A program made the translations under genes and the position numbers. From contig JAFRQP010000075.1 of NCBI GenBank assembly GCA_017428565.1, positions 1-36,378 on the forward strand: 36,378 nt of DNA. The letters are read 5' to 3'. Shown here one piece after another: positions 1 through 36,378 of the stretch (the stretch's first letter is position 1; each line of letters starts with the position of its first letter). The DNA is from Oscillospiraceae bacterium (GTDB lineage: Bacteria; Bacillota; Clostridia; Oscillospirales; Oscillospiraceae). The notes under the pieces were generated by a model, which was given only the letters and a program-made list of their open reading frames with translations, searched no databases and was not told where the DNA came from.

Positions 1-140
1 GCAGACTGGACAGCCACATCGCCACCGCCCAGTCCCTGGGCCTGCACAAGATCGGCAACGAGACCGTACAGCCCGACAATCCCCAGACCCGCGGCAAGAT
101 CGCCAAGATCGGCTATCTGCTGAAGGTCACCGAAGAATAA
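1..140 (+). CDS. rpmD: Ribosomal protein L30 (uL30), 3' part
   Basis: Only the last 45 codons are present; the gene begins before the window. The frame ending at the TAA at 138-140 reads [20 protein letters not shown] and ends LLKVTEE, which matches the L30 C-terminal half (ALGLxKIxxTVxxPDNPxxRGMIxKVxxLVKVEE). L30 is a small protein of the large ribosomal subunit. The position directly before rplO, 13 nt upstream, is the standard spc-operon order. No start codon or regulation can be judged. Confidence 0.93.
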
Positions 141-153
141 GGAGGGCAAGAGA

Positions 154-594
154 ATGTTTATTCATGACCTTTCTCCGGTCGCCGGCTCCACCCACGTTGA
201 CAAGCGCAAGGGCAGAGGCCACGCCACCGGCAACGGCAAGACCGCAGGCCGCGGCCACAAGGGCCAGAAGGCCCGCAGCGGCGGCGGCGTCCGCATCGGC
301 TTCGAAGGCGGCCAGATGCCTCTGGCCCGCCGGGTTCCCAAGCGGGGCTTCAACAACATCTTTGCCAAGCCCCTGGAGCCCGTGAACGTCTCCGAGCTGG
401 AAAAGTTTGAGGATGGCGCTGTGGTCGACGCCCAGGCCCTCCTGGAAAAGCGCATCATCTCCAAGTGCAGATATGGCGTAAAGTTCCTTGGCAACGGCGA
501 GGTTACCAAGAAGCTGACGGTCAAGGCTTCTGCTTTCTCCGAAACCGCAAAACAGAAGATCGAGGCGGCCGGCGGAAAGGCAGAGGTGATCTAA
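154..594 (+). CDS. rplO: Ribosomal protein L15 (uL15)
   Basis: A 146-residue large-subunit ribosomal protein, the normal length. The basic glycine-rich N-terminal region has the L15 signature [20 protein letters not shown] followed by a [15 protein letters not shown] segment, then the globular C-terminal domain ending GGKAEVI. The ATG at 154 is preceded by GGAGGG at 141-146. It sits 13 nt after rpmD, and its TAA touches the secY start codon directly, so the two are translationally linked. L15 assembles late around 23S rRNA. Confidence 0.97.
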
Positions 595-1890
595 GTGATT
601 CAGACGCTGAAGAACGCCTGGAAGATCGAAGATCTTCGCAGGAAGATTCTCTTCACCCTGCTGATCATCCTGCTGTACCGCATCGGCAACGCCATCCCGG
701 TGCCCTATATCGACAGAGCGGCTCTGACCAGCTACTTTGAATCGAACCAGGGCAACATCCTGGGCCTTTACAACATGATGTCCGGCGGCGCCTTCTCCCA
801 GGCGACCATCTTCGCCCTGTCCATCCAGCCCTACATCAACGCCTCCATCATCATCCAGCTGCTCTGCATCGCCATCCCGGCCCTGGAGCGGCTGAGCAAG
901 GAAGGCGGCGAGGAGGGCCGCAAGAAGATCGCCTCCATCACCCGTTACGCCACGGTGGGCATCGGCCTTCTCATGGGCTTTGCCTACTACATGCTCATCA
1001 AGAACTGGGGTCTGATCCGGGGCGAGGGCTTCTGGGTGGCTATCGTCATCATCCTGACCTTCACCTCCGGCTCCGCGCTGATCATGTGGCTGGGTGAGCA
1101 GATCACCGAGTTCGGCATCGGCAACGGCATCTCCATGATCCTGTTTGCCAGCATCATGGCCCGTCTGCCCCGCACCGTGCTGCAGACCATCCAGAACGTG
1201 GGTCGTCCCGCGGACGATCCGAACCACCTGGCCTGGTGGATCGCCGTTCTGATGTTCCTGGGCGCCCTGGCCATCATCGTCCTGATCGTCTACGTCAATG
1301 ACGCCGAGCGCCGGCTCCCGGTGCAGTACGCCAAGCGCGTGGTCGGCCGGAAGATGTACGGCGGCCAGAGCACCTTCCTGCCCATGAAGGTGAATATGTC
1401 CGGCGTTATGCCCATCATCTTCGCCTCCTCCATCGGCACCCTGCCCGCCACCATCGCGGGTCTGGCCGGAGCCAGCCAGGACAGCTGGGTGAACACCTGG
1501 TTCGGCAACAGCTCCATCCCCTACGCGATCATCTACTTCCTGCTGATCATCTTCTTCGCGTACTTCTACTCCACGATCCAGTTCAATCCCATCGAGGTGT
1601 CGAACAACCTGAAGAAGAACGGCGGCTATATCCCCGGCTTCCGTCCCGGCAAGCCCACCAGTGAGTTCATCCAGAAGGTGCTCAACAAGATCACCCTCTT
1701 CGGTGCCATTTACCTGGGCATCATCGCCGTGACCCCCATTCTGATCTCCCACTTCAGCAACGCTGCGCAGCTCACCGGCCTGTCCCTGGGCGGCACCTCC
1801 ATCATGATCGCAGTCGGCGTTGCGCTGGAGACCGTCCGCGCTCTAGAAGCGCAGATGCTCATGCGCAACTACAAAGGTTTCCTGGATTGA
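595..1890 (+). CDS. secY: Protein translocase subunit SecY
   Basis: The 431-residue core channel subunit of the SecYEG translocon in the cytoplasmic membrane. It starts with GTG immediately after the rplO stop, with no gap, so it is probably translated by coupling; GGCGGAAAGGCAGAGG inside rplO offers only a weak Shine-Dalgarno match. The N terminus ([21 protein letters not shown]) and the repeated hydrophobic helices are typical; the family has ten membrane helices, with the plug after TM1 ([20 protein letters not shown]). The conserved cytoplasmic loop before the last helices ([19 protein letters not shown]) and the C-terminal [14 protein letters not shown] are intact. Length is normal. Confidence 0.97.
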
Positions 1891-1906
1891 TTCAGGGAGG
1901 TATCCT

Positions 1907-2539
1907 ATGAGACTGATCCTTTTGGGCGCCCCCGGCGCCGGCAAAGGCACCCAGGCGGAGATCCTGAGCCGCGAGCTCCAGATCCCCACCATCTCCACGG
2001 GCAACATCCTCCGTGCCGCCGTCAAGGCCGGCACGAAGGTGGGCCTGGAAGCCAAGGCCTTCATGGAGGCCGGCAAGCTGGTCCCCGACGCCGTGATCAT
2101 CGGCATCCTGCGGGAGCGGCTGGCGGAGCCCGACTGTGCCGGAGGCTACATTCTGGACGGCGTGCCCCGGACCATCCCCCAGGCGGAGGCCATGGAGGAA
2201 ATGGGCATCGCGATCGACTTCGCCCTCTCCATCGAGGTGGACGACGCGGTCATCGTGGAGCGCATGTCCGGACGGCGGACCTGCAAGAACTGCAGCACCA
2301 CCTTCCACATTGTGAACAATCCTCCCAAGGTGGAGGGCGTTTGCGACAACTGCGGCGGCGAGCTGAGCATCCGCAAGGATGACGCTCCCGAGACGGTCCT
2401 GGCCAGACTGGAGACCTATCATCGGGAGACCGAGCCGCTGAAGGCCTTCTACGAGGCCCGCGGCAAGCTGCGCCTGGCGGAGAACCAGCCCAGCATCGAG
2501 CAGACCACTGCGGAGATCCGCAGGGTTCTGGAGATCTGA
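1907..2539 (+). CDS. adk: Adenylate kinase, zinc-binding LID type
   Basis: A 210-residue cytoplasmic enzyme interconverting ATP+AMP and 2 ADP. The P-loop [11 protein letters not shown] is at residues 7-17 and the AMP-site DGVPRT motif follows mid-protein. The LID domain carries two Cys pairs, CKNC and CDNC, separated by about 20 residues, which is the Gram-positive type that binds structural zinc. The ATG at 1907 follows GGGAGG at 1895-1900. Its place between secY and map is the usual Firmicute order. Only one base separates it from map. Confidence 0.97.
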
Positions 2540-2540
2540 A

Positions 2541-3311
2541 ATGGCAGAAAGCATTACCATCAAATCCCCTCATGAGATCGAGATCATGCGTCAGGCCGCG
2601 AAAATCGCGGCCGGCGCACGGTCCATCGGGCGTCAGGCCGTGAAGGACGGCATGACGACAAAGCAAATCGACAGGGCTGTGCATGAGTACATCGTGAAGT
2701 CCGGCGCCAAGCCCAGCTGTCTGGGCTACGAGGGCTTCCCGGCGGCGACCTGCGTCTCCGTCAACGACGAGGTCATCCACGGCATCCCCGGAAAGAGGAT
2801 CGTTCGCAGCGGCGACATCGTATCCATTGATCTGTGCGCCACCTACCGCGGTTTTGTCGGCGACTGCGCCGGCACCTACCCGGTAGGGGAGGTCAGCCCG
2901 GAGGCGAAGAAGCTGATGGAAGTCACCCGTCAGGCCTTCTTCGAAGGGATCAAGTTCGCCAAGGTAGGCTGCCGCGTCTACGATATCGGAGAAGCGGTGC
3001 AGGACTATGTGGAGAGCCACGGCTTTTCCGTGGTTCGGGATTTCGTGGGCCACGGCATCGGCCGGGGCATGCACGAGGCGCCTGAGGTTCCCAACTATCG
3101 CCCCGAGGCGCGCCGGGCCAATCCCCGGCTGCTCAAGGGCATGACCATCTGCGTGGAGCCGATGGTCTGCGCGGGAGACTGGCGTGTACGGATCCTGGCG
3201 GACGACTGGACGGTCGTCACGAGGGATCATTCCCTTGCCGCCCATTATGAGAACACCATCCTCATCACCGACGGGGAGCCGGAGATTCTCACGATGGCGG
3301 ACGATATCTGA
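2541..3311 (+). CDS. map: Methionine aminopeptidase, type I
   Basis: A 256-residue metallopeptidase that removes the initiator Met from nascent proteins. All five metal ligands of the pita-bread fold are visible: D97 (SIDL), D108 (VGDCAGT), H171 ([10 protein letters not shown]), E206 (CVEPMV) and E237 (ENTI); H80 and H178 are the conserved substrate-side histidines. It lacks the N-terminal zinc-finger extension of some longer forms. It starts one base after the adk stop, so the two are probably coupled. The usual KOW-domain gene that often follows map in Firmicutes is not present; infA follows directly. Confidence 0.96.
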
Positions 3312-3333
3312 TCAGATCTGGAGGAATAGAGCT

Positions 3334-3552
3334 TTGGCAAAAGACGATGTAATCGAACTCGAAGGCACGGTGGTAGAATCCCTGCCTAACACCATGTTCC
3401 AGGTGGATATCGGCGGAGGCCATATCATCCTGGCGCATATTTCCGGCAAGCTCCGGATGAACTTTATCCGTATCCTTCCCGGCGACAAGGTAACGGTGCA
3501 GATGTCTCCCTACGACCTGACCCGCGGCCGCATCACCTGGAGAAGCAAGTAG
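3334..3552 (+). CDS. infA: Translation initiation factor IF-1
   Basis: A 72-residue single OB-fold protein, exactly the family length, that binds the ribosomal A site during initiation. The start is TTG at 3334, set by GGAGG at 3320-3324 with 9 nt spacing; the open frame extends further upstream into map but the homology ([18 protein letters not shown]) begins here. The core [21 protein letters not shown] and the ending RGRITWRSK are typical. It lies 22 nt after map and 21 nt before rpmJ. The weak TTG start probably lowers yield relative to its ribosomal-protein neighbours; that is inference. Confidence 0.96.
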
Positions 3553-3573
3553 TATTAGCAGGAGGTATAACAA

Positions 3574-3687
3574 ATGAAAGTCAGACCTTCCGTGAAGCCC
3601 ATGTGCGAGAAGTGCAAGATCATCAAGCGCAAGGGCAAAGTCATGGTCATCTGCGAGAACCCCAAGCACAAGCAGCGCCAGGGTTAA
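3574..3687 (+). CDS. rpmJ: Ribosomal protein L36 (bL36), zinc-type
   Basis: A 37-residue protein, beginning [14 protein letters not shown] and ending KHKQRQG. The zinc ligands C11, C14, C27 and H32 are all present, so this is the zinc-containing form. The ribosome site AGGAGG lies at 3560-3565, nine bases before the ATG at 3574. It is the last gene before the break in the ribosomal block: a 320-nt gap with its own promoter follows. Confidence 0.95.
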
Positions 3688-3754
3688 TCCCGTTTTCATA
3701 CAAGAGTCGGTCGTGGGCCGGGCGAAAAATATTTTGAAAAGCGAAAAATTATAC

Positions 3755-3784
3755 TTGACAGTTCACACATGTCTTTGATAAAAT
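3755..3784 (+). promoter_or_regulatory. Promoter of the rpsM-rplQ block
   Basis: TTGACA at 3755-3760 and TAAAAT at 3779-3784 are separated by 18 bp, in an AT-rich patch. This matches the housekeeping sigma consensus and splits the ribosomal block into two transcription units or adds an internal start. Confidence 0.75.
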
Positions 3785-3887
3785 AATTCTTCGCTGCGAC
3801 TGAAGATTTTTCGCTCAAAAGCCCGCAGGAGATCGGCTCCTTGTATGCTGTTTCAGCGAAAAACCCGCGTCCCGGCAAAGCCCCGGC

Positions 3888-3962
3888 GACAGGGCGAAAG
3901 GCTCCTGTCTCAGAATATCCCGCATGGATCAGGGACTCCCTCCGGCGGGAACAAGCCCCTGA
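3888..3962 (+). promoter_or_regulatory. Structured leader with competing stems before rpsM
   Basis: GACAGG (3888-3893) can pair with CCTGTC (3904-3909). TCCCGC (3918-3923) can pair with GCGGGA (3945-3950), enclosing AGGG/CCCT. Alternatively TCAGGG (3929-3934) can pair with CCCTGA (3957-3962), which excludes the previous stem. In E. coli the rpsM-rpsK-rpsD-rpoA operon is controlled by S4 binding a leader before rpsM; here the same gene order makes an S4-type autoregulatory leader plausible, but no alpha-operon pseudoknot was demonstrated. Confidence 0.4.
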
Positions 3963-4007
3963 CACCGTACAAGTGCGGAAATCATTTTTCGAAAGGAAGA
4001 AAAAAGT

Positions 4008-4376
4008 ATGGCACGTATAGCCGGCGTTGACCTGCCCAAAGACAAGAGAATCGAAATCGGTCTCACTTATGTCTACGGAATCGGCAGAACCAGCGCGAAG
4101 AAGATCCTGGACATGACTGGGATCAATCCCGACACCCGCGTGAAAGACCTCACCGATGAGGAAGAATCCAAGCTGCGTGAGTGCATCGACCACAACTTTA
4201 TCGTGGAAGGCGACCTCCGTCGTCAGACCGCGCTTGACATCAAGCGCCTGACCGAGATCGGCTGCTACCGTGGTCTGCGCCATCGCCGCGGCCTCCCCGT
4301 GCGCGGCCAGCGGAGCAAGACCAATGCCCGCACCCGCAAAGGCCCGAAACGCACCATCGCCAACAAGAAGAAGTAA
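4008..4376 (+). CDS. rpsM: Ribosomal protein S13 (uS13)
   Basis: A 122-residue small-subunit head protein that contacts the P-site tRNA and 16S rRNA. It opens [26 protein letters not shown], followed by the helix-hairpin-helix region GRTSAKKIL, and ends with the basic tail [14 protein letters not shown]. The conserved [20 protein letters not shown] block is intact. The ATG at 4008 is 6-7 nt after GAAAGGAAG. It opens the promoter-proximal end of the second ribosomal unit, with rpsK 16 nt downstream. Confidence 0.97.
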
Positions 4377-4392
4377 GGGAGGGAACTGAATT

Positions 4393-4791
4393 ATGGCAAC
4401 TGCGAAGAAGAAAGTCGTCAGAACCCGCCGCAGAGAGCGGAAGAATATCGAAAAGGGCCAGGTCCATATCAGCTCTTCCTTCAACAACACCATGGTGACC
4501 GTCACCGACACCCAGGGCAACGCCATTTCCTGGGCCTCCGCCGGTGGCCTCGGCTTCCGTGGCAGCAAGAAGTCCACCCCCTTTGCCGCTCAGACCGCCG
4601 CTGAGACTGCCGCCAAGGCAGCCATGGAGCACGGCCTGAAGACCGTCGAGGTCTTCGTCAAGGGTCCCGGTTCCGGCCGTGAGGCCGCCATCCGCGCCCT
4701 CCAGACCGCCGGTCTCGAAGTGACGATGATCAAGGACGTCACCCCCATTCCTCACAATGGCTGCCGTCCTCCGAAACGTCGTCGTGTATAA
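4393..4791 (+). CDS. rpsK: Ribosomal protein S11 (uS11)
   Basis: A 132-residue platform protein of the small subunit. After a basic start ([18 protein letters not shown]) come the diagnostic segments [35 protein letters not shown] and [10 protein letters not shown], ending [17 protein letters not shown]. Length is normal. GGAGGG at 4379-4384 serves the ATG at 4393. rpsD follows after 18 nt with its own AAAGGAGG. Confidence 0.97.
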
Positions 4792-4809
4792 GGAAAGGAG
4801 GACACTGTA

Positions 4810-5409
4810 ATGGCTAAGAACAGACAGCCCATCGCGAAGCACGCGAAGGCGCTGGGCATCAGCCCCGCCGCCATGGGCTACTACAAGAAGGAAACCACCC
4901 GCAACAGCAACAACCAGACCCGCAAGAAGAAGTCCGAGTACGCCACCCAGCTGCAGGAGAAGCAGAAGGTCAAGTTCGTGTACGGCGTGCTGGAGAAGCA
5001 GTTCCGCGGCTACTATGAGAACGCTGTCCGCATGCCCGGCAAGGCTGGCGACAACCTGCTCATCCAGCTGGAGAACCGCCTGGACAACGTGGTGTTCCGC
5101 CTGGGCTACGCCGCTACCCGCCGCGAGGCCCGTCAGATGGTCAACCACGGCCACTTCACCGTCAACGGCAAGAAGGTCAACATCCCCAGCTACCAGGTCA
5201 AGCCCGGCATGGTCATCGCCGTCAAGGAGGCCAGCCGCAGCATCGAGCGCTTCAAGATGAACCTGGAGGCCAATGCCTACCATGTCATCCCCAAGTGGCT
5301 GGAGTTTGACGCTGCCAACATGATCGGCAAGGTCGTTGCTGCCCCCACCAGAGAGGACATCGACTTCCCCGTGGAAGAGCGCCTCATCGTCGAGTTGTAC
5401 TCCAAGTAA
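4810..5409 (+). CDS. rpsD: Ribosomal protein S4 (uS4), zinc-free form
   Basis: A 199-residue primary 16S-binding assembly protein. The central S4 RNA-binding domain ([41 protein letters not shown], about residues 93-133) is clear. The N-terminal region has no Cys cluster, so this is the zinc-free paralogue; positions usually holding Cys are replaced by basic and polar residues. Its place between rpsK and rpoA puts it within the alpha-type operon, where in E. coli S4 is the translational repressor. A 107-nt spacer with two stems separates it from rpoA. Confidence 0.96.
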
Positions 5410-5417
5410 TCAATCGG

Positions 5418-5440
5418 GAGAAATGCCCCGCGCATTTCTC
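5418..5440 (+). promoter_or_regulatory. Stem-loop between rpsD and rpoA
   Basis: GAGAAATGC (5418-5426) pairs perfectly with GCATTTCTC (5432-5440) across a 5-nt loop. No T-run follows, so it is not a simple terminator; mRNA processing or stability is more likely. A second small stem, CGCAG/CTGCG, follows at 5469-5483. Confidence 0.55.
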
Positions 5441-5516
5441 TACACCCTCAAATTGGTAAGCTGAACCACGCAGCGCCCCTGCGGCGCAAATTTGACAAGG
5501 AGGGTACAGGAACCAC

Positions 5517-6467
5517 ATGATCGAAATTAAGAAGCCGCGCATCGAGTGCATCGAGAACCCCAACGAGACCCATTACGGCAAATACGTCATTGAGCCTCTG
5601 GAACGCGGCTATGGCACCACGCTTGGAAACTCTCTTCGCAGGGTACTCCTCTCCTCTCTCCCCGGTACGGCCTGCACCAGCATCAAAATCGCCGGTGTGC
5701 AGCATGAGTTTTCCACCATCCCCGGCGTGAAGGAAGACGTGACGGAGATCGTCCTGAACGTCAAGAGCATCATCGCCCGCCTTCACTGCGACGGTCCCAA
5801 GACCGTCTACATCGAGGCCGCCGGCGAGGGCCTGGTCACCGCCGGTGACATCAAGCCCGACGCCGAGGTGGAGATCCTCAATCCCGAGCAGCCTATTGCA
5901 ACTCTCGGTCCCGACGGCGCTCTGAATATGGAGCTGGTCCTGGACCATGGCAGAGGCTACGTTCCCGCCGAGAAGAACAAGACGCCCACCACCGCCATCG
6001 GCACCATCCCGGTGGACTCCATCTTCACCCCGGTCCTCAAGGTCAATTACACGGTCGAGAATACCCGCGTGGGTAATCAGACCGACTTTGACAAGCTGAC
6101 CATCGAGGTGTGGACGGACAAGACCATGGCGGCCCGCGATACGCTGAGCCTGGGCGCCAAGATACTCTGCGACCACTTTACGCTCTTTACGGACCTGTCC
6201 GACACCATCGGCGCCAACTCCACTGTGGTGGAGAAGGAGGAGAAGGAGCCGGATACCGTGCTCAAGATGACCATCGAAGAGCTGGATCTGTCCGTGAGAA
6301 GCTTCAACTGCCTCAAGCGTGCCAATATCAATACTGTCGAGGACCTGGTCAGCAAGACCCAGGACGAGATGATCAAGGTCCGCAACCTCGGCCGCAAGTC
6401 CCTGGAAGAAGTCGAGCATAAGCTGACGATGATGGGCTTGTCTCTGGCCAGCGAGGACAATCAGTAA
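5517..6467 (+). CDS. rpoA: RNA polymerase alpha subunit
   Basis: A 316-residue protein that dimerises to nucleate RNA polymerase assembly and contacts upstream promoter DNA. The N-terminal domain shows [31 protein letters not shown] and the beta-contact region; an acidic linker (around [11 protein letters not shown]) leads to the C-terminal helix-hairpin-helix domain ([19 protein letters not shown], then [12 protein letters not shown]). AAGGAGGG lies at about 5498-5505, giving a rather long spacing of about 11 nt to the ATG at 5517. Normal length. Confidence 0.97.
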
Positions 6468-6485
6468 TTAGGAGGAATTTGCAAT

Positions 6486-6827
6486 ATGCCCGGAACTAGA
6501 AAGCTCGGCAAGAGCACCGACCAGCGCATGGCCATGCTGCGTCAGCAGACCACGGATCTGCTGGACAAGGGCCGCATGGAGACCACCGTCTCCCGCGCCA
6601 AGGAGATCGCCCCCATGGCCGAGAAGATGATCACTCTCGGCAAGGAGAAGGATCTGGCTTCCTATCGCCAGATGCTCAGCTTCCTCACCCGTGAGGATGT
6701 GGCCAAGAAGGTCAAGGACGAGCTGGCTGCCAAGTATGCCGACCGCAACGGCGGCTACACCCGCATCACCCGCATCGGCGCCCGCCGCGGCGACGCCGCC
6801 GAGGTTGCTGTGATCGAGCTGGTTTGA
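6486..6827 (+). CDS. rplQ: Ribosomal protein L17 (bL17)
   Basis: A 113-residue large-subunit protein near the exit tunnel. It begins MPGTRKLGKSTDQRMAMLRQ (the RKLGR/K-x-xxHRxAMLR-type start) and contains the TTVSRAKEIAPMAEKMITLGK segment and the ending GGYTRITRIGARRGDAAEVAVIEL. AGGAGG at 6471-6476 precedes the ATG at 6486. It closes the ribosomal block; a strong terminator begins 9 nt after its stop. Confidence 0.96.
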   Translation: MPGTRKLGKSTDQRMAMLRQQTTDLLDKGRMETTVSRAKEIAPMAEKMITLGKEKDLASYRQMLSFLTREDVAKKVKDELAAKYADRNGGYTRITRIGARRGDAAEVAVIELV

Positions 6828-6835
6828 TCCGCATA

Positions 6836-6868
6836 AAAAAGCCCTGAGAGAGATCCCAGGGCTTTTTC
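6836..6868 (+). terminator. Intrinsic terminator after rplQ
   Basis: AAAAAGCCCTG (6836-6846) pairs with CAGGGCTTTTT (6857-6867), loop 10 nt, ending in a run of five T. It ends the ribosomal transcription unit. Confidence 0.92.
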
Positions 6869-7122
6869 TTATCCCGGCATAAGCTCATGGGGAGGCGCTC
6901 CGGAGCGTGCCGGAGGCTACGGAACTGCCCAAAACAGGCGCCTTTTTTTATTTCAATAATGTAGCAAAATAGAGAAATAAACTTCTCCGGAGAGCGATTT
7001 TCAACGAAAAAACGCGGGTAAAATCTCCTTCTTCTCCCAAAGCGGGCCAAAATTTTGTGGGATTTCCACAAAAACGCGGGTGCATTTTTGGAGGTATGGA
7101 GAGAGATGCCGTGGTTTTTTTC

Positions 7123-7151
7123 TTGAAATACAAAAAGTTCTATGCTATAAT
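7123..7151 (+). promoter_or_regulatory. Promoter of the transporter operon
   Basis: TTGAAA at 7123-7128 and a perfect TATAAT at 7146-7151 with 17 bp spacing; TGC directly before the -10 box adds an extended -10 element. Transcription would begin near 7158, leaving about 230 nt of leader. Confidence 0.85.
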
Positions 7152-7177
7152 CTTGCAAGGAAGCAGCATTGGATGCT

Positions 7178-7215
7178 CTGTTTTGGCAAAACAGGAGAGA
7201 CTTGGGCCTGTTTTG
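7178..7215 (+). promoter_or_regulatory. Alternative hairpins in the transporter leader
   Basis: CTGTTTTG (7178-7185) and CAAAACAG (7187-7194) form a perfect inverted repeat. The same CAAAACAGG (7187-7195) can instead pair with CCTGTTTTG (7207-7215), 9 bp with an 11-nt loop. The two pairings exclude each other. It could be a DNA operator just inside the transcript or a switchable RNA leader; no known riboswitch class is recognised and no terminator T-run follows. Confidence 0.45.
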
Positions 7216-7389
7216 TGCAGTTCGGAGCGTGCGCGCACGACCGCGGCCCGTTTGCCATTGCGCCTGTGACAGACCGGACAGCACCGTGCCGGATGTCTGC
7301 TTTTTCCGCCCGCTGGGCGGAGCTATATCTGCTTATTATTCGCATCGGGGACCTCCCGTGCGTGTAATAAAGAAAAAATAGGAGGAAAA

Positions 7390-9711
7390 ATGAAAATGAG
7401 CAACCTCAAGAAACTCATGGCTCTGCTGCTGGCCCTGGTCATGATCTTCGCGCTTGCCGCCTGCGGCGAGGCCAAGACCGAAGAGAAGACCGAGGAGCCC
7501 GTTGAGGAGCCCACCGAGCCCGTCGAGGAGCCCACCGACGTCGAAGAGCCCACCGACGCCGAGCCCGTCGAAGAGCCCGAGGAGGAGGAAGGCTATAAGC
7601 CCTCTTCCATCCAGCTGCTGAACGGCAAGGAGTACGGCGAAGATGCTGACTACATCTCCCTGTACGACAAGTTCGGCAAGGAAGCCTCCATCGCTGACGT
7701 GGAGGAAGATCCCGAGACCGGTCTCGCGTACTTCAACGCCCCCGACGGCAACAAGTACGAGCTGGGCCTGGACTTCCTGACCATGGCCATGGTGTACAAC
7801 ACCTCCACCGAAGGCACTGACTTCGCGACCGAGGATGAAGTGTACGCCGAGTGGTGGAAGTTCTACATCACCCGTTGGAACTACCTGCTGCCCGAGATCC
7901 CCCTGTACTCCAATGAGTACTACGATGTTTACAACGCCAAGATCATCGGTGTTGACGAGCATCCCACCAACCCCTTCTGGGGTCCCGCCCGTGCCCTGAT
8001 CGACTGGTCCTCCGAGAAGGATGACAACTCCTTCATCATGGGCAACTCCACCGACCTGTCCGGTAAGTTCCGTGTTTCCGACTTCGGTTCCTCCAGCCCC
8101 GGCGCTGCTGACAACGACGTTGCCGGCCTGGTCAACGGCCTCGACACCGTGGTCACCACCAAAGAGGGCGGCTATGTTGTGAACCCCACTGTCGTGAAGG
8201 ACTTCCAGCAGATCGAGAACGAGGACGGCACCTGCACCTACCAGATCACCATCTATGACGACCTGGTGTTCTCCGACGGCTCCCCCATCACCGCCAAGAA
8301 CTACCTGTACTACCCCATGGCCTTCTCCACTCCCGTTGCTGCTGAGGGCTCCGGCCGTGACGCTCGCTCCCTGCTGAGCTACGTCGGCTACGAAGAGTTC
8401 GCCGCGTTCGACGGTGAGAACGCCGAGGAAGAGGGCGTGAACCCTGTCATGGTCGGCCTGCGCCTGATCGACGACTACACCTTCTCCGCCACCGTTAAGT
8501 CCGACTACTATCCCTACTTCTACGCCATTGCTTACGCCCGCTTCAGCCCCACCTACAAGGACGTGTGGTTCGGCGCTGACGCTGACATCGCCGACGACGG
8601 CGAGGGCGTGTACATCACCGGCAACTTCTATGAGAAGAACGGCGACAGCTACGTTCTGGCTCAGCACATCAACGACTCCGGTATCGGCGACACCTACACC
8701 CTGTACCCCTGGTCCGGTCCTTACACCGTTGAGAACTACAACGCCTCCGAGAAGACCGCTACCCTGAAGCTGAACCCCAACTTCAAGGGCAACTACGAGG
8801 GCACCAAGCCCCAGATCGAGACTGTTATCTACAAGAAGATCATCTCCGAGACTCAGCTCGAGGACCTGAAGGCCGGCGGCGTTGACTGCCTGTCTGCCAT
8901 CACCGGCGGCGCTGCCACCGACGAAGCCATCGCCATGGCCGATGCTTCCGACGGCGCCTTCGTGTACACGCACTACTCTCGCGCCGGCTACGGCAAGCTG
9001 GGCTTCCGTGCCGACTACGGCCCCGTGCAGTTCCCCGAGGTCCGTCAGGCCATCGCCTTCTGCATGGACCGCGCCACCTTTGCTAAGGACTTCACCGGCG
9101 GCTACGGCGGTGTTGTCGACGGCCCCTACTACTCCGGTTCCTGGATGTACAAGGCTGCTACCGCTCAGGGCATGCTGCTGAACGCCTACGATACCTCCGT
9201 TGACACCGCCATCGCGGTCCTGGAGGAGGGCGGCTGGATCTACAACGCCGAGGGCGGCGAGTACACCGAGGGTGTCCGCTACAAGATGATCCCCGGCGAG
9301 TATGCCACCGAGTACGACAAGAACTACCAGTCCATCGACGGCGCTTACAAGACCGTTGAGATCGACGGCAACTACTACATGCCTCTGGCTCTGAACTGGT
9401 ACGGCACTGTCAACAACGAGTTCTCCGATCTGCTGGTCACCGGCTTTGAGCAGAACGACAACATCATCAATGCTGGCTTCACCGTCCAGAAGACCATCGG
9501 CGACTTCGCCCCGATGCTCGACGAGCTGTACCAGCAGCAGGTTTACGGCTACTACAGCGGCACTCCCATGTACACCTGCTTCAACTTCGCTACCGGCTTC
9601 AACAGCGCTGTGTACGACTACTCCTTCAACATGACCATCGATCCCTCCATGTACGATGACTACAGCGCCTACTACATCAAGGACGCTGCCGACATCTACT
9701 GGAACAACTGA
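7390..9711 (+). CDS. ABC transporter substrate-binding lipoprotein (SBP_bac_5), apparently circularly permuted
   Basis: A 773-residue extracellular lipoprotein that would capture substrate for the permease encoded downstream. The signal peptide ends at the lipobox LAAC with C25; an acidic Glu/Pro/Thr linker covers about 28-66. The family core begins near residue 214 (SFIMGNSTDLSGKF, then GAADNDVAGLVNGLDTV and the ITIYDDLVFSDGSPITAKNY strand-helix). Residues about 121-206 (FLTMAMVYNT, WNYLLPEIPLYSNEYYDVYN, NPFWGPARALIDW) resemble the part that normally lies at the C terminus of such proteins, and the C terminus stops after YYIKDAADIYWNN, where that part would be expected. Two ATGs (7390 and 7396) are possible; AGGAGG at 7380-7385 fits 7396 slightly better. 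Substrate is unknown; peptide or oligosaccharide are possible. Confidence 0.88.
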   Translation: MKMSNLKKLMALLLALVMIFALAACGEAKTEEKTEEPVEEPTEPVEEPTDVEEPTDAEPVEEPEEEEGYKPSSIQLLNGKEYGEDADYISLYDKFGKEASIADVEEDPETGLAYFNAPDGNKYELGLDFLTMAMVYNTSTEGTDFATEDEVYAEWWKFYITRWNYLLPEIPLYSNEYYDVYNAKIIGVDEHPTNPFWGPARALIDWSSEKDDNSFIMGNSTDLSGKFRVSDFGSSSPGAADNDVAGLVNGLDTVVTTKEGGYVVNPTVVKDFQQIENEDGTCTYQITIYDDLVFSDGSPITAKNYLYYPMAFSTPVAAEGSGRDARSLLSYVGYEEFAAFDGENAEEEGVNPVMVGLRLIDDYTFSATVKSDYYPYFYAIAYARFSPTYKDVWFGADADIADDGEGVYITGNFYEKNGDSYVLAQHINDSGIGDTYTLYPWSGPYTVENYNASEKTATLKLNPNFKGNYEGTKPQIETVIYKKIISETQLEDLKAGGVDCLSAITGGAATDEAIAMADASDGAFVYTHYSRAGYGKLGFRADYGPVQFPEVRQAIAFCMDRATFAKDFTGGYGGVVDGPYYSGSWMYKAATAQGMLLNAYDTSVDTAIAVLEEGGWIYNAEGGEYTEGVRYKMIPGEYATEYDKNYQSIDGAYKTVEIDGNYYMPLALNWYGTVNNEFSDLLVTGFEQNDNIINAGFTVQKTIGDFAPMLDELYQQQVYGYYSGTPMYTCFNFATGFNSAVYDYSFNMTIDPSMYDDYSAYYIKDAADIYWNN

Positions 9712-9757
9712 TCCCTGGTAAGCTTAACCCATAGAGCGTAAGCTTTAGCGACTGTAG

Positions 9758-9788
9758 ACACAGGGTGGGGCCAGTCCCCATCCTGTGT
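9758..9788 (+). promoter_or_regulatory. Long stem-loop after the binding-protein gene
   Basis: ACACAGGGTGGGG (9758-9770) pairs with CCCCATCCTGTGT (9776-9788), 13 bp with one G-T pair and a 5-nt loop. No strong T-run follows. Stems of this kind behind binding-protein genes often protect the upstream mRNA from decay. Confidence 0.7.
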
Positions 9789-9814
9789 TTATAGACTTTG
9801 CCTGGCAAAGACTG

Positions 9815-9852
9815 GAGAATATGCGCAAGCCAAGGCCATATTCTCTTTTTTT
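9815..9852 (+). terminator. Intrinsic terminator between binding protein and permease genes
   Basis: GAGAATATG (9815-9823) pairs with CATATTCTC (9837-9845), followed by seven T (9846-9852). The stem is AT-rich, so termination may be partial. I see no clear promoter between it and the next gene, so read-through is the likely way the permease genes are transcribed. Confidence 0.75.
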
Positions 9853-9958
9853 CAAAAGAGAGGACCCCTCATCCCCGCACTCGCACTCTGACAAGTTACA
9901 TTGTCTGAACCCCCGCACCTGGCAAGGCAGGGGTTGGACCCCCCTGACTGCCAAATAA

Positions 9959-9982
9959 CCAGTCGCTTGTGCGACAGACTGG
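9959..9982 (+). promoter_or_regulatory. Stem-loop overlapping the permease ribosome site
   Basis: GTCGC (9962-9966) pairs with GCGAC (9971-9975) over a TTGT loop, and CCAGT/ACTGG extend it after a 2-nt bulge. The 3' arm includes the start of the TGGAG ribosome site (9980-9984) of the gene at 9992, so it could limit translation. A second stem, CAGGGG/CCCCTG, lies just upstream at 9928-9946. Confidence 0.45.
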
Positions 9983-9991
9983 AGATACAGA

Positions 9992-11044
9992 ATGGGAAAA
10001 TATGTTCTGAAGAGGATCGGATACATGGTCGTGGTTCTGATCATCCTGTCCGTCCTCATGTTCTTGATATACAATCTGGTTCCCAGCAACCGCGCCTATA
10101 CCGACGCCAAAGCTGACATGGTCAACATGAAGCAGCAGCTCCGCGGCAAGTCGGACGCTGAAAAGGAACAGGTGTTCCAGGAACGCTACCTGTACTATCA
10201 GCGGCTCTACGGCACCGATACCAAGAATCTGGCGGTCCGCTATCTGCGCTGGGTCGGCCTGTACCCCAACTACTTCGGCAAGTACAACGGCCTGCTGGAG
10301 GGCAACTTCGGCTACTCCTACGAGCTGAAGGACGACGTGGTGAACATCGTCGGCGAACCGATGAAGAATACCATCTTCATCAACATCTTCAACGTGATCC
10401 TGGCCCTGGGCATCACGATCCCCCTCGGCATTTTCTGCGCGGTCCGGAAGGGCAGCAAGTTTGACCAGGCGACCCAGGTCGTCACCATCATCGGCTACTC
10501 GCTGCCGACCTTCATCACCTGTATTCTGTTCATCTGGATCTTCTGCTCCCTGCTGCACTGGTTCCCGCCCAGCGGCATGGGCACGCCGGGCAACAACTTC
10601 ACCGGCTGGAAGTGGTTCTGGGACAGAATGTACTACATGTGCCTGCCGCTCATCACTATGACCTTCTGCTCCATGGGCGGCATGACCCGTTACGTCCGCG
10701 CCTCCATGATCGACGCGCTCTCCATGGACTGCATCCGCACCGCCCGCGCCAAGGGCGTCAAGGAGAAGACCGTTATCTACTCCCACGCCTGGCGCAACGC
10801 CCTGATCCCCATCGTGACTCTGGTCGTGGGCTGGTTCCTGGGCATCTTCGGCGGCTCCCTGATCTTTGAGAACATGTTCGGCATCAACGGCATGGGCAAG
10901 CTGATGATCCAGTCCCTGCGCACGGCGGATACGGACGTGATCATCCTGCTGCAGCTGTTCTACGTGGCCCTGTCCCTGTTGAGCAACCTCATCATCGACA
11001 TCGTGTACGGTCTTGTGGACCCGCGTGTCCGGGTCAACGCATAA
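9992..11044 (+). CDS. ABC transporter permease, DppB/OppB type
   Basis: A 350-residue membrane subunit of a peptide/nickel-family importer. TM1 (about residues 9-30: IGYMVVVLIILSVLMFLIYN) is followed by an external loop of about 90 residues, long but within the range of Firmicute OppB proteins, and then by the BPD_transp_1 core with five more helices (about 125-345). The cytoplasmic EAA loop that contacts the ATPases is visible as RYVRASMIDALSMDCIRTAR followed by AKGVKEKTVIYSHAWRNALIP. The ending LVDPRVRVNA is the family signature. ATG at 9992 follows TGGAG by 7 nt. The partner permease gene starts 12 nt downstream. Confidence 0.93.
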   Translation: MGKYVLKRIGYMVVVLIILSVLMFLIYNLVPSNRAYTDAKADMVNMKQQLRGKSDAEKEQVFQERYLYYQRLYGTDTKNLAVRYLRWVGLYPNYFGKYNGLLEGNFGYSYELKDDVVNIVGEPMKNTIFINIFNVILALGITIPLGIFCAVRKGSKFDQATQVVTIIGYSLPTFITCILFIWIFCSLLHWFPPSGMGTPGNNFTGWKWFWDRMYYMCLPLITMTFCSMGGMTRYVRASMIDALSMDCIRTARAKGVKEKTVIYSHAWRNALIPIVTLVVGWFLGIFGGSLIFENMFGINGMGKLMIQSLRTADTDVIILLQLFYVALSLLSNLIIDIVYGLVDPRVRVNA

Positions 11045-11056
11045 GGAGGTGCGAAG

Positions 11057-13006
11057 ATGAAAAAGAATAAAGGCTTCTTCGGCACCATCGGCGGCTGGTT
11101 CAAGCGCCTCTTCCACGGCGGCAGCAAGGTTTTGGCCGACGAAATGGAAGAAAACGCCAAGAACATGAAGGTGGAGGAGATCGTCAGCCCCTTCAAGCAG
11201 ATCGTTCGCGGCTTCTTCGAGCGGAGACTTGCGGTCATCGCCCTGTGCGTCGTGATCGCCATGTTCCTGCTGGTCTTCATCGGTCCCCTGTTCATGCCCA
11301 AGTACTACGACTCCTACACCGAGGTCACCCAGCAGAACGTCCACCCCACCATGAGCATGCTGTCCGTTCCCAGGGAGATGGAGAACGACGTCCGCATGAT
11401 CGACAGCTTCGGCAGCTTCACCGTCGGTGTGAACAACGAAGGCCAGGTCTTCATCTGGGGCGACTCCAAGATCAGCACCACCGGTCTGGATGTGCGCGAC
11501 ATCCCCGAGGAAGTGCTGAATGCCAAGATCATGTACGTTGCGGCCGGCATCGACCATGTTGTCGCCATCTCCGAGGAAGGCAAGGTCTACTGCTGGGGCT
11601 ACAACAAGCTGGGCCAGTTCGGCTACTTCGACCCCGAGAACAAGGACAACGCCAACATCCTGCCCGAGCCTGACATCCTGCTCAACGGCACCATCGACGT
11701 GGATCACGTCAAGAAGGTGACCTGCGGCTACCAGTGCAGCGCCATTCTGATGGATGACGGCACGCTCTACCTCTGGGGCAACAAGAACACCTATCAGAAC
11801 ATCGATCTGTTCGCCGGCAAGGACGATCTGATCGACATTGACTTCACCCTGAACTATGTGGTCGGCGTGACCGAGGCCGGCAACGGCGTCTACACCGGCA
11901 AGCGCGGCCTGTATGACCAGTTCCGCTCCAACCTGAACGTGAAGGCCGTTCCCGCCAGACAGTATCTGGACGGCCGCAAGATCGTTGCCATCAGCGCCAC
12001 CAGCAACACCGTCTGCGGCGAGCTGGACGACGGCTCCCTGTTCTTCACCGGCGACTTCGGCACCCGTGCCAAGCCCATGCCGGCGCTGAATGAGGGCGAG
12101 CGCGTGATCCAAATCGTCTCCGGCACCTACCACTACACCGCGCTGACCGACCAGGGGCGCGTGCTCTCCTGGGGCGGCGACACCCTGGACCAGACCCAGG
12201 TCCCCAAGGACATGACCGGCGTGACCCGGATCTACGGCGGCGCTTTCCAGAGCTATGCCGTGAACGACAACAACGAAGTGGTCGGCAAGTGGGGCCTGAA
12301 GGGCTACCTCTTCGGCACCGATAACCGCGGCGCCGACATCTTCCAGCGCATCATCCAGGGCGGCAAGATGACCATGACCATCGGCGCCATCGCCGTTATC
12401 ATCTCCACCATCATCGGCATCATCGTCGGCTGTATCTCCGGCTACTTCGGCGGCAAGGTCGACCTGATCCTGATGCGTGTGACCGAGATCTTCGCGGCCA
12501 TCCCCTTCCTGCCCTTCGCCTTGATCCTATCAGCCATCCTGGCGCAGTCCGACATCAGTGAGGATAACAAGATCTTTATCCTCATGGTGATCCTGGGCGT
12601 GCTGACCTGGACGGGCCTGGCCCGCATGGTCCGCGGCCAGGTGCTGCAGGCCCGCGAGAACGAATACGTCACCGCGGCCAAGGCCATGGGCGTGAAGGAG
12701 GGCGCCATCGCCTTCAAGCACATCCTGCCCAACATCGTCTCCATCATCTTCGTTACCCTGACCCTGGACTTCGCCACCTGTATGCTGACGGAATCCAGCC
12801 TGAGCTACCTGGGCTTCGGCGTCACTTACCCGCGGCCGACCTGGGGCAACATGCTCAACGGCGCCAACAACGCCACCATCATCACCAACTTCTGGTGGGA
12901 GTGGCTGTTCACGTCCCTGTTCCTTGCGATCACTTGTATCTGCATCAACATCGTTGGCGATACCCTGCGCGACGTTATGGACCCGAAGTCCGACCGCGAC
13001 AAGTAA
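11057..13006 (+). CDS. ABC transporter permease, DppC/OppC type, with RCC1-like propeller inserted
   Basis: A 649-residue second membrane subunit, about twice the usual length of roughly 300. The normal parts are an N-terminal cytoplasmic segment, TM1 (about 57-79), the conserved GTDNRGADIFQRIIQGGKMT (about 420-440), further helices, the EAA loop (YVTAAKAMGVKEGAIAFKHI, about 537-556) and the SSLSYLGFGVTYPRPTWGNML ending region. Between TM1 and the GTDNRG motif lie about 305 extra residues (108-412) with seven RCC1-type blade repeats such as VNNEGQVFIWGD, SEEGKVYCWGYNKLGQFG, MDDGTLYLWGN and TDQGRVLSWGG. By topology this loop is outside the cell. The frame is continuous, so it is a real domain insertion, not an assembly join. 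GGAGG at 11044-11048 serves the ATG. Confidence 0.92.
   Translation: MKKNKGFFGTIGGWFKRLFHGGSKVLADEMEENAKNMKVEEIVSPFKQIVRGFFERRLAVIALCVVIAMFLLVFIGPLFMPKYYDSYTEVTQQNVHPTMSMLSVPREMENDVRMIDSFGSFTVGVNNEGQVFIWGDSKISTTGLDVRDIPEEVLNAKIMYVAAGIDHVVAISEEGKVYCWGYNKLGQFGYFDPENKDNANILPEPDILLNGTIDVDHVKKVTCGYQCSAILMDDGTLYLWGNKNTYQNIDLFAGKDDLIDIDFTLNYVVGVTEAGNGVYTGKRGLYDQFRSNLNVKAVPARQYLDGRKIVAISATSNTVCGELDDGSLFFTGDFGTRAKPMPALNEGERVIQIVSGTYHYTALTDQGRVLSWGGDTLDQTQVPKDMTGVTRIYGGAFQSYAVNDNNEVVGKWGLKGYLFGTDNRGADIFQRIIQGGKMTMTIGAIAVIISTIIGIIVGCISGYFGGKVDLILMRVTEIFAAIPFLPFALILSAILAQSDISEDNKIFILMVILGVLTWTGLARMVRGQVLQARENEYVTAAKAMGVKEGAIAFKHILPNIVSIIFVTLTLDFATCMLTESSLSYLGFGVTYPRPTWGNMLNGANNATIITNFWWEWLFTSLFLAITCICINIVGDTLRDVMDPKSDRDK
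11378..12292 (+). other. RCC1-like beta-propeller insertion within the permease
   Basis: Residues about 108-412 of the permease. Blade motifs fall near residues 117-135, 163-190, 222-243, 262-283, 312-332, 354-373 and 393-413, with Trp or aromatic anchors at about 134, 180, 240, 279, 330, 372 and 412. Seven blades is the number in a closed RCC1 propeller. RCC1 propellers are known as protein- and lipid-binding platforms. Base composition matches the flanking gene, so there is no sign of recent transfer. Confidence 0.85.
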
Positions 13007-13019
13007 AGGAGGGAAAACG

Positions 13020-14012
13020 ATGGCATTACTTGAGATAAGAGATCTGCACACGTTCTTCCGCACCAAAAAGGGTATCGTGAAAGCAGTCAACGGCGTTTCC
13101 TATTCTGTGGAGCCCGGCCGCACCCTGGGCATCGTGGGCGAGTCCGGCTCCGGCAAGAGCGTCGCCGCCATGAGCATCCTGCAGCTGCTGGACGGCAACG
13201 GCTATATCGACAGCGGCGAGATTTTCTTTGACGGCCGGGATCTGACCAAGTGCACCAAGGAAGAGATGTACAAGGTCCGCGGCAACGACATCTCCGTCAT
13301 CTTCCAGGAGCCCATGACCTCCCTGAACCCGGTGTTCACCGTGGAGAAGCAGGTCTCCGAGCCCTTCATCATCCACCAGGGCATGAACAAGAAGGAGGCT
13401 GCCGAGAAGGTCATTGAGATGCTGGCAGACGTGAAGATCCCCAACCCCCAGATCGTCACCAAGCAGTATCCCCACCAGCTCTCCGGCGGTATGCGCCAGC
13501 GTGTCATGATCGCCATGGCCCTGGCCTGCAAGCCCAAGCTGCTGATCGCCGACGAGCCCACCACTGCTCTGGACGTGACCATCCAGGCCCAGATCCTGAA
13601 GCTCATCAACGAGCTGAAGGAGGAGCACGGCACCTCGGTCCTGTTCATCACCCACGACCTGGGCGTTATCCGCCAGATCGCGGACGACGTGGCCGTCATG
13701 TACTGCGGCCAGGTTGTGGAGAAGGCCCCCGCGGACACGATCTTCCGCCAGGGCGAGTTCTCCCACCCCTACACCGAAGGTCTGATGACCTCGATCCCCC
13801 GTCTGACCACCCCGGCCAACGAGAGACTGGACGCCATCCCCGGCGCCGTTCCTCACCCCCTGGCGCTGCCCAAGGGCTGCAAGTTCGCGCCCCGCTGCAA
13901 GTACGCCACCGAGCGCTGCCAGGAAGAGGAGCCGACCATGATCCACGTGTCCGAGACCCAGTCGATTCGCTGCTTCTACCCGAGAAAGGAGGATCGTCGC
14001 AATGCAAAATAA
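13020..14012 (+). CDS. ABC transporter ATP-binding protein, DppD/OppD type
   Basis: A 330-residue ATPase. Walker A GESGSGKS is at 40-47, Q-loop IFQEPMTSLNP about 94-104, signature LSGGMRQR 154-161, Walker B LLIADEPTTALD 174-185 and the H-loop HDLG at 212. The C-terminal oligopeptide-family extension has Cys at 287, 293, 300 and 318; some members of this family bind an iron-sulfur cluster there. The start is the ATG at 13020 after AGGAGGG (13007-13013), not the longer open frame reaching back to 12924. Its stop overlaps the next start by 11 nt, so the two ATPases are made together. Confidence 0.94.
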   Translation: MALLEIRDLHTFFRTKKGIVKAVNGVSYSVEPGRTLGIVGESGSGKSVAAMSILQLLDGNGYIDSGEIFFDGRDLTKCTKEEMYKVRGNDISVIFQEPMTSLNPVFTVEKQVSEPFIIHQGMNKKEAAEKVIEMLADVKIPNPQIVTKQYPHQLSGGMRQRVMIAMALACKPKLLIADEPTTALDVTIQAQILKLINELKEEHGTSVLFITHDLGVIRQIADDVAVMYCGQVVEKAPADTIFRQGEFSHPYTEGLMTSIPRLTTPANERLDAIPGAVPHPLALPKGCKFAPRCKYATERCQEEEPTMIHVSETQSIRCFYPRKEDRRNAK

Positions 14013-15573
14013 CGAGAACAAGAAAGTTTTGCTGAAGATCTCCAACCTGAAGCAGTATTTCCCCATCGGCAGACACGGCCTGTTCAACAAGGCCAACGAC
14101 GGTATCACCCTGGATATCTTCGAGGGCGAGACTCTGGGCCTGGTGGGCGAATCCGGCTGCGGCAAATCCACCTTCGGGCGCACGGTCCTGCAGCTTTACC
14201 GGCAGACCGACGGCCGCACCATGTACTACGGCGCGTCGCTGGACGAGCTGGCGCCCAAGTACGTGGCCAACACCATTGACCACCTGCACAAGCACATCAA
14301 AAAGATGCACGAGCTGCAGGCCAAGACCGACCATCTGCAGGCGGAGTACGACGCTGGGGACGAGAAGAAGCAGCTGGAGGTTGCAAACCATCTCCAGGCC
14401 GCCAAGAAGGCCTCCAACGACGCTTATCTGAACATCGTGAACCTGGTGGGCGGCTTCATCTGCGTGGAGGATCTGTCCGAGCCCATCAAGCTCTACAAGC
14501 AGCGCTACGCCCTCTGCGCCCGTCTCCACGATCACGTGGAGAAGCGGCGCCCCGTCAAGCTTGCCTTTGAGGAGAACGAGTTCATCGCCGGCAGCGAGGA
14601 GTATTCCGAGCGCCGCCGCGCCTCCGCCGGCAAGAAGATGGAGAAGAACAAGGAAAAGCTGGAAGCCTGGGACAAGGTCCTGGAGGAGGATCGCAAGGAG
14701 ATCGCCGCCATCGACCAGCAGCTGGATGCGCTGCGCGCCCAGCATGCCAACGATCCCGAGTTCCAGAAGCACGAGGCCTTCCGGGACGATGGCATCGACC
14801 TGGCGCGTCTGACCTACCCCGAGGTCCGTCTGCTCCGCTGCCAGATCCAGTACATCTTCCAGGATCCCTACTCCTCGCTGAACCCCCGTATGACGGTGGG
14901 CCAGATCATCAGCGAAGGTCTGGTGGCCCACAAGTTCTACAAGGCCGGCTCCGAGCGGATGCAGGCCGAGGTCATCCAGGTCATGAACAACTGCGGCCTG
15001 GCGGATTACTTTGTCCACCGCTTCCCGCACCAGTTCTCCGGCGGCCAGCGGCAGCGTATCTGCATCGCCAGAAGCCTTGCGGTGCGGCCCAAGTTCGTGG
15101 TCTGTGACGAGGCGGTCTCCGCGCTGGACGTGTCCATTCAGTCCCAGATCCTGAATCTGCTGCAGGATCTGAAGGAGCAGCAGCACCTGACCTACCTTTT
15201 CATCACCCACGACCTGTCCGTCGTGAAGTACATTTCCGACCGGATCGGCGTCATGTACCTGGGCAACCTGGTGGAGCTGTCTCCCTCGGAGGAGATCTTC
15301 AAGAAGCCCATCCACCCCTACACCCAGGCGCTGATCGCCGCCATCCCCACCACCGACCCGGACGACAGCAAGGAGCTGCAGATCCTGGAGGGCGATATCC
15401 CCAGCCCGGTGAACCCGCCCAAGGGCTGCAAGTTCCACACCCGCTGCCGTTACTGCACCGAGATCTGCAAGCAGGTCACGCCCGAGTGGCGCGAGATGGA
15501 GCCCAACCACTTCGTCGCCTGCCACCACCCGCTGATGAACGGCCTGGACATCGAGGCCAAGAAGCAGGACTGA
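14002..15573 (+). CDS. ABC transporter ATP-binding protein, DppF/OppF type, with helical insertion
   Basis: A 523-residue partner ATPase, about 190 residues longer than usual. Walker A GESGCGKST is at 49-57, Q-loop YIFQDPYSSLNPR at 284-296, signature FSGGQRQR 345-352, Walker B FVVCDEAVSALD 365-376 and H403. The C-terminal Cys motif (C476, C482, C485, C489, C507) is kept. Between Walker A and the Q-loop, residues about 86-272 are an added, charged, mostly helical segment with coiled-coil-like stretches such as KKMEKNKEKLEAWDKVLEED. The start ATG at 14002 lies within the end of the previous gene, with AAAGGAGG at 13985-13992. Confidence 0.93.
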   Translation: MQNNENKKVLLKISNLKQYFPIGRHGLFNKANDGITLDIFEGETLGLVGESGCGKSTFGRTVLQLYRQTDGRTMYYGASLDELAPKYVANTIDHLHKHIKKMHELQAKTDHLQAEYDAGDEKKQLEVANHLQAAKKASNDAYLNIVNLVGGFICVEDLSEPIKLYKQRYALCARLHDHVEKRRPVKLAFEENEFIAGSEEYSERRRASAGKKMEKNKEKLEAWDKVLEEDRKEIAAIDQQLDALRAQHANDPEFQKHEAFRDDGIDLARLTYPEVRLLRCQIQYIFQDPYSSLNPRMTVGQIISEGLVAHKFYKAGSERMQAEVIQVMNNCGLADYFVHRFPHQFSGGQRQRICIARSLAVRPKFVVCDEAVSALDVSIQSQILNLLQDLKEQQHLTYLFITHDLSVVKYISDRIGVMYLGNLVELSPSEEIFKKPIHPYTQALIAAIPTTDPDDSKELQILEGDIPSPVNPPKGCKFHTRCRYCTEICKQVTPEWREMEPNHFVACHHPLMNGLDIEAKKQD

Positions 15574-15631
15574 GTTCTGTACCGGCCGCAGCTTCTCGTT
15601 CTGAGATCCCGGGCGGAGAAAGGAGCTGCCC

Positions 15632-15991
15632 ATGCAGTTTGACAACAAGATCCACCGCGCCCGGGAGGCGCAGCGCCGCGCGCTGGGCCTGGATCAGCCG
15701 GAGGCGCAGAAGGCCCGCCGGGAAGAGGAGCGGGTGAAGCTGGAGAGAGGAGATCTTTTCTCGCTGCTGCTTTCCTCCTTCTATATGCTGTTTCTCCCCT
15801 GTGTGGTCGTGCTGTCCCTGCTGCTGATGGCGGTTTGCCTGCTGTTCGGCATGCTGCCCACCGTTCTCCCCCTGCTTCTCCCGATCCTCGGCACGGCCGT
15901 CGTGCTGTGGCTGCTGATCACGCTGCTGATGCGGCAGCGGGAAAAATCCGGCAGACGGCGCAAAGACCGCGGGGACGAGCCAAAGGAATAA
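15632..15991 (+). CDS. Small two-helix membrane protein, unknown
   Basis: A 119-residue protein I do not recognise. The N-terminal 40 residues are charged (AREAQRRALGLDQPEAQKARREEERVKLER, read here as a probable cytoplasmic helix), followed by two hydrophobic segments (about 43-70 and 75-99) and a basic tail (RQREKSGRRRKDRGDEPKE). The two-helix hairpin with both ends charged suggests both ends are cytoplasmic. AAAGGAG at 15619-15625 precedes the ATG. It lies 58 nt after the transporter ATPase and before a strong terminator, so it is probably the last gene of that operon. Its link to transport is untested. Confidence 0.75.
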   Translation: MQFDNKIHRAREAQRRALGLDQPEAQKARREEERVKLERGDLFSLLLSSFYMLFLPCVVVLSLLLMAVCLLFGMLPTVLPLLLPILGTAVVLWLLITLLMRQREKSGRRRKDRGDEPKE

Positions 15992-16000
15992 GCGGATCAA

Positions 16001-16034
16001 AAAAAGAGCATGTGCGTGTGCACATGCTCTTTTT
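16001..16034 (+). terminator. Intrinsic terminator ending the transporter operon
   Basis: AAAAAGAGCATGTGC (16001-16015) pairs perfectly with GCACATGCTCTTTTT (16020-16034), 15 bp with a GTGT loop and a T-run. Symmetric A and T runs would allow it to work in both directions. Confidence 0.93.
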
Positions 16035-16069
16035 CTTTCCCCGGAGGGGGGACTTTCCAAAAACAGGGC

Positions 16070-16107
16070 TTGTGCAAGCGGCGTTTCAATGGTAAAATAC
16101 CATGAAA
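16070..16107 (+). promoter_or_regulatory. Promoter and candidate operator of the glycosidase operon
   Basis: TTGTGC (16070-16075) and TAAAAT (16093-16098) with 17 bp spacing form a moderate promoter. An inverted repeat spans the -10 box: TTTCA-a-TGGTA (16084-16094) against TACCATGAAA (16098-16107), three bases apart, 10 paired positions with one bulged A. A repressor bound there would block the promoter. A second short repeat GCTTG/CAAGC lies over the -35 box. No regulator gene is adjacent. Confidence 0.55.
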
Positions 16108-16171
16108 AACTATGTCGCTGTTATCCGGCGTCCGGCCGGCGACAGCGCAAGAAACAGACGGAGGACATACT

Positions 16172-18502
16172 ATGATCAGCCTTTGCAGCAATTGGGAATT
16201 CACCGAACAGTGGTCGGAGAGCTTTCTGCGCGGGGAAGGGGAGGCCCTTACGGTCCGCCTGCCCCACAACGTGCGGGAGCTTCCCCTGCACTATGCCGGC
16301 CCACAGGACTACGAGATGATCTGCGGCTACCGCAGAAAGCTGGAGCTTCCGGCGGACAGCACGGGGAAACGCCTGTTCCTGCAGTTTGACGGCGCGGCCC
16401 ACATCGCCACGGTCTACGTGAACGGGGTGGAGTGCGCCCATCACCGCTCCGGCTATACCGCCTTCCGGGCGGAGATCACGGAGCTGGTGAAGCCGGAGGG
16501 GGAGAACACCGTGGCCGTGAAGCTGGACTGCACGGAGAACGGCGCCGTGCCGCCCTTTGGCTTCGTGATCGACTATCTGACCTACGGCGGCCTTTACCGG
16601 GAGGCCTGGCTGGATGTGCGCAGCAGGGACTATATCGAGGATCTGTTCGTCTACACGCCGGAGCTGGATCGGCTGGAAGCCCGTCTGGAGCTGACGGATC
16701 CGGGCCTGTCCGTGCGTCTTTCCGTCTGGGACGGGGGGCGGCGCCTGGCCGAGGCTTCCGGGACGGATCGCTTCAGCCTGCAGGTGCCGGGGGTCACGCC
16801 CTGGTGCCCGGAGACGCCCAAGCGCTACACCTGCCGGGCGGAGCTGCTGGACGAGAGCGGCGCCGTGCAGGACACCAAGGAGACGCTCTTCGGTTTCCGC
16901 ACGGTGGAGTTCAAGCCCGAGGGCTTTTTCCTCAACGGAAAGCCCAGCTATCTGCGGGGCCTGAACCGGCACCAGAGCTTCCCCTATATCGGCTATGCCG
17001 CGCCCGAGAGCCTGCAGCGGGAGGACGCCCGTATCCTGAAGGAGGAGCTGAGCTGCACTGCGGTGCGCACCTCCCATTATCCCCAGAGCCAGTATTTTAT
17101 TGACGAGTGCGACCGGCTTGGCCTCTTCGTCTTCACGGAGATCCCCGGCTGGCAGCACATCGGCGACGCGGCCTGGAAGGACCAGGCGGTGCAGAACGTG
17201 GAGGAGATGGTGCGCCAGTACCGCAATCACCCCAGCATCGTGCTCTGGGGCGTGCGCATCAACGAGAGCCAGGACGACGATCCCTTCTACCTGCGCACCA
17301 ACGACCTCTGCCACCGACTGGATCCCAGCCGGCCCACCTCCGGCGTGCGCTATCTGCAGAAGTCCAGTCTGCTGGAGGACGTGTATGCCTTCAACGACTT
17401 CTCTCATGTGGGGACCAACGCGGGCGTGCTGCCCAAGGAGAAGGTCAGCACCCATCCGGAGCGGGCCCTGCTGGTGTCCGAGCACAACGGGCACATGTTC
17501 CCCACCAAGACCTATGACACCTGGGCCAAGCGCCAGGAGCACGCCCTGCGCCACGCGCGGGTGCAGAACGACGCCCGGGCCGACGGGCAGCACGCGGGCT
17601 GTTTCGGCTGGTGCATGTTCGACTATCCCACCCACAAGGACTTCGGCTCCGGGGATAAGATCTGCTACCACGGCGTGATGGACGCCTTCCGCAATCCCAA
17701 GCTGGCCGCGGCGCTCTACGCCAGCCAGGGAGATGAGACCCCAGTGCTGGAGGTGGGCACCCCCATGGACATCGGCGATTATCCCGGCGGCAACCTGGGG
17801 GACATGTATGTGTTCACCAATGCCGACGAGGTGGAGCTGTATAAAAACGACAACTATGTGACCAGCTTCCGCACCAAGGGCTGGGACGGACTGCCCCACG
17901 GCCCGGTGAAGGTGGACGACACCATCGGCTGCCTGCTGGAGACGGTGGAGGGCTTCCCCAAGGCCGAGGCAAAGCTGGTGAAGGACGTGCTGATCGCCGC
18001 CGGCAAGCACGGGCTCAGCAATCTGCCTGTGAAGGACCGCGCCAAAATGCTCGCCGCCATGAGCCGCTACGGCTTCACCATGGAGCAGGGCGTGGCGCTC
18101 TTCGGCAAGTACGTGGGCAACTGGGGCGGAGAGGCCACCCGCTGGCGCTTTGACGGCAAGAAGAAGGGCAAGGTCATCGCCAGCCAGACCAAGAGCCCCG
18201 GCCTCCGCCTGCATCTGGAGGTCAAGGTCAGCCGGACCGAGCTGCGGGAAGGCGACCGCTACGACATGGCTGCGGTGCGCATCCGGATCCTGGACGAAAA
18301 CGGGAATCTGGCGCCCTATGCCCAGCTGCCCGTGACCATGAAGGCGGAGGGCGCGGTGGCCCTGGTGGGCCCGGCGCTGGCTGCCGCCGAGGGAGGCAGC
18401 CTGGGCTGCTATGTGCGTACCCTGGGCCGCAGCGGCGAGGGCACGCTGACGCTGGAGACCGCCCAGACCGAGCCGGTGACGGTACAATTCCGGGTGATCT
18501 GA
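16172..18502 (+). CDS. Glycoside hydrolase family 2 enzyme (beta-galactosidase/beta-glucuronidase-like)
   Basis: A 776-residue exo-glycosidase. The jelly-roll sugar-binding domain (to about 170: GYRRKLELP, VYVNGVECAHHRSGYTAF) and Ig-like domain lead into the TIM barrel (FFLNGKPSYLRGLNRHQSFPY). Acid/base E365 lies in WGVRINES and nucleophile E437 in LLVSEHNG. After the barrel comes an Ig-like strand set, an unusual helical stretch (about 605-645) and a further Ig-like domain (IRILDENGNLAPYA). The start is the ATG at 16172 with CGGAGG at 16159-16164; an in-frame ATG at 16112 has no ribosome site. There is no signal peptide, so it acts in the cytoplasm on imported sugars. The exact sugar is not decided by sequence. 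Confidence 0.9.
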   Translation: MISLCSNWEFTEQWSESFLRGEGEALTVRLPHNVRELPLHYAGPQDYEMICGYRRKLELPADSTGKRLFLQFDGAAHIATVYVNGVECAHHRSGYTAFRAEITELVKPEGENTVAVKLDCTENGAVPPFGFVIDYLTYGGLYREAWLDVRSRDYIEDLFVYTPELDRLEARLELTDPGLSVRLSVWDGGRRLAEASGTDRFSLQVPGVTPWCPETPKRYTCRAELLDESGAVQDTKETLFGFRTVEFKPEGFFLNGKPSYLRGLNRHQSFPYIGYAAPESLQREDARILKEELSCTAVRTSHYPQSQYFIDECDRLGLFVFTEIPGWQHIGDAAWKDQAVQNVEEMVRQYRNHPSIVLWGVRINESQDDDPFYLRTNDLCHRLDPSRPTSGVRYLQKSSLLEDVYAFNDFSHVGTNAGVLPKEKVSTHPERALLVSEHNGHMFPTKTYDTWAKRQEHALRHARVQNDARADGQHAGCFGWCMFDYPTHKDFGSGDKICYHGVMDAFRNPKLAAALYASQGDETPVLEVGTPMDIGDYPGGNLGDMYVFTNADEVELYKNDNYVTSFRTKGWDGLPHGPVKVDDTIGCLLETVEGFPKAEAKLVKDVLIAAGKHGLSNLPVKDRAKMLAAMSRYGFTMEQGVALFGKYVGNWGGEATRWRFDGKKKGKVIASQTKSPGLRLHLEVKVSRTELREGDRYDMAAVRIRILDENGNLAPYAQLPVTMKAEGAVALVGPALAAAEGGSLGCYVRTLGRSGEGTLTLETAQTEPVTVQFRVI

Positions 18503-18536
18503 ACGGGATCGTCCGCGGGGAGAGAGGGGATCGGCC

Positions 18537-20120
18537 ATGGAGCTGCAATATGAGATCCGGATGGAGGGCGGCTTTTCCCTCTGGGGGAGGAGAGAGCTGC
18601 TTCCCGGCAGCCTGCGCCTGACGGAGACGCTGCCGGCTGGCCTGCTGGCCTCGGTGCGGGCGGAGCTGCCCGTGGCGCTGGCCCGGGACGGACGGATCTT
18701 CATGAACGGCTACCAGACCTGGACCTATTGCCCGGAGTACGGCCGGGAAGACTATACCCGGGGCGTGGGTCCCCTGCCGGAGGGGCTGATCCGGCTGCTG
18801 GCCCTGCGCTCTTACGGCGACGAGAACTTTGTGGACTACCCCCGGACCCCCGGCGTCACCCACGGGGTGAGCTGGTGCTACTTCCGGGAAGGGGAGCGCT
18901 TCCGGCTCTTCGCCTCTCTGGACGAGCACGCGGGCTATACCCTCTTCCGCTATGAGGCGGTCCGGGGCCTGCTGCACGTGGAGCGGGACTGCGCGGGGCT
19001 CCGCGTGGCCGGGGGCAGCTTCCCCGCGCTGGAGCTCTTCTATGCCGAGGGGACGGAGCAGGAGGTCTTTGACGCCTGGTTTGATGCCCTGGGCGTGCGA
19101 CCACGCACCCAAAAGCGGCTGGCCGGCTATTCCAGCTGGTACAACCGCTATCAGAAGATTTCGCAAAAGACCATTCTCGGCGACCTGGCGGGCTGCGAGG
19201 GGCAGCTGCAGCCGGGAGACCTTTTCCAGATCGACGACGGCTGGGAGCCCAAGGTGGGCGACTGGCTGGAGCCTGACGGGCGCAAGTTCCCGGCGGGCAT
19301 GAAGGCCGCCGCCGGGGAGATCCACGAAAGGGGCTTTCAGGCGGGACTGTGGCTTGCGCCCTTCGCGGCCCAGCGGGGCTCTCGCCTGGTGAAGGAGCAT
19401 CCGGACTGGCTGCTGCGGGAAGCGGGCAGACCCTGGCTCGCCGGCGTCAACTGGGGCGGCTTCTATGCCCTGGACATTGACAAGCCCCAGGTGATCGACT
19501 ATCTGGAGCGGGTGTTCCGCCGGGTGCTGGACGACTGGGGCTATGACCTGGTGAAGCTGGACTTTCTCTACGCCGCCGCCCCCTTCGGCGGAGAGCGGGA
19601 GACCCGGGCCGGCCGCATGATCCGCGCCGTGGAGTTGCTGCGCCGTCTCTGCGGCGAGAAGAAGATCCTGGGCTGCGGCGTGCCGCTGATGCCCGCCTTC
19701 GGCCTGGTGGACTACTGCCGGGTGAGCTGCGACGTGAGCCTGGACTGGAACGGCAGCCGCCTGATGCAGCGCACCAACCGGGAGCGCCCCTCCACCAGGC
19801 AGGCCATCGGGAACAGCATCTTCCGTAGGCAGCTCAACGGCCGCGCCTGGCTCAGCGACCCGGACGTGTTCTTCCTGCGGGAGAACAATCTGCGGCTCAG
19901 CCGGGAGGAAAAGAAGACCCTGGCCACGGTCAACAGCCTCTTCGGCGGCGTCCTGCTCCACTCGGACGACATGGGGCGCTGGAGCGAAGAGGCCCGGGCG
20001 CTTTACCGGCGGCTGCTTCACAACCGGGACGCGGAGAAGATCCGGGTGCATACCGAGGGCGGCCTCTCCGTCAGCTACGAGCTGGACGGGCGGCGCCAGG
20101 TGTGCCGGATCGAGGATTAG
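18537..20120 (+). CDS. Glycoside hydrolase family 36 type alpha-galactosidase
   Basis: A 527-residue retaining alpha-glycosidase. The N-terminal beta-sandwich (about 1-190) is shorter than in classic GH36 enzymes of 700 residues or more. The barrel has YSSWYNRYQKIS, the FQIDDGWEP motif, GLWLAPFAA, the nucleophile D342 in VKLDFLYA and the acid/base D399 in CRVSCDVSLDW. A short C-terminal beta domain ends VCRIED. No signal peptide. It starts 34 nt after the GH2 gene with AGAGGGG upstream, so the two are probably co-transcribed to split galactose-containing oligosaccharides. Aspartates and order fit GH36; GH27 or another melibiase-like family is less likely. Confidence 0.87.
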   Translation: MELQYEIRMEGGFSLWGRRELLPGSLRLTETLPAGLLASVRAELPVALARDGRIFMNGYQTWTYCPEYGREDYTRGVGPLPEGLIRLLALRSYGDENFVDYPRTPGVTHGVSWCYFREGERFRLFASLDEHAGYTLFRYEAVRGLLHVERDCAGLRVAGGSFPALELFYAEGTEQEVFDAWFDALGVRPRTQKRLAGYSSWYNRYQKISQKTILGDLAGCEGQLQPGDLFQIDDGWEPKVGDWLEPDGRKFPAGMKAAAGEIHERGFQAGLWLAPFAAQRGSRLVKEHPDWLLREAGRPWLAGVNWGGFYALDIDKPQVIDYLERVFRRVLDDWGYDLVKLDFLYAAAPFGGERETRAGRMIRAVELLRRLCGEKKILGCGVPLMPAFGLVDYCRVSCDVSLDWNGSRLMQRTNRERPSTRQAIGNSIFRRQLNGRAWLSDPDVFFLRENNLRLSREEKKTLATVNSLFGGVLLHSDDMGRWSEEARALYRRLLHNRDAEKIRVHTEGGLSVSYELDGRRQVCRIED

Positions 20121-20123
20121 TCG

Positions 20124-20141
20124 GTGCCGCGGAGGCGGCAC
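20124..20141 (+). promoter_or_regulatory. GC stem-loop directly before the LCP ribosome site
   Basis: GTGCCGC (20124-20130) pairs with GCGGCAC (20135-20141) over a GGAG loop, immediately before GGAGG at 20142-20146. It could tune translation of the next gene. There is no T-run. Confidence 0.45.
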
Positions 20142-20153
20142 GGAGGTATAACG

Positions 20154-21728
20154 ATGTCAAAAGTATTTTTCTATGTGGTATTTGCCCTGAGCCTTGCGCT
20201 GACGGGCTTTCTGGGCTGGAACCTGTTTGAGACCCATCTGCTGTCCGGCCAGATCCTGGTGATCGGCCTGGCGGCGCTGCTGCTGATCCCGCTGCTGATG
20301 TTCCTGCTGCAGAAGGAAAAGAAGGGAAAGACCAAAAAGAACGGCTTCCGCGTCGTTGCCATCGTGATCCTGCTCTTCTTCTCCCTGGTGGAAGGCGCCG
20401 TGAGCTTTTACGTCTTCAAATACAACACCAAGATGGACGAGGTGACGGAGGTCCGCACCCAGTATACCGAGATCAAGGTCTACGTGAAGCAGGACGAAAA
20501 CAGCGACCGCCGGATCCAGATCGCCTACGCGGTGGAGAGCGAGTACGTCTTCGGCACCATCTCCAACGTGGATACCGAGGCTGTTGAGCACGCCCGCCAG
20601 GAGCTGGAGAAGAAGTACGGGCGCACCATCCGGCTGCAGGCCTACGGAAGCCTGATGGACCTGGTGAAGGCCCTGGACGAGGGCCAGGTGGACGCCCTGC
20701 TGATTTCAACGGGCTACTTTGACCTGATCGACAGCCTGCCGGGGTATGAGGAATATACGGAGAAGCTCTACGCCGTGGAGGACTATTCCGCCAGCGTCCA
20801 GACGGAGATCCTGCCCCAGCCGGCGGTCATCAACCCGGAGATCCAGGAGGAGGTCGTCCAGACCATGCAGGACCCGGAGCTTTGGGAGAACAGCTTCTGC
20901 GCCTATCTCAGCGGCATCGACACCTTCGGCCCCGTGACGGTCCGCGCCCGCAGCGACGTGAATGTCCTGGCCGTCGTCAATACCGAGACCAAGACCGTGC
21001 TGCTGATCGCCACCCCCCGCGACTACTATGTGCCCTTCAATTTCCAGCCGGCGGGCGGCGCATTGGACAAGCTGACCCACTCCGGCGTCTACGGCATCGA
21101 GGGCTCCATGCAGGCGCTGGGAGACTTCTATGGGCTGCCGATCCAGTATTATCTGCGGGTGAATTTCTCCGGCTTTATCGACGTGATCGACCTTCTGGGC
21201 GGCGTGGACGTGGAGTCGGACGCAGACTTCAACTACGGCAAATACTACTATCACAAGGGCGTGAACCACCTCAACGGCCACCAGGCGCTCGGCTTTGTGC
21301 GCAACCGCAAGTCCTTTATAGAGGGTGACCGGGCCCGCGGCCGGCACCAGATGGCGGTGATCAAGGGCATCATCAACAGCCTTCGCTCGTCCAAGATCCT
21401 CACCAACTATACCGAGCTGATGGACCAGATGTCCGGCTGCTTCCAGACCAACGCCTCCAAGTCCATGATCGGCGAGCTGGTGCAGCTCACCATGGACCCC
21501 GGCAAGCCGGACTGGAACGTGCTGACCTACAGCGTAGACGGCTGGGGCGAGTCGAACTACACCTATACCCTGGGCTGTTATGCCTACGTGATGGTGCCGG
21601 ACCCTGTGACGGTGGAATACGCCAGAAGCCTGGCGATCTCCGTGGCCTCCGGCGAGATCCTGACCCAGGATCAGATCCGGGAAAACGCGCCCGTCCACGA
21701 GAAGCTGCCCCCCAGCGCGAGGGGCTGA
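20154..21728 (+). CDS. LytR-CpsA-Psr (LCP) family cell-envelope phosphotransferase
   Basis: A 524-residue membrane protein expected to transfer lipid-linked polymers onto peptidoglycan outside the cell. Three membrane helices (about 4-22, 32-52, 65-88) are followed by an extracellular accessory region (about 90-260, QLEKKYGRTIRLQAYGSLMD-like alpha/beta segment), as in the CpsA/Cps2A type, and the LCP domain (about 266-425). Key residues are R289-D290 in IATPRDYYVPF, R383 in FVRNRKSF and the DRARGRHQMAVI block. The start is the ATG at 20154 with GGAGG at 20142-20146; the open frame reaching to 20124 has no ribosome site. It heads a three-gene envelope group. Confidence 0.9.
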   Translation: MSKVFFYVVFALSLALTGFLGWNLFETHLLSGQILVIGLAALLLIPLLMFLLQKEKKGKTKKNGFRVVAIVILLFFSLVEGAVSFYVFKYNTKMDEVTEVRTQYTEIKVYVKQDENSDRRIQIAYAVESEYVFGTISNVDTEAVEHARQELEKKYGRTIRLQAYGSLMDLVKALDEGQVDALLISTGYFDLIDSLPGYEEYTEKLYAVEDYSASVQTEILPQPAVINPEIQEEVVQTMQDPELWENSFCAYLSGIDTFGPVTVRARSDVNVLAVVNTETKTVLLIATPRDYYVPFNFQPAGGALDKLTHSGVYGIEGSMQALGDFYGLPIQYYLRVNFSGFIDVIDLLGGVDVESDADFNYGKYYYHKGVNHLNGHQALGFVRNRKSFIEGDRARGRHQMAVIKGIINSLRSSKILTNYTELMDQMSGCFQTNASKSMIGELVQLTMDPGKPDWNVLTYSVDGWGESNYTYTLGCYAYVMVPDPVTVEYARSLAISVASGEILTQDQIRENAPVHEKLPPSARG

Positions 21729-21770
21729 TCCCCGGGAGAGAACCGCAAAGAAAAACAGGAGGGATTCCAT

Positions 21771-22634
21771 ATGGATGAGAATAAAAGAAGGCTGTATGTC
21801 GAGAAGAACGGCTTCTGGACGGAGGCGGCCATGCTGCTGATCGGCCTTGCCGTCGTGTTCCGCCTGATTGGCAGTGTCGGCCGCTGGGAGGACGCCCGCT
21901 ATCTCTTCACCCAGGTGGCGCTGCCGGCCTTCAGCGGGCTGCTGTTTCTGCTGTGCCTGCTGCTTCTGGGGAAAAGGGCCTTCTGGACCACGGTGATCCC
22001 GGTGGTGCTCGGCGTTGTGTTTTTCATCTTTCGCATCATGGGAGTGGAGAACGAGTGGCAGATCGTCGGCTGCATCGCGATGTATGTGGTGATTGCCGTG
22101 CTGTACGCCATGGCCTTCTCCGTTCCGAAGCTGAAGTGGGCGCTGGCGGCGATCTTGGCGCTGGCCTTCGTGGGCCACGTGATCCTGGACGTGCCGGAGC
22201 TGATGGATCTGGAGAATCCGCTCAGCTTTGTGGACGGGATGCAGGAGATGAGCGTGCTGGGCATCATCCTCTCGCTGCTGTGCACCAGCGTGGCGATGAA
22301 GTACCCGGCAGCTCCCGCCGCGCCGGCACCGGCCCAGCCTGCCGTTCCGGAGCAGCCGGCGGAGCCCGCCGCGCCGGAGGAAGAGACGGTGGACCCGCAG
22401 CAGCCTCTTGCCCCATGGGAGCCCTGGAGCCCGGAGCAGACGCCGCTGCAGGAGAGCGCGCCGGAGAGCATGGCGGAGAGCGCCACGGAGCCGGAGGAGA
22501 CGCTGCCTGCCCCGAGCCAGATCCCGGTGGAGGAGCTGGGCTTTGTGGCCGAGCCTGCGCCTGCCTTCCCGATAGACGAAGCCAACCAGGAAGAGATTGA
22601 GCCTGCGGCGGAGCGCAGCACGGAGAATGCATGA
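21771..22634 (+). CDS. Multi-pass membrane protein with Pro/Ala/Glu-rich tail, unknown
   Basis: A 287-residue protein without a family I can name. About five to six hydrophobic helices lie in residues 15-185 (AAMLLIGLAVVFRLIG, VALPAFSGLLFLLCLLLLG, WTTVIPVVLGVVFFIFRIMG, QIVGCIAMYVVIAVLYAMAF, LKWALAAILALAFVGHVIL, MSVLGIILSLLCTSVAM). The rest, about 190-287, is a low-complexity Pro/Ala/Glu tail. AGGAGGG precedes the ATG at 21771. Its stop overlaps the next start as ATGA, so it is coupled to the TPR-LRR gene. A role in the envelope is inferred only from neighbours. Confidence 0.8.
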   Translation: MDENKRRLYVEKNGFWTEAAMLLIGLAVVFRLIGSVGRWEDARYLFTQVALPAFSGLLFLLCLLLLGKRAFWTTVIPVVLGVVFFIFRIMGVENEWQIVGCIAMYVVIAVLYAMAFSVPKLKWALAAILALAFVGHVILDVPELMDLENPLSFVDGMQEMSVLGIILSLLCTSVAMKYPAAPAAPAPAQPAVPEQPAEPAAPEEETVDPQQPLAPWEPWSPEQTPLQESAPESMAESATEPEETLPAPSQIPVEELGFVAEPAPAFPIDEANQEEIEPAAERSTENA

Positions 22635-24403
22635 AAAACGCGGCGCAAAAAAAGAATAGCCGCAGTTCGGAAGCCCCCGATCGCATGAAGGGGCCGCGAA
22701 AGATCATCTTCGCCGCGGCCGCGGCGGCGCTGGTGCTGATCCTGGCGCTGCTGCTGCACGGCAACACGGAGACCAGCCGCTATAACCGCTATCGCAAGCA
22801 GGCGGCGGAGAGCTACCAGGCAGGGGACTACGACCAGGCGCTGAGCGACCTGCGCAGGGCGGAGGCCATTCGCTCCAGCGACGAGGTGCTCATGCTGATG
22901 GCCGACTGCTATGAGGCCCAGGGGAACCTGGATCTGGCCCTTTCGACCCTACGGCGCATGGATCGGAACGATCCGGCGGTGATGGAGCGCATCAATGCGC
23001 TGGAGCAGCGGCGGATGCAGCAGAGCGAGGAGGGGCGGATCGTCGTGGCCGGCGAGAGCTACGAGATCTCCGCCACGGAGCTGGATCTGGACGGACGGGG
23101 CCTGGGCAACGGGGTGCTGCAGGAGCTGCGGCAGCTCCACGCCCTCACGTCCCTGTCTCTGGCGGACAACGCCATTTCCGATCTGAGCGTGCTGGGCTCC
23201 CTGGGCGGCCTGAGGACCCTGAATCTCAGCGGCAACGCGGTCAGCGACCTGGGGCCCCTGGCCGGTCTGCACGATCTGCACAGCCTCTATCTGGACCGCA
23301 ATCCCCTGGGGGATCTGAGCCCGCTCTACGGCCTGGAGGAGCTGAGCCTGCTGAGCCTGCGGGGGGTGGAGCTGCAGAAGGGGGAGCTGGAGGCGCTGTC
23401 TGCCGCGCTGCCCCGCTGCGCCATTTTGACCGACGGCGACAAGGAGGGGGTTCTGAACATCCTCCTGGGCGGCATCGCCTTTGACACGGAGGTCACGAGC
23501 CTGAATCTCAGCGGCCTGGGCCTGCGGGAGGCGTCCTGCCTGAGTCTCTGCACCCGGCTGGTCTCTCTGGATCTCAGCGACAATGAGATCAGCGACCTGA
23601 GCCCGCTGATGAACCTGCAGCAGCTGGAAAAGCTGCGGATCTCCGGCAACCAGGTGACGGATCTGCGCCCCCTGATCGGCCTGAGCTCCCTGCGTCACCT
23701 GGAGGCGGCCCGCAACCAGGTGAGCGACGCAAGCGCCGTGGGCAGCATGCCCGGACTTCTCACGCTGGACCTGTCGGACAATCCCATGGGGGATTTTTCG
23801 GGGCTGAAAAAGCTGCCGAACCTGCAGACGCTCCGGCTGGAGAACACCGGCATCGGGGACGAGGACCTCCCCGCGCTCTATGAGATGAAGCGCTTGACCC
23901 GCCTGTATCTGGAGCGAAACGAGGGCATCACGGCGGAGGCCATGAGCGCCCTGGAAAACTGCCTGCCCAAGTGCGGCATCAGCTACGGGACCCTGGTGTA
24001 CACGGTGCAGCTGGGGGGAGAGGATTTCCGGACCGACGTGACCGAGATCTGCGTGGAGGGCACGGAGCTGTCCAGCCTCTACGGCTTTGAGAAGTTCGAC
24101 TGTCTGGAGACGGTGCGGCTGGGCCGGAACCGGATCCAGAGCGTGTCCGCCATGCAGAACGCCCACTGCCGGGAGCGGATCCGCTATCTGGATCTGAGCT
24201 TCAATCTGATCGAGGACATTTCGCCCCTGGGGACCCTGAGCAATCTGGAGACCCTGGATCTGCGGAACAATCAGATCAGCTCCCTGGTCCCGCTGCGGCG
24301 GCTGACCAATCTGAAAAAGCTGTACATCAGCGGCAATCCCTTGACGGACGAGCAGGTGGAGGAGCTCCGCCGCGCTTTGCCGGACTGCGATATCGTGTGG
24401 TGA
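22631..24403 (+). CDS. Membrane-anchored TPR and leucine-rich repeat protein
   Basis: A 590-residue protein. A basic N-terminal tail and one membrane helix (about 24-43) are followed by TPR-like helices (about 51-118: YRKQAAESYQAGDYDQALSD, ADCYEAQGNLDLALSTLR) and at least a dozen leucine-rich repeats of 21-23 residues (about 145-590), such as LVSLDLSDNEISDLSPL and LETLDLRNNQISSLVPL. The repeats are of the internalin/SDS22 type. The arrangement suggests an outward-facing protein-binding surface. There is no sortase motif. The start overlaps the previous stop by 4 nt. Function is unknown; partner binding is the reasonable guess. Confidence 0.85.
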   Translation: MKNAAQKKNSRSSEAPDRMKGPRKIIFAAAAAALVLILALLLHGNTETSRYNRYRKQAAESYQAGDYDQALSDLRRAEAIRSSDEVLMLMADCYEAQGNLDLALSTLRRMDRNDPAVMERINALEQRRMQQSEEGRIVVAGESYEISATELDLDGRGLGNGVLQELRQLHALTSLSLADNAISDLSVLGSLGGLRTLNLSGNAVSDLGPLAGLHDLHSLYLDRNPLGDLSPLYGLEELSLLSLRGVELQKGELEALSAALPRCAILTDGDKEGVLNILLGGIAFDTEVTSLNLSGLGLREASCLSLCTRLVSLDLSDNEISDLSPLMNLQQLEKLRISGNQVTDLRPLIGLSSLRHLEAARNQVSDASAVGSMPGLLTLDLSDNPMGDFSGLKKLPNLQTLRLENTGIGDEDLPALYEMKRLTRLYLERNEGITAEAMSALENCLPKCGISYGTLVYTVQLGGEDFRTDVTEICVEGTELSSLYGFEKFDCLETVRLGRNRIQSVSAMQNAHCRERIRYLDLSFNLIEDISPLGTLSNLETLDLRNNQISSLVPLRRLTNLKKLYISGNPLTDEQVEELRRALPDCDIVW

Positions 24404-24405
24404 TC

Positions 24406-24449
24406 CATCGGCTTCCTCTCCGCGGCGGAGGGGAGGCCGATGCGCTTTT
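24406..24449 (+). terminator. Intrinsic terminator after the LRR gene
   Basis: CATCGGCTTCCTCTCC (24406-24421) pairs with GGAGGGGAGGCCGATG (24427-24442), 16 bp including two G-T pairs, with a 5-nt loop. Only four T follow (24446-24449). Confidence 0.7.
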
Positions 24450-24524
24450 GAGAGAGGGGAGAGACGGGCTTCGGCGCGGCATGGCAGATTTTCACAAAAA
24501 GTTCTTTCCTTCCCGGGGAGCCTG

Positions 24525-24533
24525 TGCTATACT
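24525..24533 (+). promoter_or_regulatory. Extended -10 promoter of hpf
   Basis: TGC-TATACT at 24525-24533 is an extended -10 element; no good -35 box lies 16-18 bp upstream. The same TGCTATACTGAA string occurs before the DUF362 gene at 35593-35604. Confidence 0.6.
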
Positions 24534-24588
24534 GAAAGCAGGGAGATCGGTTCTCCCGGCAGAGCAATCATTGAAAGGAGTTGGCACC

Positions 24589-25134
24589 ATGAAGTTCACT
24601 TTCACCGAGAAACGGATGGAGTCCTCTGAGGATCTGCGGGCCTATTCGACCCGAAAGATCAGCAAGCTGGACAAGTTCTTCAAGACGGAAGCGGAGGCCT
24701 TCGTGACCTACAGCATTGAGCGCGGACGCTTCCTGGCGGAGATCACCATCCACAACAACGGCCTGTACTACCGGGCAAGCGAACTTACCAATGACATGTA
24801 CGCTTCCGTCGACTCCGGTGTGGCCGCCATCGAGCGGCAGATCCGCCGGAATAAGACCCGTCTGGAGAAACGCCTCCGGGAGGGTGCCCTGCAGGAGCGT
24901 GACGCCGTGCCTGCCTTTGCGCCTCAGGAGGACGAGGCGGATGAGGAGTTCAAGATCGTGCGCAACAAGCGTTTCTCCATCAAGCCCATGTCCCCCGAGG
25001 AGGCCATCCTGCAGATGAACCTGCTGGACCACGAGTTCTTCGTGTTCCGCAATATGGACGCGGAGGACGCCATCGCCGTGGTTTACAAGCGGAAACAGGG
25101 CGGCTACGGTCTCATTTGCGACGACGGCGAATAA
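24589..25134 (+). CDS. hpf: Ribosome hibernation promoting factor, long form
   Basis: A 181-residue protein of the long HPF family that pairs 70S ribosomes into inactive 100S particles. The N-terminal S30AE domain (about 1-98: VTYSIERGRFLAEITIHNNG, LTNDMYASVDSGVAAIERQI) is joined by an acidic linker (about 105-122) to the C-terminal dimerisation domain (IVRNKRFSIKPMSPEEAILQ to GYGLICDDGE). The start is the ATG at 24589 with GAAAGGAG eight bases before; the longer open frame back to 24397 crosses the upstream terminator. Length and both domains are complete. It appears to be a single-gene unit. Confidence 0.95.
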   Translation: MKFTFTEKRMESSEDLRAYSTRKISKLDKFFKTEAEAFVTYSIERGRFLAEITIHNNGLYYRASELTNDMYASVDSGVAAIERQIRRNKTRLEKRLREGALQERDAVPAFAPQEDEADEEFKIVRNKRFSIKPMSPEEAILQMNLLDHEFFVFRNMDAEDAIAVVYKRKQGGYGLICDDGE

Positions 25135-25158
25135 TACAAGCATCTGCCACAATACCAG

Positions 25159-25185
25159 CAAATGCCGGCTTTCTGCCGGCATTTG
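25159..25185 (+). terminator. Probable terminator after hpf
   Basis: CAAATGCCGGC (25159-25169) pairs with GCCGGCATTTG (25175-25185), loop TTTCT; the T-run is short and inside the stem, so efficiency may be moderate. Confidence 0.7.
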
Positions 25186-25208
25186 TTATGAGAAAAACGC
25201 TTTTCCTC

Positions 25209-25237
25209 TTGCAAAAAGGGGAAAGCTGCGGTAACAT
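25209..25237 (+). promoter_or_regulatory. Possible promoter of the zinc-ribbon gene
   Basis: TTGCAA (25209-25214) and TAACAT (25232-25237) with 17 bp between them; the -10 box is weak, and an overlapping GATACT at 25238 is an alternative. Confidence 0.4.
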
Positions 25238-25275
25238 GATACTGTCAGTCAGAACAAAGCCGGGAGGTGCCTGTT

Positions 25276-25512
25276 ATGAAATGTCCCCAGTGCGGCAATG
25301 AGATGGCGCTGGACGCCCATCGCAAGATCCCTCTTATGATGTGCTACGAGTGCGGCTACATCGAGGGACGCAAGGTCGAGCCCAAGGTGAAGGGCGAGAC
25401 CAACTACGAGCATCTGAAGAAGCTGAACTTCAACGAGATGGTCGCGTTTCTTTCCAAAAAGCTGAATATGCCGGAGGAGCGTTTCGCGGCCTGGCTGGAC
25501 GACGAAGCATGA
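25276..25512 (+). CDS. Small zinc-ribbon protein, unknown
   Basis: A 78-residue cytoplasmic protein. Two Cys pairs, CPQC at residues 3-6 and CYEC further on, form an N-terminal zinc ribbon; the rest is helical (KKLNFNEMVAFLSKKLNMPE, ending FAAWLDDEA). The ATG at 25276 is chosen because GGGAGG lies at 25262-25267, eight bases before it; a GTG at 25267 would overlap the ribosome site. It is flanked by terminators, so it is a single-gene unit. Nothing in the sequence gives its target. Confidence 0.8.
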   Translation: MKCPQCGNEMALDAHRKIPLMMCYECGYIEGRKVEPKVKGETNYEHLKKLNFNEMVAFLSKKLNMPEERFAAWLDDEA

Positions 25513-25516
25513 ACCC

Positions 25517-25547
25517 AAAACGGAGGAGCAACACTCCTCCGTTTTTT
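25517..25547 (+). terminator. Intrinsic terminator after the zinc-ribbon gene
   Basis: AAAACGGAGGAG (25517-25528) pairs with CTCCTCCGTTTT (25534-25545), loop CAACA, with six T at 25542-25547. Confidence 0.93.
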
Positions 25548-25569
25548 AGACCACGGACAGGAGAATGAT

Positions 25570-26502
25570 ATGGACGAAAAACTGGACGAAGCCCAGGAGC
25601 TGAGCCTGGAGGAGGGCGTGGAGCAGGTCCGCGGCAGCGGCACGCTCTACATCGTGGCCACCCCCATCGGCAACTCCCGGGACATGAGCCCCCGGGGGCG
25701 GCAGATCCTGGAGGAGGCGGATATGATCGCCGCCGAGGACACCCGCCGCTCCATGGTGCTGCTGGGCAAGCTGGGCATCCGCAACAAGCTGGTCAGCAAC
25801 CACAAATTCAACGAATACGGCAAGGCCCGCTTTTTCATTTCGGAGCTGCTCTCCGGCAAAAGCGTGGCCGTCATCACCGACGCGGGCACGCCCTGCATCT
25901 CCGACCCGGGCAACGAGCTCATCAAGGCCGCCGTGGAGGCGGGGATCCGGGTGGTGGGCGTGCCGGGCTGCTGCGCGGCGGTGAACGCCCTGGCCATCTC
26001 CGGCTTCGATCTCAGCTCCTTCACCTTCTTCGGCTTCTTCCCCCGGGAGAACGCGGAGCGCCGCAGGCTGCTGGAGAAGCTGCGCCGGGGCGACACCCGC
26101 AGCTTCGCCCTCTATGAGAGCCCCAAGCGCATCATGGAGCTGGTGGATTTCTTCATCGACGAGCAGGCGGATGTGCGCCTGTGTCTCTGCAACGACATGA
26201 CCAAGCTCCACGAGATGGCTTTCCGCGGCACGCCCGGGTCGGTGAAGGAGCAGCTGCTCGCCAAAGGCAACTACGACAAGGGCGAGTACGCCGTGGTGCT
26301 GGAGGTGGGGAAGGACTATGTGTTCAACAAGGTGGAGCACACCGTCTCCCCCGAGGCCATACTGGTGGACGCCATGGTGAAGGGCCTCTCCGCCAAGGAG
26401 GCCGTGGCCGCGGTGCTGGCGGACGAGAACAATTCCTACAGCAAGAACGAGCTGAAGGCCGCCTCCCTGCGCCTGAAGAAGCTCTTCGGAGGGGAAGCAT
26501 GA
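25570..26502 (+). CDS. rsmI: 16S rRNA 2'-O-methyltransferase of C1402
   Basis: A 310-residue SAM-dependent enzyme of the tetrapyrrole-methylase fold that modifies the ribosomal P-site region. Diagnostic segments are LYIVATPIGNSRDMSPRGRQ, the DMIAAEDTRRSMVLL helix, SVAVITDAGTPCISDPG and ALYESPKRIMELV. The C-terminal helical part (SYSKNELKAASLRLKKLFGG) is also typical. The first 20 residues are an acidic extension. ACAGGAG precedes the ATG at 25570. The stop overlaps the next start as ATGA, so the two methyltransferases are coupled. Confidence 0.95.
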   Translation: MDEKLDEAQELSLEEGVEQVRGSGTLYIVATPIGNSRDMSPRGRQILEEADMIAAEDTRRSMVLLGKLGIRNKLVSNHKFNEYGKARFFISELLSGKSVAVITDAGTPCISDPGNELIKAAVEAGIRVVGVPGCCAAVNALAISGFDLSSFTFFGFFPRENAERRRLLEKLRRGDTRSFALYESPKRIMELVDFFIDEQADVRLCLCNDMTKLHEMAFRGTPGSVKEQLLAKGNYDKGEYAVVLEVGKDYVFNKVEHTVSPEAILVDAMVKGLSAKEAVAAVLADENNSYSKNELKAASLRLKKLFGGEA

Positions 26503-27641
26503 GCAGGCTCACGGAGGAGCTGGCCGCGGCGCTGGACAGCCTGAGCCGCCTGGTGTTCAGCCAGCCCATCGACAAGACGGCGGAGCCCAAGATCAGCGTC
26601 CGGTCGGTGACCCTGCGGGGGCGGCGGCTCTACCAGGTGGAGCGCTTCCGGGACAACAAGGCCTTTCACGAGAATCTGGAGGGAGAGGCCCTGCTGCGCC
26701 TGGTGGAGGCGGACCTGGACGGGCACTACCGCCAGGCCCTGCTGGTGACCGAGCAGGAGAGCGCCCAGTACAGTCTGAAGGCAAACGGCAGCTACAAGCG
26801 CCACGGCGGCGCGGCGGTGCCCCGGCCCGCTCCCACAGGCGGCAACAACCGGGAAAAGCAGTATCTGCTGCCGGAGGGAGAGCCCGTCCCCGCCCTGGTG
26901 GACCTGGGGGTCTTCACCCAGGACAACAAAATCGTCCGCGCCAAGTATGACAAGTACCGGCAGATCAACCGCTTCCTGGAGCTCATCGACCAGGCCTTCC
27001 GGGACGATCCCCGGCAGGAGCTGACCATCCTGGACTTCGGCTGCGGCAAGAGCTATCTGACCTTCATCCTCTACTACTACTTCGCGGTGAAGCAGGGGCG
27101 GAAGGTGCGGATCATCGGCTACGATCTGAAGGCGGACGTGGTGGAGCACTGCAACAGCCTGGCCGAGAAATACGGCTACGAAGGCCTGCGCTTCGTCCGG
27201 GCGGACGTGAGCCGGGATACGCTTTACGGCGAGCGGGTGGACATGGTGGTGACCCTTCACGCCTGCGACACCGCCACCGACTACGCCCTGCGCTATGCCA
27301 TCGGGAAGGGGGCGGACTACATCTTCTCCGTGCCCTGCTGCCAGCATGAGATCAACCTGCAGATGAAGAAGGGCGGGGAGCTGGACGTGTTCCTGCGCCA
27401 CGGCATCGTGCGGGAGCGGATGGCCGCCCTGCTGACGGATGAGATCCGTACTCTGGTGCTGGAGGATCTGGGCTACAAGGTGGACGTGATCGAGTTCGTG
27501 GATCTGGACAACTCCCCCAAGAACCTGATGCTCCGGGCCCGCCGCACGGGACGGCGCAGCGAGAAGGGCCGCGCCCTGGCCCGGGAGCTGGCGGAGCGCT
27601 ACGGCTTTACCCAGACCCTGCTGGAGCTGACGAAAGCATGA
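26499..27641 (+). CDS. SAM-dependent methyltransferase, Methyltransf_32-like
   Basis: A 380-residue protein. The N-terminal 150 residues form a poorly known domain ending AKYDKYRQINRFLELID; the Rossmann methyltransferase domain starts with motif I ILDFGCGKSYLTF (D179 to G183), followed by RIIGYDLKADVVEHCN, TLHACDTATDYALRYA and VPCCQHEIN. The HACDTA and PCCQHE motifs are those of the family that includes eukaryotic METTL25/GSTCD-like proteins. A substrate cannot be given; coupling to rsmI suggests RNA or ribosome but is weak evidence. The start ATG overlaps the rsmI stop; the open frame back to 26181 is only rsmI in another frame. Confidence 0.85.
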   Translation: MSRLTEELAAALDSLSRLVFSQPIDKTAEPKISVRSVTLRGRRLYQVERFRDNKAFHENLEGEALLRLVEADLDGHYRQALLVTEQESAQYSLKANGSYKRHGGAAVPRPAPTGGNNREKQYLLPEGEPVPALVDLGVFTQDNKIVRAKYDKYRQINRFLELIDQAFRDDPRQELTILDFGCGKSYLTFILYYYFAVKQGRKVRIIGYDLKADVVEHCNSLAEKYGYEGLRFVRADVSRDTLYGERVDMVVTLHACDTATDYALRYAIGKGADYIFSVPCCQHEINLQMKKGGELDVFLRHGIVRERMAALLTDEIRTLVLEDLGYKVDVIEFVDLDNSPKNLMLRARRTGRRSEKGRALARELAERYGFTQTLLELTKA

Positions 27642-27654
27642 CCTTCCGCAACAA

Positions 27655-27692
27655 AAAGAAAGACGCATTCCAAACGGAATGCGTCTTTCTTT
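27655..27692. terminator. Bidirectional terminator between convergent genes
   Basis: AAAGAAAGACGCATTCC (27655-27671) pairs perfectly with GGAATGCGTCTTTCTTT (27676-27692), 17 bp with an AAAC loop. T-rich tails follow on both strands, so it serves both the methyltransferase gene and the minus-strand DHHW gene. Confidence 0.93.
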
Positions 27693-27702
27693 CTATCTGG
27701 CC

Positions 27703-28836
27703 TCAGTCCAGCTTGACGATGTTGCTGTCTGTCATGAAATTGCCCACGCTGTAGAGGATAAGCACCCGGTCGAAGTCCTCCGCCGCCAGCAGCTCGGACA
27801 CCGGCTCCCGGTAGTAGCGCAGGTCCACCAGCACCAGCTCCTCAAAATCCTCCGCCAGAAAGCAGGCGAAGGAGCTGCCGAAGCTGTCCCGGATCAGCAG
27901 GAGCTTTCCCTTTCCCGCGCCGTCCAGGTTCCGCACCCGCACCAGGGAGTGGTTTCCGTCCAGAAACACGGGGTACTTGTCGTTTTCCGCCAGCCGCAGC
28001 TCATAAAATAGCCCCTCGTGGACGCCCGGCGTCTCGGCATTTTCCACTTGGAAGCGACCGCCGCAGTCCCAGAGCTCCAGCTCCTCCGCCGGCAGGCTCC
28101 ACAGCGCGGCCCGGGCGTAGGTGCTGCCGCGAAAATCCGGCTCCCGGCGCACCGCGTAGTCCTCCGGGGCCCGGCTCTCCCGGCCGATGGACGCCAGATA
28201 GGCGGCGGCTGCCAGCTGCGCGCCGCGGCTCGTCCAGTGGTGGTCCGTCCGGTAGTAGAGGCCGGCGGGGTCCTCCGCCGCCTGAAACAGCGGCAGCAGC
28301 TCCAGGGTCTGGAGCCGGCCCTCCGCCATACCGTAGGCCGCGGCGATGATCTCCCCGTCCCGGTAGGGGTCGGCCAGGGCGGGCAGCCCTTCCTCCGCCA
28401 CGGCGCCCGCCGAGGGCACCAGCAGCAGATCCACGGGGCAGGGGGCCTGCTCGGCAAAGTCCAGGAGCGCTGCCACGTTGCGGCGGATCGTCTCCTCGTC
28501 ATAGGGGGCGGGGGCCTCCACCAGACGGCCGTCCCGGCAGAGATAGACCTCTCCCGCGGTCTGCCGGCCCAGCAGCTGGGCGGCCCGCGCGTCCAGCCCC
28601 ACCAGAAAGTCCCGGCCGGGCAGGTGGTCCGCCGCGTAGCGCTCCGCGTCCTCCGCAAAGCGGCCGGAGAGCAGCTCCGTCCCGGTGAGACGGGGCGGCG
28701 CGGCCAGCACCCGCTTCTCCTTCAGGGAGAGCTCCTCTTTCGGCAGCAGCAGGAAGAGGGCCAGCATCCCGCCCAGAGCCAGGCAGAAGAGCAGCACCAG
28801 CAGCGCGTCGGATTTTTTGACAGTCGTAGTTTTCAT
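27703..28836 (-). CDS. DHHW family protein (AlgJ/AlgX-like, SGNH fold)
   Basis: A 377-residue membrane-anchored extracellular protein. One N-terminal helix (about 10-32) leads to an SGNH-like domain with the family motif TDHHW (D198-H199-H200-W201) and the Ser motif RDSFGSSF (D317, S318), together giving a Ser-His-Asp site. Relatives such as AlgJ and AlgX take acetyl groups from an MBOAT partner and place them on polysaccharide. Its gene starts 3 nt after the MBOAT gene stop, which supports the pairing. The target polymer is unknown. Confidence 0.87.
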   Translation of the reverse strand: MKTTTVKKSDALLVLLFCLALGGMLALFLLLPKEELSLKEKRVLAAPPRLTGTELLSGRFAEDAERYAADHLPGRDFLVGLDARAAQLLGRQTAGEVYLCRDGRLVEAPAPYDEETIRRNVAALLDFAEQAPCPVDLLLVPSAGAVAEEGLPALADPYRDGEIIAAAYGMAEGRLQTLELLPLFQAAEDPAGLYYRTDHHWTSRGAQLAAAAYLASIGRESRAPEDYAVRREPDFRGSTYARAALWSLPAEELELWDCGGRFQVENAETPGVHEGLFYELRLAENDKYPVFLDGNHSLVRVRNLDGAGKGKLLLIRDSFGSSFACFLAEDFEELVLVDLRYYREPVSELLAAEDFDRVLILYSVGNFMTDSNIVKLD

Positions 28837-28839
28837 CGT

Positions 28840-30222
28840 TCAGAACCGGAAGTAGATAAAGGGGTTGTAGCTCTGGCTGGCCAGAGCGGCGATACAGAGC
28901 AGCAGCAGGGCGCCCAGGGCGGGGATCCGGCCCCAGTCGGCCCAGGGGCGCTGCCGCAGCCGGGCCCAGAGACGCTCAGGCAGGGGCGTGGCGCAGAGGG
29001 CGGCAATCAGGGCGGTGGGCAGATAGGCCAGGATCCGGTGCAGGGCGGGCAGGCCGCTTGCCTCCGGGCGGAAGAGCCGCCCCAGGAAGGCGAAGAGGGC
29101 GGCGCTGTCCTCAAAATAGAAGAGCATCCAGCCCAGGGCCACCGCCAACAGCACAAGCAGCGTCCGCAGCAGCCCCGGCAGCTTTTCCAGCAGCCTGCCA
29201 AGGAAGAGCTTCTCCGCGATCAGCAGCACGGCGTAGTACAGGCCCCAGAGCAGGAAGTTCCAGCTGGCCCCGTGCCAGAGCCCCGTCAGTGCCCAGACGA
29301 TCAGCAGGTTCAGCAGCTGCCGCCGCAGCCCCCGGCGGTTGCCCCCCAGGGGGATATACACATATTCCCGGAACCAGGTGGACAGGGAGATGTGCCAGCG
29401 GCGCCAGAACTCGGTGACGCTGCGGGAGATATAGGGGTAGTCGAAGTTCTTGAGAAATTCGAAGCCCAGCATCCGGCCCAGGCCGATGGCCATGTCCGAA
29501 TAGCCGGAGAAGTCAAAGTAGATCTGCAGGGTGTAGGCGAACATGCCGCACCAGGCGGAGAGGCAGCCCGGCTGGGCCTGCAGATTCTCCCACAGGGCGC
29601 CCATGGGGTTTGCCAGCAGCAGCTTTTTGCTGAGGCCCAGGATGAAAAGGCTCACCCCGGAGGCAAACTGGGGCAGATTCTCCCGCCGGCTCTCCAGCTG
29701 CTCCGCCACGTCCCGATACCGGACGATGGGGCCGGCGATGAGCTGGGGGAACATGGCCACATAGGCGCCGAAGCGCAGGGGACTGCGCTGCAGGGAGGCC
29801 TTTCCCCGGTAGAGGTCGATGACGTAGCTCATGGACTGGAAGATGTAGAAGGAGATGCCGATGGGCAGCACCAGCTCGGGCACGGGCAGGCCGCCCAGAC
29901 CCGGCAGCAGGCGCAGGCTGCGGGCGAAAAGGCCGGCGTACTTGAAGGTGCCCAGCAGCGCCAGGTTCAAGACCACGGAAACGGTCAAAGCGGCCTTTGC
30001 CGAGCGCCCCCGGGCCTGCCGGGCGGCGATCCAAAGGCCGCAGAAATAGTTGAGCAGGATGGTAAAGACCATCAGCAGCAGATACACCGGCTCGCCCCAG
30101 CCGTAGAATACCAGACTTGTCAGCAGCAGGGTCAGATTGCGGCCCCGCCGGGGCGTCAGATAGTAAAGGGCAAGGGTGATCGGCAGGAAGAAAAAGAGAA
30201 AGATGTTGCTGGAAAAGACCAA
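28840..30222 (-). CDS. MBOAT O-acyltransferase, AlgI/DltB-like
   Basis: A 460-residue multi-pass membrane protein that moves an acyl, usually acetyl, group across the membrane. Family features are MVFSSNIFLFFFLP, FKYAGLFARSL, the PIGISFYIFQSMSYVIDLYRG helix, YFDFSGYSDMAIGLGRMLGF, FWRRWHISLSTWFREYVYIP (H277) and the catalytic-His motif LTGLWHGASWNF (H317). The start is TTG at 30222, with AAGGAG eight bases upstream; no ATG gives the full N terminus. It is followed 3 nt later by the DHHW gene. The upstream DUF4358 gene lies 53 nt away. Confidence 0.93.
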   Translation of the reverse strand: MVFSSNIFLFFFLPITLALYYLTPRRGRNLTLLLTSLVFYGWGEPVYLLLMVFTILLNYFCGLWIAARQARGRSAKAALTVSVVLNLALLGTFKYAGLFARSLRLLPGLGGLPVPELVLPIGISFYIFQSMSYVIDLYRGKASLQRSPLRFGAYVAMFPQLIAGPIVRYRDVAEQLESRRENLPQFASGVSLFILGLSKKLLLANPMGALWENLQAQPGCLSAWCGMFAYTLQIYFDFSGYSDMAIGLGRMLGFEFLKNFDYPYISRSVTEFWRRWHISLSTWFREYVYIPLGGNRRGLRRQLLNLLIVWALTGLWHGASWNFLLWGLYYAVLLIAEKLFLGRLLEKLPGLLRTLLVLLAVALGWMLFYFEDSAALFAFLGRLFRPEASGLPALHRILAYLPTALIAALCATPLPERLWARLRQRPWADWGRIPALGALLLLCIAALASQSYNPFIYFRF

Positions 30223-30275
30223 AGGGATCGCTCCTTCCGGATCGTAAGCTGGGAGAGCAGGGGAGCGGCGCTTCC

Positions 30276-30746
30276 TTAAAAAGCCCCGCGGAAGAGCTCC
30301 TCCATCTCCGCGGCGTCCGGGGAGATCAGCAGCGCCACATAGCTCCCCACCCGCAGCGCGCGGGAATCCCGAACCACGGCGTACTGGTCGGGCAGGTAAT
30401 TCTCCGTCTCGGCGGCCAGCTGGTCAAGGCGGCTCTGGGCCAGGGCCAGCAGCTGCTCCGCCGCCGCCTCGTCCGCGGCCTGGATCAGCCAGATCTCGTC
30501 CACCCGCAGCCCGTCGTCGCACTGCATGACCACAAGCTGGGGGCAGGCGGCGGTGTCGATGCCGTAGTAGCGCTCCAGCTGCCGCTCCGAGAGGGCGGAC
30601 ATCGCCGGCAGCTCAAACTTCTCCTCCATCTGCGCGTAGAGGGCGCTCAGATCCGCGTCCCCGCCGGCCGCGCTCCCGCAGGCGGGAAGCAGCAGGATCA
30701 GCAGGGCCAGGGCGCACAGCAGCGCGGCTTCAGTCAGCTTTTTCAT
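30276..30746 (-). CDS. DUF4358 lipoprotein
   Basis: A 156-residue lipoprotein: signal peptide with lipobox LLPAC (C23), then an alpha/beta domain with the DUF4358 features LPAMSALSERQLERYYGID, WLIQAADEAAAEQLLALAQS and DQYAVVRDSRALRVGSYVAL. The function is unknown. The gene overlaps the upstream SGNH gene by 17 nt and precedes the MBOAT gene, so it probably belongs to the same O-acetylation set. Confidence 0.83.
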   Translation of the reverse strand: MKKLTEAALLCALALLILLLPACGSAAGGDADLSALYAQMEEKFELPAMSALSERQLERYYGIDTAACPQLVVMQCDDGLRVDEIWLIQAADEAAAEQLLALAQSRLDQLAAETENYLPDQYAVVRDSRALRVGSYVALLISPDAAEMEELFRGAF

Positions 30747-31569
30747 AGTCGATGCTCCTTGGGTCCACAGAATAGTTTTCCGGATTTTTCAGCTGGTCCG
30801 CCCAGAGCTGGGCGGCCTCGTAGTTCACGTGGCAGTAGTAGTCGGAGGTGTATTCCTCGGCCAGGCCGTTGTGCTCGTCCTTGAAATAGTGGGCCAGATC
30901 CACATAGACCAGTCCGTACTTGTCGCACAGCTCCTGCAATCTCCGGTTGTGCTCGTCAAAGACGTCGTTGTTCCAGCCCTCGTAGCACTTGGTGTAGTAG
31001 ACCGGGAAGGCGGATTCCAGGAAAATGGTCACGTTGGGATTGGCCTCCAGGAGATTGTTGATGAAGATCTCCCAGTATTCCATCGTCCGGTCCAGACCGC
31101 CGTAGAGCGCCACGTCGTTGACGCCCAGCATGATGAACACCTTGTTGGCGCCGGTGAGGGGCAGGACCTCCTCGGGGAAGTACTCCTTGCCCTGGTACCA
31201 GATCTTGATCTGGCCGGACAGGGCGTTGTGCACCGAAAATTTGTTCTCGCAGAGGAACAGCGCGTCGCCCATGAGCCCGTTGCGTTCGCAGTGCTTTTTC
31301 AGGGTCACGGAAATGGAGTCCCCAAAGAACACGGCGTCGTCAAACCACTCGTCCGGCAGGGGAGAGCGGTCGGGCGTAGGCTCCGGCGTGGGCGCGGGCG
31401 TGGGTTCCAGCGTAGGCTCCGGCGTAGGCTCAGGCGTGGGTGCCGGGCTCTCGGCGGCGGGAGAGGAAACGGGCGCTTGCTCCGGCTCGGAAGCGTCGGA
31501 CGAGCAGGCGCAGAGCAGCAGCAGGATGGCTGCCGCAAGCAGCCCGGACAGCAATCGTTTGATCTGCAT
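30730..31569 (-). CDS. SGNH/GDSL-type hydrolase or acetyltransferase lipoprotein
   Basis: A 279-residue extracellular lipoprotein. Signal peptide with lipobox LCAC (C22), then a Pro/Thr/Glu repeat linker (about 40-70: TPEPTPEPT, TPAPTPEPTP) that spans the wall. The SGNH domain has the nucleophile S85 in FFGDSIS, the oxyanion N151 in LGVNDV, and D243/H247 in SDYYCHVN. The start is the ATG at 31569, in front of the signal peptide, with AAGGGGG upstream; the longer frame to 31626 adds residues unlike a signal peptide. First gene of the minus-strand cluster with promoter at 31627-31655; with MBOAT and DHHW it probably acylates or deacylates a surface polymer. Confidence 0.87.
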   Translation of the reverse strand: MQIKRLLSGLLAAAILLLLCACSSDASEPEQAPVSSPAAESPAPTPEPTPEPTLEPTPAPTPEPTPDRSPLPDEWFDDAVFFGDSISVTLKKHCERNGLMGDALFLCENKFSVHNALSGQIKIWYQGKEYFPEEVLPLTGANKVFIMLGVNDVALYGGLDRTMEYWEIFINNLLEANPNVTIFLESAFPVYYTKCYEGWNNDVFDEHNRRLQELCDKYGLVYVDLAHYFKDEHNGLAEEYTSDYYCHVNYEAAQLWADQLKNPENYSVDPRSIDYEKAD

Positions 31570-31626
31570 GGCGGCGGGTGTCCCCCTTCGTTTTTGCGGC
31601 GGGCGGAAAACCGCCGCTTCTGTCAA

Positions 31627-31655
31627 ACTATATCATATCGGGAGAAAAATGGCAA
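31627..31655 (-). promoter_or_regulatory. Promoter of the O-acetylation cluster
   Basis: Read on the minus strand, TTGCCA (31655-31650) and TATAGT (31632-31627) with 17 bp spacing. A 7-bp GC stem (31596-31617) lies in the leader. Confidence 0.75.
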
Positions 31656-31669
31656 ATTTCTTTTCGCTC

Positions 31670-32599
31670 TCACAGCGCGCCGCAGCTCTTGAGAAAGTCC
31701 GTGACCACCCGGCAATAGCGCTCCCGATCCGCGAAATAGCTGACGCCGTGCTCCGCCCCGGGGAAGGTCTCCAGGGTCACCGGGGAGGCGCAGGCCGCGG
31801 CGATCTCCCGGCTCATCCGGCAGGGGACGAAGCTGTCCGCCTCGCCGTGGATCAGCAGGATGGGGAGCCTGGTGTTGCTCACCGCGCCCACGGCGCTGCC
31901 GCTGTCCGGATCGAAGTGACCGAAGAGCTCCGCGCTCAGGCTGGTGAAGGGGTAAAAGGCCCGGAAGATCTTGGGCAGGCCCCAGCAGACCTCCTTGATG
32001 ATGGCCCGGGGGGAGCTGTAGCCGCAATCGGCCAGGATGCCCTTGACCTCCTCCGGCAGGGGCAGGTCCGAGGCCATCAGCACCGTGGCGGCGCCCATGG
32101 AGATGCCTGCCAGGCTGATGGGCGTCCCGGGCCAGCGCCGGGCGGCGTATTCGGCCCAGCAAAGGCAGTCCCAGCGCTCGTTGATGCCGAAGCTGATGGT
32201 GTGCCCCTCGCTCTTGCCGTGGGCCCGCTGATCCACCACCAGGGTGTTGAGCCCCAGGGAGTGGGCCAGCTTGTGCCCGCCGCAGAAGTCCCGCAGGGCG
32301 TGGCCCCGGTAGCCGTGCATCTCGATCTGCAGGGGCGCCCCGTCCCGCACATGGTAGTAGCGGCCGCAGAGCTCCAGCCCGTCCCGGGAGCGGATGGTCA
32401 CCGGCTCGAAGGGCAGCGCCTCCATCTCCCGGATCAGGGCGAAGGTGGGGCCCTCCTCCGGCGTATAGCGGTGCCCGTCCGGCGCCAGATAGGGGTCGTT
32501 CTGATTCTTGTGCGGGGAATAATAGGCGAAGCGATAGGCGCCATAGGCCACGGCCAGCGCCGCCGCCAGCAGCCCCAGGAGGAATCCGAGGATCAGCAT
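31670..32599 (-). CDS. Alpha/beta hydrolase, membrane-anchored
   Basis: A 309-residue protein with one N-terminal hydrophobic helix (about 2-20), so the catalytic domain is probably outside the cell. The hydrolase fold shows the strand IEMHGYRGHA, VVDQRAHGKSEG, the nucleophile elbow GISMG (S167), D255 in HGEADSFVP and H284 in AEHGVS. A helical cap follows the nucleophile. Substrate is unknown; the family includes esterases and peptidase-like enzymes. The start ATG at 32599 has AGGGAG four to five bases before. The longer open frame to 33295 crosses a terminator and another gene and is not real. Confidence 0.87.
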   Translation of the reverse strand: MLILGFLLGLLAAALAVAYGAYRFAYYSPHKNQNDPYLAPDGHRYTPEEGPTFALIREMEALPFEPVTIRSRDGLELCGRYYHVRDGAPLQIEMHGYRGHALRDFCGGHKLAHSLGLNTLVVDQRAHGKSEGHTISFGINERWDCLCWAEYAARRWPGTPISLAGISMGAATVLMASDLPLPEEVKGILADCGYSSPRAIIKEVCWGLPKIFRAFYPFTSLSAELFGHFDPDSGSAVGAVSNTRLPILLIHGEADSFVPCRMSREIAAACASPVTLETFPGAEHGVSYFADRERYCRVVTDFLKSCGAL

Positions 32600-32656
32600 C
32601 TTGCTCCCTGCTTTCCGCCCCTCCCGAAGCGAGGGGAAGGGCTTTTTTCTGCGACC

Positions 32657-32685
32657 AATATACCATCCGGGAAAAACAGCGTCAA
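32657..32685 (-). promoter_or_regulatory. Promoter of the alpha/beta hydrolase gene
   Basis: On the minus strand TTGACG (32685-32680) and TATATT (32662-32657), 17 bp apart. The leader holds a CCCCTC/GAGGGG stem (near 32617-32635). Confidence 0.75.
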
Positions 32686-32724
32686 GCGCGGAAAAGCTCC
32701 GGAACGTCCGGCGGGGCAGAAAGC

Positions 32725-32770
32725 AAAAAAGAGAAGCGGGGCGCCCAAAGCCTTCCCGCTTCTCTTTTTT
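32725..32770. terminator. Bidirectional-type terminator after the Nif11-like gene
   Basis: AAAAAAGAGAAGCGGG (32725-32740) pairs with CCCGCTTCTCTTTTTT (32755-32770), 16 bp with a 14-nt loop. On the minus strand it ends in six T, 8 nt after the stop of the gene at 32779. Confidence 0.88.
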
Positions 32771-32778
32771 GGATGGTT

Positions 32779-33105
32779 TTACCGGCCTCCGATGGCGCCC
32801 TCGTAGTCGTAGGTCCAGCCCTTGTCCAGCAGCCAGTAGTCCACCGGGTCCTCGATGGCCTCGCCCTCCTGGATGGGCGTGTTGGCGTCGGGGGCGTTTT
32901 TCAGCTTGTGTCGGGTCTCGAAGGCCCGCAAATCCTTCAGCGTGAAGGGCAGGCCCAGCTCCGCCGCAATGGGCAGCAGCACCTCCTCCACCACCGCCTC
33001 CCGGATCTCCAGACTGCCGGGATAGTTGGCCTCCGCCTCCAGCACCCGGCGGCGCAGCGCTTCGTCTTTTGCGTAGAGGGCAAAGAATTGTTCTGCATGA
33101 TCCAT
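32779..33105 (-). CDS. Small acidic protein with Nif11-like N-terminal region
   Basis: A 108-residue protein. The N-terminal 70 residues resemble the Nif11 domain: FFALYAKDEALRRRVLEAE, then a helix ending LPIAAELGLPFTLKDLRAFE. The C-terminal part (about 70-108) is acidic and aromatic, ending DYEGAIGGR. It has no Cys and no Ser/Thr-Cys-rich core as in Nif11-derived peptide precursors, and no modification enzyme or export gene is near, so it is probably not a peptide-product precursor. AGGAGGG nine bases before the ATG supports the start. Single gene with its own promoter and terminator. The family call is uncertain. Confidence 0.6.
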   Translation of the reverse strand: MDHAEQFFALYAKDEALRRRVLEAEANYPGSLEIREAVVEEVLLPIAAELGLPFTLKDLRAFETRHKLKNAPDANTPIQEGEAIEDPVDYWLLDKGWTYDYEGAIGGR

Positions 33106-33137
33106 ACGAGTATCCCTCCTGTGAGTTGTTCCCCCGT

Positions 33138-33166
33138 ATTATACACGCTCGGGGCCCCGGCGGCAA
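33138..33166 (-). promoter_or_regulatory. Promoter of the Nif11-like gene
   Basis: On the minus strand TTGCCG (33166-33161) and a perfect TATAAT (33143-33138) with 17 bp spacing. Confidence 0.75.
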
Positions 33167-33186
33167 GAGCCTGCCGAAAAAACGCT

Positions 33187-33214
33187 TTGCATTCCCGGGG
33201 GGAGATGCTATAAT
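33187..33214 (+). promoter_or_regulatory. Promoter of the zinc-ribbon YARHG gene
   Basis: TTGCAT (33187-33192) and a perfect TATAAT (33209-33214), 16 bp apart, with TGC before the -10 box. It is divergent from the promoter at 33138-33166. Confidence 0.75.
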
Positions 33215-33276
33215 ATGTAAGGATCCCATTGTTTTTCGTCCTTTGATGCTCACGATAAACAGATTCGGAAAGGAAG

Positions 33277-34155
33277 ATGCCTGTGAACTGCACACAATGC
33301 GGCGCGACCCTGGAAAAAAACGCGCGCTTCTGCACCAACTGCGGCGCGGTGGTGTCGGTGCGCCCGCCCCGGGCGGAGAAGAAGCCCGACATGGATCTCA
33401 GCGAGTACTTTGACGAATCCCCCGCCCGGCGGAGAGAGGCGGCTCCGCCCCTGGCCCGGCGCAGCGCCCCCGCCGCGGCGCCCCGTGCCGCCGCGCCTGC
33501 GCGCCGTCCCGCCCGGGAGCCGGAGGCCAAGCCCCGCAAGAGCGACCGGGGGCTGAACATCGCCCTGCTGATCTGCGGCATGCTGGCCATTGCGGCGATC
33601 ACCTTTCTGCTGATCTTCCTGCTCACCGACTCGAGCCGGGATCCCGGCCAGACGCCCCAGGGCGGCGCGGCCATCGCCACGGCCTCGCCCCAGCCCGTGC
33701 TGGTGCCGCCGGTGGCCACGGATCCGGTGACCCCGCCCAATGCGGAGAGTCCCAGCCCCGTCCCGGTGGCGATCATCACGCCCACGCCGCTGCCCACGCT
33801 GACGCCTGCGACGCCGGCCCCGCCCACCCCGGCCCCTGCGACCCCTGCCCCGCCCACGCCTGCGCCCGCGCCGGACTATCTGCTGCCGGACAGCGACAGC
33901 CGCTATCTGACCGAGGCGGATCTGGCCGGGCTGACCCACGAGCAGCTCTGTTTTGCCCGCAACGAGATCTTCGCCCGCCACGGCCGCATCTTCAAGACGC
34001 CGGAGATCGCCGCCTATTTCAACAGCAAGCCCTGGTACAAGGGCACCATCGCCCCCGACAAGTTTGATGAGCACGTGCTCAACAAGTATGAGTCGGCAAA
34101 CGTGGGCCTGATCCGGGACTACGAGAAGAAGTACTACGGCGGCTCCTACTATTGA
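33277..34155 (+). CDS. Zinc-ribbon membrane protein with C-terminal YARHG domain
   Basis: A 292-residue protein. An N-terminal zinc ribbon (C5, C8, C19, C22) and a basic Ala/Pro-rich segment lie in the cytoplasm; one membrane helix (about 93-117: LNIALLICGMLAIAAITFLL) leads to an external Pro/Thr/Ala linker (about 120-200) and the YARHG domain (LTHEQLCFARNEIFARHGRIF, then YFNSKPWYKG). YARHG is an extracellular domain of unknown role in many Firmicutes. GGAAAGGAAG lies directly before the ATG. The beta-lactamase-fold gene follows 3 nt after the stop, so the two are co-transcribed. Confidence 0.87.
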   Translation: MPVNCTQCGATLEKNARFCTNCGAVVSVRPPRAEKKPDMDLSEYFDESPARRREAAPPLARRSAPAAAPRAAAPARRPAREPEAKPRKSDRGLNIALLICGMLAIAAITFLLIFLLTDSSRDPGQTPQGGAAIATASPQPVLVPPVATDPVTPPNAESPSPVPVAIITPTPLPTLTPATPAPPTPAPATPAPPTPAPAPDYLLPDSDSRYLTEADLAGLTHEQLCFARNEIFARHGRIFKTPEIAAYFNSKPWYKGTIAPDKFDEHVLNKYESANVGLIRDYEKKYYGGSYY

Positions 34156-34158
34156 TCC

Positions 34159-35073
34159 ATGAAAATCACCGGGAAACACCTGCTTCTCACGGCGCTGGCC
34201 GGGGTGCTGCTGGGCGTGCTGGGGGTGCTGCTGCTGCGCAGCGGCCCGGCGTCTGAGACGCCGCCCACCGTCCTGAGCGTGCCCGCCCCCACGGGGGAGC
34301 CGAGCCCCGCCCCCGCCGCGGCGCCGCCCGAGACGCCGGCTCCCGCTCCGAGTCCCGCGCCCCCCGTGGAGGAGGCCCTGCGGGCCTTCCTGGGGGAGGA
34401 GCAGGGCCGCTGGAGCCTGGCCTATCTGCCCCTGCCGGAGGGGGAGCTGGTCTGGCTGGCCACCGACCGGGAGCCCATGGTCTCCGCCAGCCTCATCAAG
34501 CTCTTCATCATGGGCGCGGTCTATGAGCGGCTGGAGAGCGGGGAACTGGAGCGCGACGCGGTCTGGCCGCTGCTCTCCGCCATGATCACCTACAGCGACA
34601 ACGCCTCCGCCAACACGCTGACGCGGATGCTGGGCGGCGGCGACGAGGCGGCCGGCATGGCCGCGGTGAACGACTGGTGCGCCCGCCAGGGCTATGCCCA
34701 GACCCGGATGAACCGGCTGATGCTGGCGGACAACGGCCTGCAGAACTACACCGGCGCGGAGGACTGTGCCCGCTTCCTGGCGGCGGTCTACCGGGGGGAC
34801 TGCGTTTCTCCCGAAGCCTCCCGGGAGATGCTGGAGCTGCTGCTGGCCCAGACGGTGAACGACCGGCTGCCCGCCCGCCTGCCGGAGGGGACGCCCGTCG
34901 CCCACAAGACCGGGGATCTGTCCGGCCTCTGCTGCGCCGACGTGGGCATCGTCTTCAGTCCCGGCGGGGACTACATCCTCTGCCTCATCTGCAACGACCA
35001 GGATTATGATCTGGACGCCAGGGACGCCGAGGCAGAGCTCTCGGCAAAGATCTACGGGCTGGCGAACCCCTGA
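34159..35073 (+). CDS. Class A beta-lactamase-fold serine hydrolase
   Basis: A 304-residue protein with an N-terminal membrane helix (about 7-27) and a Pro/Ala linker (about 30-70), so the domain is outside the cell. The serine-site motifs are SLIK (S111, K114), SDN (146-148) and KTG (250-252). The Glu-xx-Leu-Asn motif that class A beta-lactamases use for deacylation is not seen; the matching stretch reads MNRLMLADNGLQNYTGAED. It is therefore more likely a housekeeping penicillin-recognising protein of the beta-lactamase2 group than a resistance enzyme. It starts 3 nt after the YARHG gene with no clear ribosome site, so it relies on coupling. Confidence 0.85.
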   Translation: MKITGKHLLLTALAGVLLGVLGVLLLRSGPASETPPTVLSVPAPTGEPSPAPAAAPPETPAPAPSPAPPVEEALRAFLGEEQGRWSLAYLPLPEGELVWLATDREPMVSASLIKLFIMGAVYERLESGELERDAVWPLLSAMITYSDNASANTLTRMLGGGDEAAGMAAVNDWCARQGYAQTRMNRLMLADNGLQNYTGAEDCARFLAAVYRGDCVSPEASREMLELLLAQTVNDRLPARLPEGTPVAHKTGDLSGLCCADVGIVFSPGGDYILCLICNDQDYDLDARDAEAELSAKIYGLANP

Positions 35074-35083
35074 AAACAGCGAA

Positions 35084-35124
35084 CAGCCGTACCCCAAACG
35101 CGGGTACGGCTGCTCGTCTTTTTT
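35084..35124 (+). terminator. Terminator between convergent genes
   Basis: CAGCCGTACCC (35084-35094) pairs with GGGTACGGCTG (35102-35112), loop 7 nt; six T follow at 35119-35124 after a 6-nt gap. On the minus strand a weaker T-rich tail follows, so it may also end the ArsR gene. Confidence 0.8.
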
Positions 35125-35132
35125 CGCCTGCG

Positions 35133-35480
35133 TCAGACCCGGCGCGTATGCTCCTCGATCAGGTGCTCGAAGCCCTGGGCCACAATGGTGCGCACATGCT
35201 CGTCCGAGAGGTGGTAATAGATGGTCTTGCCCTCCCGGCGGCGGCCCACCAGATCCGCGTCCTTCAGAATACGCAGCTGGTGGGAGATGGCCGACTGGGT
35301 CATGCCCAGCAGGTCCGCGATGGCGCACACGCACATCTCCGACTCCAGCAGGGCGTAGAGGATCTTGACCCGGGTGGTGTCGCCGAAGATCTTGAACAGG
35401 TCCGCCAGGTCGCAGAGCAGCTCGTCCGTGGGCAGCTCCTGCCGCACCTTCTGCAAAATGGCCTCATGGTTGTGGGGCAT
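35133..35480 (-). CDS. ArsR/SmtB family metal-responsive repressor
   Basis: A 115-residue winged-helix repressor. The DNA-recognition helix is SQxxISHQLRILKDADLV-type (TQSAISHQLRILKDADLVGR, residues 61-80) and the wing REGKTIYYHL. The alpha5 metal-site pattern of SmtB-like zinc sensors is complete: D93, H95, H106 and E109, with the same spacing as D104/H106/H117/E120 of SmtB. A CVC pair (C50, C52) at the start of the recognition region could add a thiol site, as in CadC-like members, and the N terminus is MPHNHE. Zinc sensing is therefore the best guess. Its promoter overlaps a palindrome, which suggests autorepression. Confidence 0.92.
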   Translation of the reverse strand: MPHNHEAILQKVRQELPTDELLCDLADLFKIFGDTTRVKILYALLESEMCVCAIADLLGMTQSAISHQLRILKDADLVGRRREGKTIYYHLSDEHVRTIVAQGFEHLIEEHTRRV

Positions 35481-35495
35481 GGGATCCTTCTCCTC

Positions 35496-35519
35496 TCATA
35501 TGAATACTTGCGCATATGA
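35496..35519. promoter_or_regulatory. Candidate ArsR/SmtB operator
   Basis: TCATATG (35496-35502) and CATATGA (35513-35519) form an inverted repeat around a 10-nt centre. The repeat can be read as CATA-TGAATA-CT-TGCGCA-TATG, close to the 12-2-12 layout of SmtB/ArsR sites. It overlaps the -10 box of the regulator gene's promoter. Confidence 0.65.
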
Positions 35520-35544
35520 TAGCGCGCCGGGCCCTTTTTGTCAA
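35516..35544 (-). promoter_or_regulatory. Promoter of the ArsR-type gene
   Basis: On the minus strand a perfect TTGACA (35544-35539) and TATCAT (35521-35516) with 17 bp spacing; the -10 box lies inside the palindromic operator. Confidence 0.82.
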
Positions 35545-35572
35545 GGGGCGGGTGGGTGATGAAAAACACCGC

Positions 35573-35601
35573 TTTTCAGCGGCCGCGGCTTCTGCTATAC
35601 T
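35573..35601 (+). promoter_or_regulatory. Promoter of the DUF362 gene
   Basis: TTTTCA (35573-35578) and TATACT (35596-35601) with 17 bp spacing and TGC before the -10 box. AGTATTCAT at 35614-35622, just inside the transcript, matches the reverse complement of one half of the operator (ATGAATACT at 35500-35508), so the same regulator may act here. Confidence 0.65.
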
Positions 35602-35645
35602 GAATGCAGAGGGAGTATTCATCTGATCGACAAGGAGGAATCGCA

Positions 35646-36378
35646 ATGGCAAACAAACCCATGCCCGGCAGGGACGGCAACAGGTATGTGCCCTTTGAGG
35701 AGCGGACCGGCGAGAGCTCCGTGGTGTTTTTCACCCGGGACCTGTCCGAAGAGGGACTGAAGAAGATCTATGACAAGGTGAGCGCGGTGCTCTGCGGCAA
35801 GGTGGCGGTGAAGCTGCACACCGGTGAGGCCGAGGGCCCCAACATCATCCCCCGCCCCTGGGTGAAGGAGCTGCTGGCCAGCCGCCTGCCCGAGGCCACC
35901 ATCATCGAGACCAATACCTATTACAAAGGCAGCCGCTACACCACCGAGGAGCACCGCAAGACCCTGGCGATCAACGGCTGGACCTTCTGCCCGGTGGACA
36001 TCACCGACGAGCATGGCGTGGCCGCGCTGCCCGTGAAGGGCGGCAAGTGGTTCAGCGAGATGCACGTGGGCGAGAGCATGCTGAACTACGATTCCCTCCT
36101 GGTGCTGACCCACTTCAAGGGCCACATTATGGGCGGCTTCGGCGGCAGCAACAAGAACATCGGCATCGGCTGCGCCGACGGGCGCATCGGCAAGGGCGAG
36201 ATCCACAGCAGCCCCGGCCTGTCCTGGGACATCCGGGAGGAGGAGCTGATGGAGCGCATCAGCGAGAGCACCAAGGCCACCATCGACTTCTTTGCGCCCC
36301 ACGTCTGCTACATCAACACCATGCGCAACATGTCCGTGTCCTGCGACTGCGAGGGCCCCGGGGCCGAGCCCGTGGTGA
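35646..36378 (+). CDS. DUF362 domain protein, 5' part
   Basis: The first 244 codons of a gene that continues past the window; the TGA in the last three bases is out of frame. DUF362 features are VAVKLHTGEAEGPNIIPRPWVKE (shortened here to its core), ETNTYYKGSRYTTEEHRKT, LVLTHFKGHIMGGFGGSNKN and the Cys pair in MSVSCDCEG near the break. Many DUF362 proteins carry a ferredoxin-type cluster in the missing part. The function is not established. AAGGAGG at 35632-35638 precedes the ATG. It is divergent from the ArsR-type gene and possibly under its control. Confidence 0.88.
   Translation, partial: MANKPMPGRDGNRYVPFEERTGESSVVFFTRDLSEEGLKKIYDKVSAVLCGKVAVKLHTGEAEGPNIIPRPWVKELLASRLPEATIIETNTYYKGSRYTTEEHRKTLAINGWTFCPVDITDEHGVAALPVKGGKWFSEMHVGESMLNYDSLLVLTHFKGHIMGGFGGSNKNIGIGCADGRIGKGEIHSSPGLSWDIREEELMERISESTKATIDFFAPHVCYINTMRNMSVSCDCEGPGAEPVV

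Follow-up and report, generated by a model that had tools for sequence, protein, structure and literature searches.

The C-subunit chains solved for DppABCDF and OppABCDF of E. coli and for OppABCD and DppABCD of M. tuberculosis count 287-302 residues, which is too short to hold a propeller. To our knowledge, few importer permeases have folded extracellular domains. The MalF-P2 loop of the maltose importer is, like the domain described here, a folded extracytoplasmic part of a permease, and it is reported to interact with its binding protein. The two differ in fold, in the loop that carries them and in permease family. In E. coli DppABCDF, according to the accessible part of PMC12136057, it is a scoop motif of DppB that touches the binding protein and closes off the cavity.

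We analysed a stretch of 36,378 nucleotides from an Oscillospiraceae bacterium (hereafter the window), which carries on its forward strand an operon with the gene order binding protein, B, C, D, F. A family 5 binding protein, a B permease and two oligo_HPY ATPases identify the operon as Opp/Dpp-type. The DppB/OppB-type permease (9992..11044) precedes the C-subunit, which is followed by a DppD/OppD ATPase with an oligo_HPY region (13020..14012, the ATG at 13020 being its likely start as read from the sequence) and by a DppF/OppF ATPase of 523 residues (14002..15573), in which a large insert (about residues 80-262) separates the Walker A motif from the Q-loop.

A predicted seven-bladed propeller in the C-subunit

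The C-subunit is an OppC/DppC-type permease of 649 residues (11057..13006, forward strand) that matches OppC_N with 38.8 bits (cut-off 23.9) and BPD_transp_1 with 112.7 bits (cut-off 26.4). Its first transmembrane segment, TM1, placed by hydropathy and by the OppC_N match, covers residues 60-78 (11234..11290). A linker with the consensus TQxNVxPG (residues 81-105, 11297..11371) leads from TM1 to an insert of the RCC1/BLIP-II type (residues 106-412, 11372..12292). The chain then passes through the propeller exit and the GTD loop (residues 413-436, 12293..12364) into the permease core, TM2-TM6 with the EAA loop (residues 437-649, 12365..13003). The insert matches RCC1_2 with 91.7 bits and RCC1 with 46.2 bits (Pfam cut-offs 22 and 21.7), at E-values of 2e-26 to 4e-35 that rule out chance repeats. 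With the whole-domain model PF25390 it scores 122.1, under the cut-off of 150, and a relative (L172) reaches 159.6. In the predicted structure of the window permease the insert forms a closed seven-bladed propeller, whose closest fold is BLIP-II. The sequence-only reading had proposed seven RCC1-type blades at about residues 108-412 of this gene and made their closure a point to check; the Pfam matches and the model bear out the coordinates, the boundaries and the type, and the modelled propeller is closed. Its extracellular placement also holds, as hydropathy and the logic of the family put the propeller in the extracytoplasmic loop that leads from TM1 to the GTD motif. A cytoplasmic insert is ruled out by the number of transmembrane segments and the position of the EAA loop.

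The last strand of the propeller stops at W412, and only seven residues separate it from G420 of the GTD loop, so that the propeller should move with the membrane core. G413, G416, G420 and D422 are invariant among 25 sequences. Conservation amounts to 0.74 in the exit linker, 0.73 in the TMD and 0.52 in the propeller, most of whose conserved residues resemble the generic RCC1 consensus. In five Butyrivibrio propellers (L037, L039, L042, L043 and L044), blades 2 and 3 are separated by an acidic loop rich in Glu, very roughly 50-80 residues long. Genome G000 encodes, at a contig start, a second RCC1-repeat ORF (G000:C35:5-544, L183).

Conservation of the fusion and of the operon

A scan of one genome per species returned 17 loci, of which 15 encode the whole fusion and two match its propeller side only. 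The record titles of the fusion-bearing contigs include Butyrivibrio and Oscillospiraceae, and two of the 15, Butyrivibrio sp. AE3009 and MC2021, are titled as strains and not as MAGs. Counting the window's own genome each time, the fusion was found in at least 9 of 150 genomes of the family sample, in 17 of 391 of the class sample and in 14 of 398 of the phylum sample, one genome (G212) being counted in two of the samples. The 14 phylum genomes comprise 11 newly scanned ones with a whole gene, the window's own and G212, both scanned earlier, and G834, left out because its gene starts at a contig end. All scanned permeases combine the RCC1-like region with BPD_transp_1 (16/16, 25/25 and 11/11, with the window in the first two sets). 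Beyond the window, the same fusion thus occurs in 15 contigs of the species scan and 35 scanned sample genomes, with at least one shared between them (G060 is L034). This recurrence rules out an assembly artefact at the join, a doubt raised when the sequence was first read. In a tree of the permease core from the GTD motif on, with the insert left out, one branch with support 99 has all propeller permeases on the same side, both in a first set of 39 and in a later one of 50, which fits a single acquisition of the propeller.

The loop between TM1 and the GTD motif is also occupied in sister permeases. DppC permeases of the sets A3 and A6 (L010-L024, L026-L030, L064, L065 and L067-L076) carry another insert there, made of a repeated unit and up to about 390 residues long. 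Of the 34 A3 members, 32 have a large domain at this site, and none has RCC1. The sister insert gave only weak matches in Pfam (best E 0.003) and none below E 0.08 in the PDB. As an unrelated repeat domain takes up this loop in the sister permeases, the site seems to serve generally for extracellular add-ons to peptide importers in the Bacillota phylum.

The gene order of the window is shared by all 15 loci of the species scan, one contig (L041) cutting off both ends of the operon. In 21 of 23 further propeller loci the binding-protein ORF adjoins B (that of L094 being in pieces); in the remaining two the contig stops at this point. L077, which is among the 23, appears to be the same gene as L034. 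The binding protein is likewise adjacent in all 11 operons fetched from the phylum search. The DppF insert was recognised in 35 of 44 propeller operons and is absent in L082 and L083, the remaining seven not being counted either way; where the permease has the other insert (16 operons), DppF counts only 321-394 residues. Two genes appear split into two pieces, the binding protein of L094 (3072-5359) and DppF of L173 (9228-10785), perhaps through sequencing error or decay.

Genes downstream of the window operon had no match at E 1e-10 in the 15 species-scan loci, several of which end soon after the operon. Elsewhere in the window we noted a 590-residue protein (22631-24403) whose N-terminal part is TPR-like and which has many leucine-rich repeats, and an MBOAT acyltransferase adjoining a DHHW/AlgX-like protein (27703-30222, reverse strand), a pair associated with the acylation of extracellular polymers. 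A protein of the Beta-lactamase2 Pfam family is encoded at 34159-35073; a tie to the BLIP-II-like propeller is most likely coincidence.

The operon type, together with M3 oligoendopeptidase homologues beside the binding-protein gene, suggests that the importer probably carries oligopeptides. Such homologues adjoin this gene in 7 of 37 loci. When flanking ORFs were clustered, M3-type peptidases alone recurred in more than three loci: they are present in nine, seven with strong M3 homologues and two (L082 and L083) with a different HEMGH metallopeptidase in their place. The one homologue scored, that of L097, reaches 558 bits with TIGR02289. The gene lies on the other strand in L095 and L097, and it is partial, at a contig start, in L035. 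A weak M3 match was found in one of the 11 phylum loci. The 20 scanned flanking ORFs of the window include no M3 peptidase; their sole peptidase is a methionine-aminopeptidase-like M24 protein in a ribosomal cluster.

A circularly permuted binding protein

The binding lipoprotein of the window (773 residues, 7390..9711, forward strand) matches SBP_bac_5 (PF00496) with 96.6 bits (cut-off 32.4), and sequence comparison shows that it departs from the canonical N-to-C order of this fold. After the lipobox cysteine (residue 25) and a Glu/Thr/Pro-rich linker comes a stretch (residues 85-205, 7642..8004) whose homologue in canonical binding proteins is the C-terminal end, followed by one homologous to their N-terminal and middle part (residues 213-773, 8026..9708). 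Against the peptide-binding OppA 9p48, residues 150-205 correspond to the C-terminal positions 505-557, and residues 443-587 to the middle positions 177-311. A sister protein of canonical order (L079) gives the same picture: window residues 91-204 align with its residues 637-738 (46% identity) and window residues 216-758 with its residues 85-641. These alignments indicate a circular permutation of the window binding protein; other propeller permeases are served by relatives in canonical order. The predicted structure of the permuted protein is poor (pLDDT 54, pTM 0.44). Both this permutation and the unrelated insert of the sister permeases had escaped the sequence-only reading. None of the open-licence papers listed in our searches, PMC9218822, PMC10928387 and PMC4449606 among them, describes a naturally permuted ABC binding protein.

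Classified with two profiles built from the permuted set, the 36 binding-protein ORFs of propeller loci comprise 17 permuted, 18 canonical and one in neither class, L034 and L077 looking like one gene. All 11 ORFs from the phylum search are canonical. A branch with support 86 in the binding-protein tree has all 17 permuted rows on one side, and L079 is their neighbour. The permease tree, unlike the binding-protein tree, would need two changes for the permutation, since it pairs the canonical L004 with the permuted L049 (96/77). The deeper propeller branches have canonical binding proteins, which suggests that the propeller was acquired before the permutation arose.

The propeller permease and one subfamily of binding proteins co-occur almost exclusively in the class sample. 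At E<=1e-30 the binding-protein profile matched 16 of 391 class genomes, and 15 of these are among the 17 with a propeller permease, the match of one (G498) lying on another contig than its operon. The sixteenth, in a genome outside the propeller set (G250), ends 22 bases before a contig end. The two propeller genomes that gave no match have contigs of 6-7 kb.

Co-variation of the propeller with the binding protein

Over 43 operons (42 of 43 loci and the window), the distances between propellers correlate with those between binding proteins with a partial r of 0.60, given DppD, the TMD core and DppB (Mantel 0.001); distances within one operon, having a common history, are not independent, and Mantel values err on the liberal side. 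With quadratic controls the correlation is 0.55 on raw values and 0.38 on ranks, in 35 of 44 operons, nine being skipped for missing genes or for a DppF insert that was unrecognised or absent. The fast-evolving cytoplasmic insert of DppF, used as a control, gave 0.23 raw and 0.20 on ranks with the same quadratic controls, the TMD core 0.30 and 0.18, and DppB 0.22 and 0.32, the last value being near that of the propeller on ranks. With fewer controls (DppD and the propeller), the TMD core reaches 0.46. Mean distances are 1.34 for the propeller, 1.10 for the binding protein, 0.80 for DppB and 0.58 for the TMD core, which makes the propeller the fastest-evolving of the operon parts compared. A co-variation of propeller and binding protein beyond that of the rest of the operon is suggestive only.

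Possible roles of the propeller

We favour, at a probability of roughly one half, the reading that the system is a type I ABC importer of the Opp/Dpp kind whose C-subunit bears an extracytoplasmic propeller that docks or gates its binding protein. The propeller would touch the binding protein and help to dock, orient or gate it over the pore, as MalF-P2 reportedly does, and the C-subunit would offer it a second surface beside the DppB scoop motif. Moving with the membrane core, the propeller could couple the transport cycle to an arriving binding protein. On this reading, too, the permutation in the window's lineage would have shifted the lipid anchor to another site on its binding protein. 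The co-occurrence, the adjacency of the genes in the operon, the co-variation and an exit linker as conserved as the TMD point to such a role. We count against it that correlation with the binding protein extends to the TMD core and that the conserved propeller residues are mostly generic for RCC1; the co-occurrence may moreover reflect only vertical inheritance of the operon. Of the functions considered when the sequence was first read, docking of the binding protein alone has gained indirect support, from the co-occurrence, the binding-protein tree and the co-variation, while contact between the two proteins is what we infer.

A stronger form of the docking reading, which we offer tentatively and hold to be possible without expecting it, makes the propeller a permanent receptor for its own binding protein, with a new docking geometry that co-evolved. 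Once held in this way, the chain would have been free to permute, so that its lipid anchor emerges elsewhere on the protein.

Next in our ranking, and on balance unlikely, the propeller may capture another ligand, such as a cell-wall polymer, a secreted peptidase or some other protein, and so place the importer beside the source of its substrate. Its fast evolution is what a ligand-facing surface might show, its closest fold, BLIP-II, is a secreted binder of another protein in the accessible text of PMC9218822, and wall-anchored RCC1 proteins of bee-gut bifidobacteria are described in that of PMC4449606. However, the only proteins recurring beside the operon in more than three loci are the M3-type peptidases, in a minority of loci, and the residual co-variation is with the binding protein. 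Less probable again, the propeller may cover the pore as a shield, funnel or spacer and need no specific partner, a purpose that the unrelated insert of the sister permeases would share. Another large insert at the same site is present in 30 of the 51 non-propeller permeases of the tree (nearest matches plus hand-picked short-loop ones), so that the site tolerates bulky domains, and the conservation of the propeller is moderate; the strongly conserved exit linker and the one fold kept across the class and phylum samples nevertheless argue for a specific role. A neutral insertion that chance has preserved is highly improbable, as is an artefact of assembly or annotation, given the same fusion in 15 species-scan contigs (two Butyrivibrio strains among them) and 35 sample genomes and the position of all propeller permeases on one side of a branch of the core tree.

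Comparison with known systems

Opp4C (NF045476) is the best NCBIfam match to the window permease core; the score of 291.8 bits lies below the equivalog cut-off of 350, and the model, with 278 positions, is too short for a propeller. The DppC permeases of the Bacillota sets A3 and A6 resemble that of the window in having a large domain at the same site and differ from it in the kind of domain, RCC1 being absent from all 34 A3 members. BLIP-II is a free secreted inhibitor outside any transporter, whereas the window propeller is built into a permease. The sequence-only reading knew of no importer permease with such a domain, in agreement with the open-licence papers listed in our searches, none of which describes an RCC1 domain in an importer permease (PMC9218822, PMC10928387 and PMC4449606 included). 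The parts are known individually, and their combination did not turn up in these papers.

The arrangement suggests an undescribed way to hand peptides to the pore, and it bears on how binding proteins are selected and held there in Gram-positive cells. A conserved gut and rumen peptide importer that has a propeller, and a permuted binding protein with unpermuted sisters, makes docking directly testable. If the propeller is indeed a permanent receptor, the task of MalF-P2 would have been solved a second time and independently, here with a naturally permuted binding protein.
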